A stretch of DNA of 61,070 nucleotides from Cnuella takakiae (GTDB lineage: Bacteria; Bacteroidota; Bacteroidia; Chitinophagales; Chitinophagaceae). Shown in pieces: positions 1 to 61,070 of the stretch; positions within the stretch are counted from its first letter, which is position 1, and each line of letters opens with the position of its first letter. Position numbers and translations under genes: made by a program. The stretch covers positions 4,407,387 through 4,468,456 of the forward strand of contig NZ_MTFE01000010.1 of assembly GCF_001953305.1 (NCBI RefSeq), written 5' to 3'. Under the pieces are notes generated by a model. The model was not told where the DNA came from and searched no databases. It saw only the letters and a list, made by a program, of their open reading frames with translations.

Positions 1-81
1 GTTTTTGGGTTTTACAGTTTAAGGTTAAAGGTTTCATTCACACACACTATTCCTGCTTCACTGCCTGTTGAACCATCCAAC

Positions 82-723
82 TTATGCAACCTTTCTAATC
101 ATCGTTAATCCATCCCGAAGGGGTAGCAACACATACTCGATGCCGGGTACCTGTTGCAGTTGTTCGTTGAAAGCCTGTATGGCCCTGGCATTCTTGCCTT
201 TGATTTCGGGTTCCAATACCTGTCCGTGAAAGAGTGTATTGTCCACGAAAATAAAACCGTTTACCCGCACTTTGGGTAGAATTTCGGTTAAATAAGCCAG
301 GTACCGGGTCTTGTCGGCATCTATGAAGACCAAATCCCACTCCTCCTCCAGTTCTCCAAGCTTTTCCATTGCATCACCTATATGCAGTTTTATCTGCTGG
401 CGGTACGGGGAACGGTTGAAAAAGCCTAAAGCCGTCTGCGCATCGGTTTCCCTTAGTTCTAACGTATGCAGCTCGCCATCTATTGCCAACCCCTTGGCAA
501 GGCAAAGTGCACTATAGCCCGTAAAGGTGCCAATCTCCAGCACCCGCCGCGGCCTGATCATACAGGAGATCATCTTCAGGAACTTGCCCTGTACCTTACC
601 GCTGATCATATGCGCCTTGGGATGGTTGGCCACCGTGAAGGCATGCACTTCCTGCAACAGCTCGTCCTCCGGCGAAGAAAACCGTTCGGCGTATTGCAAT
701 ACAATATCGGGAAGGATGTCCAT
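82..723 (-). CDS. SAM-dependent O-methyltransferase
   Basis: This is a class I S-adenosylmethionine methyltransferase of the catechol/caffeoyl-CoA O-methyltransferase type (Methyltransf_3). The 213-residue product shows the SAM-binding motif I VLEIGTFTGYSALCLAKGL, the post-motif acidic stretch LHTLELRE, and the metal/substrate motif DLVFIDADKTRYLAYL, followed by FVDNTL. The family transfers a methyl group to a hydroxyl, usually of an aromatic, with a divalent metal; the substrate here cannot be told. I chose the ATG at 723 (MDILPDIVLQYAERF): the 30 codons upstream are translated repeat sequence (positions 727-847), not protein-like. It follows the symporter on the same strand, but the 120 bases between are entirely an inverted repeat, so cotranscription is uncertain. 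Confidence 0.9.
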   Translation of the reverse strand: MDILPDIVLQYAERFSSPEDELLQEVHAFTVANHPKAHMISGKVQGKFLKMISCMIRPRRVLEIGTFTGYSALCLAKGLAIDGELHTLELRETDAQTALGFFNRSPYRQQIKLHIGDAMEKLGELEEEWDLVFIDADKTRYLAYLTEILPKVRVNGFIFVDNTLFHGQVLEPEIKGKNARAIQAFNEQLQQVPGIEYVLLPLRDGLTMIRKVA

Positions 724-726
724 GGG

Positions 727-847
727 GTAATAGGTATTGGTGATTGGGTACTGGTGATTATTGCTTAGTGATTGGTGATTGGGTATTAGGAATTGACTAC
801 CAGCAATACCCAAAACCCATTTCCAAATACCTAATATCCAATACCTA
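727..847. repeat. Inverted word-periodic repeat filling the gap between two genes
   Basis: Two inverted arms are built from the words GGTATT, GGTGATT and GGGTATTAGG (left about 730-789, right about 804-847), with a short centre. The right arm supplies the TAG stop of the symporter (845-847) and the left arm ends 4-7 bases before the methyltransferase ATG. Related words in the opposite orientation recur at about 47,300-47,370. Confidence 0.7.
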
Positions 848-2320
848 AATCTCCTGCTTTCCTTTTCTAGAAATCAGCAAAAGGCCGGCGAAGGTAAGCA
901 AGCCATTGATGAGGATCAACTCCAAACCAATTTCAAAATCTCCGAAAAGCGTTTTTTGGTATTTGTCGATGAAAAAACAAATGAGGGGAGCGGCTACCGC
1001 CACATAAGGTACCAGCCTGTCGGCAACCTGGCGTTTGGTAACCAGGCCAAACGTAAAAAGACCCAGCAGCGGCCCATAAGTGTACCCTGCCACTTTAAGG
1101 ATTACCCCAATCATGCTGGAAGAATTGATCCATTTAAATACCATCACAAGGGCCAGGAAGATCAGGGCAAATACCAGGTGCACTGTTTTACGGGTACGTT
1201 TTTGCGCTTTTTCATCCAGGTCCTCGCGTCGTTTTAGGCCCAGTATATCAATACAGAAAGAAGAAGTAAGCGCGGTTATGGCGCCATCGGCAGATGGGAA
1301 AAGCGCCGAGATAAGGGCAATGATAAAAATGATGGAAATGATGGCCGGAATGCCTTCACCCAGGGCAATGGTGGGAAAAAGTTTGTCGGGAGCCGTAGTG
1401 ATGCCCCGCTCGGCAGCATAGAGGTACAGCAGTCCACCCAGGAAAAGAAACAGCAGTACCACCGCAGCCTGTATGAAGGCAAAGCTCAGCATGTTCTTGC
1501 GCGAGTCGTGGAGGGTTTTTACACTGATGTTCTTTTGCATCATCTCCTGGTCCATACCCGTCATGGTGATGGTAATAAAAGCTCCCGCCAGCATTTGCTT
1601 CAGGAAGAACAGGCGGCTGGATGGGTCAAATACAAACATGCGGGTAAGTCCTTTTCCGGAAAGGGTCTGCAGGCCTTCTCCAAAGCTGATGTTGAGGGAT
1701 TTGAGGATGTATATCACGCAAATTACCAGGCCCACCAGCATACAGGTGGTTTGCAGGGTATCGGTGTACACAATGGTTTTCACCCCGCCTTCAAAGGTGT
1801 ACACCAATATCATAATGAGGATGATGAGTGTAGTCAGCCAGAAGGGCACCCCAAAAGAGGCAAGGATTGCTTCCTGGAGAATGGCCACCACCAGGTACAA
1901 ACGGGCCGTAGCACCAAGCGTGCGGGACAGGATAAAGAAGGAAGCACCGGTTTTATAGGACACAAATCCCAAGCGGGTGCTCAGGTAATTATAGATGGAT
2001 GTGAGATTGAGCCGGTAGTACAGCGGCAGCAGCACATAGGCAATAACAAAATAGCCCAGCACATAACCGATCACGATCTGGAAATAGGTAAATGCCTCAA
2101 AGCCGCCGGCAAAAGGTTTCCCTACCGCTCCCGGAACGCTCACAAAAGTTACCCCACTGAGCGAGGTACCGATCATGCCAAAAGCCACCAGCATCCAGTT
2201 GGAGCTTTTGTTGCCAATGAAGAAAGAATCGTTATTGGAGTTGCGCGAAGTAAACCAGGCCACCACCAGCAGGAGCAGGAAATAACCGATTACAAAGGAA
2301 AACAGCAGGGTTGCAGACAT
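845..2320 (-). CDS. Sodium:solute symporter (SSS family)
   Basis: A 491-residue multi-pass inner-membrane transporter of the SSS family (SLC5-like, LeuT fold), which couples Na+ influx to uptake of a small solute. About 13 hydrophobic segments are visible. The family-typical opening SFFIGNKSSNWMLVAFGMIGTSLSGVTFVSVPG contains the unwound TM1 region, and TYFQIVIGYVLGY and ALFPSADGAITALTSSF are also typical. The substrate cannot be read from sequence; the Bacteroidota relatives are annotated only as sodium:solute symporter. I prefer the ATG at 2320 (MSATLLFSF) to the upstream one. The TAG stop lies inside the repeat at 804-847, so the native 3' end may have been overwritten by the repeat. Confidence 0.93.
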   Translation of the reverse strand: MSATLLFSFVIGYFLLLLVVAWFTSRNSNNDSFFIGNKSSNWMLVAFGMIGTSLSGVTFVSVPGAVGKPFAGGFEAFTYFQIVIGYVLGYFVIAYVLLPLYYRLNLTSIYNYLSTRLGFVSYKTGASFFILSRTLGATARLYLVVAILQEAILASFGVPFWLTTLIILIMILVYTFEGGVKTIVYTDTLQTTCMLVGLVICVIYILKSLNISFGEGLQTLSGKGLTRMFVFDPSSRLFFLKQMLAGAFITITMTGMDQEMMQKNISVKTLHDSRKNMLSFAFIQAAVVLLFLFLGGLLYLYAAERGITTAPDKLFPTIALGEGIPAIISIIFIIALISALFPSADGAITALTSSFCIDILGLKRREDLDEKAQKRTRKTVHLVFALIFLALVMVFKWINSSSMIGVILKVAGYTYGPLLGLFTFGLVTKRQVADRLVPYVAVAAPLICFFIDKYQKTLFGDFEIGLELILINGLLTFAGLLLISRKGKQEI

Positions 2321-2343
2321 AGGCCGCAAAGTAAGGAATAAGC

Positions 2344-2507
2344 GGTTTAGTGTTTGGAGTTAGCGAATAGCGGGTTTTGTGTTTTTGTTTTTTGAAAAGT
2401 TTTGAAGTTGGCGGCGGTTCAGGCGGGTCATTCTATGTGTGCTTGCTTAGAATGTCATTCCGGTAACCAAAAAATAAAAACCAAAAACAACAAACACCAA
2501 ACGCTCC
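2344..2507. repeat. Inverted word-periodic repeat between divergent genes
   Basis: The left arm (about 2344-2393, words GTGTTTGGAG and TTTTTGTTTTTTG) and right arm (about 2467-2507, words AAAAACCAAAAAC and CACCAAACGCTCC) are roughly inverted copies. They fill most of the divergent promoter region between the symporter and the LOG gene. The same TTTTTGG/CCAAAAA wording recurs at 27,800-27,880 and 29,465-29,560. Confidence 0.55.
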
Positions 2508-2546
2508 TGCTTTCCCTTTTCTTTGCAAGCAAACAGATGAAAACCA

Positions 2547-3083
2547 ATGGCATTTAATTCAATAGCAGTGTTTTGCGGTTCCAAGCCAGGCGCCAACCCG
2601 ATGTATGCGGAACAGGCCAGCCAGTTGGGTGGCATCATGGCTGCCCGGGGCATTACCATGATTTATGGCGGTGGCAAAAATGGGTTGATGGGCAGCGTGG
2701 CCGATGCCTGCATGGCCGCCGGCGGTACCGTGCGGGGCATTATTCCCACCCGGCTGATTGAGTGGGAGGCACAGCATACGGGTATTTCAGAGCTTACCGT
2801 GGTGGAAAACATGCACCAGCGCAAACGCCTGATTTACGAACTCTGCGATGCAGCCATTGTGCTGCCGGGTGGCTTCGGCACCCTCGACGAACTCTATGAA
2901 GTGCTTACCTGGAATCAACTAGCCCTGCACGATAAAAAGGTATTTATCCTCAACACGGCTGGCTTTTACAACCACCTGATTGCCCATATGGAAATGCTGA
3001 TGCGGGAGGGCTTTTTGCACAGCAATCTTTCCGAACAGGTAACGGTGCTGAACAGCCCGGAGGAAATTGCCCACTACTTTTAA
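2547..3083 (+). CDS. LOG family (TIGR00730) Rossmann-fold protein
   Basis: The 178-residue protein is a lysine decarboxylase-like (LOG) family member. Characterised relatives are cytokinin riboside 5'-monophosphate phosphoribohydrolases that cut the N-glycosidic bond of nucleotide monophosphates. It has the nucleotide-binding GGGKNGLMG motif and the catalytic signature PGGFGTLDELYEVLTW, and full family length. The Rossmann start FCGSKPGANPMY is also typical. It is a single gene with its own bidirectional terminator. Whether a bacterial soil or aquatic member makes cytokinin or only recycles nucleotides cannot be said from sequence. A TTTTCTTTG box before the start resembles the Bacteroidota -7 element. 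Confidence 0.93.
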   Translation: MAFNSIAVFCGSKPGANPMYAEQASQLGGIMAARGITMIYGGGKNGLMGSVADACMAAGGTVRGIIPTRLIEWEAQHTGISELTVVENMHQRKRLIYELCDAAIVLPGGFGTLDELYEVLTWNQLALHDKKVFILNTAGFYNHLIAHMEMLMREGFLHSNLSEQVTVLNSPEEIAHYF

Positions 3084-3119
3084 ATATAAAACCCCGCCTG
3101 AAGCGGGGTTTTATATTTA
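3081..3119. terminator. Bidirectional terminator containing the LOG stop codon
   Basis: A perfect 17-bp stem (3081-3097 against 3103-3119) encloses a 5-base loop. The core is ACCCCGC/GCGGGGT flanked by A and T runs on both sides, so it can end transcription of the LOG gene and of the convergent DUF3108 gene. The LOG TAA is the first three bases of the stem. Confidence 0.85.
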
Positions 3120-3156
3120 AGTTTTACCTGCTTTTTGCCTGCAATCGCCATTCAAT

Positions 3157-3933
3157 TTAGCGCAGCGCTACCAGGGAGCTCAGCGGGTGTTTCAGGTTCT
3201 TATAATGCATCAGGTCTACCTTGATGGTGCCAACTGAAATAGGGCTTTCGATCCGAACGGGTATGCGGTTGGCATCATCCGACACCCAGATGGACATGTC
3301 CTCGCCACCATTAAAGGTTTGCCCCTTCAGCAGCAGTGGCTTTATTTTGATGGCCCTGAAAGTGCCGTAGCGGGTTTTTACCTTTTCGTATCCCACAAAG
3401 CGGATGTACATATTGTACACTTCATTATCGAGGTACATGCTGAATGGCACTTTATCGCCGGGCTTCATCCTCGAAAAATCAATATTGCGGGCGTAATAGA
3501 TAGAAGAGATCACATCCTGCACATGGTGGGGCAGCTTTACCTTTCCTTTGCTGGAAACAGCCACCTTGTTGTCGTGGTCGAAAGTTACTTCTTCGTACTT
3601 GCGGTAATCGCCTTCCTGCACATTGCGGATAAATTTGACCGGGCGCTGGTTTTCAAGGTCATAATAGCTTTCGTACCGGTCGCGCACCTTGAAGATCCAG
3701 TCGTACCGCGAGTTGGTTACCCCCTCGCCTACCAGGTGGTACACGCTTTCGGGTCCCCCGTTTTTTTGCAAAGCGGAAAAAGTGGCACTACCCGCATTTA
3801 CATAAAGGCCAATAACATTGTAGAAGACGGTATAGGATATCTTTTCTCCCGACTGGAAAGCCACCTCCTGTGCTGCCAGCGGCTGCAACAGTGCGGTGAT
3901 CCCCACCAGCATTAAACATAAAATTCGCTTCAT
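3157..3933 (-). CDS. DUF3108 domain-containing periplasmic protein
   Basis: A 258-residue exported protein. The start at 3933 gives a clear signal peptide (MKRILCLMLVGITALLQPLAAQ). The mature part is a beta-rich DUF3108 domain: AFQSGEKISYTVFYNVIGLYVNAGSATF near the N-terminus, RDRYESYYDLENQRPVKFIRN in the middle, and WVSDDANRIPVRIESPISVGTIKVDL at the end are all characteristic. The family is found in the periplasm or outer membrane of Gram-negative bacteria and has no established function. It stands alone, convergent with the LOG gene. Confidence 0.88.
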   Translation of the reverse strand: MKRILCLMLVGITALLQPLAAQEVAFQSGEKISYTVFYNVIGLYVNAGSATFSALQKNGGPESVYHLVGEGVTNSRYDWIFKVRDRYESYYDLENQRPVKFIRNVQEGDYRKYEEVTFDHDNKVAVSSKGKVKLPHHVQDVISSIYYARNIDFSRMKPGDKVPFSMYLDNEVYNMYIRFVGYEKVKTRYGTFRAIKIKPLLLKGQTFNGGEDMSIWVSDDANRIPVRIESPISVGTIKVDLMHYKNLKHPLSSLVALR

Positions 3934-4300
3934 ATCCTGTATTGAATTAACCCGAAACAAAGAGGCTCCGGGACATTTTAGTTACGAAACAACTGAAGAG
4001 CAGGTTTGGCTGCAACTCTAATAACGACATTAAGACCGCACTGCCGTGTTTTCGTTTAATAGACCAATCACAGCCGTATTTCGTTGCAATTCAGAGATCA
4101 AAGTTAATCGTACCGGCAGGCTAACACCACGGTATTTTCCCCCTTTAACTTCCAGTTGACAATACAAAGTAACAGCGCGACCAACCCATTAAAAGCACTT
4201 ATACTACGAAACCATGTATAATGCGGATGAATGGAAGAAAGCAGCGGTTCAGTTGCCTGCAGCGGGGCATTTTAAAACAGTACCAATTGCCAGGGATACT
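3934..4300. other. Intergenic stretch without recognisable content
   Basis: About 370 bases hold no convincing ORF, RNA gene or strong hairpin. It contains the promoter region of the DUF3108 gene on the minus strand and the 3' flank of the small barrel gene. Confidence 0.5.
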
Positions 4301-4852
4301 TTAAAAGCCGAGGTTATAACCAAAATTGACGATGGGCCTGCGGCCATATGGCGCATCGGGGTCCTGGATAACATCATAAAAAGCCGATATGATGAGGGCA
4401 TTTCGGCCGGTAGGCAACACAAGTCCGCCACCCAGCAGCAGGCTGGGCACCACCCTGGGATCGAAACGAAACTCCTGGTTGTTGATGAAGTCCTTGTCCT
4501 TTCCCCACACATAATTGGCTTCGGGTTGTACCTGTACCATGAACTGCGGTACTGGGTAAAACCGGCCAAATACATTCAGGCCACCCACACCCCTATTGGT
4601 TCGGTAAACGGTTTCGCCATTTACCCGGGTGCGGTCCGAAATGTACTGGAAATTAACCCCGCCACCGGCAGCAACCTTGTCGGTAAAGCGGTAACCTATC
4701 TGTGGCGAAATATTGACAAACGTATAAGTACCAAAAGAAAGCCCGAAGTTTCCCCCGGTGAACCAGCGGTTTTGCATGGGCTCGTCCTGTGCCTGCACAG
4801 CAACACCAACAAAAAGCAGGAAAAAACCAAGAATCAGGTTAAGGTGTTTCAT
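4301..4852 (-). CDS. Small outer-membrane beta-barrel protein
   Basis: A 183-residue protein with a signal peptide (MKHLNLILGFFLLFVGVAVQAQ) and alternating amphipathic strands ending in NFGYNLGF, an aromatic C-terminus typical of outer-membrane barrels. Strand-like pieces include GGNFGLSFGTYTFVNISPQIGYRF, VAAGGGVNFQYI and SLLLGGGLVLP. It resembles the many OmpW/OmpA-barrel-sized Bacteroidota proteins annotated as outer membrane beta-barrel or hypothetical. No ligand or function can be assigned. A long antisense ORF across it is a shadow. Confidence 0.82.
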   Translation of the reverse strand: MKHLNLILGFFLLFVGVAVQAQDEPMQNRWFTGGNFGLSFGTYTFVNISPQIGYRFTDKVAAGGGVNFQYISDRTRVNGETVYRTNRGVGGLNVFGRFYPVPQFMVQVQPEANYVWGKDKDFINNQEFRFDPRVVPSLLLGGGLVLPTGRNALIISAFYDVIQDPDAPYGRRPIVNFGYNLGF

Positions 4853-4982
4853 AGGGTAAATCTACTGCATGGAATCGGAGTATTTCAAGGCAGGTATACC
4901 TCCGTTTTTACCAGCCCAAATTTCTTTTGTGCACACTTCCATTCTAAACGAAAAAGGTAAAGGCTTGGTTGGTGCTAAAAAC

Positions 4983-5011
4983 AATGCGGCAATCCTTGGG
5001 ATTGCCGCATT
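4983..5011 (-). terminator. Terminator of the FAD-oxidoreductase gene
   Basis: A 13-bp perfect stem AATGCGGCAATCC/GGATTGCCGCATT with a 3-base loop is followed on the minus strand by GTTTTTAGC. It lies about 50 bases after the glcD-like stop. Confidence 0.75.
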
Positions 5012-5063
5012 TACAAAATTTAAGCAGGTACTATTAAGCTGGGCTTAGTGACCCCATTTATTC

Positions 5064-6476
5064 TTAATTAAAAATCTTTCCTGCATTCAGGATGTTGTTG
5101 GGATCGAAAGCCTTCTTGATCTCACGGAACAAGCGGAACTGAGCTTCCCTGAACATGATATCCATAAAACCTTTTTGTACCAGTCCAATGCCGTGTTCAC
5201 CGCTGATGGTACCACCCAGTTCGCGTACCAGTTCAAATAAAGCGCGGATAGCGGTTTGAATTTCCGGATCTTCCTGGCTGTTTTGGGTACCGGGCTTTTT
5301 GATGCGGATGTGGAGGTTGCCATCGCCGGCATGGCCATAACATACCGAATGGAAGTGGTACTGTTTTCCCAGTTCCTTTACCCCGTGAATGAGGGCGGGC
5401 AACTCGGCGCGGGGTACCACGGTATCTTCTTCGATGGTATAACCTTCCAGTTTTACGGCTTCAGCGGCACGGCGACGGAGTTTCCACAACTCTGCCTTTT
5501 GCTGGGCGTCATCGGCAAAATACACTTCACCGCCCTCATACTGCACCATCAATTCGGCAATGGCTTCCATTTCCTGCATCAGCACGTCCACGTTATTGCC
5601 ATCCACTTCAATGATCAGGTGGGCGGCCGTATCTTCGGTAACAGCCACCACCGAAGCACCTACCATAGCGGCTGTAATCTTCAGTGCGTCAATTTCCACC
5701 AACTCCAGTGCACTGGGTGTAAAACCAGCGCGGAAGATGGCACTTACCGCCTCGCCGGCCTTTTCCAGGTTCTGGAAAGGCACCAGCATCAGCAGGTCGT
5801 ATTTTGGCAGGGGAATCAATTTCAAAACGATCTTGGTGACAATACCCAAGGTTCCTTCCGATCCCACCATGAGCTGGGTAAGGTTGTAACCGGTAGAGTT
5901 TTTCAGCACATTGGCACCGGTCCAGATGATCTCACCCGTAGGCAGCACTACTTCCAGGTTGATCACGTAGTCTTTCACTACGCCATATTTTACTGCCTTT
6001 GGGCCACCGCTGTTTTCGGCAATATTGCCACCAATAAAGCAGGAACCTTTGGAGGAAGGGTCGGGTGGATAGAACAAACCTTTTTCTTTAACGGCGTCCT
6101 GCAATACCTCGGTGATCACACCAGGCTCGGTAGTTACCTGCAGGTTGCGCTCGTCTATTTCCAGGATGGTATTCAGGCGTTCCATGCTCAGCAACACGCC
6201 ACCCAGGTGGGGCAATGCGCCGCCACTCAGGCCGGTACCGCCACCACGCGGTGTTACAGGAATGCCATACCTGTTGCAAATTTTCATGATGGCGCTGATC
6301 TCTTCCGGCGTACGGGGTTTGATCACCACGTCGGGCAAAAAGCTCAGGTGCTCGGTTTCATCATGGCTGTAATTATACAGTACTTCTTCATCCACAAATA
6401 CATATTGAGCACCTACGATCTGGCGAAAAGTTTCCAATTGTTCCAAAACCGGAAGGGTTTGCGTGGCTGTAGTCAT
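5064..6476 (-). CDS. FAD-linked oxidase, glycolate/D-lactate dehydrogenase GlcD type
   Basis: A 470-residue cytosolic flavoprotein of the GlcD/D-lactate dehydrogenase (VAO/PCMH) family. The N-terminal FAD_binding_4 domain (about 40-180) shows PRGGGTGLSGGALP and GGNIAENSGGPKAVKYG. The C-terminal FAD-oxidase_C domain (about 215-468) shows SVCYGHAGDGNLHIRI and the signature SGEHGIGLVQKGFM. Such enzymes oxidise 2-hydroxyacids (glycolate, D-lactate, D-2-hydroxyglutarate). No glcE or glcF partner is adjacent, so it probably acts as a single-subunit dehydrogenase; the substrate is undecided. It has its own terminator, and a solitary family-3 repeat arm lies about 35 bases upstream of the ATG. Confidence 0.92.
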   Translation of the reverse strand: MTTATQTLPVLEQLETFRQIVGAQYVFVDEEVLYNYSHDETEHLSFLPDVVIKPRTPEEISAIMKICNRYGIPVTPRGGGTGLSGGALPHLGGVLLSMERLNTILEIDERNLQVTTEPGVITEVLQDAVKEKGLFYPPDPSSKGSCFIGGNIAENSGGPKAVKYGVVKDYVINLEVVLPTGEIIWTGANVLKNSTGYNLTQLMVGSEGTLGIVTKIVLKLIPLPKYDLLMLVPFQNLEKAGEAVSAIFRAGFTPSALELVEIDALKITAAMVGASVVAVTEDTAAHLIIEVDGNNVDVLMQEMEAIAELMVQYEGGEVYFADDAQQKAELWKLRRRAAEAVKLEGYTIEEDTVVPRAELPALIHGVKELGKQYHFHSVCYGHAGDGNLHIRIKKPGTQNSQEDPEIQTAIRALFELVRELGGTISGEHGIGLVQKGFMDIMFREAQFRLFREIKKAFDPNNILNAGKIFN

Positions 6477-6512
6477 ATTGATGGGGAAAATGATCTATGG
6501 CGAAGTTCGGGA

Positions 6513-6545
6513 AACCGCAGATTTGTACGATTATAATTGATAAAA
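6513..6545. repeat. Solitary AACCGCAGATTTGTA repeat arm (family 3)
   Basis: AACCGCAGATTTGTACGATT followed by A/T-rich sequence matches one arm of the family-3 elements at 24.9, 38.7 and 46.0 kb. No inverted partner is visible nearby. Confidence 0.65.
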
Positions 6546-6705
6546 AAGATACCTAATTATTGAAATTTTTCTAAAAACATGGGGCACATAACCGAAAAGA
6601 ACAAAATTTATAGCCCAAAACCTAAACAAAACCCAACACATCGGCGCAAAGCTTTTTATTAGCTCATTCACCAACAACTGCCTATTTACCTAAAAAAACC
6701 TCCAG

Positions 6706-6742
6706 TCACAAAAACAAAAAGGCGTCCTTATCAGACGCCTCT
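6706..6742 (-). terminator. Terminator of the PorP/SprF operon
   Basis: On the minus strand, AGGCGTC/GACGCCT pairs around a 7-base loop and is followed by TTTTTGTTTTT. It lies about 40 bases past the PorP/SprF stop. Confidence 0.8.
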
Positions 6743-6777
6743 TCTACAAATCATTTATTAACTATACACATCACTGG

Positions 6778-7818
6778 TTACATGTTTTTAAACGAAGGAC
6801 AGATGGTTGCCCTCCTGTCGCCCTGCCACTTATTAAACACCCCTTGTTTTACCAGCGAAAACTCGAAGGCGCCACGGGTATTATTGAAATTGCGCAGGGT
6901 AGAGATGGTAGCGTCGTAACTGAAGGTAAAAGCATAGTCCTTATACCCCAGCCCGATCATGGGGATCACCGCTTCCTTGTGGCGGTAGTAGAGGCCACCG
7001 ATCAACACATTCTCCCCATCGCCTGAAAGGTTGTAGTGCGCATTTGCACCCACCACTAACTGGCTCACCTTGGCCTGTGAAGTAAAGTATGCGTTGGGGT
7101 TGATGATCCACTGCTCGTTGAGCAAAAAGCTGCCATTCAAAAATGCAATATACCGGCGGGGCACCCGGTTGTCGATGGAGGGGCCTTCATTGTCAAAGAA
7201 GGATTCCCTTGGCTTATTGATGTGGTGCACCGAAAAGCCGGTATTCAGGTAAATTTTATCGGTCGGAAAATAGGCATAGTTCAAACCTGCCTGCAGATCG
7301 AGGTAACCTACGTTTGGACGGGCCAGAGAAACAGCTGTTGGCAGTTTATTATCAAAAAAGCGGCCGTCGAACTGGTCGGGAAACTTCAGGTTGGTAACAT
7401 TGATCTGCTTGCTGGCGTACCCCACGTTAAAGCCCATACTCAACAGGCTGGCTAGGCCCAGCATCTGGTGGTAGGCTATGGAGCCATATACTTTATTGGA
7501 AGTAAGGTTGCCACTGCCGGCCACATCGCGCAGCATCACCGCACCAATACCCACCCAGCCATTCTGCATGCGGTCTTTCAGGATTTGCACATCGCCAAAT
7601 GCGCTCATGGTTTTGTAGGGCACGGTCATCACCGACGACCATTGGTCGCGAAACTGGGCACCCAGCCGGTAGTCGCCATCGGGGATAAAACCCGTATTGG
7701 CAGGGTTGGTGGTGAGCGGCGAGTTGAAAAACTGGGAAAAATGCAGGTCCTGGGCCTTTGCCCCAAGCGCCAGCCCCAGCCCCAACAGCGCAATGAACGA
7801 TTTTAAAATTGAGCTCAT
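6778..7818 (-). CDS. PorP/SprF family type IX secretion membrane protein
   Basis: A 346-residue outer-membrane barrel of the PorP/SprF family, starting with a signal peptide (ending LGLALGAKAQ) followed by the signature DLHFSQFFNSPLTTNPANTGF. FRDQWSSVMTVPYKTMSAFGD and the C-terminal region YDATISTLRNFNNTRGAFEFSL are family-typical. SprF in Flavobacterium is needed to secrete the adhesin SprB, and the family is usually encoded next to its large T9SS client. That is the case here: the 1201-residue surface protein ends only 14 bases upstream on the same strand, so the two are very probably cotranscribed. Confidence 0.95.
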   Translation of the reverse strand: MSSILKSFIALLGLGLALGAKAQDLHFSQFFNSPLTTNPANTGFIPDGDYRLGAQFRDQWSSVMTVPYKTMSAFGDVQILKDRMQNGWVGIGAVMLRDVAGSGNLTSNKVYGSIAYHQMLGLASLLSMGFNVGYASKQINVTNLKFPDQFDGRFFDNKLPTAVSLARPNVGYLDLQAGLNYAYFPTDKIYLNTGFSVHHINKPRESFFDNEGPSIDNRVPRRYIAFLNGSFLLNEQWIINPNAYFTSQAKVSQLVVGANAHYNLSGDGENVLIGGLYYRHKEAVIPMIGLGYKDYAFTFSYDATISTLRNFNNTRGAFEFSLVKQGVFNKWQGDRRATICPSFKNM

Positions 7819-7832
7819 ATCCAGTTCCTCCT

Positions 7833-10800
7833 TTATCTGATTAGGGTGATATCGCCTTTCTTCGACAGTTTGGTGCCATCAAAAAATTCAACATTCAGTG
7901 TGTAGGCATACACATCTGTAGGCAGCAGGGTGCCTTTGTATTTTCCATCCCAGCCTGTATTGCGGTCATTGGTCTCAAACACTTTTACACCCCAGCGGCT
8001 CCAGATGGTAAAGGTCATTTTGGCGATGCCAAAACCACGCACATAAACCACGCTGTTCACATCACCGCTGGTGGGGGTAAATGCCGTGGGCACATCGGCG
8101 GCAATACGCACCAAGGTTTCCACGGGCACACATACCGTATCGGAACAACCAACGGCATTGAACACAATCAAGCAGGCATTAAAGGTGCCGGTGCTGTTGT
8201 ACTGGTGCTGCACCTGTCCGCCCACATTGGTTACCAGGCTGTCGCCATCACCAAAGAGCCACTTGTATTGCACCACATCGGATGAAACACTGGGCGAGAA
8301 CGTAGTGGGTGTGTTAGGTGTAGGCGGTTGGGGCGATGTAGTGAAGTTTGCAGTGGGTACGCCTGCTACCGTTATGGTGGTAGTAGCCGTATCGAGCACA
8401 TTACAGGTTGCCGAATCGGTAACCAGCAACCGCACGGTGTAGGTACCCGGAACGGTATAAAGATGAACCGGGCTGCTTTCTGTAGATGTTGCGCCATCGC
8501 CAAAACTCCACTGGAAGCTTTGCCCCCCTGCGGAAGTATTGTTGAATACAGCAGTATATGGCGCACAACCTGCACGTGGCGTTTCAAATGCGGCATCCAC
8601 AAGGGCTGCAACCCGAAGGGTGCGCACTACCGAATCGCCGACATTACAGAAGTTGGAATCTACCAGGAACATACGGACGGTATAGGTGCCGGCATTGGCA
8701 TAAGTATGGAAAAGCGGTTCGGTACCAGCCTTAACCCTTGGGGTATTGTCGCCAAAATCCCATTCAAACGAATTGGGGCCCAGCGGTATACCTGCCAGTC
8801 CTATGGATAGGTTATCGAAGCGGTAGCGGAAAGCTTCACAAGGCTCCAGCTTTACCGGGTTGAAATCAATCCGGGCCTGGTTTTCGGCTACCCGCACAGT
8901 CATAAAAGAAGTATCGCGGATATTACAGGTGCTGGAGTCGATGGCCACCAGCATCACCTGGAAGGTACCTACCCGGTTGAACGTATGCGCTACGGTAGGG
9001 ATGGCGGTAGTTACCTGCGGCGAGCCATCGCCAAACTGCCACTCGTAGCTGAGGGCATTGCGCACTGTATCCAAAAAGTTAACGGTAAAAGGAACACAAC
9101 CCACAATACTGTTGGACGTACCGGTGAGGCCAGCTTTTACCCCAGAACCTACACCCGAAAAGTTCATTTCAAATTTGATCATCCCCAGGTTACAACCTTT
9201 CGATGGGTTGGTTTCGGCCCATGCACCCGGTGTGGTGGGAAAAGGCACCGAACCCAGCTGGAGACAGTTGGCACACATAGCCTGATAGATCACGCCATTG
9301 CGGTCAAACCGGCTGGTACCGCCATCCACGTGGTCTGCACCACCGCCGCTTTGCCCGAAATAAGAACCGAACAGTTGGGCAGTAGCATTTTTGCGCAGCA
9401 CAAAAAAGTAAAAATCGGCACCATCGGTGGTGGGCTGAATAGCATCGCCGGTGATAGGCAATCCACCGGTACCCGAATTGGGATAAGAATTACGCCCCAG
9501 CGATCCGCCCCAACCGGAAACATACACGTTTTCGCAGCGGTCTACCAGGAATGCAGTAGGTGAAATACTGGGTTCTGCAGCAGCCTTGCCAAATACTGTG
9601 GAGTAAACATAGGCCGACAGATCGGGTTGCAGTTTGGCTATAAACTGCTTGGCGCCGGCGTTATTATAAGTTGCATTTATGATCGGCCAGTTACCCGTTG
9701 TTTGCCCCATGATATAAGGAAAACCAAAACGGTCGAACTGGATACCATAGATCTGGTCGATGCCGGATGTACCGGCGTAGGTGGTGCGCAGCAGGTTACC
9801 GCCCGGTGTAAAAATGGCTACATAGCCATCGATATTGCCCTGGCTGCCAGGATAGATACTGCCACTGGTATTGCCCGGGAGGTTATTGCTGCCCGTGCCG
9901 CCGGCCACATAAATATTACCATCCATGGGGTTGATGGAAAGCACATAAGCCGCATCGTCGCCGGTACCACCAAAGAGGGTGCAAAACAGCACATCACCCA
10001 GGTCGGGAGTCATTTTTAATATTACTGCATCCTGGGAACCACTCAATGTTGTTTGCCCGGCATTGCGGGTAAACATATCGGCAGAGCGGCTGCTGGAAGC
10101 AACATAAACGTTGCCAGCGCCATCCAGGATCACTTCGCTGCGGCCATCGTCGCCGTAGTTGCGTTGCAGCGAGTTGGCGCCATCACGGCTGGCGTTGATA
10201 TTCACGCCATCGTCGCCACGACCACCAATACGGCGCGAGCCTACCAGGCCAGTGCCGGTGGCATTGAGCTTGGTTACCACAATATCATATTGCTGGGCAG
10301 CACCGAAGTTGGCGCCAGTAGTCGGGTAGTTAACAGAATTGGTACGGCCCGCAATCACAAGGTTGCCTTGTGCATCCACGATCAGGCTGTGTGGCTGGTC
10401 ATTGCCCGAGCCACCGATATAAGTAGCGTATGCCCGTTGGCTACCGTCGGGGGTCAATTTTATGATGGCAATATCGGAAGGAACAGGATTGCTGCCGCCG
10501 GCATAAGTTTGCTGGAAGGCACCCACAGATACGGGAAAGCCGCCTTCAAGGGCGATACCACCGCCGTAGAGCGAACCATCCGGACCATAAGTAGCGGTGA
10601 AACCCCAGTTGTCGCGGGTACTGCCACTCAGGGAGCAGAAGATAAGCGTGGGATCTATTACCAGCGGTTGTGCCCGGTCGTAATTGCGGATGTCGAACCG
10701 AACCGATTTGTTTTCCACGATGTATTTGTTGGCAATTTCCTTACGGCCTGCGGCCCCAGCCTGGTAGGTATAAGGCGCCATTTCCTTCAGGGTACCAACA

Positions 10801-11438
10801 GAAGTAGGGATCAGCAGCTCTTTGTTTTTCAGCAGCAGCTGCTCTACACCATCGTACTGCATTTTGATACGGGAAGGATCGCCACCGGGTTTTACAATCA
10901 GGTCATATTTCAGCCGTCCTTTCTCCGAGTAATACCGGATATCGATATTGGGATAGAGGTTCTCAATGGTAATACCCTGGTAGATTTTGCAATCAAAAGC
11001 CCATTTGGAAGGGTCATTACCGAGAATGTAGTTGTTGAAGGTTTTGATGGCCTTATCTGCTTTCAAGGCTGCTACCGGCGAGGCACCGGCAAAGGCAACA
11101 CGGTAAGCATGCGACCGAAGGGTAAGGCCACCTGCCTTTACAGCTCCAGGCTTGCCACCTGGGTATTCTCTTCGGGGATCATCCTTATCGTTGCCATGGT
11201 TGTGCCCATGTACCAGGCTGGCCATTTCTTCCCAATCCTGCGGGTTGTGCTGCACAACGGTAAAGCCATTGTTGTGGATATAAATTTCACCTGCCGGCAC
11301 TTCGGCCCTGAACCGGACAGAAGGATCCCACTGCCCCCGGTTTTCCACAAACTGTACGGCTTCATTGTACTGTCCCCAGGTCAGTAAAGTGGAGAGGCAG
11401 GCAATCAGGAGGCTAAATATGTAGCGCTTAGGTTTCAA
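7833..11438 (-). CDS. Large T9SS surface protein with SBBP-type and PKD repeats and gliding-motility CTD
   Basis: A 1201-residue secreted protein. In order: a signal peptide (MKPKRYIFSLLIACLSTLLTWG); an N-terminal DUF7948-like domain (VENRGQWDPSVRF, IHNNGFTVV); a six-or-more-fold SBBP-like propeller (about 265-740, repeated blocks such as ATYIGGSGNDQPHSLIVDAQGN); four PKD domains (YEWQFGDGSP, FEWDFGDNTP, FQWSFGDGAT, YKWLFGDGD); and a C-terminal gliding motility-associated domain of about 90 residues (PTAFTP, FTIWSRWGVKVFETND, GWDGKYKG, VYAYTL). That tail is a type B T9SS signal. It is the likely client of the adjacent PorP/SprF protein, displayed or released as an adhesin or matrix protein. 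The start is TTG at 11438, supported by the signal peptide. Confidence 0.94.
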   Translation of the reverse strand: MKPKRYIFSLLIACLSTLLTWGQYNEAVQFVENRGQWDPSVRFRAEVPAGEIYIHNNGFTVVQHNPQDWEEMASLVHGHNHGNDKDDPRREYPGGKPGAVKAGGLTLRSHAYRVAFAGASPVAALKADKAIKTFNNYILGNDPSKWAFDCKIYQGITIENLYPNIDIRYYSEKGRLKYDLIVKPGGDPSRIKMQYDGVEQLLLKNKELLIPTSVGTLKEMAPYTYQAGAAGRKEIANKYIVENKSVRFDIRNYDRAQPLVIDPTLIFCSLSGSTRDNWGFTATYGPDGSLYGGGIALEGGFPVSVGAFQQTYAGGSNPVPSDIAIIKLTPDGSQRAYATYIGGSGNDQPHSLIVDAQGNLVIAGRTNSVNYPTTGANFGAAQQYDIVVTKLNATGTGLVGSRRIGGRGDDGVNINASRDGANSLQRNYGDDGRSEVILDGAGNVYVASSSRSADMFTRNAGQTTLSGSQDAVILKMTPDLGDVLFCTLFGGTGDDAAYVLSINPMDGNIYVAGGTGSNNLPGNTSGSIYPGSQGNIDGYVAIFTPGGNLLRTTYAGTSGIDQIYGIQFDRFGFPYIMGQTTGNWPIINATYNNAGAKQFIAKLQPDLSAYVYSTVFGKAAAEPSISPTAFLVDRCENVYVSGWGGSLGRNSYPNSGTGGLPITGDAIQPTTDGADFYFFVLRKNATAQLFGSYFGQSGGGADHVDGGTSRFDRNGVIYQAMCANCLQLGSVPFPTTPGAWAETNPSKGCNLGMIKFEMNFSGVGSGVKAGLTGTSNSIVGCVPFTVNFLDTVRNALSYEWQFGDGSPQVTTAIPTVAHTFNRVGTFQVMLVAIDSSTCNIRDTSFMTVRVAENQARIDFNPVKLEPCEAFRYRFDNLSIGLAGIPLGPNSFEWDFGDNTPRVKAGTEPLFHTYANAGTYTVRMFLVDSNFCNVGDSVVRTLRVAALVDAAFETPRAGCAPYTAVFNNTSAGGQSFQWSFGDGATSTESSPVHLYTVPGTYTVRLLVTDSATCNVLDTATTTITVAGVPTANFTTSPQPPTPNTPTTFSPSVSSDVVQYKWLFGDGDSLVTNVGGQVQHQYNSTGTFNACLIVFNAVGCSDTVCVPVETLVRIAADVPTAFTPTSGDVNSVVYVRGFGIAKMTFTIWSRWGVKVFETNDRNTGWDGKYKGTLLPTDVYAYTLNVEFFDGTKLSKKGDITLIR

Positions 11439-11676
11439 GGTACTTTTGAAATTAACTTAATAATTCGGCAAATATTGCATAGCCTGGCATCCGCTCCTGT
11501 TTAGGAATTGCAAATCTTATCCTTTTGCCAAAACTTACCCGTACCCGCCACTAACCCGCAGCACAATAACAGCAAACTGGTACAAGCACAAATGAATAAA
11601 TTATAGAATGACAGGGATAAAAAACCGGCGAACCGGCAGAACAGGTAAGGCGTTTCAGGGGGTATAGACCAGGACA

Positions 11677-13623
11677 TCAGGAGATCTTGCTCCAAACGGT
11701 TTTCCCTTTCAAGGACATCAGGTATTGTTTCAACCGGATGTTCTCGGGGGCTTCCAGTTCGGCATCGGTGCTCACTATTCTTTCGGCGGCTTCTCTGGCC
11801 GCCTCCAAAATGGCTTTGTCTTTCAGCAGGTCGGCCAGCTTCAGGTTGAGGGCGCCGCTTTGGCGGGTTCCTTCAATATCACCGGGACCACGAATCTCCA
11901 GGTCTTTCTCTGCAATTTCAAAACCATTGTTGGTAGCCACCATGGTCTTGATTCGTTCCCGGGCATCATTACTCAATTTGGGCCCGGTCATCAGGATGCA
12001 ATAGCTTTTTTCGGCACCCCGGCCTACCCTGCCCCGCAACTGGTGCAGTTGCGATAGACCAAATTTTTCCGCATTTTCAATCACCATCACCGAGGCATTG
12101 GGCACGTTCACACCCACTTCAATCACCGTGGTGGATACCATGATCTGCGTATCTCCGGTTACAAAACGTTGCATGTTCCACTCCTTCTGATCGGCGGGCT
12201 GGCGGCCGTGTACCATGCTGATCCAAAACTTAGGCTCAGGGAAGAATGCTTTTACATGCTCGTAGCCTTCCATTAGGTTCTCGTAATCCAGCTTGGCACT
12301 TTCCTCAATCAGCGGGAAAATGATATAAGCCTGACGGCCCTTGTCAATTTCCGTTCGGATAAAATCCATTACGCTCACCCGGTGATCATCATAACGATGA
12401 ACCGTAGTAATTGGTTGGCGGCCGGGTGGCAATTCATCCATTACGCTATAATCCAGGTCGCCATAAGCCGTCATGGCCAGGGTACGGGGAATGGGTGTTG
12501 CGGTCATCACCAGCACATGCGGCGGGACGACTGCTTTTTTCCAAAGCCTTGCCCTTTGGGCTACGCCAAAACGGTGTTGTTCGTCGATCACCACCAGCCC
12601 CAGGCTTTTAAACTGCACTACTTCTTCTATCAGGGCATGGGTACCTACCAACAGGCTGATGGAGCCATCTGCCAGCTGGGGCAACAGCTTCTTTCGGGCA
12701 GCCGTCTTGGTAGACCCGGTAAGCAGGGCCACACCAATACTCATTTCCTTGAGCAGTGCGCTGATGGCGGCAAAGTGCTGTTGGGCCAGGATTTCGGTAG
12801 GCGCCATCAGGCATGCCTGGTAGCCGTTGTCGGCAGCAAGCAGCATGCTCAGCAACGCAACAATGGTTTTACCCGAGCCCACATCACCCTGAAGCAGGCG
12901 GTTCATCTGGTGGCCGGTGGCGGTATCCTGCCTGATTTCCTTGAGCACCCGCTTTTGGGCGCCGGTAAGCTGGAAGGGCAGGTGCTTGTTGTAAAAGTCG
13001 AGGAAATGATCGCCCACTTTGTCGAAGATCACGCCACGGGAGTAGGAATGCCTTTGCTGGCGCAACATGGCCAGCCTCAGTTGCGCAATAAACAACTCCT
13101 CGAACTTGAGGCGACGGATAGCGCCCTCATATTTTTCGGTACTGGTAGGAAAATGTACCTGCCGGTATGCTTCAAAACGAGGCGGGAAGCGGTAATGCTG
13201 GATCAGGTCATCCGGCAGGTTCTCGGGCAGATCGCGCTCCGATATCAGGTTGAACAGGCCAACCGAAAGGGTAGCAATCTGGCGGCCGCCCAACCCGCGG
13301 CTCTTCAGCTTTTCAGTAGTCGAGTATATAGGCTCCAGGAAATTCTTTACCGGAACGGCCTCGGTTGCACCCGCCTCTATTTCGGGGTGCACCATCTGGG
13401 GCTTGCCCATAAAAAAGCCCAGCTTACCAAAAACTACATAGGTGGAGCCTTCGTATAACGACTTCTGCACCCAGGTGAGGCCCTTGAACCAGGTAAGTTC
13501 AATGATGCCGGTTTCATCGCGGAGCTGAGCCACAAGGCGTTTGGCGCTCTTCTCCCCTATTATTTCGTACGAAAGCAGGCGGCCCTTTACCTGTGCAAAC
13601 TCCACCGATGGGTTAAGTTCCAC
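11677..13623 (-). CDS. recG: ATP-dependent DNA helicase RecG
   Basis: RecG remodels stalled replication forks and Holliday junctions. The helicase core shows Walker A GDVGSGKTIVALLS, the DEQH box VVIDEQHRFGV, motif III TATPIPRTLAM, and the C-terminal motifs STTVIEVGVNVPNA and QLRGRVGRG. The listed start is a GTG, but RecG homology clearly continues upstream: reading on to about 13,770 gives PIEYLKGVGPQRAELLKKEL and FNDLLHHFPYRHLDRT, the conserved start of the wedge domain. Adding these roughly 45-50 codons gives about 695 residues, the usual length. The frame is open back to a TGA near 13,847 but contains no ATG, GTG or TTG, so the true start is unresolved. Confidence 0.93.
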   Translation of the reverse strand: MELNPSVEFAQVKGRLLSYEIIGEKSAKRLVAQLRDETGIIELTWFKGLTWVQKSLYEGSTYVVFGKLGFFMGKPQMVHPEIEAGATEAVPVKNFLEPIYSTTEKLKSRGLGGRQIATLSVGLFNLISERDLPENLPDDLIQHYRFPPRFEAYRQVHFPTSTEKYEGAIRRLKFEELFIAQLRLAMLRQQRHSYSRGVIFDKVGDHFLDFYNKHLPFQLTGAQKRVLKEIRQDTATGHQMNRLLQGDVGSGKTIVALLSMLLAADNGYQACLMAPTEILAQQHFAAISALLKEMSIGVALLTGSTKTAARKKLLPQLADGSISLLVGTHALIEEVVQFKSLGLVVIDEQHRFGVAQRARLWKKAVVPPHVLVMTATPIPRTLAMTAYGDLDYSVMDELPPGRQPITTVHRYDDHRVSVMDFIRTEIDKGRQAYIIFPLIEESAKLDYENLMEGYEHVKAFFPEPKFWISMVHGRQPADQKEWNMQRFVTGDTQIMVSTTVIEVGVNVPNASVMVIENAEKFGLSQLHQLRGRVGRGAEKSYCILMTGPKLSNDARERIKTMVATNNGFEIAEKDLEIRGPGDIEGTRQSGALNLKLADLLKDKAILEAAREAAERIVSTDAELEAPENIRLKQYLMSLKGKTVWSKIS

Positions 13624-13877
13624 GATCCGGTGAATCCGCGTACGGTCGAGGTGGCGATAGGGGAAATGGTGCAGCAGGTCGTTGAACGTAAAAAGCCCCA
13701 GCTCTTTTTTGAGCAGTTCGGCCCGCTGGGGGCCAACCCCTTTCAGGTATTCAATGGGATGTGATAATATGGCTGCGGAAGGAGCGATGGCTAATTTCTT
13801 TAGCGCAAAATTAAGGGCCGGAAGCCTCCCATCCCAATATGCCGTTCAGCCTGTTGTTCTAAACCCGGTTTCAAGGC

Positions 13878-14090
13878 TCAGTAATTGGGCTCGGGGCCAT
13901 CCTCTTCCTCATCTGCCTCGTTGGGCAGCTTCTCATCATTGCGCCCCATGGACCCCAAACCAGCAGCATGGGCATTGTCGATATGGGTATGCTGCTGGTT
14001 AGTTTGCAGGCTTCCGGCTTCTTGATGCCCTTCCTGCTCCTCCCCCTTTTCCTTAGGCCTGTTGTCCTGGTTCTGAGTACGGTTATCCAT
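13878..14090 (-). CDS. Small charged hypothetical protein
   Basis: A 70-residue very hydrophilic protein (MDNRTQNQDNRPKEKGEEQEGHQ start, NEADEEEDGPEPNY end) rich in Glu, Gln and Asn, probably disordered. I chose the ATG at 14090 because the preceding 17 codons look like unrelated hydrophobic sequence. It sits upstream of recG on the same strand. I do not recognise a family. A similar composition is seen in small stress-type proteins of Chitinophagaceae, but that is only an impression. Confidence 0.5.
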   Translation of the reverse strand: MDNRTQNQDNRPKEKGEEQEGHQEAGSLQTNQQHTHIDNAHAAGLGSMGRNDEKLPNEADEEEDGPEPNY

Positions 14091-14245
14091 GATTATTTGT
14101 TTACATAAAAGATAAAAAACCGATACCACACCTTCCGCCACCGCTTGTTACCCCGCCCTGACAAAGGGCTGCGTGGAGAACTTTTGGCCCCTGTTTTGCC
14201 GTAATCCTGTAGTTTTAGCCTTTACTAACCATAAAATTTTGTGAT

Positions 14246-14449
14246 ATGGCAGAGATCCAACTTACCGCCTACAATGTAAAAACCAAAGAGAAGAATGTAC
14301 CCATCCTGGACGCAGTGGTAACCAAAACCGCTAAAGGTGCTTACATGGTACAGGGCAACGACGGTAAAGGAAACAAACTCACCACCCTGTGTGGTGAAGA
14401 AAAGGCACTCGCCGCTATCAAAGCCGGCATTGCCAAACAAGGCTGGTAA
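14246..14449 (+). CDS. Small hypothetical protein (67 residues)
   Basis: MAEIQLTAYNVKTKEKNVPI begins a 67-residue soluble protein with alternating charged and hydrophobic residues and a Lys-rich C-terminus (EEKALAAIKAGIAKQGW). It has good codon use, a free-standing position and its own strong terminator 25 bases after the stop, which argues for a real, well-expressed gene. I do not recognise a domain. Confidence 0.7.
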   Translation: MAEIQLTAYNVKTKEKNVPILDAVVTKTAKGAYMVQGNDGKGNKLTTLCGEEKALAAIKAGIAKQGW

Positions 14450-14472
14450 TTACCAACTGCTTGATAAAACTG

Positions 14473-14498
14473 CAAAAGGCGCCAATTGGCGCCTTTTG
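14473..14498 (+). terminator. Terminator after the 67-residue gene
   Basis: A perfect 26-base palindrome has the core GGCGCCAATTGGCGCC with flanking AAAA and TTTT. It can work in both directions. Confidence 0.8.
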
Positions 14499-14507
14499 CT
14501 TTGATAC

Positions 14508-14540
14508 AGATCCTCCATTTCTTCAAGAAATGGAGGATCT
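14508..14540 (-). terminator. Hairpin after the M16 peptidase gene
   Basis: A near-perfect stem of 15-16 bp (AGATCCTCCATTTCTT and its complement) has a minimal loop. It lies 8 bases past the peptidase stop, back to back with the previous terminator. It lacks a long T run, so it may be an RNA-stability hairpin instead. Confidence 0.6.
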
Positions 14541-14548
14541 GAGTAGTA

Positions 14549-17389
14549 TTAAAATGCTTTTACAGGCTGTGCTTCCGTTTTAGCCTGCTCGGGATACAAC
14601 ACGGCCTGCACATAGTTGTTCATATCCAAATATTGCTGCGCGGCCTGCTGCACGGCCTTGGCGGTAAGCGCATCTACCATGGCCTCGTACTGCAACAGCT
14701 TTTCCGGGTCGTTCCGGTCTATCCAGGCCCCCGACAGGTAGGACAACAGAAAGTCATTTTCCTGCAGGTTGGTACGGTACTGCTTGCGCCAGGTTTCTTT
14801 CACCTTGTCCAAATCTTTCTGTTCCGGCCCTTTTTGCTGCAGCTCGGTGATCAGGCCCTTGAGTGCTGCCGTGAGCTTGTCTACATTCTCGGGGCCGCAG
14901 GGCATACTGGCCGAAATGCTGTAATGCTCGTAGGGCCTGCGGATGATGGAGCCATAAAAGCCGCCGCCATAAATACCGCTCATCTCTTCTCTCAGTTTTT
15001 CGGTCACCCTAATGTTCAGCACTTCCAGCATGGCCCTGAAAGCGAGGTCCGCTTCGGGTGTATACCTGGTATCGCCGGCAAAGGTGAGGGTGATCAGGCT
15101 TTGAGGTTCCTTGCCCCTGCGGATGGCTGCATTCACTACGCCCCGCACCGGCCGCATGCCATTATCCTTATAAGCTATCTCCTCTTTTGTAGCAGGCAAC
15201 GAACCCAGGTATTTTGCCAGCAGGGGCTTTACAGCAGCTTCATCCAGGTTGCCCACAAAAGTGAAATGCATGCCATTGGCATTGTCGAAAATGGTGTGAT
15301 AGGCAGCCAGCACCCCATCCAGGCTCAGTTGGTTGTACAATTCCTCCGAGGGGAAATCGTTGGCCCAGGGGTGGTTGGCGTACAGGATCTTGGTAAGCGT
15401 GTCCTGGAAGAAAGCCCTTGGGTTTTGCTTGAGGAACTGCACCATGCTCTTTTCTTTCGACACAAAGGCATTGTACAAGCCCGCATCTTTCCGGGGCTGG
15501 GTAAAATACAGGTGCGCCAGTTGCAGGAAGGTTTCAAAATCCTTCACGTTGCTGACGCCTTCAATTCCTTCCTCGTGGTTGTTGATATAAGGCCTGATGG
15601 ACACCGTTTTACCGGAAAGGAATTTCTGCAGGTCGGTGGGCGCCATATCCTTTACCCCCATGGCCGCAACAATGGATGCTGCGTTCTTTGCATTTTCTTT
15701 ATTGGCCAGGTCAAATCGGTGGTAACCGCCATGCCGCCAGCCGTCCATCATTATCTGGTCGTTTTTGAAGGTGGTAGGTTTCAGTGTGACGGTAATGCCG
15801 TTGCTTAAAGCCAGTTCGGTGATACCCAGTCTGGCGTTCTTTGTTTCCTTTACAATGGTACCGGCTACCGGTTCCTGGTCCATCAGTTGTTTGGCCACCG
15901 CCTTTTCCTCGTAAGGGGTAACAGGCTTATTGGCGGCAACTACAACGGCATTCAGCAAACCCGCATTGTCGGGCAGTTGGTCCTTCATTTTTGCAGGTGC
16001 GGTGATGAGGGCAAAGGCATTATCGTTGGAGGGCATGCCCTTGGCAAATGCATTCACTTCTTCCAGCGTGATGGTGGGCAGCACATTTTGTACATACTTG
16101 TACCGGTCGGCAGGATCGAGCACAGGGCGGCCTTCGAGGAAATGTTGTACATAGCCCTGCACAATGCGGCCCGATTCCATTTTATCACGTTCCTTATTCA
16201 TCTGCTCCACACCATTCATCAGGCTGGCCTTGGCTCTTTCCAGCTCCGCTGGCAGGAAACCGTACTTGCGGGCCCTTTCTGTTTCCAGCATCAGGGCATC
16301 TACAGCCTGCTGGGCGGTGCCGCCGGCCAGCACGGCAAAAGAGTTGAAGGCCCGGTAGCCCCTTACAAATGAGCCAAAGCTGGTAGCCGCAAACACAAAG
16401 GGCGGGTTTTCCTTTTGCGATAATTCATCCAGTCTTTGGTTGATCAGGGAAGTGGTGAGGTTTTCCACCATGTTCTTCCGGTAGTCGGCCCAGGTGGTCA
16501 CTTTCTCGTCTGGCTTTACATAGTTGTACACCTGTAATATGGTATTGGTAGCTTCCTCGTCGGTGAGCACGAGGGCTTCGGGTGCCTTGCGGTTTTGTAT
16601 GGGTATAATAGCCGGCCGCTTGGGTGCACCTGCCGGGTTTTTGGCTTTGCCAAAATGGGTTTTGATCTTTTGCTCGGCTACCGCGGGGTCGATATCGCCC
16701 ACCACCATCACGGCCATCAACTCGGGGCGGTACCATTGTTTGTAAAAACGCTGCAGTGCCTCCGGTTTAAAATGTTGCAGGATGGAGTCTTTGCCAATGG
16801 GCAGGCGGCTGGCGTATTGGGAGCCGAAAAACAGTTTGGGAAAATACTGGCGGCTCATCCGCTCATTGGCGCCTTTGCGCAAACGCGACTCCTCCAGCAC
16901 CACGCCCCTTTCCTTTTCAATCTCCGCCTTGTCCATCAGGTTGTTGAAAGCCCAGTCTTCCAGCACCATAAACCCTTTTTCAACCGTCTCGGGATTGTCG
17001 GAAGGAATGGGCAGGATGTATACCGTTTCATCAAAGGAAGTATAGGCGTTGAGGTCGGCGCCAAACTTTACGCCGGTCTTTTGCAGGTAGTTGACCAGTT
17101 CGTTTTTAGGAAAGTTCTTGGAGCCATTAAAACCCATGTGCTCCATGAAGTGGGCCAGCCCTTGCTGGTCCTCATCTTCCAGCACCGAGCCAGTATTAAC
17201 TACCAGCCGGAGTTCTACTTTCTTTTCAGGCTTTGGGTTCTTTTGGATGTAGTAGGTAAGCCCGTTGGACAGCTTGCCCACCTTTACCCGGCCATCCATG
17301 GGTATGGGCGATTGTGGATTGAACTGTGCACATAAAGCGGTACTGAACAGCCAGCCGCAAAAGGTTAGCAGTAATTGGTTTCTTTTCAT
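14549..17389 (-). CDS. M16 family zinc metallopeptidase (two-domain, exported)
   Basis: A 946-residue insulinase/pitrilysin-type peptidase with a signal peptide (MKRNQLLLTFCGWLFSTALCAQ), so periplasmic. The inverted zinc motif HFMEH (His80, Glu83, His84) with the third ligand at about Glu160 (IEKERGVVLEE) marks the active M16 domain. A second, inactive M16_C-type half follows (LITLTFAGDTRYTPEADLAFRAMLEVLNIRVTEKLREE). Length and two-half layout are normal for single-chain M16 enzymes of Bacteroidota. Such enzymes degrade peptides or process exported proteins; the substrate is unknown. It stands alone with its own hairpin. Confidence 0.95.
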   Translation of the reverse strand: MKRNQLLLTFCGWLFSTALCAQFNPQSPIPMDGRVKVGKLSNGLTYYIQKNPKPEKKVELRLVVNTGSVLEDEDQQGLAHFMEHMGFNGSKNFPKNELVNYLQKTGVKFGADLNAYTSFDETVYILPIPSDNPETVEKGFMVLEDWAFNNLMDKAEIEKERGVVLEESRLRKGANERMSRQYFPKLFFGSQYASRLPIGKDSILQHFKPEALQRFYKQWYRPELMAVMVVGDIDPAVAEQKIKTHFGKAKNPAGAPKRPAIIPIQNRKAPEALVLTDEEATNTILQVYNYVKPDEKVTTWADYRKNMVENLTTSLINQRLDELSQKENPPFVFAATSFGSFVRGYRAFNSFAVLAGGTAQQAVDALMLETERARKYGFLPAELERAKASLMNGVEQMNKERDKMESGRIVQGYVQHFLEGRPVLDPADRYKYVQNVLPTITLEEVNAFAKGMPSNDNAFALITAPAKMKDQLPDNAGLLNAVVVAANKPVTPYEEKAVAKQLMDQEPVAGTIVKETKNARLGITELALSNGITVTLKPTTFKNDQIMMDGWRHGGYHRFDLANKENAKNAASIVAAMGVKDMAPTDLQKFLSGKTVSIRPYINNHEEGIEGVSNVKDFETFLQLAHLYFTQPRKDAGLYNAFVSKEKSMVQFLKQNPRAFFQDTLTKILYANHPWANDFPSEELYNQLSLDGVLAAYHTIFDNANGMHFTFVGNLDEAAVKPLLAKYLGSLPATKEEIAYKDNGMRPVRGVVNAAIRRGKEPQSLITLTFAGDTRYTPEADLAFRAMLEVLNIRVTEKLREEMSGIYGGGFYGSIIRRPYEHYSISASMPCGPENVDKLTAALKGLITELQQKGPEQKDLDKVKETWRKQYRTNLQENDFLLSYLSGAWIDRNDPEKLLQYEAMVDALTAKAVQQAAQQYLDMNNYVQAVLYPEQAKTEAQPVKAF

Positions 17390-17557
17390 TTGTTGCAGTT
17401 GTTGGGTGATGTTGCATTAAGATAATCATCATTATGTATAATAAGTTGACCCTTATGGATAATTATTGCAACCTTAAACTCCCCTTTTTACTGCCTGAAA
17501 ACAACCCGTTGGCGGCCACTGCTACCCTTCCGTTATTTTTACGGCAAATACCTATTC

Positions 17558-18259
17558 TTGAACCGACTTTTAGTAGCTGCTGCTTTATGGATTTCCGGAT
17601 GGCATGCCGCACAGGCGCAGGCCCAACCGACTTCACTTACAACTGTTGATACTTCCCAACTTTCCATCCTGCACTGGCAACAGGCTGCCCTGCCTGTATT
17701 GATGACGGCTTATGGCATCGCCGCACCATCCATTGGTTTTTTACACAATGCCGATACCAAAACCAGCCAGCACTTTGCACCCGCTGCTGCAGGCCGCGGC
17801 AACTGGGACAGTTACCTGCGCTGGGCACCGGCAACGGGCATACTGGCACTGAAGGCTGCCGGGGTACAAACCACGCACACCCTAAGACAGCAGTTGCTGT
17901 TGCAGGCATCGGCACACCTCGTTATGGCAGGTGCGGTGTGGAGTGGCAAACAATTATTTAAACGAGAAAGACCCGACGGCTCAGGCAACAACAGTTTTCC
18001 TTCCGGGCACAGCGCTATTGCTTTTACCGGCGCCACCATTTGGCGGCTTGAGCTAAAGGAAACTCATCCCGTACTGAGTTGGGGCGGCTACCTGCTGGCC
18101 GGCATTACCGCTGCGCAAAGGGTACGGCACAACGAGCATTGGGTGAGTGATGTGGTGGGCGGCGCCGGTGTGGGCATTCTGTCGGCACAAGCGAGCTACT
18201 GGCTCTTGGAACGGTACCGGGCTGCGAGGATGAAAAAGCAGTTGCCCAGCTTTTATTGA
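17558..18259 (+). CDS. PAP2 superfamily phosphatase
   Basis: A 233-residue membrane or periplasmic phosphatase of the PAP2 type (undecaprenyl-PP, phosphatidate or phosphatidylglycerol-phosphate phosphatases). All three catalytic motifs are present: KX6RP (Lys131 to Pro139), PSGH (SFPSGH, 146-151) and RX5HX3D (Arg188, His194, Asp198). The start is TTG at 17558, chosen because it yields a signal sequence (MNRLLVAAALWISGWHAAQAQ) and no in-frame ATG precedes the domain. It converges with mfd across a repeat hairpin. Confidence 0.9.
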   Translation: MNRLLVAAALWISGWHAAQAQAQPTSLTTVDTSQLSILHWQQAALPVLMTAYGIAAPSIGFLHNADTKTSQHFAPAAAGRGNWDSYLRWAPATGILALKAAGVQTTHTLRQQLLLQASAHLVMAGAVWSGKQLFKRERPDGSGNNSFPSGHSAIAFTGATIWRLELKETHPVLSWGGYLLAGITAAQRVRHNEHWVSDVVGGAGVGILSAQASYWLLERYRAARMKKQLPSFY

Positions 18260-18276
18260 AACAAAAGCAAAAAAAA

Positions 18277-18346
18277 ACACGGAGTCACAGCGACAGGGAG
18301 GTACACAGTTTCTCTGTGATACTCCGTGTCAACATGTCTCCGTGGT
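18277..18346. repeat. CACGGAG-type inverted repeat between convergent genes
   Basis: ACACGGAGTCACAG (18277-18290) pairs with CTGTGATACTCCGTGT (18314-18329), and a further TCTCCGTGG follows. It lies between the PAP2 gene and mfd, preceded by an A run, so it may double as a bidirectional terminator. CACGGAG/CACAG words form a widespread intergenic repeat in Bacteroidota. Confidence 0.6.
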
Positions 18347-18356
18347 TCCAAAAAAC

Positions 18357-21300
18357 CTATGCGGCAACGCCCACTACCTGCTTGTGCATATGCTGCAGGA
18401 AACGCAGCAACTCGCCCATGCCTTTTACCGGCTCCACTACCAGCAAAAAGTTCTTACCCGATTGTTTCAGGCGGGCCTTGTTGGTGCCCGTTTGCACATA
18501 ATCAAGTATAGCCTTAAAGGTATCCGATTCAAAATACGGCGAGTCGGGGCGGTTAATAAAGAAGCAACGCAGGGTATCGTCTTTCAACGACATTTTTTCA
18601 AAACCCAGCTCCACTGCCAGCTTGCGGCAGCGTACGGTGATAAAGAGGTCCTTAACAGGCTGGGGCACATCGCCAAAGCGGTCGTGGAGTTCGGCCTGCA
18701 TGGCCTCCAGTTCTTCTTCCGTTTCGCAGTTGTCGAGGCGGGTGTATAGAGAAAGGCGCTCCGTGATATTCTCCACGTAGCTATCCGGGATCAGGATCTC
18801 CAGGTCGGTATCGATGGTACAGTCCTGCACGAAATCATCCTGCTTGGAAATTTCCTCTTTGAACAGGTCTTTGAACTGGGTGCGCTTCAGTTCGCGGATA
18901 GCTTCGTTCAATACTTTCTGGTACATCTCAAAACCGATCTCCGCCATAAAACCACTTTGCTCACCACCCAGCAGGTTACCGGCACCACGGATGTCCAAAT
19001 CGCGCATGGCGATCTGGAAACCGGAGCCCAGTTCCGAGTGCTGCTCCAGGGTCTGGAGGCGCTTGCGGCTGTCGTTGGGAAGGGTGCTCATGGGCGGCGC
19101 CAACAGGTAACAGAAGGCCTTCTTGTTGCTGCGGCCTACGCGGCCCCGCAATTGGTGCAGGTCGCTCAGGCCAAACTGGTGCGCGTTGTTGATGATAATG
19201 GTATTGACGTTCGGAATGTCCACACCGCTTTCTACGATATTGGTACACACCAGCACATCGTATTTCTTATCAATAAAATCGAGGATATGCTCTTCCAGCT
19301 CGTGGCCTTCCATTTGGCCATGGGCAAAACCAACGGACAGGTCGGGGCACAAACCCTGTATGAGCGAAGCCATTTCCGGCAAACCGTTTACCCGGTTATG
19401 GATAAAGAATACCTGCCCGCCCCTTTCGGTTTCAAAGTAAATGGCATCACGGATAAAATCTTCCTGGAACACCTTTACCTCTGTTTGAATGGGCTGGCGG
19501 TTGGGCGGTGGCGTGTTGATGATGCTTAGATCGCGGGCACCCATCAGCGAAAACTGCAGGGTACGCGGAATGGGCGTTGCCGTAAGCGTCAGTGCATCCA
19601 CGTTGGTGCGGAAGGTCTTGATCTTTTCCTTGTGGGCTACGCCAAACTTCTGCTCCTCATCCACGATGAGCAGGCCGAGGTCTTTGAACTGTACATCTTT
19701 GGCCAGGATGGCATGCGTACCCACCAGGATATCGATCTTGCCTTCCTTCAACTTTTGGAGGGTTTCCTTTTTCTCCTTGCTCGTTTTAAAACGGTTGATA
19801 AAATCCACCGTCACGGGGAAATCTTTCAGGCGGTCCTTAAAGGTTTTGTAGTGCTGGAAAGCCAGGATGGTAGTAGGCACCAGCACGGCGGCCTGCTTGC
19901 CGTCGAGACAGGTTTTGAAGGCGGCACGAACGGCCACTTCCGTTTTACCAAAACCCACGTCACCGCACACCAGGCGGTCCATGGGCGAAAGCGATTCCAT
20001 GTCCTTCTTCACATCAGCAATGGCCTTGCTCTGGTCGGGCGTGTCCTCGTAAATAAAGGAAGCCTCCAGCTCGGTGTACATATAGTTGTCCGGGCTGTGT
20101 TTGAAGCCTTCCTGCGCCTTACGGGCGGCGTATAATTTAATCAGGTCAAAGGCAATTTCTTTAACCTTGGCCTTGGTCTTGTCCTTGAGTTTTGTCCAGG
20201 CATCGGAACCCAGTTTGTTTACCTTGGGTACGGAACCTTCCTTGCCCGTGTACTTGGCAATTTTGTGGAGCGAGTTGATGTTTACATACAGGATATCGCT
20301 GTCCTTATAAATAAGGCGCACGGCTTCCTGCATGCGGCCGCCCACTTCTATTTTCTGCAGGCCGCTGTACACGCCTACCCCATGGTCGATATGCGTTACG
20401 AAATCGCCGGGCGATAGTTCGCGGAGGGCCCGCAGCGTGAGCGCCTTATTCTTGTTGTAGGCCTGCTTTACCTTGTACTTGTGGTAGCGCTGGAAAATCT
20501 GGTGGTCGGTATAACAAACCACTTTCAGGTCTTCATCGATAAAGCCTTCGTGGATGGCCGTGGCAATGGGCTGAAAAGTAATCTCCTCTTTAAGGTCGGT
20601 GAAGATGCTGTAAAGCCGCTCCAGCTGCTTGGGATTTTCGGCAAACAGGTTAAGCTGAAACCCTTTGCTTTCCCAGCTTTTTAGGTCGGCCATCAGCATA
20701 TCAAACTGCCGGTTGAAAGCGGGCTGCGGGCGGGTGTTGAACACAACGGCCCCTCCCCGGCCCTCCCCGGTGGGGAGGGAGGAAGGCGAAGACCCAAAAT
20801 GGACTTTATGACGTTCTTCAAGCTGGGCTACCCATTCTTTTGCAGTAGTAAATTCATCAAGGGTAACATTGGGTTTTATATGGGCGACATCTTCCTCTTC
20901 CTGCGGACGCCTGCCTTTACCTCCCCCTCCACCGGAGGGGGCCGGGGGGAGGCTTTGCAGTTCCTTTTGTAGTTCGATAAAAAACTGGAGGTTCTCTTCT
21001 TCCAACTCCAACCTTTCCTTTACCAAATCGGCATCCTGCATCCATACAACGGTGTTCTCGGGCAGGAACTCCAGCAGGGACACTTTATCCTCGTCTTCAA
21101 ACTGCGTATCCACATTGGGAATGATGCTTACCTGCAAAAGCCTCCGCTCCGACAATTGGGTCTCCGGGTCGATGATGCGGATAGAATCTACATCGTTGCC
21201 AAAGAGCTCAATCCGGTATGGTTTTTCATTACCAAAGGAGTAGATATCGATGATCCCACCCCGTACTGCAAACTGACCAGGTTCGTAAACAAAATCTGTC

Positions 21301-21818
21301 CGCTCAAATCCGAATGAAACCAACTTTTCGAACAGTTCGTCCGTATTTATTACATCATTGGTCTTAACCTGGATAATGTTTTTGGCAATGGCCTTTGAAA
21401 CGACCACCTTTTCGAACAAGGCTTCAGGATAGGTAACCAATGCGCCAACCCGTTGACCCGTTGGTGCCGAAAAGCGGGTAAGCGCTTCGGTACGCAACAT
21501 CACATGCGAGGGGTTGAGCAGGCGGTAGTTCTTTCGGTTTTTGAAAGAAGAAGGAAAGTAAAAAATGTTGAGGGCGCCGGTGAGGTTTTCCAGTGTGTTG
21601 TGGAAATAGGCCGCATCTTCGGCATCGTTGCACACAAACACGTGGTTGAGCTGGCTGCAACTGGGATGCAGGAACGCCGCTGCCGCCACAAACTGTGTGG
21701 AACTGCCCTGAAGATTTTTTACGTAGATGTTTTGGGGGGCGGACATAGTAAGCCTGTCCGCTAAAGAAAAAAGACGGGGGGTATTGATCCAGCCGTTCAG
21801 TAAGTCCGCTGTCGTCAT
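18357..21818 (-). CDS. mfd: Transcription-repair coupling factor Mfd
   Basis: A 1153-residue superfamily 2 translocase that removes stalled RNA polymerase and recruits UvrA. The N-terminal UvrB-like region (about 1-280), the RNA polymerase-interacting domain (DFVTHIDHGVGVYSGLQKIEVGG), the helicase core (GDVGFGKTEVAVRAAF, LLIVDEEQKFGV, TATPIPRTLQFSLMG, NIVESGVDIPNVNTI, QLRGRVGRSNKKAFCYLL) and the C-terminal TRCF domain are all present. Two Gly/Pro-rich stretches at about residues 288-303 and 343-357 are translated palindromic repeats (see the repeat entries), which is unusual. The promoter is nearly leaderless, with a -7 box about 9 bases from the ATG. Confidence 0.97.
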   Translation of the reverse strand: MTTADLLNGWINTPRLFSLADRLTMSAPQNIYVKNLQGSSTQFVAAAAFLHPSCSQLNHVFVCNDAEDAAYFHNTLENLTGALNIFYFPSSFKNRKNYRLLNPSHVMLRTEALTRFSAPTGQRVGALVTYPEALFEKVVVSKAIAKNIIQVKTNDVINTDELFEKLVSFGFERTDFVYEPGQFAVRGGIIDIYSFGNEKPYRIELFGNDVDSIRIIDPETQLSERRLLQVSIIPNVDTQFEDEDKVSLLEFLPENTVVWMQDADLVKERLELEEENLQFFIELQKELQSLPPAPSGGGGGKGRRPQEEEDVAHIKPNVTLDEFTTAKEWVAQLEERHKVHFGSSPSSLPTGEGRGGAVVFNTRPQPAFNRQFDMLMADLKSWESKGFQLNLFAENPKQLERLYSIFTDLKEEITFQPIATAIHEGFIDEDLKVVCYTDHQIFQRYHKYKVKQAYNKNKALTLRALRELSPGDFVTHIDHGVGVYSGLQKIEVGGRMQEAVRLIYKDSDILYVNINSLHKIAKYTGKEGSVPKVNKLGSDAWTKLKDKTKAKVKEIAFDLIKLYAARKAQEGFKHSPDNYMYTELEASFIYEDTPDQSKAIADVKKDMESLSPMDRLVCGDVGFGKTEVAVRAAFKTCLDGKQAAVLVPTTILAFQHYKTFKDRLKDFPVTVDFINRFKTSKEKKETLQKLKEGKIDILVGTHAILAKDVQFKDLGLLIVDEEQKFGVAHKEKIKTFRTNVDALTLTATPIPRTLQFSLMGARDLSIINTPPPNRQPIQTEVKVFQEDFIRDAIYFETERGGQVFFIHNRVNGLPEMASLIQGLCPDLSVGFAHGQMEGHELEEHILDFIDKKYDVLVCTNIVESGVDIPNVNTIIINNAHQFGLSDLHQLRGRVGRSNKKAFCYLLAPPMSTLPNDSRKRLQTLEQHSELGSGFQIAMRDLDIRGAGNLLGGEQSGFMAEIGFEMYQKVLNEAIRELKRTQFKDLFKEEISKQDDFVQDCTIDTDLEILIPDSYVENITERLSLYTRLDNCETEEELEAMQAELHDRFGDVPQPVKDLFITVRCRKLAVELGFEKMSLKDDTLRCFFINRPDSPYFESDTFKAILDYVQTGTNKARLKQSGKNFLLVVEPVKGMGELLRFLQHMHKQVVGVAA
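20749..20792. repeat. GC-rich palindromic element inside mfd, copy 1
   Basis: The core CCCTCCCCGGTGGGGAGGG, followed by GGAAGGCGAAG, is an interrupted palindrome in frame within mfd. On the coding strand it is read as the low-complexity peptide SSPSSLPTGEGRGGA (about residues 343-357). Confidence 0.75.
20911..20957. repeat. GC-rich palindromic element inside mfd, copy 2 (inverted)
   Basis: CCTCCCCCTCCACCGGAGGG with flanking GGCCGGGGGGAGGC is an inverted, diverged copy of the element at 20749-20792. It is read as SLPPAPSGGGGGKGRRP (about residues 288-303). About 120 bases of ordinary mfd coding sequence separate the two. Confidence 0.75.
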
Positions 21819-21826
21819 GAAGGTTG

Positions 21827-21834
21827 CAAAGATA
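21827..21834 (-). promoter_or_regulatory. Bacteroidota -7 box of mfd
   Basis: TATCTTTG on the minus strand matches TAnnTTTG exactly. It ends 8 bases before the mfd ATG, implying a very short or absent leader. No clear -33 TTTG is seen. Confidence 0.5.
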
Positions 21835-21913
21835 GCCCGCGATTTTGACCATCTGCTGATGGAAACAATCCGGAACCTGTTTTATCGTTATTTTACCACA
21901 CAAATACTTGTAC

Positions 21914-24900
21914 ATGCATTGGAAGCAGATTGCCGGGAGCATTATTACCGCGGCATTGTTGGGCAGTCCTTTCTTTTTTACCCGAACCTTACCTGAAACC
22001 CGTTCCCTTTCCGTTGGCAACTGGCAGCAAATAAAGGGCCTCAATGAGGCAGAGGATGAAGAGGAGGAAGCAGAGGAGCGCGCCGAATTTGGCAGGGAGC
22101 GCCTGGAGCATGAATTCAGGATGTTGCGCAACCCCATCACCGGCCGCATTCCGGCCGATTACCGCCAGATGGAACTAAAGATCGCAGCAATGATTCCTGC
22201 ACGCAGGGCCGCACGCTATCCCTGGCTGAGCGGCATCGCAGGCATTGAAGGCAGCAATACAAACAACAACTATGTAAGCATTGGCCCCAACAACGTGGCT
22301 GGCCGTAGCCGTACCCTGGCATATGATCGCCGCAATACCAATATCCTGATCAGCGGCGGCACTACCGGCGGCATATTCCGCAGCACCAACGGGGGCGCCG
22401 ACTGGACCTTTGTGGCGCCAGAAAACGATATCCGCAGCGTAACTTCCATTGTGCAGGATCCTACCGCACCGGACATCTGGTATTGCGGTACCGGCGAAGT
22501 GTACTACCCTACCTCGCAGGCCGATATCGCCGGCACTTTTGGTTATGGCATTTTTAAAAGCACCGACAATGGTGTCAACTGGACCAAGCTGACCGCAACC
22601 ATCCAAAATGCCAGTGGCGCCACTACCAGCCAGAACCGCTTTGACAACAACTTCGACCTGGTACACCGCCTGGCCGTGCACCCCCTCACCGGGCATGTGT
22701 ACGCAGCGGTGCACAACCGCATTATGCGCAGCACCGACAAAGGCACTACCTGGACTACCGTGCTGGGAGGCACCCAACCCAATAACGTGTTTGGTGGTCT
22801 TACCGAAATCTATATTCCCGCTAATGGCAACCGCATCTTTGCAGCCTTTAGTGGTGGGGGCCCCGACCAGGACAACCTGAACGCCGACCGCGGAGTAGCT
22901 GGTATCTGGCAAAGCGGTTCGGGCGATGCCAACGCATGGACCCGCATTGCGGGTGGCTCACAGGGGCAGACCGATTCGGTAGGTGGCTGGCGCCCCTGGG
23001 GACAGTGGGGCCGTATTGTGCTTACTTCCAACTCGGCAGGCAACCAGCTTTTTGTGCTGTATAAAAACGGGCAGGATGCCGAAAACGGCAATCCCGAAGC
23101 GGACCTTTTTCGTTGCAACCTGGCTGCAACCCTGCCCAACAGGGCTGCATGGACCAACCTGAGCGCCTGGGTACCCGACGAGCCCAACTTTGATGCGGCA
23201 GGGATCGACCCCTATACTACCCAGTTTGAGGGTTTCAACATGAGCATTGATGTAAAACCCAATAACGACAATATCATCTTTATTGGCGGCACCAACGTGC
23301 ACCGCGTTCACCTCAACGAAACCGATCCCGCCCGCAAGTTCCGCCGCATAGGAGGTTATGGTGGCGGCTTTTTCCCAGGCGTACAAACGGCTGCCATTTA
23401 CGATGGCCACCGCCAGAGCGAAGACTTTGATCCGCACCACCCCGACAACCATTATATCCTGCACATACCAGGTAATGACAATACCATTTATACGACATCG
23501 GATGGCGGCATTCACCGCTCTGCTACTACGGATATTGCCGATACGGTTAGATGGCGTGCACTTACCAACAACCTGCAAACCCTCCAGTATCAAAGCATCA
23601 ATATCATTCCCGATCCTGAAGCTTCCTGGGTGATTGGCGGTGCACAGGATAACGGCACCCATGCAAACCTGGATGTACCGGCCAGCAAAGACCATATCCG
23701 CATTGGATCGGGTGATGGCGCGGCTGCTGCCATGTCGGACTTTACCAAAACAGGTAATAACTGGAAACAGGCCTGGTATTACAGCACGCCCAACGGTAAT
23801 ATTTACCGGAGCAATTTCGACTGGCGGGTTACCAACAATACCCTGGACTATGTAAACAATACCAATACGGAAATTACCCCCAACGGGCTGAACGATGAGG
23901 GGCAGTGGCTGACGCTTTTTGCCCTTGACCCCGACAGTACCAACCACCTGTATTATACCAACGAAAACCGCCTGTTCCGCACCAAAACCGCAAATGCGGT
24001 TACCAGCAATGGCTGGACGGAAATCACCGGCGTTCGGGGTACGGTTGCTGGCTCATCGAGTTTCTCGGCAATGGCTTTAAGCAAATTGTCAGGCAAACCC
24101 AATATCAACAACAAGCGGCTCTTCTTAGGTACCAGCAATGGCAAGGTTTACCGGCTGGACAGTGCCGATGTAAAGGGTCCTACCAACCGCCCCCTGGATA
24201 TCACGCCTACCACCATGACCCCGGGTTCTTATGTTGCCGGTATTGCCGTCAACCCCCGCAATCCGGATACGGTGCTGGTAGTGGTTTCCAACTACGACGA
24301 TGCCAACAATACCATCAGCAATATCTTCTGGACGGGCAATGCTACAGCCGCATCGCCCAACTGGCAGGTGATTGATGGCGCACTTGGCGCGGTATCATCG
24401 CAGAGCTGTGCCATCGTGGTAAAAAGCACCGGTGTTGAATATTATGTGGGTACTTCCATTGGCCTGTACAGCACTACTGCCATCAATGGCAACAGCACCA
24501 GTTGGTTCAATGAAGGATCGGGTATGTTAAAAACCGCCATCATCCGCTCCATGGTGGTACGCCCCGAAGACAATGTGCTGGTAATAGGCACCCATGGCAA
24601 TGGCGCATTTTACACCGAAATAGGCAATCCTATTTCTTATGACGGCAGCCCGGTAGTTCCGGGAGGCTCCGGCTTTATTGCCTATGTAAGGCCAACTGTT
24701 ACCAGTGGCAGCAATACCACCATCAACTATGCTGTAGGCAACAGCACCACGGTTACACGTATTTCAGTGCAGCTGTTCAATGGCCTTGGCCAGCAGGTGT
24801 TCCGTGAAGAAAGGGGCTACACCAATGGTACCCTGTACCTGGGCAACCTTGCCGCCGGGGTGTATTACCTGCGCATCATGAGCAGCGATGGCAAACAAAA

Positions 24901-24928
24901 ATTTGTGCAAAGGGTGGTGCGCCAGTAA
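21914..24928 (+). CDS. T9SS-exported VPS10/BNR-repeat (sialidase-like) protein
   Basis: A 1004-residue secreted protein. The N-terminal signal is MHWKQIAGSIITAALLG. An acidic coiled segment follows (EDEEEEAEERAEFGRE, about 50-65), and then the Bacteroidota motif LRNPITGRIP. The main body is a BNR/Asp-box beta-propeller (for example IFRSTNGGADWTFV, IFKSTDNGVNWTKL, IMRSTDKGTTWTTV). A type A T9SS sorting domain closes it (ISVQLFNGLGQQVFREERG, LAAGVYYLRI). Propellers of this VPS10 type occur in surface glycosidase-like and protein-binding proteins; I see no sialidase RIP motif or catalytic set, so enzymatic activity is doubtful. The TAA stop overlaps a family-3 repeat. I chose the ATG at 21914 over a TTG two codons upstream. 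Confidence 0.9.
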   Translation: MHWKQIAGSIITAALLGSPFFFTRTLPETRSLSVGNWQQIKGLNEAEDEEEEAEERAEFGRERLEHEFRMLRNPITGRIPADYRQMELKIAAMIPARRAARYPWLSGIAGIEGSNTNNNYVSIGPNNVAGRSRTLAYDRRNTNILISGGTTGGIFRSTNGGADWTFVAPENDIRSVTSIVQDPTAPDIWYCGTGEVYYPTSQADIAGTFGYGIFKSTDNGVNWTKLTATIQNASGATTSQNRFDNNFDLVHRLAVHPLTGHVYAAVHNRIMRSTDKGTTWTTVLGGTQPNNVFGGLTEIYIPANGNRIFAAFSGGGPDQDNLNADRGVAGIWQSGSGDANAWTRIAGGSQGQTDSVGGWRPWGQWGRIVLTSNSAGNQLFVLYKNGQDAENGNPEADLFRCNLAATLPNRAAWTNLSAWVPDEPNFDAAGIDPYTTQFEGFNMSIDVKPNNDNIIFIGGTNVHRVHLNETDPARKFRRIGGYGGGFFPGVQTAAIYDGHRQSEDFDPHHPDNHYILHIPGNDNTIYTTSDGGIHRSATTDIADTVRWRALTNNLQTLQYQSINIIPDPEASWVIGGAQDNGTHANLDVPASKDHIRIGSGDGAAAAMSDFTKTGNNWKQAWYYSTPNGNIYRSNFDWRVTNNTLDYVNNTNTEITPNGLNDEGQWLTLFALDPDSTNHLYYTNENRLFRTKTANAVTSNGWTEITGVRGTVAGSSSFSAMALSKLSGKPNINNKRLFLGTSNGKVYRLDSADVKGPTNRPLDITPTTMTPGSYVAGIAVNPRNPDTVLVVVSNYDDANNTISNIFWTGNATAASPNWQVIDGALGAVSSQSCAIVVKSTGVEYYVGTSIGLYSTTAINGNSTSWFNEGSGMLKTAIIRSMVVRPEDNVLVIGTHGNGAFYTEIGNPISYDGSPVVPGGSGFIAYVRPTVTSGSNTTINYAVGNSTTVTRISVQLFNGLGQQVFREERGYTNGTLYLGNLAAGVYYLRIMSSDGKQKFVQRVVRQ

Positions 24929-25117
24929 CCGCAGATTTGTATGATTTTGAAGTGATTTGTATAATCTCCCTCTATAAAACAAAAGCCCTGCGCAATGCAG
25001 GGTTTTTGTTTTATAGAGGGCATTTTAGATCGGACCTTAATTACCTAAGAAAATAAAGAGGAAATAAGAACTGCCAAGCTCATACAAATCACTTCAAAAT
25101 CGTTTGAATCCGCGGAA
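24927..25117. repeat. Family-3 inverted-arm element around a terminator
   Basis: The left arm (24927-24965, AACCGCAGATTTGTATGATT then TTGAAGTGATTTGTAT) and an inverted right arm (about 25080-25117) flank a long terminator hairpin. The left arm starts inside the TAA stop of the upstream gene. Total length is about 190 bases, close to the copy at 45986-46170. Confidence 0.75.
24968..25020 (+). terminator. Very long terminator hairpin
   Basis: A 24-bp stem with a single G-T wobble and a 5-base loop: CCCTCTATAAAACAAAAGCC at the base, CCCTGC/GCAGGG at the tip. It serves the propeller protein gene and sits between the two arms of a family-3 element. Confidence 0.8.
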
Positions 25118-25123
25118 AATAAT

Positions 25124-25148
25124 AAGGGCTGGTAGGAATACCAGCCCA
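25124..25148. terminator. Short hairpin upstream of the ferredoxin reductase gene
   Basis: GGGCTGGTA pairs with TACCAGCCC around a short loop and has A/T flanks. It could be an additional terminator or a 5' structure; its role is undecided. Confidence 0.35.
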
Positions 25149-25303
25149 TTAAGCCTAAACCGTCCGACAAAAAATATGTTGAAGTTTTACTGTCTATTTT
25201 GCCAAGAAAACTTCAACTACTATGCCAATATGCTGGCTTAAGGGCTTTTACGATGAAAATCGCGTATTAACCCTTTTTCGTACTTTGGCCCAAACTCCAC
25301 CTC

Positions 25304-26041
25304 ATGGCACTCCAACCCTGGCGCAAAGGCATTGTGACGCAGATCATTCAGGAAACGCCTCAAACCAAAAGGTTTTTCATCCAGCTACCCGAGCTTGAAA
25401 GCTTTGATTTTATACCCGGGCAGTTCATTTCCCTAGACCTGCCCATCCACGAAAAGCCGCACAAAAGGCTGCGCTCCTATTCTATTGCCTCAGCCCCCGA
25501 TGGCGGCAATACCATTGAACTGGTAATTGTAAAGCTGGAGGGCGGCGCCGGCACCTCTTACCTCTTTTCCTCGGTAAAGGAAGGCGACGAAATCACCTTA
25601 CGAGGCCCCATGGGCGTATTTACCCTTCCCGGTGACCTGCAGCAGGATGTTTACTTTATTTGCACCGGCACGGGCATAGCGCCTTTTCGCAGCATGTTGC
25701 ATTATATTAATAACAACAACCTGCCGCACCGCAACATCTACCTGATCTTCGGTACCCGCACCAAAACCGACCTGCTGTATTACGAGGAAATGCGGAAACT
25801 TTCGGAGGAACTACCCCAGTTTCACTACCTGCCCACCCTCTCCCGAGAGCAGTGGGAAGGCTGTTGCGGCTATGTGCACACCGTGTACCAACAACTGGTG
25901 GAACAAAACAAAAACGGCGACATCTTACCCAATTCCCTTTTCTATCTCTGTGGGTGGAAAGACATGGTGGATGAAGCCAAGCACCATATACTGGATATGG
26001 GTTTTGATAAGAAGGCGGTGCATCTGGAACTGTATGGATAA
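25304..26041 (+). CDS. Ferredoxin--NADP reductase-like FAD/NAD(P) oxidoreductase
   Basis: A 245-residue member of the ferredoxin-NADP+ reductase superfamily. The FAD-binding barrel (about 1-100) carries the RXYS motif RSYSIAS and GQFISL. The NAD(P)-binding half carries ICTGTGIAPFRSML and ends FYLCGWKDMVDEAKHHILDMGF. It lacks any iron-sulfur or globin extension, so it needs a separate electron partner; the partner is not encoded next to it. Likely roles are keeping ferredoxin or flavodoxin reduced or supplying an oxygenase. It is a single gene facing glyS. Confidence 0.9.
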   Translation: MALQPWRKGIVTQIIQETPQTKRFFIQLPELESFDFIPGQFISLDLPIHEKPHKRLRSYSIASAPDGGNTIELVIVKLEGGAGTSYLFSSVKEGDEITLRGPMGVFTLPGDLQQDVYFICTGTGIAPFRSMLHYINNNNLPHRNIYLIFGTRTKTDLLYYEEMRKLSEELPQFHYLPTLSREQWEGCCGYVHTVYQQLVEQNKNGDILPNSLFYLCGWKDMVDEAKHHILDMGFDKKAVHLELYG

Positions 26042-26042
26042 G

Positions 26043-26325
26043 GAGTTAATGAGCTAATTGGATAATGTGCTAATGTGCTAATGTTCCAACAATGCCAGCG
26101 AGTTGAACCAGCTAAAATTAGAATTAGGATCTCTGTAGTCAGAATCCTGTCATGCCGAACTTGTTTCGGCATCCCCTTCTTTTCACAGACACCCCAAAGA
26201 TCGCAGGAGATTCCACAGGCATTAAGCGGGCCATCTAAACTAAAAAGCGCATGAAAAAGCGGGAGTAGCATACCACTACTCCCGCTTATCATATTAGCAC
26301 ATTATCAAATTAGCATATTACCCTA
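26043..26325. repeat. Inverted word-periodic repeat between convergent genes
   Basis: The left arm (26043-26082, words AATGTGCTAATG and GAGCTAATTGGATAATG) and right arm (about 26285-26325, words ATTAGCACATTATCAAATTA) are inverted copies. Between them are a CATGCCGAACTTGTTTCGGC hairpin motif at 26151-26172 and a terminator at 26257-26287. Confidence 0.65.
26257..26287. terminator. Terminator between convergent genes
   Basis: AAGCGGGAGTAG and CTACTCCCGCTT form a perfect 12-bp stem with a 7-base loop and a flanking A run. It can end glyS on the minus strand. Confidence 0.65.
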
Positions 26326-27784
26326 TTGCTCCCAGCACCATCGCCTTTACCTCATTCATATGTACCCGCTCTTGTTGCATGGTATCGCGGTGGCGGATGG
26401 TAACGGTACCGTCTTCCTTGGTCTGGTGATCGATGGTAACGCAGAAAGGCGTACCGATGGCATCCATCCGGCGGTAGCGTTTACCGATGGTGTCTTTCTC
26501 TTCATAAAAGCAACGGAAGCTGCCTTTGCACCCATTCATCAGTTCGCGGGCTATATCGGGCAGCCCGTCTTTTTTCACCAGCGGCAAAACGGCGAGTTTA
26601 ATGGGGGCCAGCTTTGCGGGCAGCTTCAGCACCACGCGGCTGTCCTGGCGCTCTTCGGTGCTCAGGTCCTGCTCTTCGTAGGCCTGGCTCAGCACCATCA
26701 TCACGGTACGGTCCACACCAATGGAAGTTTCAATTACATAAGGAATATAGTTGCCGTAAGCCTTGCCGGTTTCGGGGTCGATATCCGCATCGAAATACTG
26801 CATCTTCTTGCGGCTGTACTCCTGGTGGTTGCGCAGGTCAAAGTCGGTGCGGCTGTGTATGCCTTCCACCTCTTTGAAACCAATGGGGAAGTTGAATTCA
26901 ATGTCGCAGGCGGCATCGGCATAGTGGGCCAGCTTCACGTGGTCGTGAAAGCGGTACTGGTCGGCAGGGATACCGAGGCTCAGGTGCCACTTCATGCGCT
27001 CTTCTTTCCAGTACTCGTACCACTCCTTCTGCGAACCGGGACGGATGAAGAACTGCATTTCCATCTGCTCAAATTCGCGCATGCGGAAAATAAACTGGCG
27101 GGCAACGATCTCGTTGCGGAAAGCCTTACCAATTTGTGCAATACCAAACGGGATCTTCATCCGGCCGGTCTTCTGCACGTTGAGAAAGTTCACGAAGATG
27201 CCCTGTGCCGTTTCAGGACGCAGGTAGATCTTATTCTCTTCGCTGCCATCGGAAATAGCACCGTATTCGGTAGAGAACATCAGGTTGAACTGGCGCACAT
27301 CGGTCCAGTTGGCAGTGCCGCTGATGGCGCATACGATCTTATTGTTCTCGATCAGGGTTTTAAGCCCGTCGAAGTCGCTGTTGGCAAGCAATTGATCCAT
27401 CTGCTGTTGCAGCAGGTCGGCCTGGTCCTGCTGGCCGGCTTTTTCCAGCTCATCGATCCGGGCTTCAATGAGGTGATCGACCCGGTAGCGTTTCTGGCTG
27501 TCCTTGTTGTCGATCATGGGGTCGGAAAAATTATCAACATGACCCGAAGCCTTCCAGGTGGTGGGGTGCATAAAGATGGCCGCATCGATGCCCACGATGT
27601 TTTCGTACATCTGGATCATGCTTTTCCACCAGTAATCCTTGATGTTCTTTTTCAGCTCGGAGCCCCACTGGCCGTAATCGTATACCGCCGCCAGTCCGTC
27701 GTAAATTTCGGACGAAGGGAAGATAAAGCCATACTCCTTGCAGTGCGATATGATTGCCTGGAACCTGTTGTTATCTGTTGCCAT
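26318..27784 (-). CDS. glyS: Glycine--tRNA ligase
   Basis: A 488-residue class II aminoacyl-tRNA synthetase of the alpha2 (eukaryote/archaea-like) GlyRS type, charging tRNA-Gly. Motif 2 is visible as FRNEIVARQFIFRMREFEQMEMQFF. Class II sequences LRPETAQGIFVNF and motif 3 ETSIGVDRTVMMVLSQAYEEQ follow, and a C-terminal anticodon-binding domain begins PIKLAVLPLVKKDG. Length is normal. A TATATTTG -7 box lies 8 bases before the ATG. Confidence 0.97.
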   Translation of the reverse strand: MATDNNRFQAIISHCKEYGFIFPSSEIYDGLAAVYDYGQWGSELKKNIKDYWWKSMIQMYENIVGIDAAIFMHPTTWKASGHVDNFSDPMIDNKDSQKRYRVDHLIEARIDELEKAGQQDQADLLQQQMDQLLANSDFDGLKTLIENNKIVCAISGTANWTDVRQFNLMFSTEYGAISDGSEENKIYLRPETAQGIFVNFLNVQKTGRMKIPFGIAQIGKAFRNEIVARQFIFRMREFEQMEMQFFIRPGSQKEWYEYWKEERMKWHLSLGIPADQYRFHDHVKLAHYADAACDIEFNFPIGFKEVEGIHSRTDFDLRNHQEYSRKKMQYFDADIDPETGKAYGNYIPYVIETSIGVDRTVMMVLSQAYEEQDLSTEERQDSRVVLKLPAKLAPIKLAVLPLVKKDGLPDIARELMNGCKGSFRCFYEEKDTIGKRYRRMDAIGTPFCVTIDHQTKEDGTVTIRHRDTMQQERVHMNEVKAMVLGAIG

Positions 27785-27792
27785 AGTGGGGG

Positions 27793-27800
27793 CAAATATA
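27793..27800 (-). promoter_or_regulatory. Bacteroidota -7 box of glyS
   Basis: TATATTTG on the minus strand matches TAnnTTTG exactly, just upstream of the glyS ATG at 27784. This again implies a very short leader. Confidence 0.5.
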
Positions 27801-27880
27801 GTTTATGGTTGTTTGTTTAAAGTTTTTGGTTGCCCCAATAGGTTCAACCAAAAACCAAAAATGGCAACCACAAACCCTTA
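27801..27880. repeat. Inverted TTTTTGG-type repeat between yihY-like gene and glyS
   Basis: TTTATGGTTGTTTG...TTTTTGGTTGCC (27802-27833) and GGTTCAACCAAAAACC...GGCAACCACAAACC (27841-27877) are inverted copies. The right arm directly follows the TAA of the YihY/BrkB gene. Confidence 0.6.
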
Positions 27881-28996
27881 ATGCCGCTCCTTTGTCCAGC
27901 CCACCAACCTGCTTACAGCCAGCACAGCCAGTGAACGGAGGGTTTCCGCCGATCCCATACCCTCGGGCTCGGGTGCAGGCTGGTTGAGGGGTTCGGCCTT
28001 GGGCAGGGTAAGCGAACCACTGGTTTTAGCGTTCTCCATGGAACGTGCATGGCTGCGCAACGATTGCTGTCCGCCTTCCACGGTAACCGCCTGCACTACT
28101 ACTGCGTATTTGTTGGGCCGTATATCGGAGCCATATTCCAGCGCATAGGCCTTGGTAAACTCGGCACCGAAATAAAGAATGATGGCGGAATAATAGACCC
28201 AAAGGATCAGCACCACCAACGAACCTGCAGTACCATAGGTGCTGCCTACTTCACTTTTACCGATGTACAGACCAATGGCAAATTTGCCGATCATGAACAG
28301 GATGGCTGTGGCAATGGAGCCTGCCCATACATCGCGCCAGCGGATGGCAGCATCGGGCAGCACTTTAAAAATAACGGCGAATAATAAGGTGATAACGCCC
28401 AGCGTAATTACCAGGTTGATGACGTACATGAGAATAATCGATACATCGGGGAAACGGGCCAGCAGCCGCTCGTTAAGACCTTCAATGATGGCCGTCACCG
28501 CCAGCGACACCAGCAGCAGGAAGCCCAGGGAGCCGATAACGCCAAAGGAGAGCAGCCTGTTTTTGAGCATTATCAGCACGCCCTGCTTGCCGGGTTTCGC
28601 CTTCAAACCCCAAATGGTATTGATGCTGTCCTGTATTTCGGCAAATACAGAGGTGGCACCCACCAGCAGGGTGATAACGCCGATGGTGGCAGCCGTGGTG
28701 CTTTTACCACTTAGGGATGCACTTTTTACAATCTGCTGTATTTGGGCTGCCGCATCGGCGCCCACAAAACCGCGCAACTGGTTGAATATGCTGCCTTCAA
28801 TGGCTTCCCGCCCCAGGAACACACCCGCCAGTGAAATGATCACCAGGATGAGGGGGCCTAAAGAAAAGATGGTATAATATGCCAGCGAAGCACTGAGTTT
28901 GGGCACTTTATCTTCTCCAAAACCGGCAAATGATTTTTTCAGGATATGCCACAATCCGGTCAAATTAAAGCGTTTGCTTTTGTCCTTTTGCACCAT
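27878..28996 (-). CDS. YihY/virulence factor BrkB family membrane protein
   Basis: A 372-residue inner-membrane protein with six hydrophobic segments between about residues 30 and 290 and a soluble, Pro/Ser-rich C-terminal tail. Family features are KVPKLSASLAYYTIFSLGPLILVIISLAG at the start, SIATAILFMIGKFAIGLYIG, and GSTYGTAGSLVVLILWVYYSAIILYFGAEFTKAYA. The family was once linked to RNase BN but has no firm function; it is probably an envelope or transport-related protein. It lies downstream of the MazG/globin cluster on the same strand. Confidence 0.92.
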   Translation of the reverse strand: MVQKDKSKRFNLTGLWHILKKSFAGFGEDKVPKLSASLAYYTIFSLGPLILVIISLAGVFLGREAIEGSIFNQLRGFVGADAAAQIQQIVKSASLSGKSTTAATIGVITLLVGATSVFAEIQDSINTIWGLKAKPGKQGVLIMLKNRLLSFGVIGSLGFLLLVSLAVTAIIEGLNERLLARFPDVSIILMYVINLVITLGVITLLFAVIFKVLPDAAIRWRDVWAGSIATAILFMIGKFAIGLYIGKSEVGSTYGTAGSLVVLILWVYYSAIILYFGAEFTKAYALEYGSDIRPNKYAVVVQAVTVEGGQQSLRSHARSMENAKTSGSLTLPKAEPLNQPAPEPEGMGSAETLRSLAVLAVSRLVGWTKERH

Positions 28997-29039
28997 AGGT
29001 CAGCTTTTGCTGCTAGGGTTGCAAAAAAACGGCCACTTA

Positions 29040-29135
29040 CATGCAGGAGTTGGGATTTTGGATTTTGGAACTTGCCGGCACCCATCAATTGGCTACTGCA
29101 ATAAGTTCCCGAAATCCGGAATCCCACAACCGAAA
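29040..29135. repeat. Inverted GGGATTTCGG-type repeat
   Basis: TTGGGATTTTGGATTTTGGA and GAACTTGCCGG (about 29049-29078) are mirrored by AAGTTCCCGAAATCC and GGAATCCCACAACCGAAATC (29100-29135). A related inverted pair lies at 39966-40125. It fills the space after the MazG-like stop. Confidence 0.55.
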
Positions 29136-29462
29136 TCACTTCAGCTTGGGGTTCTCCTGGTGGCGGCTGGCATCGCGGATATTCTTTTTGTCGAAATTCT
29201 TTTGCAGGGCGTCGGTAAGGTTCACGCCAGTTTGGTTGGCAATGCAGATGAGCACCCACAGCACATCGGCCAGTTCGTCGGAGAGCTCTTTGCCTTTATC
29301 GCTTTCTTTAAAAGACTGCTCGCCATAGGTGCGGCTCATCAGCCTTGCCACTTCGCCTACTTCCTCGGTGAGGATGGCCATATTGGTGAGTTCATTGAAA
29401 TAGCGCACACCAGTAGTATTGATCCACTGGTCTACTTGGTGCTGTGCTTCTTCTAAGGTCAT
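29136..29462 (-). CDS. MazG-like nucleotide pyrophosphohydrolase
   Basis: A 108-residue all-alpha NTP pyrophosphohydrolase that would hydrolyse noncanonical or excess (d)NTPs to NMP and PPi. The metal-binding pattern is visible: LTEEVGEVARLM (EEVxE) and DELADVLWVLICIANQTG (ExxDxxW-like). I chose the ATG at 29462 (MTLEEAQHQVDQW), which gives the usual length. The ATG at 29510 would add 16 residues encoded by repeat sequence (NQKPKTNN). It probably forms a transcription unit with the globin gene upstream. Confidence 0.88.
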   Translation of the reverse strand: MTLEEAQHQVDQWINTTGVRYFNELTNMAILTEEVGEVARLMSRTYGEQSFKESDKGKELSDELADVLWVLICIANQTGVNLTDALQKNFDKKNIRDASRHQENPKLK

Positions 29463-29464
29463 TA

Positions 29465-29560
29465 GTGGGTTATTTGTTTTTGGTTTTTGGTTGGAATTAT
29501 CTTTTGCCATTACAGCCTGCAACAATAAATCAAAAACCAAAAACTACAAACCGATCATGC
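29465..29560. repeat. Inverted TTTTTGG-type repeat between globin and MazG-like genes
   Basis: GTTTTTGGTTTTTGGTTGG (about 29477-29495) is mirrored by AATCAAAAACCAAAAACTAC (about 29527-29546). The globin TAG stop (29544-29546) is formed where the arm begins. Confidence 0.6.
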
Positions 29561-29930
29561 CATGGTTCAGCTTCAGGTGCATCATGGTAGCAATAGAGGT
29601 AGCGCGCTGTGCCATCAGGGTGGCATTGGGACCTTCAAAATGTTGGTGAATGGTTTGGGTAAACAGGGCTACCCAGCGGTCAAGGTGTTCTTTTTTAATG
29701 GCGGAAAGGTGGTGGATATTGCGGTGGAGCTCCATCACGTTTTTACCATACCCCCGGTTACCCAGCACCACGGATTCCCAGAAGTCGGTGATCAGGGACA
29801 GGTGCCTGCTCATATCGAGGGGCACCACCTGGGTAAAGAAAAATCCGATCACTTCATCCTGCAAAGCCTGCTCGTAAAAATGGGCCAGCATGGTTTCCAG
29901 TTGGCTCCTCGTTGTCACATCGGGTTTCAT
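29544..29930 (-). CDS. Group III truncated haemoglobin
   Basis: A 128-residue 2-on-2 globin. Typical features are MLAHFYEQALQDEVIGFFF at the start (helices A-B), DFWESVVLGNRGYGKNVMELHRNIH with the proximal-side region, and HLDRWVALFTQTI. Group III truncated globins bind O2 or NO, or use peroxide, in the cytoplasm; their physiological role is poorly defined. It is followed on the same strand by the MazG-like gene, separated only by a repeat. Confidence 0.9.
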   Translation of the reverse strand: MKPDVTTRSQLETMLAHFYEQALQDEVIGFFFTQVVPLDMSRHLSLITDFWESVVLGNRGYGKNVMELHRNIHHLSAIKKEHLDRWVALFTQTIHQHFEGPNATLMAQRATSIATMMHLKLNHGMIGL

Positions 29931-30013
29931 GCGGCGAAGCTAAGCTTCTTGCCCAACGGCTATCCCAAGCATTACCAATCAAGCACCTGATCTTCATCAG
30001 GAATAACGAGGGT

Positions 30014-30667
30014 TTAAAGACCCAGTTTGTTGATAAGGGCATGCATGGCTACCAACTTGCTAGCCATCATGTCCACCAATTCATTATCGGTAGGTACGGT
30101 TGAATTTACCAACCCATTTCTTTGCCGCAACCCAAACGCTCTGTTTTCATCGATGATGCCCGAGTTGGGATTGATATATTTATCCTGTAAAAACACAACC
30201 GGTACAGAGCATTTTTTCCGCAAGGAATACTCCGATTCTGCTACCCGGTAAACCTGTGGCTCTTCCGGATTATTCACCACCAGGCGGGCCACTTCATCGC
30301 CAGTGTTGTTCCAAACCGACAGATAAGATTTGAATTTGTAGCTCACCACCTTTTGATAACGTTCGGTATTAACTATACTAGTTGTAGGTTCCTTGCTGAT
30401 CAGGTCGGCTTCTACAATAAAAACGGTATCCAGCCGGTGGGTGATAGAATATTCAGCTTTACAACGGGTACAGGAACGTGCATCGTTGAGTTGTCTGATG
30501 GTTGCAGGCAGCAAAGCATCGATGGCCTTGAGTATACGGGGCTTCTTCAGCCAGGCTGTTGGAAGCGCATCCAGGGAATAGCTGGTAAACCTGTGCGCTT
30601 GTTGCGCTTTGGCCGGAGCTTTTGCAAACAGGAAGATGATAAGGGTGAGCGGAAGGAACTTAAACAT
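30014..30667 (-). CDS. Exported hypothetical protein
   Basis: A 217-residue protein with a signal peptide (MFKFLPLTLIIFLFAKAPAKAQ). The mature part has a CTRC pair near residue 65 and a lone Cys in KKCSVPVVFL, mixed alpha/beta character and no repeats. I do not recognise a family. It lies alone between the globin and dtd genes, with no operon clue. Confidence 0.75.
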   Translation of the reverse strand: MFKFLPLTLIIFLFAKAPAKAQQAHRFTSYSLDALPTAWLKKPRILKAIDALLPATIRQLNDARSCTRCKAEYSITHRLDTVFIVEADLISKEPTTSIVNTERYQKVVSYKFKSYLSVWNNTGDEVARLVVNNPEEPQVYRVAESEYSLRKKCSVPVVFLQDKYINPNSGIIDENRAFGLRQRNGLVNSTVPTDNELVDMMASKLVAMHALINKLGL

Positions 30668-30754
30668 AAAGCAGTTTTTGGTGGACTGTACCAGGATTGT
30701 AATTTACCGGATTAACCTTTGGCTGAGGTTAAGCCTTTGCCAACAATAATTGGG

Positions 30755-31207
30755 TTATTCTTTGTTTTGGGAATCCACGGTAATCGTTACCGGCCCATCG
30801 TTGAGCAGTTCCACCTTCATGTCGGCGCCAAAGATGCCGGTAGCAACGGGTTTGCCCAGGTTTTGGGTCAGTTGGGCAATCATTTGTTCGTACAACGGAA
30901 TAGCCACCGGCGGTTTGGATGCTCGGATATAAGAAGGCCTATTACCTTTTTTGGTGGATGCATGCAGGGTAAACTGGCTTACGAGCAGAATGTCGCCGCC
31001 CGCATCGAGTACCGAACGGTTCATGACACCAGCATCATCGTTGAAGATGCGCATGTTTACAATTTTCCCACTGAGCCACTCTACATCTACTGTGCTGTCG
31101 GCGTCTTCTATGCCTAAAAGCACCAGCAGCCCCTGCTTAATGGCCCCGGTAATTTGTCCGTCTACAGTTACACTTGCCCTGCTTACCCTTTGAATTACTG
31201 CCCGCAT
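30755..31207 (-). CDS. dtd: D-aminoacyl-tRNA deacylase
   Basis: A 150-residue cytosolic proofreading enzyme that frees tRNAs from D-amino acids (and glycine from tRNA-Ala). It starts MRAVIQRVSRASVTVDG and carries the active-site signatures LVSQFTLHA and NDGPVTI (the Gly-cisPro type loop), at full family length. Confidence 0.96.
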   Translation of the reverse strand: MRAVIQRVSRASVTVDGQITGAIKQGLLVLLGIEDADSTVDVEWLSGKIVNMRIFNDDAGVMNRSVLDAGGDILLVSQFTLHASTKKGNRPSYIRASKPPVAIPLYEQMIAQLTQNLGKPVATGIFGADMKVELLNDGPVTITVDSQNKE

Positions 31208-31357
31208 AAAGATTTAAAAAAGTATGATGTAGTAAGTACGAAGTTTGTAGTGCGAAGTAAAGGGCTGAATGGATAAGGCGCATAAAAGAAAGAATAGCGA
31301 ACGAACAAAAAATTCAGCCGGCAGAACGCCACAAAACGGGCCACAAAAAGAACGAGC

Positions 31358-31759
31358 ATGGATGTACGATCTGAATTGAAGCTGACCACAAGCCGCAGCG
31401 GCGGTGCCGGTGGGCAAAATGTAAACAAGGTGGAAACAGCCGTACAGGCTTCTTTTGATATTGCCGCATCGCAACTGCTCACCGATGCTCAAAAAACTTT
31501 GATAACCGAAAAGCTCGCCAACCGCATCAATGCCGAAGGCCTGCTGCAGGTAAAAGCTCAAACCTACCGAACCCAAATTCAAAACAGGGAAGAAGCCATC
31601 CGCAAGATCAATGAGCTGCTGCGCAACGCCCTCCACCGCAAAAAGGCAAGGATCGCCACCCGCCCTACCAAGGCATCGAAAGAAAAAAGGGTGGATACTA
31701 AAAAGAAAAAGGCTTCCGTTAAAGAAAACAGGAAAAGGATCAGGCCCGGGCAGTTTTAG
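31358..31759 (+). CDS. arfB: Alternative ribosome-rescue peptidyl-tRNA hydrolase ArfB
   Basis: A 133-residue release-factor-like protein with the catalytic GGQ loop (RSGGAGGQNVNKVETAV, near the N-terminus) and a strongly basic C-terminal tail (KKKKASVKENRKRIRPGQF) that would sit in the empty mRNA channel. It releases peptides from ribosomes stalled without a stop codon. Divergent from dtd. Confidence 0.94.
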   Translation: MDVRSELKLTTSRSGGAGGQNVNKVETAVQASFDIAASQLLTDAQKTLITEKLANRINAEGLLQVKAQTYRTQIQNREEAIRKINELLRNALHRKKARIATRPTKASKEKRVDTKKKKASVKENRKRIRPGQF

Positions 31760-31805
31760 CCTTTGTGCAGGTTTTTCGTAGATTGGTCCCTATCCCGCTG
31801 ATGCT

Positions 31806-32561
31806 ATGAAATCATTTTTACTCCCACTGCTGTTTTTCATCCTCCTGCTTTCCGGCTGTAGCAAAGAAGTCAGCCAGCAAGGGAGTATGGCACCGACCGC
31901 TACCCTCAAGATCAAATTCGAGCACCAATTCAAAGGCCAGCCCCTGGAGCTTAACACCAACTATCAAAATGATTTCGGCGAGGCGTTCAGCATCGGCCGC
32001 TTCAAATACTATATCTCCAATATCGTCCTATACCGGGGCAGCAATGCAAGTGTCCTCCCTGAAACGTATTTCCTTATTGACGAAAACGATACAGCTTCCA
32101 AAACCCTGCGCATACCCATAGCGGCGGGCAACTATGACCAGATGCATTTATTGCTGGGTGTGGACAGTGCCCGCAATGTAAGCGGTGCACAAACCGGTGC
32201 CCTCGACCCCCTCAACGATATGTTCTGGACCTGGAATACCGGCTATATCATGGTGAAGCTGGAAGGCAGCTCGCCGCTATCTACTCAACCCAACAACCGC
32301 ATCCAGTATCATATTGGCGGCTTCAGCGGCGCCTACAGTGCGCTGCGCCAAATGGAGACCGGCTTTCCTAGCTCCGTGGAGGTAAAGAGCGGCCAAACGC
32401 TTACCGTAACTTTTAATGCCGACCTGCAGCGCTGGTTCAACGGTGTACACGATCTGCCCATTGCGGGACAAACCGTGGCCATGACACCCGGACCTTTGTC
32501 GGCCCGTTATGCCGATAATGCCGTAAGTATGTTTTCGGTAAAAGATGCCCGCGTACAATGA
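31806..32561 (+). CDS. MbnP family copper-binding-type lipoprotein
   Basis: A 251-residue lipoprotein (lipobox LLSGC, Cys18) with an MbnP-type domain: FGEAFSIGRFKYYISNIVLY (about 58-76), the family's LLLGVDSARN (about 115-123), and DPLNDMFWTWNTGYIMVKLEG (about 134-154) with Trp141 and Trp143. In methanotrophs, MbnP is a periplasmic copper protein in which a Trp is oxidised to kynurenine by the dihaem enzyme MbnH. Here the MbnH-like gene overlaps its stop codon by 4 bases, so the two are translationally coupled. No methanobactin precursor gene is near, so the role is inferred as copper handling outside methanobactin synthesis. Confidence 0.88.
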   Translation: MKSFLLPLLFFILLLSGCSKEVSQQGSMAPTATLKIKFEHQFKGQPLELNTNYQNDFGEAFSIGRFKYYISNIVLYRGSNASVLPETYFLIDENDTASKTLRIPIAAGNYDQMHLLLGVDSARNVSGAQTGALDPLNDMFWTWNTGYIMVKLEGSSPLSTQPNNRIQYHIGGFSGAYSALRQMETGFPSSVEVKSGQTLTVTFNADLQRWFNGVHDLPIAGQTVAMTPGPLSARYADNAVSMFSVKDARVQ

Positions 32562-33598
32562 GGTGGCGCTGCACCATATCAACCCTTGTTTTTTGTGTGG
32601 CGGCTGCCAGTATGCTTATAAATGCCTGCAACAAAAAAGACGTGGAAAAGGGCACAACGTCCGTGTCTTTTGAAGTGCCCGCCGGTTTTCCGCAACCGGT
32701 TTACGACTTTTCCAAAAACCCGCTCACCAGGGAAGGTATTGCCCTTGGGCGGCAGCTTTTTTACGATGGCATCCTGAGCAAGGACGGCCAAACACCCTGT
32801 GCTTCCTGCCACCAGCAGTTTGCCGCTTTTGCCACCTTCGACCACGACCTGAGCCATGGTGTGGACAATGGTTTTACCACCCGCAACGCACAGGCCCTGA
32901 GCAACCTGGCCTGGCAGCAATCCTTTCACCACGATGGCGGCATCCTGAACCTGGAAACCCAGCCGCTGGCGCCGCTTACCGCCGCTAATGAAATGGGCGA
33001 AACCGTGGCCGGTGTGGTTGCCAAATTGAAAGGTAGCGGCAAGTACCAGCAGGCTTTCCGGGATGCCTTTGGCGAAGGCGAAATCACCAGCCAGAAGATG
33101 CTCAAAGCCCTTACCCAGTTCATGGTGACCCTGGTTTCGGCCAACAGCAAATACGATCAGGTAAAACGCGGTACAACCAGTTTTACTATTGCTGAACAAG
33201 CTGGCTATGCTACCTTTAAGGCCAAGTGCGCCAGCTGTCACCAGGAGCCGCTGTTTACCGATGGCAGTTTCCGCAACAATGGCATTGGCATCAATCCTTT
33301 TCTTAATGATGGCGGCCGCATCCGCATCACCCGCAATGCCGCCGATTCGCTCAAGTTCCAGGTGCCTTCGCTCCGTAATGTGGACCTCTCTTTTCCCTAT
33401 ATGCATGATGGCCGGTTTTACACCCTGCAACAGGTGCTGACGCATTACAGAACCGGCATTCAACAAACCCCAAATCTGGATCCAGCACTTCAGTTTGGCA
33501 TCAGCCTATCCAATACAGAAGCCAGTAATGTGCTTGCTTTCTTGAAAACGCTCACCGATTCGGCCTTTGTAAAAGACCCGCGGTTTGCTGCACCTTAA
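32558..33598 (+). CDS. MbnH/MauG-like dihaem cytochrome c peroxidase family protein
   Basis: A 346-residue exported dihaem protein with a lipobox-like signal (LINAC, Cys24). Two haem c motifs, CASCH (Cys81-His85) and CASCH (Cys224-His228), and the family signatures GRQLFYDGILSKDGQTPCASCH and VPSLRNVDLSFPYMHDGRFYTLQQVL are present. MbnH/MauG enzymes use H2O2 and a bis-Fe(IV) state to modify residues of a partner protein. Together with the overlapping MbnP gene this suggests Trp oxidation of that partner. Classical cytochrome c peroxidase activity cannot be excluded from sequence alone. Confidence 0.88.
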   Translation: MRWRCTISTLVFCVAAASMLINACNKKDVEKGTTSVSFEVPAGFPQPVYDFSKNPLTREGIALGRQLFYDGILSKDGQTPCASCHQQFAAFATFDHDLSHGVDNGFTTRNAQALSNLAWQQSFHHDGGILNLETQPLAPLTAANEMGETVAGVVAKLKGSGKYQQAFRDAFGEGEITSQKMLKALTQFMVTLVSANSKYDQVKRGTTSFTIAEQAGYATFKAKCASCHQEPLFTDGSFRNNGIGINPFLNDGGRIRITRNAADSLKFQVPSLRNVDLSFPYMHDGRFYTLQQVLTHYRTGIQQTPNLDPALQFGISLSNTEASNVLAFLKTLTDSAFVKDPRFAAP

Positions 33599-33669
33599 CC
33601 AAGAGTGCGGCAGGTGATCCTACTAACACTTGATTTATCACTAAGCTTTCCAGTTGGAGATTATAATGT

Positions 33670-33711
33670 TTCTCAAAAACTCTTTTGCGCCTTTGCTCCG
33701 CTGCGCCTTTG
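33670..33711. repeat. TTTGCGCCTTTGC-type repeat
   Basis: The words CTTTTGCGCCTTTGCTCCG and CTGCGCCTTTGCG recur at 40056-40085 and, inverted and weaker, at about 47237-47260. It lies between the convergent MbnH-like and TonB-receptor genes. Confidence 0.5.
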
Positions 33712-33712
33712 C

Positions 33713-33750
33713 GTAAAAAAAACCCCGGCAACGCCTTAACGCTGCCAGGG
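33713..33750 (-). terminator. Terminator of the TonB-dependent receptor gene
   Basis: On the minus strand an 11-bp stem with two G-T pairs (CCCTGGCAGCG/CGTTGCCGGGG) is followed by eight or more T residues. Confidence 0.75.
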
Positions 33751-33800
33751 CAAATGCAAATAACTAAGTATAGAGGCCTGCTACAATTTTACCTGCAATC

Positions 33801-35993
33801 CTAAATTTTCACCCGCACCGATACCACCACATTGCGGCCGGGCGCCGAAAAGCCTGATGCAAATACCCGGTAGTTGCGGTCGAGGATATTCTCCACACCC
33901 GCCTGCAGGGTAACAAATGAAACAGGCGACCAGCTGGCATTCAGGTTGAGGGTATACCACGAGGGCATGCCCTCAGGGGTAGCGTATTGCTGGTTGTCTT
34001 CACCCGAGCTGTTGTAGTCCCTGATCTTTTTCCAGCCATTGTACAGGGCAAAGGCTTCTGCCTTCCATTTGGCAGCAGCATAGCGGATGCTGGTGCGGCC
34101 ATATACCGGCGGAATATGGTCGAGGGGCGTTTCCGATTTGCCGGGCTGCTGCAACCTGCCGTAGGTATAGGTGAGCGTAGAGAAGAACGATAGCGCCTGT
34201 GTGAAATCGGCGGTAACGCTTGCCTGTGCACCGTATAGGTAGGCCTTGTTCACGTTCTGGTTGGCAAATACCGGCACCAAAGCACCATTGTACTGAACCT
34301 GCGACTGGCCGTTGAGGCTAAAAGGCGCCAGGGCAATGGCATTGCGGAACCAGGTATAAAAACCATTGGCTTCAATTTTCACCGCCGATCCCAGCTGCTG
34401 GGCAAAGCCCAGGTCAGCAGTATAGGTGTACTCCGGATCGATATCCTTATTGGGAACGATCAGCTGGTTGTTGCCCGATTCAAAGATCCGCACCAGGTCG
34501 TCCACATTGGGCGAGCGGAAACCGGAAGCAAGGCTTGCCGTAATGCGGCTGCCCGCACGGGGCGTGTACGCCGCGCCGATATTGCCCGTCAGCGCCAGGT
34601 TGTCCTGCTCAATGCTGTTAAACGGCAGGTTGAAAAAGGAGTTATCGTTGATTTGGCTGCGCAGCGAAACTGCCTGCAGGCGCAGGCCATCATTGATCAC
34701 CCATTTGCCGCCACCCAGCTTCCAGAGGTGCTGGGCATAGGCCCCGTAGTAGTTCATGGTATTTTGACCATCGGGGTAGCGAGCGTCCAGTTTGGTACGC
34801 ACGCCGGTAGCGATGTCTGTGCGGTTGGCTTTCGAGTTCACGCCATTCAGCTGGGCATCCAGACCAAGGGTCAGTTCGTGCTGTTGCCAGAACTTCTTAC
34901 CATCCAAAGTAAAATTGCCGACGTTCACTTCCTCCAGGCGATTGTCGAGGTTATTGCTGCGGTAAGCCCGCTGGTGCCGGCTTTCTTCAATGTGCTGGTA
35001 CGATGCATTCAACCGCAGGTTGTCGAAGAAGCCCAGTTTGGCCACATTCAGCTCGTAAGCGGCCAGCCCACGTTCCTGGGGACCGTAGTACCACTGAGCC
35101 CAGCGGAGGGCGCCGTTGCGCACATCCTGCAGGCGGTCGTACCGGGGAATATCGGTACTCGAGGACCATTGCAGGTTGAGGGTGTGATTCACCCTTTCGC
35201 TGGGACGGAACAACAGCTTTTGCATCAGGTCCCACTGCCGGTAGGCAGAGTTGCGCTGGATGCGGTCGTCGGAATTTTTTACAATGGAATCAATACCGCC
35301 GATGCGGGTAATATACTGGCTGCGGCGCCCAAAGTTGGGGTACTTGTCGGGGTAGTGGTCGCCCATGCGCAGGTCGCCAAAGTCGGAAACCGTGTACGAC
35401 TGCAGCCAGGCCCACTTGCGGCCGCCTACGTTGAAGTCGGTATGCACCGTGCGTTCGTTGGCCGCGCTGCCATAGCGTATCAGGGTATTGGCATTAAAAC
35501 TGGTCTTACCACTAACCGACAATTGCGGCTGGCGGGTACGCATCAGCACGGCGCCACCCAAGGCATCGCTGCCATAGAGGGTGGATGCAGGCCCATACAG
35601 CACTTCCACGCGGTCCAGCATATTCTGGTCTACGGTAATCAGGTACTGGTGGTGGCCAGCGCGGTAAATGGCATTGTTCATCCGGATGCCATCCACCACC
35701 AGCAGGATGCGGCTTGCTTCAAAGCCCCGGAGTACCGGCGAGCCGCCACCCATCTGGCTTTTTTGCACAAATACCTGCCCGCTGTTTTGCAGCAGTTCGG
35801 CCATGGTAGGCGCATTCACTTCGGCGATGCGCTGTGCGGTAATGAGGTCAACTTTTTGTACGATGTATTTTTTACGTTCTGCAAATTTGTTGCTGTACAG
35901 TACCACCTCGTCCATGTTTCGGGTGGTATCGTTTTGGGCATAGGTATCCTGTAAAAGGCCCAGCGCAAGGCATAAGCCAGCTATGTATTTCAT
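33801..35993 (-). CDS. TonB-dependent outer-membrane receptor
   Basis: A 730-residue receptor: signal peptide (MKYIAGLCLALGLLQDTYAQ), a TonB-box-like NMDEVVLYSNKF, a plug domain (about 40-150; VLRGFEASRILLVVDGIRMNNA and VEVLYGPASTLYGSDALGGAV) and a 22-strand-type barrel ending in RNVVVSVRVKI. The plug resembles haemoglobin/haem and vitamin or metal receptors. Convergent placement with the MbnP/MbnH-like pair hints at a metal substrate, possibly copper; this is inference. I chose the ATG at 35993 because it starts a proper signal peptide. Confidence 0.92.
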   Translation of the reverse strand: MKYIAGLCLALGLLQDTYAQNDTTRNMDEVVLYSNKFAERKKYIVQKVDLITAQRIAEVNAPTMAELLQNSGQVFVQKSQMGGGSPVLRGFEASRILLVVDGIRMNNAIYRAGHHQYLITVDQNMLDRVEVLYGPASTLYGSDALGGAVLMRTRQPQLSVSGKTSFNANTLIRYGSAANERTVHTDFNVGGRKWAWLQSYTVSDFGDLRMGDHYPDKYPNFGRRSQYITRIGGIDSIVKNSDDRIQRNSAYRQWDLMQKLLFRPSERVNHTLNLQWSSSTDIPRYDRLQDVRNGALRWAQWYYGPQERGLAAYELNVAKLGFFDNLRLNASYQHIEESRHQRAYRSNNLDNRLEEVNVGNFTLDGKKFWQQHELTLGLDAQLNGVNSKANRTDIATGVRTKLDARYPDGQNTMNYYGAYAQHLWKLGGGKWVINDGLRLQAVSLRSQINDNSFFNLPFNSIEQDNLALTGNIGAAYTPRAGSRITASLASGFRSPNVDDLVRIFESGNNQLIVPNKDIDPEYTYTADLGFAQQLGSAVKIEANGFYTWFRNAIALAPFSLNGQSQVQYNGALVPVFANQNVNKAYLYGAQASVTADFTQALSFFSTLTYTYGRLQQPGKSETPLDHIPPVYGRTSIRYAAAKWKAEAFALYNGWKKIRDYNSSGEDNQQYATPEGMPSWYTLNLNASWSPVSFVTLQAGVENILDRNYRVFASGFSAPGRNVVVSVRVKI

Positions 35994-36094
35994 ATAAATT
36001 GAAACAATAAAGTAAAGGCTGCACTGCACCAATGGCAGCATAGCCAAAAAAGGGCAATGGTCTCCCGCATGTGGGAAAAGAACAACAGAAAGAC

Positions 36095-36595
36095 TTAGCA
36101 GGAACCAGTATTGCGTGGAGGAGCCAACAGCACTTTTGGGGGCGGCGTAGGTAAAACGTCAGTCTTGGCGCCTTGCCAACAAAGGGGTATGGAAGGAGCA
36201 CTTAAATGGAACCGGATCCATGCAATGGGCAGCAACATCTGTAACAGCAATACCAGCTGGTAACCATTTGCCCGGCTGTGGCGCAGGGCATGTTTCAGCA
36301 GTTGCCAGACAGCTGTTTCGGTGTCGTCGTAATGACCTTGCAGCACCAACTTGCTGCCTGCTTCCTTTATGCTGCGCACATCAAAATAGCGCCCCCCGAT
36401 TTGTAGTTCGCGGCCTTCTTCTTCCCACACAATGCTTGCCTTGTCCACAAGGATGGTTGTGGCCGTTTGGGGCGCCAGCCTTTGCTCCCAACTCTGTTTC
36501 AACAGCAGCTGCGCCAGCTGGAGGCTACCCACCAGCACCAGCGGCAATAGTATCAACACAGCCCAGGCAAAAGGAAGAAAGATTTTGTTGCGCAA
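36095..36595 (-). CDS. Membrane hypothetical protein upstream of the TonB receptor
   Basis: A 166-residue protein with an N-terminal transmembrane segment (FLPFAWAVLILLPLVLVGSLQLAQLLL) and a second hydrophobic stretch near residues 110-125 (YQLVLLLQMLLPIAWI), with a Pro-rich tail ending in Cys. The start is TTG at 36595. It is on the same strand as the TonB receptor, about 100 bases upstream, so it may be cotranscribed and serve in the same uptake process. I recognise no family. Small ExbB/TonB-like motifs are absent. Confidence 0.65.
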   Translation of the reverse strand: MRNKIFLPFAWAVLILLPLVLVGSLQLAQLLLKQSWEQRLAPQTATTILVDKASIVWEEEGRELQIGGRYFDVRSIKEAGSKLVLQGHYDDTETAVWQLLKHALRHSRANGYQLVLLLQMLLPIAWIRFHLSAPSIPLCWQGAKTDVLPTPPPKVLLAPPRNTGSC

Positions 36596-36609
36596 AATGA
36601 AATAAAAAT

Positions 36610-36627
36610 GGCCCTAAAGTTAGGGCC
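36610..36627. terminator. Short hairpin between gpmI and the membrane protein gene
   Basis: GGCCCTAA pairs with TTAGGGCC around a 2-4 base loop. It is probably secondary to the larger hairpin that follows. Confidence 0.4.
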
Positions 36628-36640
36628 GCTGCAAATGCAA

Positions 36641-36682
36641 AACCCAATAATTACCAGGCCTTTGCAGGGTAATTATTGGGTT
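36641..36682 (-). terminator. Terminator of gpmI
   Basis: A 15-bp perfect stem (AACCCAATAATTACC/GGTAATTATTGGGTT) lies 16 bases past the gpmI stop. Confidence 0.65.
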
Positions 36683-36697
36683 TGCAGCAAATGATGC

Positions 36698-38221
36698 TTA
36701 AACCAGGATATTCCCGGTCATATCGATGGGTACGGGCACGCCCATCATGGTGAGGATGGTGGGCGCCACATCACCCAGCTTACCGGGTTTCACTTCCCCT
36801 TTCCACTCCTTATCGATAATGAAAAGCGGTACCAGGTTGAGGGTATGCGCCGTGTTGGGCGATCCGTCGCCGTTGATCATAAAATCGGCATTGCCATGGT
36901 CGGCGGTAAGGAAAACGGTGTAGCCGTTGGCAAGGGCGGCGGTCACCACTCTTTCCACGCATTTGTCTACTGTTTCAACAGCTTTGATGGCAGCAGAAAA
37001 CACGCCGGTATGACCCACCATATCAGCATTGGCATAGTTGAGGCATACAAAGTCGGGATTGCCGGCTTCAATTTCCGGAACAATGGCATTGGTGAGCTCA
37101 ATGGCGCTCATCTCGGGTTGCAGGTCATAGGTAGCTACCTTGGGCGAGGGCACCAAGATACGGCTTTCGCCAGCAAATTTCTCTTCGCGGCCACCACTGA
37201 AGAAGAAAGTAACGTGGGGGTACTTCTCCGTTTCGGCAATACGGATTTGCTTTTTGCCTGCATTGTCCAGCACTTCGCCCAGCGTGTTGGTGAGGTTATC
37301 ATTCTGGAAAATGATGTGCACGTTTGCAAAAGTGGAGTCGTACTCGGTGATGGTGGTGAAATACACGTCATTGAGCTTCTGCATGCCAAATTCGGGCATA
37401 TCGGCCTGCGACAGCACTTTTACAATTTCACGGCAGCGGTCGGTGCGGAAGTTGAAGCACAACACAGCATCGCCATCCTTGATGGTAGCCACGGGCTGAA
37501 CGCCTTCCTGGATCACTGTTGGTTTGATAAACTCGTCGCTTACGCCTTCGGCATAAGCCTGCTCCACGGCCTGGATGGCGGTGGAAGCCACCTGTCCCTC
37601 GGCTTTTACCAGGGCATTATAGGCCAGGGCTACCCGTTCCCAGCGGTTGTCGCGGTCCATGGCATAATAGCGACCGCTAACGGTTGCGATCTTACCAATG
37701 GATTTGTTGATATGGTTTTGCAGCTCGGTGATAAAGCCCAGCCCGCTTTTGGGATCGGTATCGCGGCCATCGGTAAAGGCATGTACATACACTTCGGTAA
37801 GACCCGCAGCTTTGCAGATATCCAGGATGGCTTTGAGGTGGTTGATATGCGAATGCACACCGCCATCGCTCACCAGGCCTACCAGGTGGAGGGCTTTCCT
37901 GTTTTCCCGGGCATAAGCCATGGTATCAATCAGGGTGGCATTGTTTGCCAGCAATCCTTCGCGGATGGCAACATTGATGCGCTGCAGCTCCTGGTACACC
38001 ACGCGACCCGCGCCCAGGTTGAGGTGGCCCACTTCGGAGTTGCCCATCTGGCCTTCGGGAAGGCCTACGGCTTCGCCACAGGTGGTGAGGGTAGTATGCG
38101 GAAATTTGTTGTACAGCGAGGATACAAAAGGCACGTTGGCATTCTGGATGGCGTCGGCATTTTTGATCTGGCCAAGGCCCCAGCCGTCCATGATGACGAG
38201 GATTACTTTGCGTTGTTGCAT
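36698..38221 (-). CDS. gpmI: 2,3-bisphosphoglycerate-independent phosphoglycerate mutase
   Basis: A 507-residue Mn2+-dependent glycolytic enzyme that interconverts 3- and 2-phosphoglycerate through a phosphoserine intermediate. The catalytic Ser62 sits in GNSEVGHLNLGAG. Metal-site motifs LVIMDGWGLG (start), DGRDTDP and TADHGNAD are present, as is the length typical of iPGM. It has a TAGATTTG -7 box 27-34 bases upstream. Confidence 0.97.
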   Translation of the reverse strand: MQQRKVILVIMDGWGLGQIKNADAIQNANVPFVSSLYNKFPHTTLTTCGEAVGLPEGQMGNSEVGHLNLGAGRVVYQELQRINVAIREGLLANNATLIDTMAYARENRKALHLVGLVSDGGVHSHINHLKAILDICKAAGLTEVYVHAFTDGRDTDPKSGLGFITELQNHINKSIGKIATVSGRYYAMDRDNRWERVALAYNALVKAEGQVASTAIQAVEQAYAEGVSDEFIKPTVIQEGVQPVATIKDGDAVLCFNFRTDRCREIVKVLSQADMPEFGMQKLNDVYFTTITEYDSTFANVHIIFQNDNLTNTLGEVLDNAGKKQIRIAETEKYPHVTFFFSGGREEKFAGESRILVPSPKVATYDLQPEMSAIELTNAIVPEIEAGNPDFVCLNYANADMVGHTGVFSAAIKAVETVDKCVERVVTAALANGYTVFLTADHGNADFMINGDGSPNTAHTLNLVPLFIIDKEWKGEVKPGKLGDVAPTILTMMGVPVPIDMTGNILV

Positions 38222-38247
38222 TACGGTTATTAATTGATGATCGGGTA

Positions 38248-38255
38248 CAAATCTA
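38248..38255 (-). promoter_or_regulatory. Bacteroidota -7 box of gpmI
   Basis: TAGATTTG on the minus strand fits TAnnTTTG exactly, about 30 bases before the ATG. No clear -33 element is seen. Confidence 0.45.
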
Positions 38256-38346
38256 TGAAAACGTGAAGGTTTTGTTTATTTTGCCTTTGTAGTTATGGTA
38301 CAGGTGCAATGGCATATTTTTAGACCTTAAGGCGCAAAATCCCTAT

Positions 38347-38730
38347 ATGAAACAAATTGTACTCTTAATAACCCTTGCCTCTACCCTTATTGCTGCCTCA
38401 GCCTTCAAGGCTTTAAGCATCGATAGTGTAATCAGCGCCCTGCGCACCGGCAATGCCACAGAGCTTGCCCGTCACATGGACGAAACCGTTGACCTTTCCC
38501 TCCCCGACCGTTCAGATAACTATAGCAAGGCACAAGCCGTGCTGATCCTGAAAGACTTTTTCACCCGCAATGGCGTGAATGGTTTTGATGTAAAACACAA
38601 AGGGGAAAACGGTGGCAACCAGTTCTGTATCGGCTTCCTGCAAACAAAGGCCGGCCAGTACCGTACTACGGTATTTATGAAAGCCGAAGGCGGAAAGCAT
38701 TTGATTAAAGAAATCAGGTTCCAACCCTAA
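38347..38730 (+). CDS. DUF4783 domain-containing exported protein
   Basis: A 127-residue protein with a signal peptide (MKQIVLLITLASTLIAASAF) and a DUF4783/NTF2-like domain: SVISALRTGNATELARHMDETVDLSLPD, YSKAQAVLILKDFFTRNG, and the C-terminal IKEIRFQ. The family is Bacteroidota-specific, of unknown function, and often found just upstream of nadC, as here. A family-3 repeat arm begins 4 bases after the stop. Confidence 0.88.
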   Translation: MKQIVLLITLASTLIAASAFKALSIDSVISALRTGNATELARHMDETVDLSLPDRSDNYSKAQAVLILKDFFTRNGVNGFDVKHKGENGGNQFCIGFLQTKAGQYRTTVFMKAEGGKHLIKEIRFQP

Positions 38731-38734
38731 CCGG

Positions 38735-38990
38735 AACCGCAGATGATTATGATTTAGGAAGGGTTTGTATGATTGGAGCCCGAAAGATGTAAATGTCTTA
38801 CTTGGTTGTAAGACTTTTTTTTGGCCCTGTACAACTGCAGTATGCATTTTTTGTATTGCCTGAAGCCCTTTGCACCGTGTTTATACCATGCAAACTATCG
38901 CCTGATTTCTTGTGATCGAGGTTTTGCCAAAACTGTAACCTCTTCGAACTTCTGCATAGCAATCATTTAAAGTCATACAAATCTGCGGTT
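38735..38990. repeat. Family-3 inverted-arm element between DUF4783 gene and nadC
   Basis: The left arm (38735-38774, AACCGCAGATGATTATGATT) and inverted right arm (38953-38990, ending CAAATCTGCGGTT) are about 256 bases apart end to end. Confidence 0.7.
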
Positions 38991-39065
38991 TGCCTTTCCT
39001 TTGTAATCGACGGCCATTATTTGCAGGAAAGAAGAATAGCCAGTTGGCAAGCTCTTTGGCCTTCA

Positions 39066-39104
39066 CTCCTACAAATCATTAAATAATCATAGTAATCTGC
39101 GGTT
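39066..39104. repeat. Extra family-3 arm abutting the nadC start codon
   Basis: A third arm, in the orientation of the previous right arm, ends AATCTGCGGTT only two bases before the nadC ATG. It therefore occupies the whole ribosome-binding region. Confidence 0.7.
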
Positions 39105-39106
39105 CC

Positions 39107-39967
39107 ATGCGTGATTTTGACGAACAACTCCGCCGCCTGGTAGATGCGGCCATTCTGGAAGATGTAGGCGATGGCGATCATTCTACCCTGTGCTGTATCC
39201 CGGCAGGTGCCAGAGGCAAGGCAGTATTAAAAATTAAACAGGATGGCGTGCTGGCTGGTGTGGATGTAGCCGAAAAAATTCTGCGCTATAAAGTGCCTTC
39301 GGTTGTTTTTGAAAACCATAAAAGTGATGGGGATGCCATGCAGGCTGGAGAAACGGCATTTCAACTGGAAGCGCCCATACATGCCATTCTGCAACTGGAG
39401 AGGCTGGTGCTGAATATCATGCAGCGCATGAGCGGTATTGCTACTCTTACCCGCACCTATACCGATAAACTCCAGGGCTACCCAACCAAACTCCTCGATA
39501 CCCGCAAGACCACCCCCAATTTCCGTTTGCTTGAAAAAGAAGCCGTACGCATTGGTGGCGGTGTCAACCATCGCTTCGGGCTTTTTGATATGATCATGCT
39601 CAAAGACAATCATATTGATTATGCCGGCGGACTGGAAGCAGCCATTGACAGAGCGCACGATTATGTGACCCGCAATCATCCGCACCTGAAAATAGAAGTG
39701 GAAACACGCAGCCTAGCAGATGTGCAAAAAGTAGTAGCCATTGGCAAAGGCAAGGTGCTGCGCATCATGCTCGACAACTTCAGCCCTGAACAAATCAGGG
39801 AAGCACTTACCTACATTGGTACGGACTTCGAAACTGAAGCAAGCGGCGGCATCAACCTGGATACCATTGAAGCTTATGCCGCAACAGGAGTTACCTATGT
39901 TTCTGTTGGCGGGCTAATCCATCAGGCCCGCAGTTTGGACCTGAGCCTGAAGGCCGTGATTATTTAG
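39107..39967 (+). CDS. nadC: Nicotinate-nucleotide pyrophosphorylase (carboxylating)
   Basis: A 286-residue quinolinate phosphoribosyltransferase, converting quinolinate and PRPP to nicotinate mononucleotide in de novo NAD synthesis. Family features are ILEDVGDGDHSTLCCIP, NIMQRMSGIATLT, the phosphate-binding LDTRKTTPNFRLLEKEAVRIGGG, and the C-terminal EASGGINLDTIEAYAATGVTYVSVGGLIH. nadE lies 4.3 kb away; nadA and nadB are not in the window. The 39-base repeat arm immediately upstream leaves no room for a classical Shine-Dalgarno site. Confidence 0.96.
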   Translation: MRDFDEQLRRLVDAAILEDVGDGDHSTLCCIPAGARGKAVLKIKQDGVLAGVDVAEKILRYKVPSVVFENHKSDGDAMQAGETAFQLEAPIHAILQLERLVLNIMQRMSGIATLTRTYTDKLQGYPTKLLDTRKTTPNFRLLEKEAVRIGGGVNHRFGLFDMIMLKDNHIDYAGGLEAAIDRAHDYVTRNHPHLKIEVETRSLADVQKVVAIGKGKVLRIMLDNFSPEQIREALTYIGTDFETEASGGINLDTIEAYAATGVTYVSVGGLIHQARSLDLSLKAVII

Positions 39968-40125
39968 GGATTTCGGAGGTGGGATTTGGGATTTCGGCAG
40001 CTCGATTCTATGGCAGGATTCCGGTGTAAAATGTTGCTGTGGCATTCAAAATATTTGCGCCTTTGCTCCTCCGCGTCTTTGCGAGCAACCAAACTGCCGA
40101 AATCCCACATCCGAAATCTATTATC
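39966..40125. repeat. Inverted GGGATTTCGG repeat around a TTTGCGCCTTTGC repeat
   Basis: GGGATTTCGGAGGTGGGATT and GGGATTTCGGCAG (39967-39999) are mirrored by CTGCCGAAATCCCACATCCG (about 40097-40122). A TTTGCGCCTTTGCTCCTCCG motif lies in the centre (40056-40085). The left arm starts with the nadC stop. Confidence 0.65.
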
Positions 40126-40154
40126 CCCATCTTTGCACCTTAATTGCATTTTTC

Positions 40155-40502
40155 GTGAGCAAGAAAAACAAAGGCGACCGAAACGGTTTTGTATACAGCA
40201 CTGATCCCAACTTCAGGTTTGAATCGGATGATGATGGCCCACAGGAAACCCTGCTTCCTGCACAGCAAAAGCTGCGGGTATGGCTGGAAACAAAACAACG
40301 GGGCGGCAAGGCTGCTACCATCGTAAAAGGCTTTGTGGGCCAGGATGAGGACCTGGAAGACCTGGGAAAAAAACTCAAAGGCTTCTGCGGTACCGGTGGT
40401 TCGGTAAAAGATGGCGAGGTGATCATCCAGGGCGACCAGCGCGACAAGGTGCTGCAATGGCTGCAGAAGAGTGGTTATACACAGGCAAAAAGAGCAGGCT
40501 GA
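40155..40502 (+). CDS. SUI1/eIF1-like translation factor (YciH type)
   Basis: A 115-residue protein with the eIF1/SUI1 fold: RGGKAATIVKGFVGQDEDLEDLGKKLKGFCGTGGSVKDGEVIIQGDQRDKVLQWLQKSGY, complete with the conserved Gly-rich loop. Bacterial YciH binds the small ribosomal subunit and affects initiation fidelity. The start is GTG at 40155 (a CATCTTTG box precedes it). Its stop overlaps the next gene's start (TGATG), so the two are coupled. Confidence 0.92.
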   Translation: MSKKNKGDRNGFVYSTDPNFRFESDDDGPQETLLPAQQKLRVWLETKQRGGKAATIVKGFVGQDEDLEDLGKKLKGFCGTGGSVKDGEVIIQGDQRDKVLQWLQKSGYTQAKRAG

Positions 40503-40696
40503 TGCTGCCCATCCTGATTGGCACCGCAGCCACCAGCGGACTCCTCAGCATTGTATTTTTCATATTGTATGTGCGTGCCCGCATGAAAGAGCAACCCGAA
40601 GAGGAGTTTTACCAGCGGGTACATTTCCTTTCGCTTTTTATACTATTTGCATTGGGTATCGTGATCATGTTTTATATGTCGGCAACCTTTGATTAA
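40502..40696 (+). CDS. Small two-TM membrane protein
   Basis: A 64-residue protein with two transmembrane helices (LPILIGTAATSGLLSIVFFILYV and FLSLFILFALGIVIMFYM) joined by a charged loop (RARMKEQPEEEFYQRV). Its ATG overlaps the SUI1 TGA (TGATG), which I take as the start in preference to an ATG 45 bases earlier inside the SUI1 frame. No family recognised. It is probably real because of the coupling and the clean terminator right after it. Confidence 0.65.
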   Translation: MLPILIGTAATSGLLSIVFFILYVRARMKEQPEEEFYQRVHFLSLFILFALGIVIMFYMSATFD

Positions 40697-40697
40697 T

Positions 40698-40765
40698 GGA
40701 TGCAAAACCGATGAAACGGTTTTGCATCCATTTCACCATCTCTCCCACGGTTAAAACCGTGGGCT
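40698..40765. repeat. Family-2 element (two hairpins) after the small membrane gene
   Basis: Hairpin 1 has a 14-bp stem TGGATGCAAAACCG/CGGTTTTGCATCCA; hairpin 2 is CCCACGGTTAAAACCGTGGG (40744-40763). The spacer (CATCCATTTCA) resembles that of the copy at 56420. Hairpin 1 can act as the terminator. Confidence 0.75.
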
Positions 40766-40835
40766 TGAAAAATGCATAAACCTATTATGGATTGCAGGCG
40801 GTGATTATTTGAGTTGCAAGGAATCTTAATAAAGA

Positions 40836-40864
40836 AAAAGGAAGTGCACAAAGCACTTCCTTTT
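40836..40864 (-). terminator. Terminator of icd
   Basis: A 12-bp stem AAAAGGAAGTGC/GCACTTCCTTTT has a 5-base loop; on the minus strand it is followed by CTTTATT. It lies 44 bases past the stop. Confidence 0.7.
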
Positions 40865-40907
40865 ATATAATGGGCTATCTATCTATAAACTCCAAACCCC
40901 TAACCAC

Positions 40908-42359
40908 TTACTGGCCTTGTGCGAGGCTATAGCTACGCTTGTCGCCCCACATGTTCAGCACTTCGGTAGAACATACCTTGAACTCGGTAGCTACGCGGCG
41001 GTACAATTCAATGATATCGGTTTGGGTTACCGCCATATCGTTGGTCGTTTCAAAACGGCAACGGTACTGGTTTACCAGGTTGGTAAACACCGAACCCTTG
41101 GGCCAAACCTGTGTGCCGCGGTTGGAAATGGTTACCAGTTTAAACAGGTCGCCGGTTTGCCGCAGTGCTCTTTCCGCAACAGCGTTGGGCTGTTCCGAGC
41201 TTTCAACAAAGAGGTCAACACCAACGATCTTTTCCTCTTCCTGCTCCTTGCTTACCAGCATGGGGTTTTTGTCCAGGTGGCAAACGGCAGAAGTATAAGG
41301 CGTATTCTCGCTGGTAGCTTTAGCACCTACTTCGGGTTGCTTGCCAAAGTTGGCAATGATTGCTTCTGCAAATTCAGTGGTGTTCAGTGCAGGTTTGCTG
41401 CGGTCGCCAAAGTCGCCGGTGCGGGTACCCTGCTCAAGGGTATAAAGCAATGCATTTTCAATCACGGCTGCGTTCTCAGTAAAGCCCAGGTGGCGCAACA
41501 TGCCCAAACCACTCAGCAGCAAAGCCGTTGGGTTGGCGATATTTTTACCGGCAATATCCGGCGCGGTGCCGTGTACGGCTTCAAAAATGGAAATATGGTC
41601 GCCGATATTGGCGGAGGGCGCAAAGCCCAAACCACCTACCAGTCCTGCGCATAGGTCGGACACGATATCGCCCTGCAGGTTGGTGAGCACAACCACATCG
41701 AACACATCGGGGCGGATAACCAGCTGCATGGCAAGATCATCCACAATTTTATCATCGGCATTCAGCTCGGGGTATTCTTTTGCGATCTCATAAAACACCT
41801 CCAGGAAGAGGCCATCGGTAAGTTTCATGATATTGGCCTTGTGTCCGCAGGTGATGCGGCGGGCACCTTTCTGGCGGGCCATTTCAAAGGCATAGCGGAT
41901 CACCTGGGCAGAGCCGGGACGGGTGATAAAGCGGCGGCTGAGGGCCACATCGTGGGTAAGCATGTGCTCAATACCACCATAAGTGTCCTCAATGTTTTCG
42001 CGTACAATGGTTACGTCGATTTTGATACCTGCCTTGCTGAAAACCGTGTCCACGCCATGAAGTGTCTGAAAGACGCGTTTATTGGCGTAAGTATTCCAGG
42101 TTTTGCGGGCCGTAACGTTAACGCTTTTAACACCCTTGCCTTTGGGGGTTTCCATGGGGCCTTTGAACAGGATTCCCAATTCCTCAATAGTTTGCTGTGC
42201 TTGCGGGGTCATACCGTTTGAGTATCCCTTATCGAAAACCCATTTCCCCATTTCTACAAAATCATATTGCAGTCCTACTCCATTGGCATCGAATATCTTA
42301 AGTACCGCATCCATTATCTCCGGTCCTATTCCATCGCCTTTTGCTACCGCTATTTTCAT
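40908..42359 (-). CDS. icd: NADP-dependent isocitrate dehydrogenase
   Basis: A 483-residue isocitrate/isopropylmalate dehydrogenase family enzyme (isocitrate to 2-oxoglutarate in the TCA cycle). Seen: MKIAVAKGDGIGPEIMDAVL, VTIVRENIEDTYGGIEH, metal-site LTNLQGDIVSDLCAGLVGGLG, cofactor-site EAVHGTAPDIAGKNIANPTA, and the roughly 140-residue C-terminal extension common to the Bacteroidota/Rickettsia-type enzymes. I chose the ATG at 42359; the 33 codons upstream in the long frame include the promoter. Confidence 0.93.
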   Translation of the reverse strand: MKIAVAKGDGIGPEIMDAVLKIFDANGVGLQYDFVEMGKWVFDKGYSNGMTPQAQQTIEELGILFKGPMETPKGKGVKSVNVTARKTWNTYANKRVFQTLHGVDTVFSKAGIKIDVTIVRENIEDTYGGIEHMLTHDVALSRRFITRPGSAQVIRYAFEMARQKGARRITCGHKANIMKLTDGLFLEVFYEIAKEYPELNADDKIVDDLAMQLVIRPDVFDVVVLTNLQGDIVSDLCAGLVGGLGFAPSANIGDHISIFEAVHGTAPDIAGKNIANPTALLLSGLGMLRHLGFTENAAVIENALLYTLEQGTRTGDFGDRSKPALNTTEFAEAIIANFGKQPEVGAKATSENTPYTSAVCHLDKNPMLVSKEQEEEKIVGVDLFVESSEQPNAVAERALRQTGDLFKLVTISNRGTQVWPKGSVFTNLVNQYRCRFETTNDMAVTQTDIIELYRRVATEFKVCSTEVLNMWGDKRSYSLAQGQ

Positions 42360-42382
42360 AATTGGTATAGTTTTTTGCTTGT

Positions 42383-42390
42383 CAAAAATA
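42383..42390 (-). promoter_or_regulatory. Bacteroidota -7 box of icd
   Basis: TATTTTTG on the minus strand fits TAnnTTTG exactly, about 25 bases before the icd ATG. This supports the start chosen at 42359. Confidence 0.5.
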
Positions 42391-42471
42391 GGTTGGTTGT
42401 AGATGCGATGCACGAAATGAAAAACCTTTCTACAAGCAAACCGCATATTTTTACCCATAAAGGAATGTGTT

Positions 42472-42858
42472 ATGATCTCGAAAATTTCGGAAGGCGTGGA
42501 AGTGAGCGTGGAGACATTCTACCAACAGGATTATTCCAATCCCTTGCTCTCAGAATATATGTTTGCGTACCGCATCACTATTGAAAACCACAACCGTTTC
42601 CCCGTGAAGCTGCACAGCCGCCGCTGGCATATTTTCGATTCAAACGGCGAATACCGCGAAGTGGAAGGCGAAGGCGTGGTAGGCGTACAGCCCACCATCA
42701 ACAGCCACGAACATTACCAATACGTTAGCGGTTGCAACCTTAAATCCGAGATGGGCCGCATGCACGGCACTTATGTAATGGAAAACCTGGACACCAAGGA
42801 AATATTCGAGGTGAACATTCCTGCATTCGAGATGGTGACACCGTTTAAATACAATTAA
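42472..42858 (+). CDS. apaG: ApaG family protein
   Basis: A 128-residue single-domain ApaG (fibronectin III-like fold). Signature pieces are GVEVSVETFYQ, YMFAYRITIENHNRFPVKLHSRRWHIFDSNGEYREVEGEGVVGVQP, YVSGCNLKSEMGRMHGTYVM and IPAFEM. ApaG is linked to Co2+/Mg2+ resistance and binds nucleotides, but its mechanism is not settled. Divergent from icd; a family-1 element begins directly after its stop. Confidence 0.95.
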   Translation: MISKISEGVEVSVETFYQQDYSNPLLSEYMFAYRITIENHNRFPVKLHSRRWHIFDSNGEYREVEGEGVVGVQPTINSHEHYQYVSGCNLKSEMGRMHGTYVMENLDTKEIFEVNIPAFEMVTPFKYN

Positions 42859-42859
42859 A

Positions 42860-43021
42860 CCCCCTGTCCCCCTAAAGGGGGAACTTAGGTCCAGCAACCC
42901 TTTTATTAACAAAGCCACTCTTTGCGGAGTGGCTTTGTTATAAATGCAATTATAACCTAGAGCATTGTGGTGTGATGGCGGACGCTCCAGCCTAAGTTCC
43001 CCCTTTAGGGGGACAGGGGGT
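42860..43021. repeat. Family-1 two-arm element, copy 1
   Basis: The left arm (42860-42891: CCCCCTAAAGGGGG then AACTTAGGTC) and inverted right arm (about 42978-43021: CTAAG, TTCCCCCTTTAGGGGG, ACAGGGGG) are 162 bases end to end. Between them lies a 13-bp terminator hairpin (42908-42939). It fills the gap between convergent apaG and gldB. Confidence 0.85.
42908..42939. terminator. Bidirectional terminator inside family-1 element copy 1
   Basis: AACAAAGCCACTC pairs with GAGTGGCTTTGTT around a 6-base loop. It serves apaG and/or gldB. Confidence 0.75.
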
Positions 43022-43032
43022 GTGAGTGGTTT

Positions 43033-44037
43033 TCACTTCGGCTTATACTTCGCTCCCTCAAAAACCGCACGGGGTGCGGTTTGCAGCACCTGCTGTACGG
43101 TTAGCTCAGGGTTCTTTTGGGCAAATTCCTGCACAATACGCCAGCCGAGCCACTGCCCGATATTACCCGGTGAACTTTCAGGCATGCCCTGCGTGTAGGG
43201 CGCTTCGCCTAAATAGGTTTGCATAACGGAAGGTTCGATGGAATAGAGGTTTTCATTTTTGACCAGGTATCCCCACACATTGCCTTCGTTTTCTGCGGCC
43301 CACTGCAGTTGTTTGGTGGTAAAACCAGTCTTCACACTATCCGGGGCATCAGGCAAAAAATGATCGAGCAGGTACCATTGTTTTCCCTGCTCCACCATCT
43401 GCTCCACCAGGGGCTTTCCGGTGGCGCGGTCGGGGTAAATATCATCCACGATGGCCTTGATTGCGTTGGCGGCCATATACTCTTTATCAAAGCGACGGGA
43501 AATATAAGTGGGATACAGCTGTTGCACTTCGGGGATCTGGTAACCGCCAAAGTTCTTACCTGCAAACTGCTGCAGACCGATGGCAAGATATTCATTGGTT
43601 AATACCACACCGGGAGCATCGAGTGTGCCCACAAAAGTGATGATATTGGGAACACGGTACTGGGGATAATAGTATTTCACATACTGCATCCCTTCGGCAA
43701 TGTCTTTGCGCAGCCACTCGATATCGCCATACTTTGGCGCAATACTATCGTAGAAGCTGGCATAGCTGCCGATGATTTGTTTTACTATACCCAGCGATGC
43801 AGGATCGATGGGGTTGAGTTGCAGGATGTCCTGCATAAAGGTGGGAAAGAAATGCGGGTAGGCATTGCGGAGTCCCGCAAGACCAGATGCGATATTATTG
43901 GTGTCCAGTTTAAAGAAAGCGGGCTCAAAGCGCTCCACTTTCATATCTACCTTGATATTGGAAACATCAGGCTTGTCTTTACCACCGGAACAGGAAAGCA
44001 GTAAAAACAATACTATGGGAGCGAGATACTTCATCAT
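43033..44037 (-). CDS. gldB: Gliding motility lipoprotein GldB
   Basis: A 334-residue lipoprotein (lipobox LLLSC) of the GldB family: VERFEPAFFKLDTNNIASGLAGLRNAYPHFFPTFMQDIL, FVGTLDAPGVVLTNEYLAIGLQQFAG, and the C-terminal VMQTYLGEAPYTQGMPESSPGNIGQWLGWRIVQEFAQKNP. GldB is essential for gliding and T9SS-related function in Flavobacterium, where gldB, gldC and nadE are clustered. Here nadE is adjacent but divergent, and gldC is not seen. Confidence 0.93.
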   Translation of the reverse strand: MMKYLAPIVLFLLLSCSGGKDKPDVSNIKVDMKVERFEPAFFKLDTNNIASGLAGLRNAYPHFFPTFMQDILQLNPIDPASLGIVKQIIGSYASFYDSIAPKYGDIEWLRKDIAEGMQYVKYYYPQYRVPNIITFVGTLDAPGVVLTNEYLAIGLQQFAGKNFGGYQIPEVQQLYPTYISRRFDKEYMAANAIKAIVDDIYPDRATGKPLVEQMVEQGKQWYLLDHFLPDAPDSVKTGFTTKQLQWAAENEGNVWGYLVKNENLYSIEPSVMQTYLGEAPYTQGMPESSPGNIGQWLGWRIVQEFAQKNPELTVQQVLQTAPRAVFEGAKYKPK

Positions 44038-44114
44038 GGATGGCTAAACGAACGGGTTCAGGAATTATTACAGAAATTAGCGGCGTAAACCTACGAAGTT
44101 TAACAAGGGAAGTG

Positions 44115-44262
44115 GCATGGTAAGTTTAATAGGTTTAATGAGTTCAATATGTTCAATAAGTTAAGGGGTATGGGAATGCGTAAAGTGCTTAGTTCATTGT
44201 ACCCATTAAACTTAGTGAACCATTGAACGGATTAAACGCATCAAACGCCTGAAACGCACTTT
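44115..44262. repeat. Inverted word-periodic repeat between gldB and nadE
   Basis: The left arm (about 44121-44163, words GTTTAATAGG, GTTTAATGAG and GTTCAATA) is mirrored by the right arm (about 44203-44255, words ATTAAAC, CATTGAACGG and ATTAAACGC). It occupies the divergent promoter region. Confidence 0.55.
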
Positions 44263-44279
44263 ATCAACAGCGCACACAC

Positions 44280-45980
44280 ATGAAGATTTTCCTCGCACAG
44301 CAGAACTATCATATCGGCAATTTCGAATACAATACCAACAAGATCATTGAAGCCATTGGCCGCGCCAGGGCGCAGGGTGCCGACCTGGTGCTGTTTTCGG
44401 AACTGGCCATTTGCGGTTATCCGCCCCGCGATTTTTTGGAGTTCAACGATTTTATCAGGCAGTGTTATGAAAGTGTGGACCAGATCAAAGCACACACACA
44501 AGACATTGCCGTACTGGTGGGCGGCCCTGCCCACAATCCACGTAAGGAGGGCAAGGACCTGTTCAATGCAGCCTTCTTCCTGTACAACGGCGAAGTAAAA
44601 GCCGAAGTACACAAAACCCTGCTGCCTACTTATGATGTGTTTGACGAGAACCGGTACTTTGAGCCAGCCTTCGACTGGAACGTGATCGAATTTAAAGGCA
44701 AGCGTCTGGCAGTAACCATCTGCGAGGATATCTGGAACCTGGGCGACAACCCACTTTACCGGCAGTCGCCACTGGAGGTTTTAAAAGATCAAAAGCCCGA
44801 TGTGATCCTGAACCTTTCCGCCTCGCCCTACAACTATGCACAGGATGTGGTGCGCCGCAGCATCGTGGAGGCTACTGTTGCCAAGTACGGCCTGCCCATG
44901 GTGTATTGCAATACCATCGGCTCGCAAACCGAGATCGTGTTTGACGGTGGCAGTCTCGTGTACGACATTAACGGGCAGCAGGTAGCCGAACTGGCTTATT
45001 TCGCCGAAGATGAAGCGCTTGTTGACCTGGACACCTTGTGTGAACGCAAGCCTAACCCCGAAGTAGCGCACAAGTACTACTACTCGGCCAACGAAGTGGG
45101 CAAGGAAATGCCTACCCTCGAATACCTCAATAACGAGAAGAATATTTCTGAAATACACCAGGCACTGATCCTGGGCATCCGCGACTATTTTGGCAAAATG
45201 GGTTTTAAAAAATCAACCCTTGGCGCCAGTGGTGGTATCGACAGCGCAGTGGTGCAGGCCCTTGCCGTTGAAGCATTGGGTAAAGAAAATGTACACGTGC
45301 TGCTGATGCCCTCCGAATTTTCTACCGGCCATTCTGTAGATGATGCCGTGCAGTTAAGCAAGAACCTCGACAACCGCTACGACATTGTGCCCATCCGCGA
45401 GGTGTACGACAAGTTCATTAAAACATTGAACCCGCTTTTTGGCGACCTGCCGTTTAGCCTGGCGGAAGAAAACATACAAAGCCGAAGCCGCGGCAACCTG
45501 CTCATGGCGGTTGCCAATAAGTTTGGCTATATCCTGCTGAATACTTCCAACAAAAGTGAACTGTCTACCGGCTATGGTACTTTATATGGTGATATGGCCG
45601 GTGGCCTCAGTGTTTTGGGTGATTTGTACAAAACACAGGTCTATGCCCTTGCCCGATACATCAACCGCAATGGTGAGATCATCCCGGGAAACATCATTAC
45701 CAAGGCGCCCTCTGCCGAACTCCGTCCCGGCCAGAAGGACAGCGACAGCCTGCCCGAATACGATGTACTCGACCAGGTGCTATACCAGTACATTGAACTG
45801 CGCCAGGGTCCACGCGAGATCATCGGTGCGGGCTTCGACGAAGCCCTGGTAAGCCGCACCCTGCGCATGGTAAACATGAACGAATACAAGCGGGCACAAT
45901 TCTGTCCCATCATCCGCGTTAGCAGTAAGGCTTTTGGCGTGGGCAGAAGGCTGCCGATTGTGGCAAAATACCTGGGTTGA
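44280..45980 (+). CDS. nadE: Glutamine-dependent NAD+ synthase
   Basis: A 566-residue two-domain enzyme making NAD from nicotinate adenine dinucleotide, ATP and glutamine. The N-terminal nitrilase-like glutaminase (about 1-265) has the Glu/Lys/Cys triad contexts LFSELAICGYPPRDF, HKTLLPTYDVFDENRYF and AVTICEDIWN. The C-terminal synthetase (about 290-566) has the PP-loop LGASGGIDSAVV and NKSELSTGYGTLYGDMAGG. With nadC it places two late NAD-synthesis steps in this region. A family-3 repeat begins 6 bases after the stop. Confidence 0.97.
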   Translation: MKIFLAQQNYHIGNFEYNTNKIIEAIGRARAQGADLVLFSELAICGYPPRDFLEFNDFIRQCYESVDQIKAHTQDIAVLVGGPAHNPRKEGKDLFNAAFFLYNGEVKAEVHKTLLPTYDVFDENRYFEPAFDWNVIEFKGKRLAVTICEDIWNLGDNPLYRQSPLEVLKDQKPDVILNLSASPYNYAQDVVRRSIVEATVAKYGLPMVYCNTIGSQTEIVFDGGSLVYDINGQQVAELAYFAEDEALVDLDTLCERKPNPEVAHKYYYSANEVGKEMPTLEYLNNEKNISEIHQALILGIRDYFGKMGFKKSTLGASGGIDSAVVQALAVEALGKENVHVLLMPSEFSTGHSVDDAVQLSKNLDNRYDIVPIREVYDKFIKTLNPLFGDLPFSLAEENIQSRSRGNLLMAVANKFGYILLNTSNKSELSTGYGTLYGDMAGGLSVLGDLYKTQVYALARYINRNGEIIPGNIITKAPSAELRPGQKDSDSLPEYDVLDQVLYQYIELRQGPREIIGAGFDEALVSRTLRMVNMNEYKRAQFCPIIRVSSKAFGVGRRLPIVAKYLG

Positions 45981-45985
45981 GCCGG

Positions 45986-46170
45986 AACCGCAGATTTGTA
46001 TTGTTGGAAATGATTAGTATGAACGTGGTTGCTGATTACATTAGATAATCAAAGTAGGTATATACGCAAGTTTATTGCTATTGTATCCGGGCAATCAACA
46101 ACCTATGCATAAACGCAGTGTACAGCCTTAAAGTCATACAAGTTATTTCCAATCCTACAAATCTGCGGTT
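45986..46170. repeat. Family-3 inverted-arm element between nadE and the MoxR gene
   Basis: The left arm (45986-46023, AACCGCAGATTTGTATTGTT then GGAAATGATTAGTATGA) and inverted right arm (46133-46170, ending CAAATCTGCGGTT) are 185 bases end to end. The centre has no strong hairpin, unlike the copy at 24927. Confidence 0.8.
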
Positions 46171-46224
46171 TGGTTTTTGCTAACTGTGCCATACCCGTCT
46201 TTTTCCTGATTTCATCCTGATATT

Positions 46225-47226
46225 ATGCTCAGAACCTCCGACGATATCCGCCTCCTCAACGATCGTATTGCCACTGCCGGCCGCTTCCTCGATGGGCTGC
46301 GTGCCGAAGTGGGCAAGGTGATCGTGGGCCAGTCTTATATGCTTGACCGACTGTTGATCGGGCTGCTTTCGAATGGTCATGTGCTGCTGGAAGGCGTGCC
46401 GGGACTGGCTAAAACATTGACCATCCGGTCACTTTCGGATGCCATTCAAGCCAAGTTCAGCCGCATACAGTTTACCCCCGACCTCTTGCCCGCCGACGTG
46501 ATCGGCACCATGATCTACAACCAGCAAAAGCACGAGTTCGTGGTGCGCAAGGGACCCATCTTTGCCAATTTCGTGCTGGCAGATGAGATCAACCGGGCCC
46601 CTGCCAAAGTGCAAAGCGCCCTGCTGGAAGCCATGCAGGAAAGGCAGGTAACCCTGGGCGATACCACGCACAAGCTGGACGAACCTTTCCTGGTGCTGGC
46701 CACCCAAAACCCGCTGGAGCAGGAAGGCACCTATCCCCTGCCCGAAGCACAGGTGGACCGCTTTATCATGAAAGTGGTGGTGGGCTATCCAAGCCGCAGC
46801 GAGGAGCAGCTGATCATCCGCCAGAATGTGCAGGGGATTAAACCACCTACCATCAACCCGGTGGTATCGATGCAGGACATCGTTACTGCGCGTAATCTTA
46901 CCCGTGAGGTGTATATGGATGAAAAGGTGGAACAGTACATTTTGGATATCGTATTTGCTACCCGCAATCCTGCCGAGTACAAACTGGATAAACTCAAAGG
47001 CATTATTTCATACGGCTCCTCTCCGCGTGGCTCCATCAACCTGGCCATTGCTGCCAAGGCGGTAGCCTTCCTCAACCGGCGTGGTTATGTGATCCCGGAA
47101 GATGTACGCACCATCTGTGCCGACGTTTTGCGCCACCGCATTGGCCTGACTTACGAGGCAGAAGCCGAAAACATCAGTGCCTTGAATGTGATTGAACAAA
47201 TTCTCGCTAAAGTGAATGTGCCTTAA
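46225..47226 (+). CDS. MoxR family AAA+ ATPase
   Basis: A 333-residue MoxR-type AAA+ ATPase: Walker A LLEGVPGLAKTLTIRSL, Walker B VLADEINRAPAKVQSALLEAMQE, sensor 1 ATQNPLEQEGTYPLPEAQVDRFIMK, and the C-terminal lid (SSPRGSINLAIAAKAVAFLNRRGYVIPEDV). MoxR proteins act as chaperones for metal-cofactor or VWA-domain partners; the partner VWA/DUF58 genes follow. It begins the Bat-type gene cluster (MoxR, DUF58, BatD-like, BatA). Confidence 0.96.
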   Translation: MLRTSDDIRLLNDRIATAGRFLDGLRAEVGKVIVGQSYMLDRLLIGLLSNGHVLLEGVPGLAKTLTIRSLSDAIQAKFSRIQFTPDLLPADVIGTMIYNQQKHEFVVRKGPIFANFVLADEINRAPAKVQSALLEAMQERQVTLGDTTHKLDEPFLVLATQNPLEQEGTYPLPEAQVDRFIMKVVVGYPSRSEEQLIIRQNVQGIKPPTINPVVSMQDIVTARNLTREVYMDEKVEQYILDIVFATRNPAEYKLDKLKGIISYGSSPRGSINLAIAAKAVAFLNRRGYVIPEDVRTICADVLRHRIGLTYEAEAENISALNVIEQILAKVNVP

Positions 47227-47236
47227 CAAGCATATG

Positions 47237-47370
47237 CCCGCAAAGGCGCTGTGGCGCAAAGTTTTGACAAAGGAAAACATAGGATGTTGAGCATTTAGCA
47301 TACTTTATCAAATATCCAATACCTAATAACCCAATACCTAATCACCAATCACCAATCACTAATCCCCACT
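47237..47370. repeat. Repeat words between the MoxR and DUF58 genes
   Basis: GCAAAGGCGCTGTGGCGCAAAG (about 47239-47260; inverted TTTGCGCC type) is followed at 47305-47370 by CCAATACCTAATAACCCAAT and ATCACCAATCACCAATCACT. These match the words of the 727-847 repeat in the other orientation. Confidence 0.55.
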
Positions 47371-47374
47371 CACC

Positions 47375-48247
47375 TTGCTTACCACCGCCGAAATACTCCG
47401 CAAAGTGCGCGACCTGGAGATCAAGAGCAAGCACCTGGCTTCCGACCTGTTCTCCGGCGAATACCACAGCGCCTTCAAGGGTAAGGGTATGTCCTTTAGA
47501 GAGGTGCGGGAGTATTACCCCGGCGATGATGTTCGTTTTATCGACTGGAACGTATCGGCACGATTCAACCATCCATTTTCCAAGGTATTCGAAGAGGAAA
47601 GGGAACTGACGGTGATGCTGCTGGTGGATGTAAGTGCTTCTTCGCTGGTGGGTACCGTGGGCGGAACCAAAAAAAATATCGCTACCGAAATTGCCGCGGT
47701 GCTGGCCTTTGCTGCCGTGAATAACGGCGATAAGGTAGGCGCGATCCTGTACAGCAATAAAATTGAAAAATTCATCCCACCCAAGAAGGGAAAGCAGCAG
47801 GCCCTGTTCCTGATCCGCGAACTGCTGGGAATGGATGCCACCGGACGCGGCACAGAGCTTAAAAAGGCATTGCAGTATTTCAATAATACCAACCGGCAGA
47901 AAAGCATTGCCTTTATCCTGAGCGATTTTTTGGATGGAGGCTACGAAGACGCCCTGCGCATTGCCGGCAACCGGCACGACCTGATCGGGCTAAAGTTGTA
48001 CGACAAGCTGGACCAACACCTCCCCGACCTTGGCCTGGTACAAATCAGGGACCTGGAAACCGGCGGACTGCAGTGGATTGACAGTGGCAGCAAACAGGTA
48101 AGGACACAGCATGAGCAGGACTTTTTCCGCATCACCGAAACAGCCAACCAGGCTTTTAAAAAAGCGGGCTCCGACCTACTGCACCTGCGCACCGATGAAG
48201 ATTACATGAAAGTATTGCGTCAATTTTTCCTGAGCCGTAACCGATGA
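47375..48247 (+). CDS. DUF58 domain-containing protein
   Basis: A 290-residue cytosolic protein with a DUF58/VWA-like domain: GEYHSAFKGKGMSFREVREYYPGDDVRFIDWNVSARFNHPFSKVFEEERELTVMLLVDVSAS, where DVSAS is a MIDAS-like sequence. The start is TTG at 47375 (MLTTAEILRKV), which matches the usual beginning of Bacteroidota members. It is the expected partner of the MoxR ATPase. Its stop overlaps the next start by 4 bases (ATGA). Confidence 0.94.
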   Translation: MLTTAEILRKVRDLEIKSKHLASDLFSGEYHSAFKGKGMSFREVREYYPGDDVRFIDWNVSARFNHPFSKVFEEERELTVMLLVDVSASSLVGTVGGTKKNIATEIAAVLAFAAVNNGDKVGAILYSNKIEKFIPPKKGKQQALFLIRELLGMDATGRGTELKKALQYFNNTNRQKSIAFILSDFLDGGYEDALRIAGNRHDLIGLKLYDKLDQHLPDLGLVQIRDLETGGLQWIDSGSKQVRTQHEQDFFRITETANQAFKKAGSDLLHLRTDEDYMKVLRQFFLSRNR

Positions 48248-49122
48248 AGCGCACCTTTTTGTTCATATTGTTTTGGATTGCAGCAGGCGCATCTGCCCTG
48301 GCGCAAAAGATCGTGGTGTCCGCATCGGTGAGCCAGCCGCAAATACTGATCGGCGAACCCTTGCAACTAACCCTGCGGGTGCAAATGCCGGAAGCTGCCA
48401 GTATCACCTGGTTTGTAACCGATACCTTTCCGCATTTTGAAATACAGCACCGCTCGGCAATCGACACGGTACGCAGCGGCGCCGGCGAGCAGATACTGGT
48501 ACAAAATATCCGCATCACCAGCTGGGATTCCGGTCGTTGGAACCTGCCTTCGTTTTCGGTAAATGGCAGCAACCGCACTGCCCCTATTGCTATTGGGGTA
48601 ACCTATTCGCCCATGGACCCTGCGCAGCCTTACCACGATGTAAAGGATGTACTGGCGGTACAGCGACCCGGTGCCCAAAACTGGATCTGGTACCTGGTGG
48701 GTGCAGCGCTGTTGCTGGTGTTTTTCCTGCTGCTCTTTCCCGGCAGGAAAAAGAAAGAAAAAGCCACTACAGCCTCTCCTGAAACAGCCTACCGCGAGGC
48801 CATCAGGGGGCTGGACATGCTGCAAAAGCGGAGCGGAGAACTGCCTGTAAAAGAGTTTTATACCGAACTGGTGGGACTTTTCCGCAACTACCTGGTGCGG
48901 CGGCAGGACTACCAGTCCTCTTCCAAAACCACCAGCGACCTGCAGCAGCAGCTACCCGAATGGGGTTTACAAAAAGATGCAGCAGCCCGGCTGCTGGAAT
49001 CCTTACAGCTCAGCGATGCCGTAAAGTTTGCCCGCTTTGAAGCCAGCGCTGAAGAGCGAAAAGCTTCCGTGGCCCATATCCGGGAAACCATTGTGGAGCT
49101 GGAGCGCAAGAAGCCTGGCTGA
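48244..49122 (+). CDS. BatD-like membrane protein of the Bat operon
   Basis: A 292-residue protein with a signal peptide (MKRTFLFILFWIAAGASALAQ), a periplasmic beta-domain (about 22-135; SASVSQPQILIGEPLQLTLRVQMP), one transmembrane helix (WIWYLVGAALLLVFFLLLFPG, about 142-163) and a basic, helical cytosolic C-terminus. The layout resembles the short BatD/DUF4381-type protein found between DUF58 and BatA in Bacteroidota. It starts within the DUF58 stop codon. Confidence 0.82.
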   Translation: MKRTFLFILFWIAAGASALAQKIVVSASVSQPQILIGEPLQLTLRVQMPEAASITWFVTDTFPHFEIQHRSAIDTVRSGAGEQILVQNIRITSWDSGRWNLPSFSVNGSNRTAPIAIGVTYSPMDPAQPYHDVKDVLAVQRPGAQNWIWYLVGAALLLVFFLLLFPGRKKKEKATTASPETAYREAIRGLDMLQKRSGELPVKEFYTELVGLFRNYLVRRQDYQSSSKTTSDLQQQLPEWGLQKDAAARLLESLQLSDAVKFARFEASAEERKASVAHIRETIVELERKKPG

Positions 49123-49184
49123 TGATTGGTACAAGACAAGCAACATTTTCACAACCGCATAGCCGGTAAACGCAACCGCAATAA

Positions 49185-50186
49185 ATGGTGTACGAGTGGT
49201 TCCGACAGATTGAATTTGCTTACCCCTGGGCTCTGCCGGCCCTGCTGATGCTGCCGGTGATTGCCTGGCTGCACTGGCGTATGCGCCGCAGCCTGCAGCC
49301 CACTGTTCCCGTAAGCAGTGTAAGCACCTTCTCCCGCAAAGGTGGACGGGCCGCATGGGTCCATTTTCCATTCTGGCTGCTGCTGCTTTCCCTGGGTTTT
49401 GCCATACTGGCGCTTGCCCGGCCACAAATCCGCAATGTATCGAGCCGTGCGAGGGGTGAAGGCATTGATATCGTATTATGCATGGACGTGAGCGGCTCCA
49501 TGCTTTCCGCCGATTTTTACCCCAACCGCCTGGAAGTGGCCAAGGAGATGGCTATTTCTTTTGTGCAGGCCCGCCCTGTGGACCGGTTGGGGCTGGTAAT
49601 CTTTTCGGGAGAAAGCTATACGCTTTACCCGGTAGCTTCCGACCACGCCTCGCTGGTAGAACAGGTGCGGGGCCTGCGCAGCGGCATGCTGGAAGACGGT
49701 ACCCTGATTGGGGAAGGGCTGGCAACTTCTGTAGATCGCTTATCGGACAGCAAAGCAAAAAGCAAGGTAATCGTGTTGCTCACCGATGGTAAGGAGCAGC
49801 CGCCTGAAAATCGCCTCATCGATCCACAAACGGCACTACGCATCGCCAAGGCCGCAGGGGTAAAAGTGTATACCATTGGCATGAGCGCCGGTGGCGAAGC
49901 AACGGTAGCTGAAGGGGGCACCCGTGCCAGGGTGGGCACCGGCGGGCTGGATGAAGCCCTGCTGCGCCGTATTGCCAACGAAACCGGGGGCGAGTACTTT
50001 AGGGCGCTGGATAAAGAAGGGCTGCAAAGTATTTATGCCCGCATCGATAAACTGGAGCGGTCGCAGGTGGAAGTAAGTACCCGCACTCGCTATGCCGAGC
50101 AGTTTCAATGGCCGCTGGGCCTTTCCCTGCTGCTGCTTTTTTTAGCCCTACTTTTGCGCAACACTGTTTTACGAATATTTCCCTGA
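49185..50186 (+). CDS. VWA domain membrane protein BatA
   Basis: A 333-residue protein with an N-terminal BatA motif (YEWFRQIEFAYPWALPALLMLPVIAWLHWRMRR), two N-terminal membrane helices, and a VWA domain (about 85-280) with an intact MIDAS: CMDVSGSM (DxSxS), a Thr-containing loop at about 165 and LLTDGKEQ. A C-terminal membrane helix (WPLGLSLLLLFLALLLRN) follows. Bat proteins are associated with aerotolerance and envelope integrity in Bacteroides and Leptospira, with a disputed role. Only one VWA gene (no second BatB) and no TPR BatC/E gene follow; rsgA overlaps instead. Confidence 0.93.
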   Translation: MVYEWFRQIEFAYPWALPALLMLPVIAWLHWRMRRSLQPTVPVSSVSTFSRKGGRAAWVHFPFWLLLLSLGFAILALARPQIRNVSSRARGEGIDIVLCMDVSGSMLSADFYPNRLEVAKEMAISFVQARPVDRLGLVIFSGESYTLYPVASDHASLVEQVRGLRSGMLEDGTLIGEGLATSVDRLSDSKAKSKVIVLLTDGKEQPPENRLIDPQTALRIAKAAGVKVYTIGMSAGGEATVAEGGTRARVGTGGLDEALLRRIANETGGEYFRALDKEGLQSIYARIDKLERSQVEVSTRTRYAEQFQWPLGLSLLLLFLALLLRNTVLRIFP

Positions 50187-51115
50187 TGGCTGAAGGACTG
50201 GTATATAAATCGACGGGTAGCTGGTATGTGTTGCAAGACGATGCCGGAAAGATGTGGAATGCCCGGATCAAGGGGGTGTTCAAAATTGGGAATATCACTT
50301 CCACAAACCCGCTTGCCGTTGGCGACCGCGTGGATTTTGAAGTGGAAAATGAAGGCGAGCAATCGGTGATGATCAATGGCATCCACGATCGAAAAAATTA
50401 TATCAACAGGCAATCACCCCGGCATAAACACCAGCACCATATTGTCGCCGCCAACCTCGACCAGAGCCTGATGATTGCCACGCTCAAGGATCCCCGCACA
50501 TCACAGGGTTTTATCGACCGCTTTCTGGTGGCCTGTGAAATGTACCATGTACCTGCCGTGATTGTTTTCAATAAGCTGGATGTGTACCGCGATAAAGAGT
50601 TGGACAAGCTGGCCGAACTGCAGGCCATTTATGAAGAGATCGGCTATAAGGTGGTAGCCATGAGTCTTCGGTTGGGTACCGGTGTGGAGGAAGTAAAGGC
50701 ATTACTGCACAACAAAACCACACTGATCAGCGGGCATAGCGGCGTGGGCAAGTCTTCTTTCATAAATGCTATCATGCCCAACAGCACCATCCGTACCCGC
50801 GATGTAAGCGAATGGAGCGGCAAGGGCCAGCACACCACCACATTTGCCGAGATGTACGACCTGCCTGAAGGCGGCCGCATCATCGATACGCCCGGAATGC
50901 GGGAGTTTGGACTGGTGGAGGTGCAAAAAGCCGAACTCTCCGGTTATTTCCCCGAAATGCGCCAGCGCCTCAACGACTGCCAGTTCAATAACTGCCAGCA
51001 CCTCAACGAACCCGGCTGCGCCATCAAACAAGCCGTTGTAGATGGGGAGATTGATGAGGACCGGTATGTGAGTTATTATAATATCCTGGAATCCCTAAAC
51101 GATAAGAAGTACTAA
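50186..51115 (+). CDS. rsgA: Small ribosomal subunit biogenesis GTPase RsgA
   Basis: A 309-residue circularly permuted GTPase that helps mature the 30S subunit. It has an N-terminal OB domain (AEGLVYKSTGSWYVLQDDAG, KGVFKIGN, NPLAVGDRVDFEV), G4 VIVFNKLDVY before G1 ISGHSGVGKSSFINAI, G3 IIDTPGMREFGL, and a C-terminal zinc site (CQFNNCQHLNEPGCAIK). The ATG at 50186 overlaps the BatA TGA (TGATG), showing translational coupling to the Bat operon; a longer start inside batA is rejected. Confidence 0.96.
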   Translation: MAEGLVYKSTGSWYVLQDDAGKMWNARIKGVFKIGNITSTNPLAVGDRVDFEVENEGEQSVMINGIHDRKNYINRQSPRHKHQHHIVAANLDQSLMIATLKDPRTSQGFIDRFLVACEMYHVPAVIVFNKLDVYRDKELDKLAELQAIYEEIGYKVVAMSLRLGTGVEEVKALLHNKTTLISGHSGVGKSSFINAIMPNSTIRTRDVSEWSGKGQHTTTFAEMYDLPEGGRIIDTPGMREFGLVEVQKAELSGYFPEMRQRLNDCQFNNCQHLNEPGCAIKQAVVDGEIDEDRYVSYYNILESLNDKKY

Positions 51116-51128
51116 ACCCCTGTTAACG

Positions 51129-51287
51129 CCCCCTGTCCCCCTAAAGGGGGAACTTAGGTCAAACATACCTTCAATGAAAACGCCCCTCCTAAAATGAGGG
51201 GCGTTGATGTAATATCGTTTATGAAAAAGAATGTGGCAGAGATAGCGGACACTCCGGCCTAAGTTCCCCCTTTAGGGGGACAGAGGG
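51129..51287. repeat. Family-1 two-arm element, copy 2
   Basis: The left arm (51129-51160: CCCCCTAAAGGGGG then AACTTAGGTC) and inverted right arm (about 51245-51287: GCGGACACTCC, TTCCCCCTTTAGGGGG) are 159 bases end to end. A different terminator hairpin lies at 51179-51205. The right arm supplies the last codons and stop of the 51272 gene. Confidence 0.85.
51179..51205. terminator. Bidirectional terminator inside family-1 element copy 2
   Basis: AACGCCCCTC pairs with GAGGGGCGTT around a 7-base loop. It serves rsgA and/or the convergent hypothetical gene. Confidence 0.75.
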
Positions 51288-51613
51288 TGTTGTTTTTGCA
51301 TTTTCAGGTTTAGTAATTTTCCTTCCAGCACGCTGGCCAGCTCTACTACTGCTTTATTTTCTTTTTTGCGGGCATGCTGCTCCCTTGTGGGAAAAAGGCT
51401 GATGCCATTATAAATGCTGTACTGGAGCGTGAGGCTGCTTTTCCCAAGGGAAAAATTCCAGTTGATGTTGTCAAAATCGTCTTCTTTACCTGTGAAACTG
51501 ACCTGGAACTGGTCGGTAAGAATGCTTGCAATTTGGTAAAAGCGGGAGAGTCCGCCATCGCTGTCAATAACGGCTTCGGTGCAGCCCAGGTCGGTGCGTA
51601 GGGTGAGGCTCAT
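51272..51613 (-). CDS. Hypothetical protein with repeat-derived C-terminus
   Basis: A 113-residue soluble protein starting MSLTLRTDLGCTEAVIDSDGG and rich in short beta-strand-like stretches (FQVSFTGKEDDFDNINWNFSLGKSSLTLQYSIYNGISLF), followed by a basic helix. I do not recognise the family with confidence. The final residues HPLSP and the TAA stop are encoded by the family-1 repeat arm, so the native C-terminus may have been altered. I chose the ATG at 51613 over one nine codons upstream. Confidence 0.7.
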   Translation of the reverse strand: MSLTLRTDLGCTEAVIDSDGGLSRFYQIASILTDQFQVSFTGKEDDFDNINWNFSLGKSSLTLQYSIYNGISLFPTREQHARKKENKAVVELASVLEGKLLNLKMQKQHPLSP

Positions 51614-51672
51614 AGTGCAACAGTTATACAGGTAAGACAATTAAGTTCTGCCGTATGTTGCACATGCAATCC

Positions 51673-51837
51673 TTATGCCCTGAACTTTTTTACTTTTTTA
51701 GGTGGATCACTCAGCACGCGCTCAGCACCAACATTGGTCCCGTTTGTAGGACAGCCGTATTTGGGCTTCATCAACGAGCAGGAACTAAGTACTAAAACAC
51801 CTAAAAGCAGCAATGGTATGATCTTACGGTAAGTCAT
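51673..51837 (-). CDS. Small lipoprotein (54 residues)
   Basis: Reading the minus strand from ATG 51837 to TAA 51673 gives a 54-residue protein: a short basic N-terminus, a hydrophobic core (IIPLLLLGVLVLSSC) with lipobox LSSC at about position 20, then a hydrophilic tail (SLMKPKYGCPTNGTN and a Lys-rich end). Such tiny lipoproteins are common in Bacteroidota and easily missed. It lies between the 51272 gene and the gamma-carbonic anhydrase gene on the same strand. Function unknown. Confidence 0.7.
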   Translation of the reverse strand: MTYRKIIPLLLLGVLVLSSCSLMKPKYGCPTNGTNVGAERVLSDPPKKVKKFRA

Positions 51838-51876
51838 ACCCGAAGTTATAAAAATGACTGCAGCTAAAACAAGGGG

Positions 51877-52416
51877 TTATTTCCCGTTTTCCGCTTCGTT
51901 TACATCACCAAACCAGCCTGCATACCGCACATAGTTATTGGCAATGCGGTTGATTTCGCCGGACACTTTCTCCGGGTCAATGGTCTTAACTTTTTTGGCA
52001 GGCACACCGGCATATACCGAGTTAGCTTCGCAAACAGTGCCTTCCAGCACCACGGCACCGGCTGCAATGATGGTGTTGGAATGAATAACGGCCTGGTCCA
52101 TCACAATGGCGCCCATGCCAATCAACACATCGTCGTGCACTGTGCAGCCATGCACAATGGCATTGTGCCCGATGGAAACATTATTGCCCAATACCGTTTG
52201 CGACCGCAGGTAGGTGCAATGGATCACGGCGCCATCCTGCACGTTCACCTTATTGCCCATGCGGATGGCATTTACATCGCCGCGCACCACGGCATTAAAC
52301 CATACACTGCACTGGTCACCCATCACTACATCGCCTACAATAGTGGCGTTGGGTGCAATAAAACAATCGGCGCCCCAAGCGGGAAATTTTCCTTCTACAG
52401 GTAAGATAAGTGACAT
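51877..52416 (-). CDS. Gamma-carbonic anhydrase family hexapeptide-repeat protein
   Basis: A 179-residue left-handed beta-helix protein (gamma-CA/YrdA/PaaY type). Repeats such as NATIVGDVVMGDQCSVWFNAVVRGDVNAIRMGN, VNVQDGAVIHC, NNVSIGHNAIVHGCTVHDDVLIGMGAIVMD and SNTIIAAGAVVLEG carry the zinc-binding His residues (IHC, IGHNAIVHG). Carbonic anhydrase activity is shown only for some members. The ATG at 52416 is chosen; upstream codons are repeat-like. It is divergent from the aminotransferase, with a mirrored leader. Confidence 0.93.
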   Translation of the reverse strand: MSLILPVEGKFPAWGADCFIAPNATIVGDVVMGDQCSVWFNAVVRGDVNAIRMGNKVNVQDGAVIHCTYLRSQTVLGNNVSIGHNAIVHGCTVHDDVLIGMGAIVMDQAVIHSNTIIAAGAVVLEGTVCEANSVYAGVPAKKVKTIDPEKVSGEINRIANNYVRYAGWFGDVNEAENGK

Positions 52417-52461
52417 GGATGCGAAGATAGGGAGGACCATGGATGATGGACGATGGACCAT
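52414..52461. repeat. Mirrored leader repeat, left copy
   Basis: Together with 52658-52700 this forms an inverted repeat. Both genes begin with ATCTTCGCATCCATG preceded by CCATCGTCC words. Each copy carries a TATCTTCG sequence close to the TAnnTTTG -7 box, 7-8 bases before the ATG. Confidence 0.65.
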
Positions 52462-52657
52462 TAGTGACCTGGAGGCTGAAGGCGATACGGCTCTGACAAC
52501 CGGGGACAATAGTGCATAACAGACAGCTACAGGAAACCTAAACACAATACCAGTACTTATTTGTGCATCCTTTTAAAACCATGATTACAAAACCCTCATT
52601 CACTATTCACCATTCAGAGCATTTGCTGTTCCAGTCGTCTGCCGGCTGTTGTCCGAT

Positions 52658-52700
52658 CCATGTCCTATCGTCCATCGTCCTCCATATCTTCGCATCCATG
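52658..52700. repeat. Mirrored leader repeat, right copy
   Basis: This is the inverted partner of 52414-52461, directly upstream of and including the aminotransferase ATG, with TCCATATCTTCGCATCCATG at its end. Confidence 0.65.
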
Positions 52701-53876
52701 AACCTGAGGCAATTGTTTTTGCAGCATGTGGCCCAAACATCCACGGCGCCGCTGGCCATTGAAATTGTGAAGGCAGAGGGTTGCACCCTTTGGGATGGAG
52801 CCGGCCAACCGCATATCGACCTGATCGGCGGCATTTCGGTGGCCAATGTAGGACACCGCCATCCAAGGGTAGTTAAAGCCATACATGACCAGCTGGATGC
52901 CTACATGCATGTAATGGTGTACGGCGAATTTGTACAAAGCCCGCAGGTTCGGTATGCCCAAAAGCTGGCAGCGAACCTGCCCACTTCCCTCAACTCAGTT
53001 TATTTTACCAACTCGGGAGCCGAAGCCGTTGAAGGCGCCATGAAACTGGCCAAGCGGGTAACCGGCCGCACCGAAATCATTGCCTTTGATTTTTCCTACC
53101 ATGGTTCCACCCAGGGGGCTTTAAGCATTCTGGGTGATGAATACTGGCGCAATGCCTACCGCCCGCTGTTGCCGGGTATCCATCATTGTACCTATAACGA
53201 TTTTGAAATGCTGGACCTGATTGGTCCCCATACAGCCTGCGTCATTGCCGAAACGGTACAGGCAGAGGGTGGCATCAGACCTCCTTCCAAAGAATGGCTG
53301 CAGGCCCTGCGCCAGCGCTGTACCGAAACGGGTACACTGCTTGTACTCGATGAAATACAAGCGGGGTTTGGCCGTACCGGCAAGCTTTGGGGATTCCAGC
53401 ATTTTGAGGTGGTACCCGATGTGTTGTTGCTGGGTAAGGCCCTGGGCGGCGGTATGCCCATGGGGGCCTTTGTTGCCAAGCGCGACCTGATGATGCAGCT
53501 GGCCGACAATCCCGTGCTGGGGCATATTACAACCTTTGGCGGCCACCCGGTTTGCTGTGCCGCTGGCCTGGCTGCCTTTGAAGCCCTGCTGGAAGAAAAC
53601 ATGGCTGCTGAAGTGGCTGCCAAGGAGCAACTGTTTCGCAGCCTGCTGGTGCATCCCCGTATCAACCAGGTTACTTCATTTGGGTTGTGGATGGCCGTTT
53701 GGTTCGACGATTTTGCAACCAACAAAAGCATCATTGATGCCTGTATCGAAAAAGGCGTGGTGACCGACTGGTTTCTTTTTGCATCCAATTGCCTCCGCAT
53801 CTCTCCTCCCCTCACCATTTCAGAAGCGGAAATCCGCAAAGCCTGCGCAGTGATTTTGGAATGTTGCGAAAAATAA
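52698..53876 (+). CDS. Class III pyridoxal-phosphate aminotransferase
   Basis: A 392-residue fold type I aminotransferase of the acetylornithine/4-aminobutyrate group. Seen: GAGQPHIDLIGGISVANVGHRHPRVVKAI, SVYFTNSGAEAVEGAMKLAKRVTG, the cofactor-phosphate region FDFSYHGSTQGALSI, the Asp motif LLVLDEIQAGFGRTGKLWGFQHF, and the Schiff-base Lys in DVLLLGKALGGGMPMGAFV. The true substrate (acetylornithine, ornithine, 4-aminobutyrate or another amine) cannot be fixed; no arginine-pathway gene is adjacent. The ATG at 52698 gives the usual start (MNLRQLFLQHVAQTS). Confidence 0.92.
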   Translation: MNLRQLFLQHVAQTSTAPLAIEIVKAEGCTLWDGAGQPHIDLIGGISVANVGHRHPRVVKAIHDQLDAYMHVMVYGEFVQSPQVRYAQKLAANLPTSLNSVYFTNSGAEAVEGAMKLAKRVTGRTEIIAFDFSYHGSTQGALSILGDEYWRNAYRPLLPGIHHCTYNDFEMLDLIGPHTACVIAETVQAEGGIRPPSKEWLQALRQRCTETGTLLVLDEIQAGFGRTGKLWGFQHFEVVPDVLLLGKALGGGMPMGAFVAKRDLMMQLADNPVLGHITTFGGHPVCCAAGLAAFEALLEENMAAEVAAKEQLFRSLLVHPRINQVTSFGLWMAVWFDDFATNKSIIDACIEKGVVTDWFLFASNCLRISPPLTISEAEIRKACAVILECCEK

Positions 53877-53913
53877 TACGGCCTGAAAGCGGACGACTTG
53901 TATAATTACACTT

Positions 53914-53930
53914 ACTTTGACACACAAAGT
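53914..53930 (+). promoter_or_regulatory. Palindromic operator box 1 (ACTTTG-N5-CAAAGT)
   Basis: ACTTTGACACACAAAGT is a 17-base inverted repeat 8 bases before the membrane-protein ATG. A near-identical box (two mismatches across the first 17-20 bases) lies upstream of creD. It overlaps a TTACTTTG sequence close to the Bacteroidota -7 box, as expected for a repressor site. The likely binder is the winged-helix protein encoded in the same unit. Confidence 0.6.
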
Positions 53931-53937
53931 GCTTTTT

Positions 53938-54576
53938 ATGGGCAGAGTTGATGCACCGCTTGACGCCTTACAGGATATACGCCGCATGATGGAGCGGTCT
54001 AACCGCTTTATTTCCCTCAGCGGAATCAGTGGTATTGCCGCCGGCATTTGCGGGCTGGCTGGCTCCTGGCTTGCCCATCGCCGGATTTCCGAAAACAGCC
54101 TTGCTACAAGTGCCGGTGAATACGGAACAGCAACTTTTCAACCATTAAAGACCGACCTGGTGCTGCTGGCATTGGGTGTACTGGCAGTTGCGCTCCTTTC
54201 GGCCTGGTACTTTACCTGGCGCAGGGCCCGGCAGGCCAACCAGCCGCTTTGGAACCGTTCTTCCCGCTTACTTGTTGAAGGATTGGCTGTGCCCCTGGCT
54301 ACAGGCGGTATCCTGATTGCCATTCTTTTATTTCAATCCGATGCCTGGCTGCTGGCAGCACCGCTAAGCCTGATTTTTTATGGACTTTCCCTGGTTAACG
54401 GCTCCAAGTTTACTTTGAGTGACATCAAATACCTCGGTTATTGCGAAATCATCACAGGTTTGTTGTGTACGCAGTTTCCGGGTTATGGCCTGTATTTTTG
54501 GGCTTTCGGGTTTGGCCTGCTCCATATCATTTACGGCTCGGTAATGTGGTGGAAATACGAACGCAATCCCCAATAA
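53938..54576 (+). CDS. Multi-pass membrane protein of the creD unit
   Basis: A 212-residue integral membrane protein with about five to six hydrophobic segments after a short soluble start (DALQDIRRMMERSNRFISLSGISGIAAG). The motif DIRxMMExSxRFISLSGxSG recurs in uncharacterised Bacteroidota membrane proteins located next to a winged-helix regulator and creD, and I use it to define the start (ATG 53938; a TTG 21 bases earlier lies in the operator). Function unknown, probably envelope stress. Confidence 0.78.
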   Translation: MGRVDAPLDALQDIRRMMERSNRFISLSGISGIAAGICGLAGSWLAHRRISENSLATSAGEYGTATFQPLKTDLVLLALGVLAVALLSAWYFTWRRARQANQPLWNRSSRLLVEGLAVPLATGGILIAILLFQSDAWLLAAPLSLIFYGLSLVNGSKFTLSDIKYLGYCEIITGLLCTQFPGYGLYFWAFGFGLLHIIYGSVMWWKYERNPQ

Positions 54577-54600
54577 TACTTACGGACGCTTTTCGCAGCC

Positions 54601-54906
54601 ATGAATGCAAAAAATCCCATAGCAGGCCTCAACAAATTGTTCGACAACCGGATCAGGTTGGGCGTCATGAGCATCCTGCGTGTAAACGAGGAGGTGAGCT
54701 TCAACGACCTCAAAGGCCTGCTGGAAGTTACCGACGGCAACCTGGCTACCCACCTCGTAAGCCTGGAGGAAAACGGGCTGATCAAAGTGCATAAAGGCTT
54801 TGTGGGCCGTAAAACCAATACTACCTATACCATTACCCCTTTGGGTGCCCAAACCTTCAACGATCATATTGCGGCGCTGGAGCTATTGCTGAAAAACAGC
54901 AGGTAA
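54601..54906 (+). CDS. Winged-helix transcriptional regulator
   Basis: A 101-residue DNA-binding protein of the small ArsR/MarR-like winged-helix type (HTH_34 style): NKLFDNRIRLGVMSILRVNEEVSFNDLKGLLEVTDGNLATHLVSLEENGLIKVHKGFVGRKTNTTYTITPLG, with the recognition helix around GNLATHLVSLEENG. There is no ligand domain. It lies 24 bases after the membrane-protein gene and just before creD. It probably binds the two ACTTTG-N5-CAAAGT boxes and controls itself and creD. Confidence 0.9.
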   Translation: MNAKNPIAGLNKLFDNRIRLGVMSILRVNEEVSFNDLKGLLEVTDGNLATHLVSLEENGLIKVHKGFVGRKTNTTYTITPLGAQTFNDHIAALELLLKNSR

Positions 54907-54922
54907 TTTTTTTTGCCCTTTT

Positions 54923-54939
54923 ACTTTGAAACACAAAGT
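54923..54939 (+). promoter_or_regulatory. Palindromic operator box 2 (ACTTTG-N5-CAAAGT)
   Basis: ACTTTGAAACACAAAGT matches box 1 except within the spacer; the identity continues into GTGCTTTT. It lies 42 bases before the creD ATG and again overlaps a TTACTTTG -7-like element, so creD probably has its own regulated promoter. Confidence 0.6.
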
Positions 54940-54981
54940 GCTTTTAAATTCACTTTCCCAAAACCAATTAAAATACCCCAC

Positions 54982-56358
54982 ATGAACAAGGAAACAACAA
55001 CTGAAAACATCTGGCAAAAAAGTAAGCTGCTGGTAAAAGGTGTTATGATACTGGTACTGGTGCTGGTGCTGCTGGTACCCACTGTATTCATAGCCAACCT
55101 GATTGAAGAAAGGGAAGCCCGCCAGGAGGAAGCTGTTAAAGAAGTAAGCGCCAAATGGGCCGGGCGGCAGAACCTCGCAGGGCCTGTTTTGGTACTGCCT
55201 TATATGAGTACTACCCAGGGAGATTCGGCTGGTAAAAAGCAGGCACAAAGACAGGAAGCCTATTTCCTGCCCGACGAACTGACTGTTGATGCCACCATCA
55301 ACCCACAGGAAAGGTCGAGGGGCATTTTTAAAGTAATCCTGTACGATGTACAAAACAAGCTTTCCGGCCGCTTCGATTCGCTGCCCTTGCAGAAACTGCA
55401 ACTGGACACGGCTTCCATACTCTGGAAAGAGGCTTATGTACAGTTCTCCCTTTCTGATCCAAAAGGGTTGAATGAAGAACTACGGCTGAAATGGAATAAC
55501 CAGGAACTGGTTTTTGGTGCCGCAGCTCCGGGTACCGGGGGTGAAAGCAGGCTGGTGGCGCCCCTGCGTCTTTCAGGTCCGGCCGATGTGCAGCGGGTGC
55601 AGTTTAGCGGGCAAGTGCACCTAAATGGGGCGCAAAGCCTGTACCTCACACCCGTAGGCAGGTCCACAACTTTCAAGGTGAACTCCACCTGGCCGCATCC
55701 CAGCTTTGATGGTGCCATCCTGCCCCAGCAGAGCAGCATTGCCAATAACGGATTTACCGCCAGTTGGAAAAGTTTGGGCCACAACCGGAGCTTCCCGCAA
55801 CAATGGCTGCATACCCGATTCCGCACCGCCATCAACGATCCCAGCACAGAAATCTACAGGCTACCGGATACAACCGGAGAAACAGTGTACCAGTTGGGAA
55901 AAGACGCTTTTGGTGTGCAGCTCTTTGTGCCGGTTAACGGCTACCAGAAAACCATGCGTTCCATCAAGTATGCCGTGCTCTGCATCCTGCTTACCTTTTG
56001 CGCCTTTTTTCTGGTGGAGACGGCCAACAACCGCTCCGTGCATCCCTTTCAGTATGCCCTTATTGGTGTTGCTTTGGTTTTGTTTTATCTGCTTTTGTTG
56101 TCTTTTTCCGAATACATCGGGTTCAATTGGGCCTACATCATTGCCGCCACTGCCACCGCAGCACTCATCGGATGGTTTGTTCGTGGACTACTGGCATCCG
56201 GCAGGCTGGCTTTTATACTGAGTATGATCCTGGTGTTGTTGTACACTTATGTGTTTACCATATTGCAGTTACAGGATTACGCCCTTATACTGGGTAGTGT
56301 TGGCCTGTTTATCACCTTGGCAGTGATCATGAAATATGCACGCAAGTTTCAATGGTAA
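54982..56358 (+). CDS. creD: Cell envelope integrity protein CreD
   Basis: A 458-residue inner-membrane protein of the CreD family. An N-terminal helix (LLVKGVMILVLVLVLLVPTVFIANLI) and motif ERExRQ (EREARQEEAVKEVSAKWAGRQNLAGPVLVLPY) precede a large periplasmic domain (about 60-330). At least five C-terminal transmembrane helices follow, starting with the conserved VNGYQKTMRSIKYAVLCILLTFCAFFLVE and HPFQYALIGVALVLFYLLLLSFSEYIGFNWAY. In enterobacteria CreD is induced by CreBC; here the local winged-helix protein is the likely controller. Confidence 0.94.
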   Translation: MNKETTTENIWQKSKLLVKGVMILVLVLVLLVPTVFIANLIEEREARQEEAVKEVSAKWAGRQNLAGPVLVLPYMSTTQGDSAGKKQAQRQEAYFLPDELTVDATINPQERSRGIFKVILYDVQNKLSGRFDSLPLQKLQLDTASILWKEAYVQFSLSDPKGLNEELRLKWNNQELVFGAAAPGTGGESRLVAPLRLSGPADVQRVQFSGQVHLNGAQSLYLTPVGRSTTFKVNSTWPHPSFDGAILPQQSSIANNGFTASWKSLGHNRSFPQQWLHTRFRTAINDPSTEIYRLPDTTGETVYQLGKDAFGVQLFVPVNGYQKTMRSIKYAVLCILLTFCAFFLVETANNRSVHPFQYALIGVALVLFYLLLLSFSEYIGFNWAYIIAATATAALIGWFVRGLLASGRLAFILSMILVLLYTYVFTILQLQDYALILGSVGLFITLAVIMKYARKFQW

Positions 56359-56419
56359 CAATGAAATTTCAGGATTTAAGAACAGGACAATAGCACACCG
56401 TTTCAACAATGTTTTTTTA

Positions 56420-56669
56420 AAACCGTTGAAACGGTTTGACATCAATTTCAGATATGTCGCCGTTCCCACGGTTAAAACCGTGGGCTAACATTGGGATTGT
56501 TGTAACCATTGCCATTAAGTTGAAGAGATGTTATTTCAGGTGTTCTTTCGGTTTAAATGTTTCAACAAAAATTAATGACAACTTGCTTTCAAAATGGATG
56601 TTTGCTAGCCCACGGTTTCAACCGTGGGATTGAGACTCCATATTACACATTAAACCGTTTCAACGGTTT
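56420..56669. repeat. Family-2 inverted pair
   Basis: The left unit has hairpin AAACCGTTGAAACGGTTT (56420-56437) and CCCACGGTTAAAACCGTGGG (56465-56484). The right, inverted unit has CCCACGGTTTCAACCGTGGG (56609-56628) and AAACCGTTTCAACGGTTT (56652-56669). The 125 bases between hold no gene. It fills most of the 480-base space between creD and the next gene. Confidence 0.85.
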
Positions 56670-56720
56670 CCGAACCCGCCCGATGTCTGCTCCATTAAAA
56701 TTGAATTGGCACCACCACCA

Positions 56721-56757
56721 AACAAAAAAGACGCTCTTCTGGAGCGTCTTTTTTGTT
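56721..56757. terminator. Bidirectional terminator between creD and the large envelope gene
   Basis: A 16-bp stem, AACAAAAAAGACGCTC/GAGCGTCTTTTTTGTT, has a short loop and T runs on both strands. It sits about 80 bases past the stop of the large envelope gene and can also serve creD. Confidence 0.85.
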
Positions 56758-56836
56758 TATCAGCAATGTTGTATTCTTTTCATTATCAATAATGTCCAAT
56801 CTCAAAAAATAGCAACTGGAAAAAAAGCTACCCTTT

Positions 56837-59800
56837 TTAAAAATCCAATCCCAGCGCCAGGTAAGTCTGGGGTTTGCCGCGGAACACACCATCCATCTGC
56901 CAGGCCACATCAAAGCGAACAAAGTAACCGAGCAGGGTACTGCGGGCACCAAAGCCATAACCACCTGCCAGGGGCCCAATGCCACCCGCTTTCAGCTTCA
57001 CCACCACGTTGGGGCTAACCGGGTCGCTAAAGGTTTGCGAAGGACGGGCAATGCCGTTGTAGGTACCATTCCAGGCCGAACCCAGATCTACAAACTGCAC
57101 CAGCTGGAAGTTGCGCAGGAAGGCATTGTTGATGGGACGGTTGAGAAGGCTGCTAAACACCGGCACCCTGATCTCGCTGTTGATAGTTACCGCGTTATTG
57201 CCATTGGCGATGTTCTGCTTGAAACCGCGGAGGTTCAGCGCCAGGGTTTGGTACGCATAGTTCGCACGGGGGTCGGGGCGGTTGTTGGGATCAAAATAAC
57301 GGTAAGTGGTATTGCCGTCATCATCGGTCTTTTGGTTGCCGCCAAACATCAGCCAGCCATCTACGCCACCCAGGAAGTAAGCCACCTTGGTAGTACCCCA
57401 GGAGAAGTCGGCAGCACCACGTACCGCCCAGATGATGTTGCGGTAAATGGGCAGGTAATGCCTGAAATCAATACCGGCATTGAACATAAAGGGACCATCT
57501 TCCTTGCTGCGGTTGCTCAACTTGCTGAAGGCATCAATATAGGCTTTGTACCGCATGCCATGCCAGATGTTCATGGTCGGGTTGATGGTATTGTCGTGCA
57601 CATATTCCAGCGACAGTTGTCCAAAGGTCAGTGTGCTGTCTTTTACTTTCAGCGAAGCAGGATCGACGCCGCTGTACACAAAGCGATCGTAGCGCGGGCC
57701 GGCGGTCAGGCGCAGGCTGCGTACTTTATCAAATGCATATTTGGCACGGGCCAGGTAATAGCTTGAAAACTGTTTGCCGGGGTAAAATGCATCGATTGTT
57801 GGATCGGGAATCCGCAGGCCTACTTCCGTATTGCTACGGTAGTAGGTGAAGCCCCAGTCAATACGGCGACGCAGGTTATTGAACTCAAACAGGATGTCGT
57901 TGTCGCGCAGGTTGGGCGCAATACGGAAGCCACCCGAAATTTTGATATCTTCAAAAAGGTCGGCGGTACCCATGCGAATCAGACCGTTCAGCGGGTTGCC
58001 ATTGGCCATCTGTATAGGTCCAGTAGCACCGGCATAAGGCTGGTATTTATTAAAAACAAACACCGTGTTGTTGAGTGCTGCCACCACATAGTCGTTAAAG
58101 AACTTGGGCGGACGGTACTCAAATAAACGCGCCTTTTTCAACAGGGGCTCGGGGCCGCCGCCTGCTTCATCGGCAGGAAACACCCGCCCGGTGGCACTAT
58201 CCGAACCAGAGCCGAACTCGGTTTGAAACACATCCTCCTGGCGGCCGGTATCGCGACCATTGCCCGTAGGCAGGGCAGGCAGCGCACGGCTTTGATCCAG
58301 TTTCAGCTGCTCCGATACCTTTTTCATGAACTCCGTAGGCCTTGCCGTTACGTTGCGGCGGCGCAATACGTTTTCATCAATGCGCAGGCGGTACAGGAAC
58401 TTATAATTGCCCTGGCGGGTTACTTCCGAAATCTGCTGGTTGTCGCCTGCAGTACGGGTTTCCAAAAGGCCACTTTGATAATTGGTAATGGGGAACACAT
58501 AACTGGAATCATTGGTTACCGAAACATAACCTACCGAGTCGATGTCATCCTTTTCCCAAACCTTGAGGGTGCTGTCCACTTCGGCCAGCGGCGGGTTGCG
58601 CAGCACTTCATCGCCGATAAAGATGAGGGTATCGAGGCCAGCACGCTCGGTGCTGAAGAAACCAGCATAGCGGTTGTTGATACCTGTTTCATCGCTTACA
58701 AACGTAAAGTGGTAGCTATTGTACTGCGCCGGGAAACGGGCATTACCCAGCCGCACATTGGTCAGCTGTGAAATCTGCTTGAAATCCGACTTGTTCCAGT
58801 TGTCTACCAGGAAGATGTTGAACTTACCGGTGGGCAGGGCGGTATCGCTGTCCTTCGCCCTTGCATTGGGGCGATTGGAGGAAAAGATGATACCCGTTTT
58901 GTTGGGGAAGGCCACGAAAGAGGCATCGAGATCATCGTACACATCGTTGGTGATCTGCTCGGTGGTCATCTTTTCGATGTTGTACACAAAGATGTCCGTC
59001 TGGCCGCTCTTCACCGCCGACAACAGGAGGGTGTTGGAGTTCAGCATGAACTTCATATCCTGTACCTGGTCAAACTGGTCCATCGTTACCTTGTTGATCT
59101 TAACGCGGTTGATGGCATCGTAGATAAAGAAGTTGAGTTTGCCCTTGGCAGGATACAGCACCGCCAGGCGGGTACCCTTTGGATCCCATGCCAGGATGGG
59201 ATAGTTGGGGTTCATCTGCTCCTGCAGGTTGCGCACACCGGTATGCACCAGCACCTTGCGGTTGGTAAAGTTTTCGTTTACCACGATGTTGTACCGGCCG
59301 CGGATAAATTCGGTTACGCCATAGGTAAAAGAACGCGGTTGGGGGTTGGCGTTAAACCGAAAATAATCTGTTTTACCAATTTCTTTACTTACCGACAGTT
59401 GTCCTTTAGGAACAACACGGCGGCCGCGGATATCCTTATAATATTGGGCCGGCACTTCCGTCATGAACTGACGCAATACCTCCTTGAACTTTACCTTGGC
59501 AATACGCTGCGAAGCAGCATTGAGATTGCGGTAAATCCTGGACAGGTACAACAGGTAGGTGGTTTTGCTTTCACCGTACTTGTTGCCGAAATAATACCAG
59601 AATGCATGACCGGCCAGCAGGGGCTTTTCGTGGGCAAACTGGTAGAAGTTGGTATAGTCGCCACTGAGCATGGCGCTTTTCAGCTGATCGTCGAGGTCGG
59701 TGCTCCAGCGCTCTGCGGCATAGGCAATATAGCCATCGGTGAGCCACTGGGGCAGGTCGAGCAGGGTTTGGTTGGCGGCCATCTCGCCGAGGTCGTCGCC

Positions 59801-60262
59801 AAACAGCACGTTGCGCACCAGCACCTGGGCGATGCCCTGGCGCACCTGGCGGCGCAGGTTGTTGTGGTTGCCGTCGAAGTACACCACCATCTTGTTGTTC
59901 ACCAGCCGCGTGACGCCGCCGGCATTCTGCCAGTCGATGCCCAGCCCGATATTGGACTGCTGCATCTCATCGAAGTTGTTGTACACCGCGATGTTGGCGC
60001 GGCGCTGGAGCCCATACTCCACAAACTCTTCGATGCCCGACAATTCTTTTTCCGCCAGCTGGGCCACAAACTTGCCCAGTTCCAGACCATCCTGGCTGAA
60101 GTAAGTATTGAAATTATCGGTCTGATAATATTTCCAGTTGAATTTCTGGTATTGCACCCTGTTTTTCCCGAACTCCACTGCATTCACCTGCGCCTGGGAA
60201 TGAAGGGAAAAGGATAAAAGCGCCGCACCACTTACCAAAAGCCTACCAAGGAGATTATTCAT
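56837..60262 (-). CDS. Large envelope protein with peptidase-MA-like, TolB-like and barrel parts
   Basis: A 1141-residue exported protein: signal peptide (MNNLLGRLLVSGAALLSFSLHSQAQ), an N-terminal region with a basic-secretory/peptidase-MA-like pattern (LPQWLTDGYIAYAAERW, lacking a clear HExxH), a TolB-like PD40 propeller (about 370-600; LAWDPKGTRLAVLYPAKGKLNFFIYD, FVAFPNKTGIIFSSNRPNARA, YNSYHFTFVSDETGINNRYAGF), and a C-terminal outer-membrane barrel (about 750-1141) ending in YLALGLDF. The barrel resembles Omp85/BamA-type ends. Bacteroidota members are usually annotated as hypothetical or translocation protein TolB-like; the function is unknown. The ATG at 60262 is chosen for the signal peptide. 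Confidence 0.85.
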   Translation of the reverse strand: MNNLLGRLLVSGAALLSFSLHSQAQVNAVEFGKNRVQYQKFNWKYYQTDNFNTYFSQDGLELGKFVAQLAEKELSGIEEFVEYGLQRRANIAVYNNFDEMQQSNIGLGIDWQNAGGVTRLVNNKMVVYFDGNHNNLRRQVRQGIAQVLVRNVLFGDDLGEMAANQTLLDLPQWLTDGYIAYAAERWSTDLDDQLKSAMLSGDYTNFYQFAHEKPLLAGHAFWYYFGNKYGESKTTYLLYLSRIYRNLNAASQRIAKVKFKEVLRQFMTEVPAQYYKDIRGRRVVPKGQLSVSKEIGKTDYFRFNANPQPRSFTYGVTEFIRGRYNIVVNENFTNRKVLVHTGVRNLQEQMNPNYPILAWDPKGTRLAVLYPAKGKLNFFIYDAINRVKINKVTMDQFDQVQDMKFMLNSNTLLLSAVKSGQTDIFVYNIEKMTTEQITNDVYDDLDASFVAFPNKTGIIFSSNRPNARAKDSDTALPTGKFNIFLVDNWNKSDFKQISQLTNVRLGNARFPAQYNSYHFTFVSDETGINNRYAGFFSTERAGLDTLIFIGDEVLRNPPLAEVDSTLKVWEKDDIDSVGYVSVTNDSSYVFPITNYQSGLLETRTAGDNQQISEVTRQGNYKFLYRLRIDENVLRRRNVTARPTEFMKKVSEQLKLDQSRALPALPTGNGRDTGRQEDVFQTEFGSGSDSATGRVFPADEAGGGPEPLLKKARLFEYRPPKFFNDYVVAALNNTVFVFNKYQPYAGATGPIQMANGNPLNGLIRMGTADLFEDIKISGGFRIAPNLRDNDILFEFNNLRRRIDWGFTYYRSNTEVGLRIPDPTIDAFYPGKQFSSYYLARAKYAFDKVRSLRLTAGPRYDRFVYSGVDPASLKVKDSTLTFGQLSLEYVHDNTINPTMNIWHGMRYKAYIDAFSKLSNRSKEDGPFMFNAGIDFRHYLPIYRNIIWAVRGAADFSWGTTKVAYFLGGVDGWLMFGGNQKTDDDGNTTYRYFDPNNRPDPRANYAYQTLALNLRGFKQNIANGNNAVTINSEIRVPVFSSLLNRPINNAFLRNFQLVQFVDLGSAWNGTYNGIARPSQTFSDPVSPNVVVKLKAGGIGPLAGGYGFGARSTLLGYFVRFDVAWQMDGVFRGKPQTYLALGLDF

Positions 60263-60335
60263 ACAAGTCCTATACGTATTTCGGGGGTAAGAAAAAGAGG
60301 GTTGTAAATTGCGTCCTAAAGTACCAAAAAAAGGG

Positions 60336-60977
60336 ATGCTCACTATTCAGACCTTCACCTTCAACCCGCTGCAGGAAAATACCTACGTGCTGTATAACGA
60401 AACAGGGGATTGTTGTATTATCGATCCCGGCTGTTATTTTGCTTCGGAAAAAATAGCCCTGCGCGAGTTCATCGAAACCCACCAGCTCCGGCCGGTATTA
60501 CTGCTCAATACCCACTGCCACCTCGATCACGTTTTCGGAAACTTCTTTGTAAACCGTACCTGGAACCTGCCGCTGCACCTGCATGGGGCTGAAAAAATCG
60601 TGCTAGACCGGGGGCCCGAATCGGGGCAGCGCTGGGGGCTTCCGTTTACCAACTACGATGGGCCCTTATTGTTCATCGAAGCAGGCGATACCATCACCAT
60701 CGGGCAGGACCAACTCACCGTTTTGCTTACCCCCGGACACTCACCCGGCTCGGTATGTTTTTACAGCGAAAAACAGGAATTTGTAATAGGCGGCGATGTG
60801 TTGTTCCGCCGCTCCATCGGCCGCACCGACCTGCCCGGCGGCGACTATGCTACTTTGGAAAATAGTATCCGCACCCAATTGTACCCCCTACCCGAAAATG
60901 TGGTGGTTTATCCCGGTCATGGCGACCCAACAACTATTGGGGAAGAGAAACGGGAGAATCCTTTTGTACAAGACTAA
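60336..60977 (+). CDS. MBL-fold metallo-hydrolase (glyoxalase II-like)
   Basis: A 213-residue metallo-beta-lactamase-fold hydrolase. The metal motif is THCHLDH, with later ligands in LLTPGHSPGSVCFY, VIGGDVLFRRSIGRTDLPGGDY and VYPGHGDPTTIGEEKRENPF. This pattern is the glyoxalase II/YcbL type, usually acting on thioesters such as S-lactoylglutathione or on related small molecules. The start at 60336 is chosen because the preceding codons are in the promoter region. Divergent from the large envelope gene. Confidence 0.93.
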   Translation: MLTIQTFTFNPLQENTYVLYNETGDCCIIDPGCYFASEKIALREFIETHQLRPVLLLNTHCHLDHVFGNFFVNRTWNLPLHLHGAEKIVLDRGPESGQRWGLPFTNYDGPLLFIEAGDTITIGQDQLTVLLTPGHSPGSVCFYSEKQEFVIGGDVLFRRSIGRTDLPGGDYATLENSIRTQLYPLPENVVVYPGHGDPTTIGEEKRENPFVQD

Positions 60978-60997
60978 ATCAAGTTCCCAAAAGAATC

Positions 60998-61070
60998 CGT
61001 CATTGCGAAGCGCCGGCAGTGACTTGCATGTATAGAGGTTAGCGGCGCTGAAGCAATCCCCTGCCGCTGT
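60998..61070. repeat. GTCATTGCGA-type inverted repeat at the window edge
   Basis: GTCATTGCGAAGCGCCGGC (from about 61000) pairs with CGGCGCTGAAGCAATCC (about 61043-61059). The GTCATTGCGA/GAAGCAATCC repeat is widespread in Bacteroidota intergenic DNA. It is cut by the end of the window. Confidence 0.6.

Follow-up and report, generated by a model that had tools for sequence, protein, structure and literature searches.

The mfd gene of Cnuella takakiae contains two short, inverted palindromic arms that are translated in frame. We consider it probable that the resulting peptides are the end-arms of a palindromic mobile element of the Bacteroidota, lodged in mfd as a nuclease-less pair from a homing-like family. 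Sequence comparison makes it very likely that the mfd arms belong to a family of elements with the layout arm-DUF559-arm. A stronger yet less certain claim, to which we give slightly less than an even chance, is that these elements form a phylum-wide class in which an unspliced Vsr/EDxHD homing nuclease domain resides in conserved, often essential host enzymes (LeuRS, MetRS, MetH, AroC and others), bounded by palindromic arms that serve its movement; these arms would also spread without the nuclease, as feet-outward pairs around host DNA such as the one in mfd.

In-frame palindromic arms in mfd

The window, i.e., the whole stretch of DNA analysed (61,070 nt), contains the following features at mfd:

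18357-21818, minus strand: host gene mfd, transcription-repair coupling factor, 1153 aa (Pfam and PDB match)
20749-20782, plus strand: arm 1, type A, with foot at 20749-20758 and stem-loop at 20761-20779 (arm-model score, 66 bits)
20783-20919, minus strand: native Mfd coding sequence between the arms, not an element interior (aligns with 29 orthologues)
20920-20953, minus strand: arm 2, type B, with foot at 20944-20953 and stem-loop at 20923-20941 (arm-model score, 60 bits)

The mfd product matches the PDB Mfd structure 6xeo (E 8e-199) and has the Pfam domains UvrB_inter, CarD_TRCF_RID, DEAD, Helicase_C and TRCF. The PDB alignment leaves a gap between its two parts (residues 60-236 and 421-1077), and both arms lie in this gap. 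Each arm consists of a C-rich foot, 2 nt and a hairpin (8-bp stem, 3-nt loop), and both feet point outward. Arm 1 is composed of GCCCCTCCCC-GG-CCCTCCCC-GGT-GGGGAGGG and arm 2 of GCCTCCCCCC-GG-CCCCCTCC-GGT-GGAGGGGG. The arms are inverted, 34 nt long each and 82% complementary (28/34 identities when one is compared with the other reversed), and 137 nt separate them, rather than the 120 bases given in the earlier note. That note had described two inverted in-frame palindromes in mfd, and the reading frame is indeed open across both. Arm 2, the N-terminal arm of the protein, codes for residues 289-300 and is translated from foot to hairpin; arm 1, the C-terminal arm, codes for residues 346-357 and is translated from hairpin to foot. 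Both lie inside the peptides previously placed at about residues 288-303 and 343-357. As single-stranded DNA, the arm-bearing region folds better than 200 of 200 shuffles (z -3.6). Furthermore, a 37-nt stretch including arm 1 has a 100% identical copy at C1:1113891 in the host genome.

The peptides had been expected to be absent from relatives. Consistent with this, the 29 best mfd orthologues from the 116 other genomes of the family search were all negative in the arm test (0/29). Both arm-bearing loops differ in length among these orthologues. The residues between the arms (EEEDVAHIKPNVTLDEFTTAKEWVAQLEERHKVHFG, aligned beside EEEQDDKLIKKDVKVEEFTTADDFARDLLRHHTVYFG of a congener) align with native Mfd in all 29, so only the arms are foreign. 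This native interior rules out the proposal that an entire element, interior included, had become coding in mfd. Thus, the earlier view of palindromic insertions in a conserved gene stands in that the arms are in frame, undetected in 29/29 orthologues and repeated elsewhere in the genome, but not in its coding interior. Nor was a nuclease found in four long mfd frames inspected from 148 phylum genomes (a fifth, G471, was left out); their extra length is an upstream extension.

A complete MITE-like element with an interior turned coding does describe other loci of this genome. The arm pairs in the DNA ligase and FG-GAP genes enclose 55-nt interiors with 32/55 identical positions, compared to 27 or fewer in 2000 shuffles, and the host ligase has 44 residues (296-339) in place of 3 in an archaeal ligase (PDB match). 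The related interiors suggest that these two pairs are a mini-element. For mfd, where the interior aligns with native sequence in 29 orthologues, such an origin is hardly credible.

Arms and arm pairs across genomes

Copies of CCTCCCCGGTGGGGAGGGAG were found 11 times in the host genome with up to one mismatch (0 for the reversed control) and 23 times with up to two mismatches (3 for the reversed control). This excess over the control indicates that the mfd arms are not due to chance. An arm model built from 19 arms, which are themselves among its later matches, gave 25 matches at E<=1 and 23 at E<0.05, in agreement with the suggestion that the palindrome should recur elsewhere in the genome. 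By our count, 17 of the 23 arms at E<0.05 lie within reading frames and 6 in spacers; arms are thus commoner inside genes. Ten of the 17 are internal and seven are at gene ends, where they may be untranslated should the true start or end of the gene differ.

The arm-bearing genes identified with Pfam code for coproporphyrinogen oxidase, uroporphyrinogen decarboxylase, a MurD-like ligase, a family 28 glycosyltransferase (MurG by our reading), DNA polymerase I, a thiamine-pyrophosphate enzyme (which we read as acetolactate synthase), GSCFA, PaaB, EVE and 3-hydroxyacyl-CoA dehydrogenase. PDB matches added DNA ligase and an aminotransferase, and the FG-GAP gene was assigned by our own reading. A separate locus (L097, C1:342838) has a diverged in-frame arm pair in what looks like the gene for a type I restriction R subunit; its arms are similar to those of the metH cassette described below.

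Neighbouring arms less than 400 nt apart in the host genome all point their feet outward (7/7 pairs), with 45-176 nt between model ends, though one of the seven has a weak left arm (28.7 bits, E 0.047). The shared orientation and narrow spacing argue against two independent single-arm insertions in tolerant mfd loops, with pairing a product of coincidence or selection and no paired mechanism involved. So do the 80 loci from other genomes described below, where feet-outward neighbours prevail. Independent insertion would, on the other hand, fit the variable length of both mfd loops among orthologues and the lone arms with no close partner detected, for instance those in the aminotransferase, MurG-type, polA and GSCFA genes. 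On balance, we regard it as rather unlikely.

The interiors of the ilvD-ilvB, hemE-hemF and mraY-murD pairs consist of the gene spacer and the start of the next gene. Their nativeness was judged by position and length because the spacers diverge. We compared hemF across 14 loci, of which 3 had no match to the search pattern and 4 had hemE elsewhere; in 5 relatives with adjacent hemE and hemF genes no arms were visible by eye. A locus of congener G398 (L288) carries, by eye, another arm subtype around the spacer at the same two hemE-hemF positions used in the host, a difference that could reflect arm turnover or repeated targeting. Congener G353 likewise has another arm subtype at the ilvB position, and a similar sequence in G302 is without an arm (by eye).

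We also identified two intergenic arm pairs in the window by arm comparison:

42860-43020, arms at 42860-42889 (plus) and 42991-43020 (minus): intergenic arm pair of another subtype than the mfd arms
51129-51288, arms at 51129-51158 (plus) and about 51258-51288 (minus): intergenic arm pair of the same subtype as the 42860 pair

Arms of this type flank the host DUF559 gene at C1:4234284 and occur on the DUF559 locus L243. The interiors of the two pairs are related (score 23 versus -2 or less in 300 shuffles), and each has one terminator-like hairpin by eye. Other repeats in the window include paired or single arms starting with AACCGCAGAT (6509-6541, 24927-25115, 38733-39106 and 45986-46170), with 109-270 nt between them in three cases, which form another dispersed paired-arm family. 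There are also two long inverted pairs (52414-52700 and 26047-26320) with arms of 44 and 35 nt about 200 nt apart.

The pattern foot-NN-stem-NNN-stem gave at least 115 matches across named genomes, and the 80 that we analysed are mostly from Bacteroidota (71 by title). A stricter arm detector found 154 arms in these 80 loci and 0 in one shuffle of each locus. Among neighbours less than 400 nt apart, 36 were feet outward (7 of them overlapping symmetric palindromes), 2 feet inward and 10 in the same direction. In a Flavobacterium P-type ATPase, the stretch enclosed by two arms aligns with an ATPase of known structure. Several arms enclose a domain inside large genes, a domain that Pfam names DUF559.

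DUF559 nucleases between arms

DUF559 was hit four times in the host genome. By the arm test, two of these hits (L242 and L243) have arms on both sides; inverted hairpin repeats also occur at L244 but failed the foot test, and the last hit belongs to a helicase. The type A and B arms of mfd are on none of these DUF559 copies. DUF559 is present in 76 of 147 genomes of the host's family, and 61 of 131 hits (values copied by hand from the family listing, down to E about 3e-18) lie in open frames 300 aa or longer. We applied the arm test to 32 DUF559 loci, 3 from the host genome (all but the helicase hit) and 29 top hits from elsewhere. A left arm was found at 21 loci, a right arm at 21, both at 17 and neither at 7, compared to 3, 3 and 1 (left, right and both) in 121 shifted control windows. 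One or both arms were therefore not detected at 15 of the 32 loci. Arms in the opposite orientation were found on the left of 7 and on the right of 6 loci (1 and 0 of 121 controls), because some arms are symmetric. Of the seven loci where this test detected no arm, three (L262, L268 and L271) also had no inverted arm in a separate inspection, yet the other four (L244, L249, L265 and L270) did.

A DUF559 cassette in a leucyl-tRNA synthetase (LeuRS) gene (L273) links these elements to mfd. Its right arm is identical to mfd arm 2 at 31/34 positions and its left arm at 29/34, with foot and stem the same in the right arm; the differences are in the loop region and, for the left arm, also in the 2-nt spacer. 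The mfd pair thus has the C-rich foot and hairpin of the family, with the feet outward, and an arm sequence common to DUF559-flanking arms, but native sequence rather than a nuclease in between.

DUF559 cassettes are often found in conserved proteins. Pfam recovered the host domain in two stretches around DUF559 in MetH, MetRS, AroC (chorismate synthase), methylmalonyl-CoA mutase and a class I tRNA synthetase that we read as IleRS; it also located DUF559 within CinA, LeuRS, RecG and a UvrD-type helicase. An intron as the carrier of DUF559 was rejected after 13 loci matched no intron family in Rfam, with three tRNAs as the sole matches. Pfam listed no intein (Hint) domain for 14 DUF559 chimeric proteins, which together with the Rfam result suggests that the cassette is kept in the protein. 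On the right of the host's metH cassette (L242), and on this side only, the frame continues into the activation domain of MetH; the left junction is masked by 11 N within the left arm (L242:1430-1440). Runs of 10-11 N are present in or near arm-bearing genes at this position and near C1:770390 (L052), and the frames differ on either side, so these genes are unreadable across them.

The late site in LeuRS was part of a 30-locus motif comparison in which 5 of 30 had no motif match. By eye, this site has a nuclease-less arm pair in L154, which lacks DUF559, and arms with the nuclease in L258 and L264. Two genes (G013:C90 and G123:C3) have two DUF559 hits each in a single open frame, of 1315 and 1327 aa, and are apparently double cassettes in one gene.

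The catalytic domain of DUF559 has a predicted structure that fits the EDxHD/Vsr-like class of homing endonucleases. We modelled one domain (L205), with 10 others as the alignment and none from the host's own genome. The predicted fold (pLDDT 86) matches PDB 3hrl and the homing endonuclease I-Bth0305I (E 9e-5), and has a weak match to Vsr (E 0.046). DUF559 also matches I-Bth0305I by sequence (E 1.4e-6). In one set of 25 DUF559 domains, selection was by motif, and the motif that they have in common is therefore no evidence.

The nuclease is apparently under purifying selection: where dS could be used (3 of 9 pairs), dN/dS is 0.11-0.16, against 0.05-0.09 for the host part of the protein. dS was saturated in the other 6 nuclease pairs, and L260 and L261, which form one of the usable pairs, have very few differences between them. 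A nuclease tree of 35 of 37 chosen loci placed the MetH site in a single clade. In contrast, the site in the LeuRS editing domain required 4 label changes, of which supported branches force at least 3, and nucleases from AroC and LeuRS were intermixed. This combination points to some inheritance along with repeated arrivals. Instead of homing, inheritance or exchange together with the host gene may also account for cassettes at the same site.

Proposed mobility and possible kinship with known repeats

We propose, with somewhat better than even confidence, that DUF559 is the mobilising enzyme of the family. The nuclease, in trans for mfd, would cut or nick DNA, and the broken site would take up copies of the arms, much as homing proceeds. 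Solo arms and pairs would likewise be moved in trans, and selection would retain insertions in loops where additional residues are tolerated. Pairs that enclose host DNA could arise from one nick on each strand, at a distance of about 50-180 nt; if both nicks received the same single-stranded arm, a feet-outward pair with host DNA in between would result. We consider this paired-nick step doubtful.

Enzyme genes between inverted hairpin repeats are also found in REPtrons, which consist of a RAYT gene with flanking inverted REPs and coexist with more repeats elsewhere in the genome. The similarity does not extend to the enzyme, a Y1 transposase in REPtrons and a nuclease of the PD-(D/E)XK type here, or to the frequent in-frame insertion in host genes. 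The CCCACGGTTNNAACCGTGGG repeats in the window (40743-40765, 56464-56486 and 56608-56630) and at L049 match those around the Y1_Tnp gene at C1:584775; their sequence suggests a separate REPtron-like family with a RAYT-like Y1_Tnp.

The mfd arms could, alternatively, be REP- or BIME-type repeats moved by a RAYT (Y1 tyrosine) transposase, with the DUF559 link secondary. The foot and hairpin and the head-to-head dimers are REP-like, and the host genome has two Y1_Tnp genes. In the survey by Di Nocera et al. (2013, PMC3733652), intragenic REPs of the GTAG and CGTC families are short tailed hairpins, often in head-to-head dimers, most of them 20-100 bp apart. Some are in frame in genes, many of these for DNA repair (UvrA, Pol I and DNA ligase). 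CGTC repeats, which are reported from Bacteroidetes, have CGTC or its variants TGTC and CCTC at one end, a stem of 8-9 bp with A-T at the first two positions and a loop of 4-5 nt (PMC3733652). Our 19 aligned arms have an 8-bp stem and CCTC within the foot. Their loop is 3 nt long, the base of the stem lacks A-T, and neither an exact CGTC nor the GTAG tetranucleotide stands at their ends. The arms may be kin to the CGTC repeats and resemble intragenic REPs in being tailed hairpins, paired head-to-head and sometimes in frame in repair genes, but differ in having no GTAG or exact CGTC tail, in flanking DUF559 rather than a RAYT, and in the native interior of the mfd pair. Neither of the two host Y1_Tnp genes is flanked by the arms; both are surrounded by different repeats (CCCACGGTTTCAACCGTGGG and CCGCCGGTTGCACCGGCGGCT), and for this reason a RAYT origin of the arms was rejected. 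Overall, we rate the REP/RAYT alternative as distinctly unlikely.

The nuclease has parallels among homing endonucleases. DUF559 is akin in fold and sequence to I-Bth0305I (PMC3943268; PDB 3r3p), and gene sites are repeatedly occupied in both; I-Bth0305I sits in a group I intron, whereas the 13 DUF559 loci matched no intron family. A DUF559 protein is described in a Caulobacter VsrA paper, whose text does not contain the stem "palindrom" (PMC12907096).

The Rickettsia palindromic elements (RPEs), to which the earlier note had likened the mfd palindromes, are in-frame palindromic DNA kept in the protein of conserved genes, as are the arms described here. They are known from another phylum than the host, and the likeness is one of outcome. 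We know of no nuclease partner for them. The parallel is fair in this respect, but the note did not foresee that the relatives found here carry a DUF559 nuclease.

Intragenic REPs, head-to-head dimers in repair genes, RPEs and EDxHD-type homing endonucleases are already known (PMC3733652, PMC3943268). Among the papers listed in searches of the open-access literature, none joins DUF559 to palindromic arms by title or abstract, and none was listed for a DUF559 nuclease that is bounded by arms and retained in frame in host proteins.

In-frame palindromic insertions pose an old puzzle as to who moves them and how essential proteins survive. Complete elements have a candidate enzyme between their arms, often in frame with the host protein, which makes mobility directly testable. 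They also offer natural examples of proteins with an entire additional nuclease domain, or with Gly/Pro arms in loops. If true, the proposed mobility would explain how a common class of hairpin repeats in the Bacteroidota arose.
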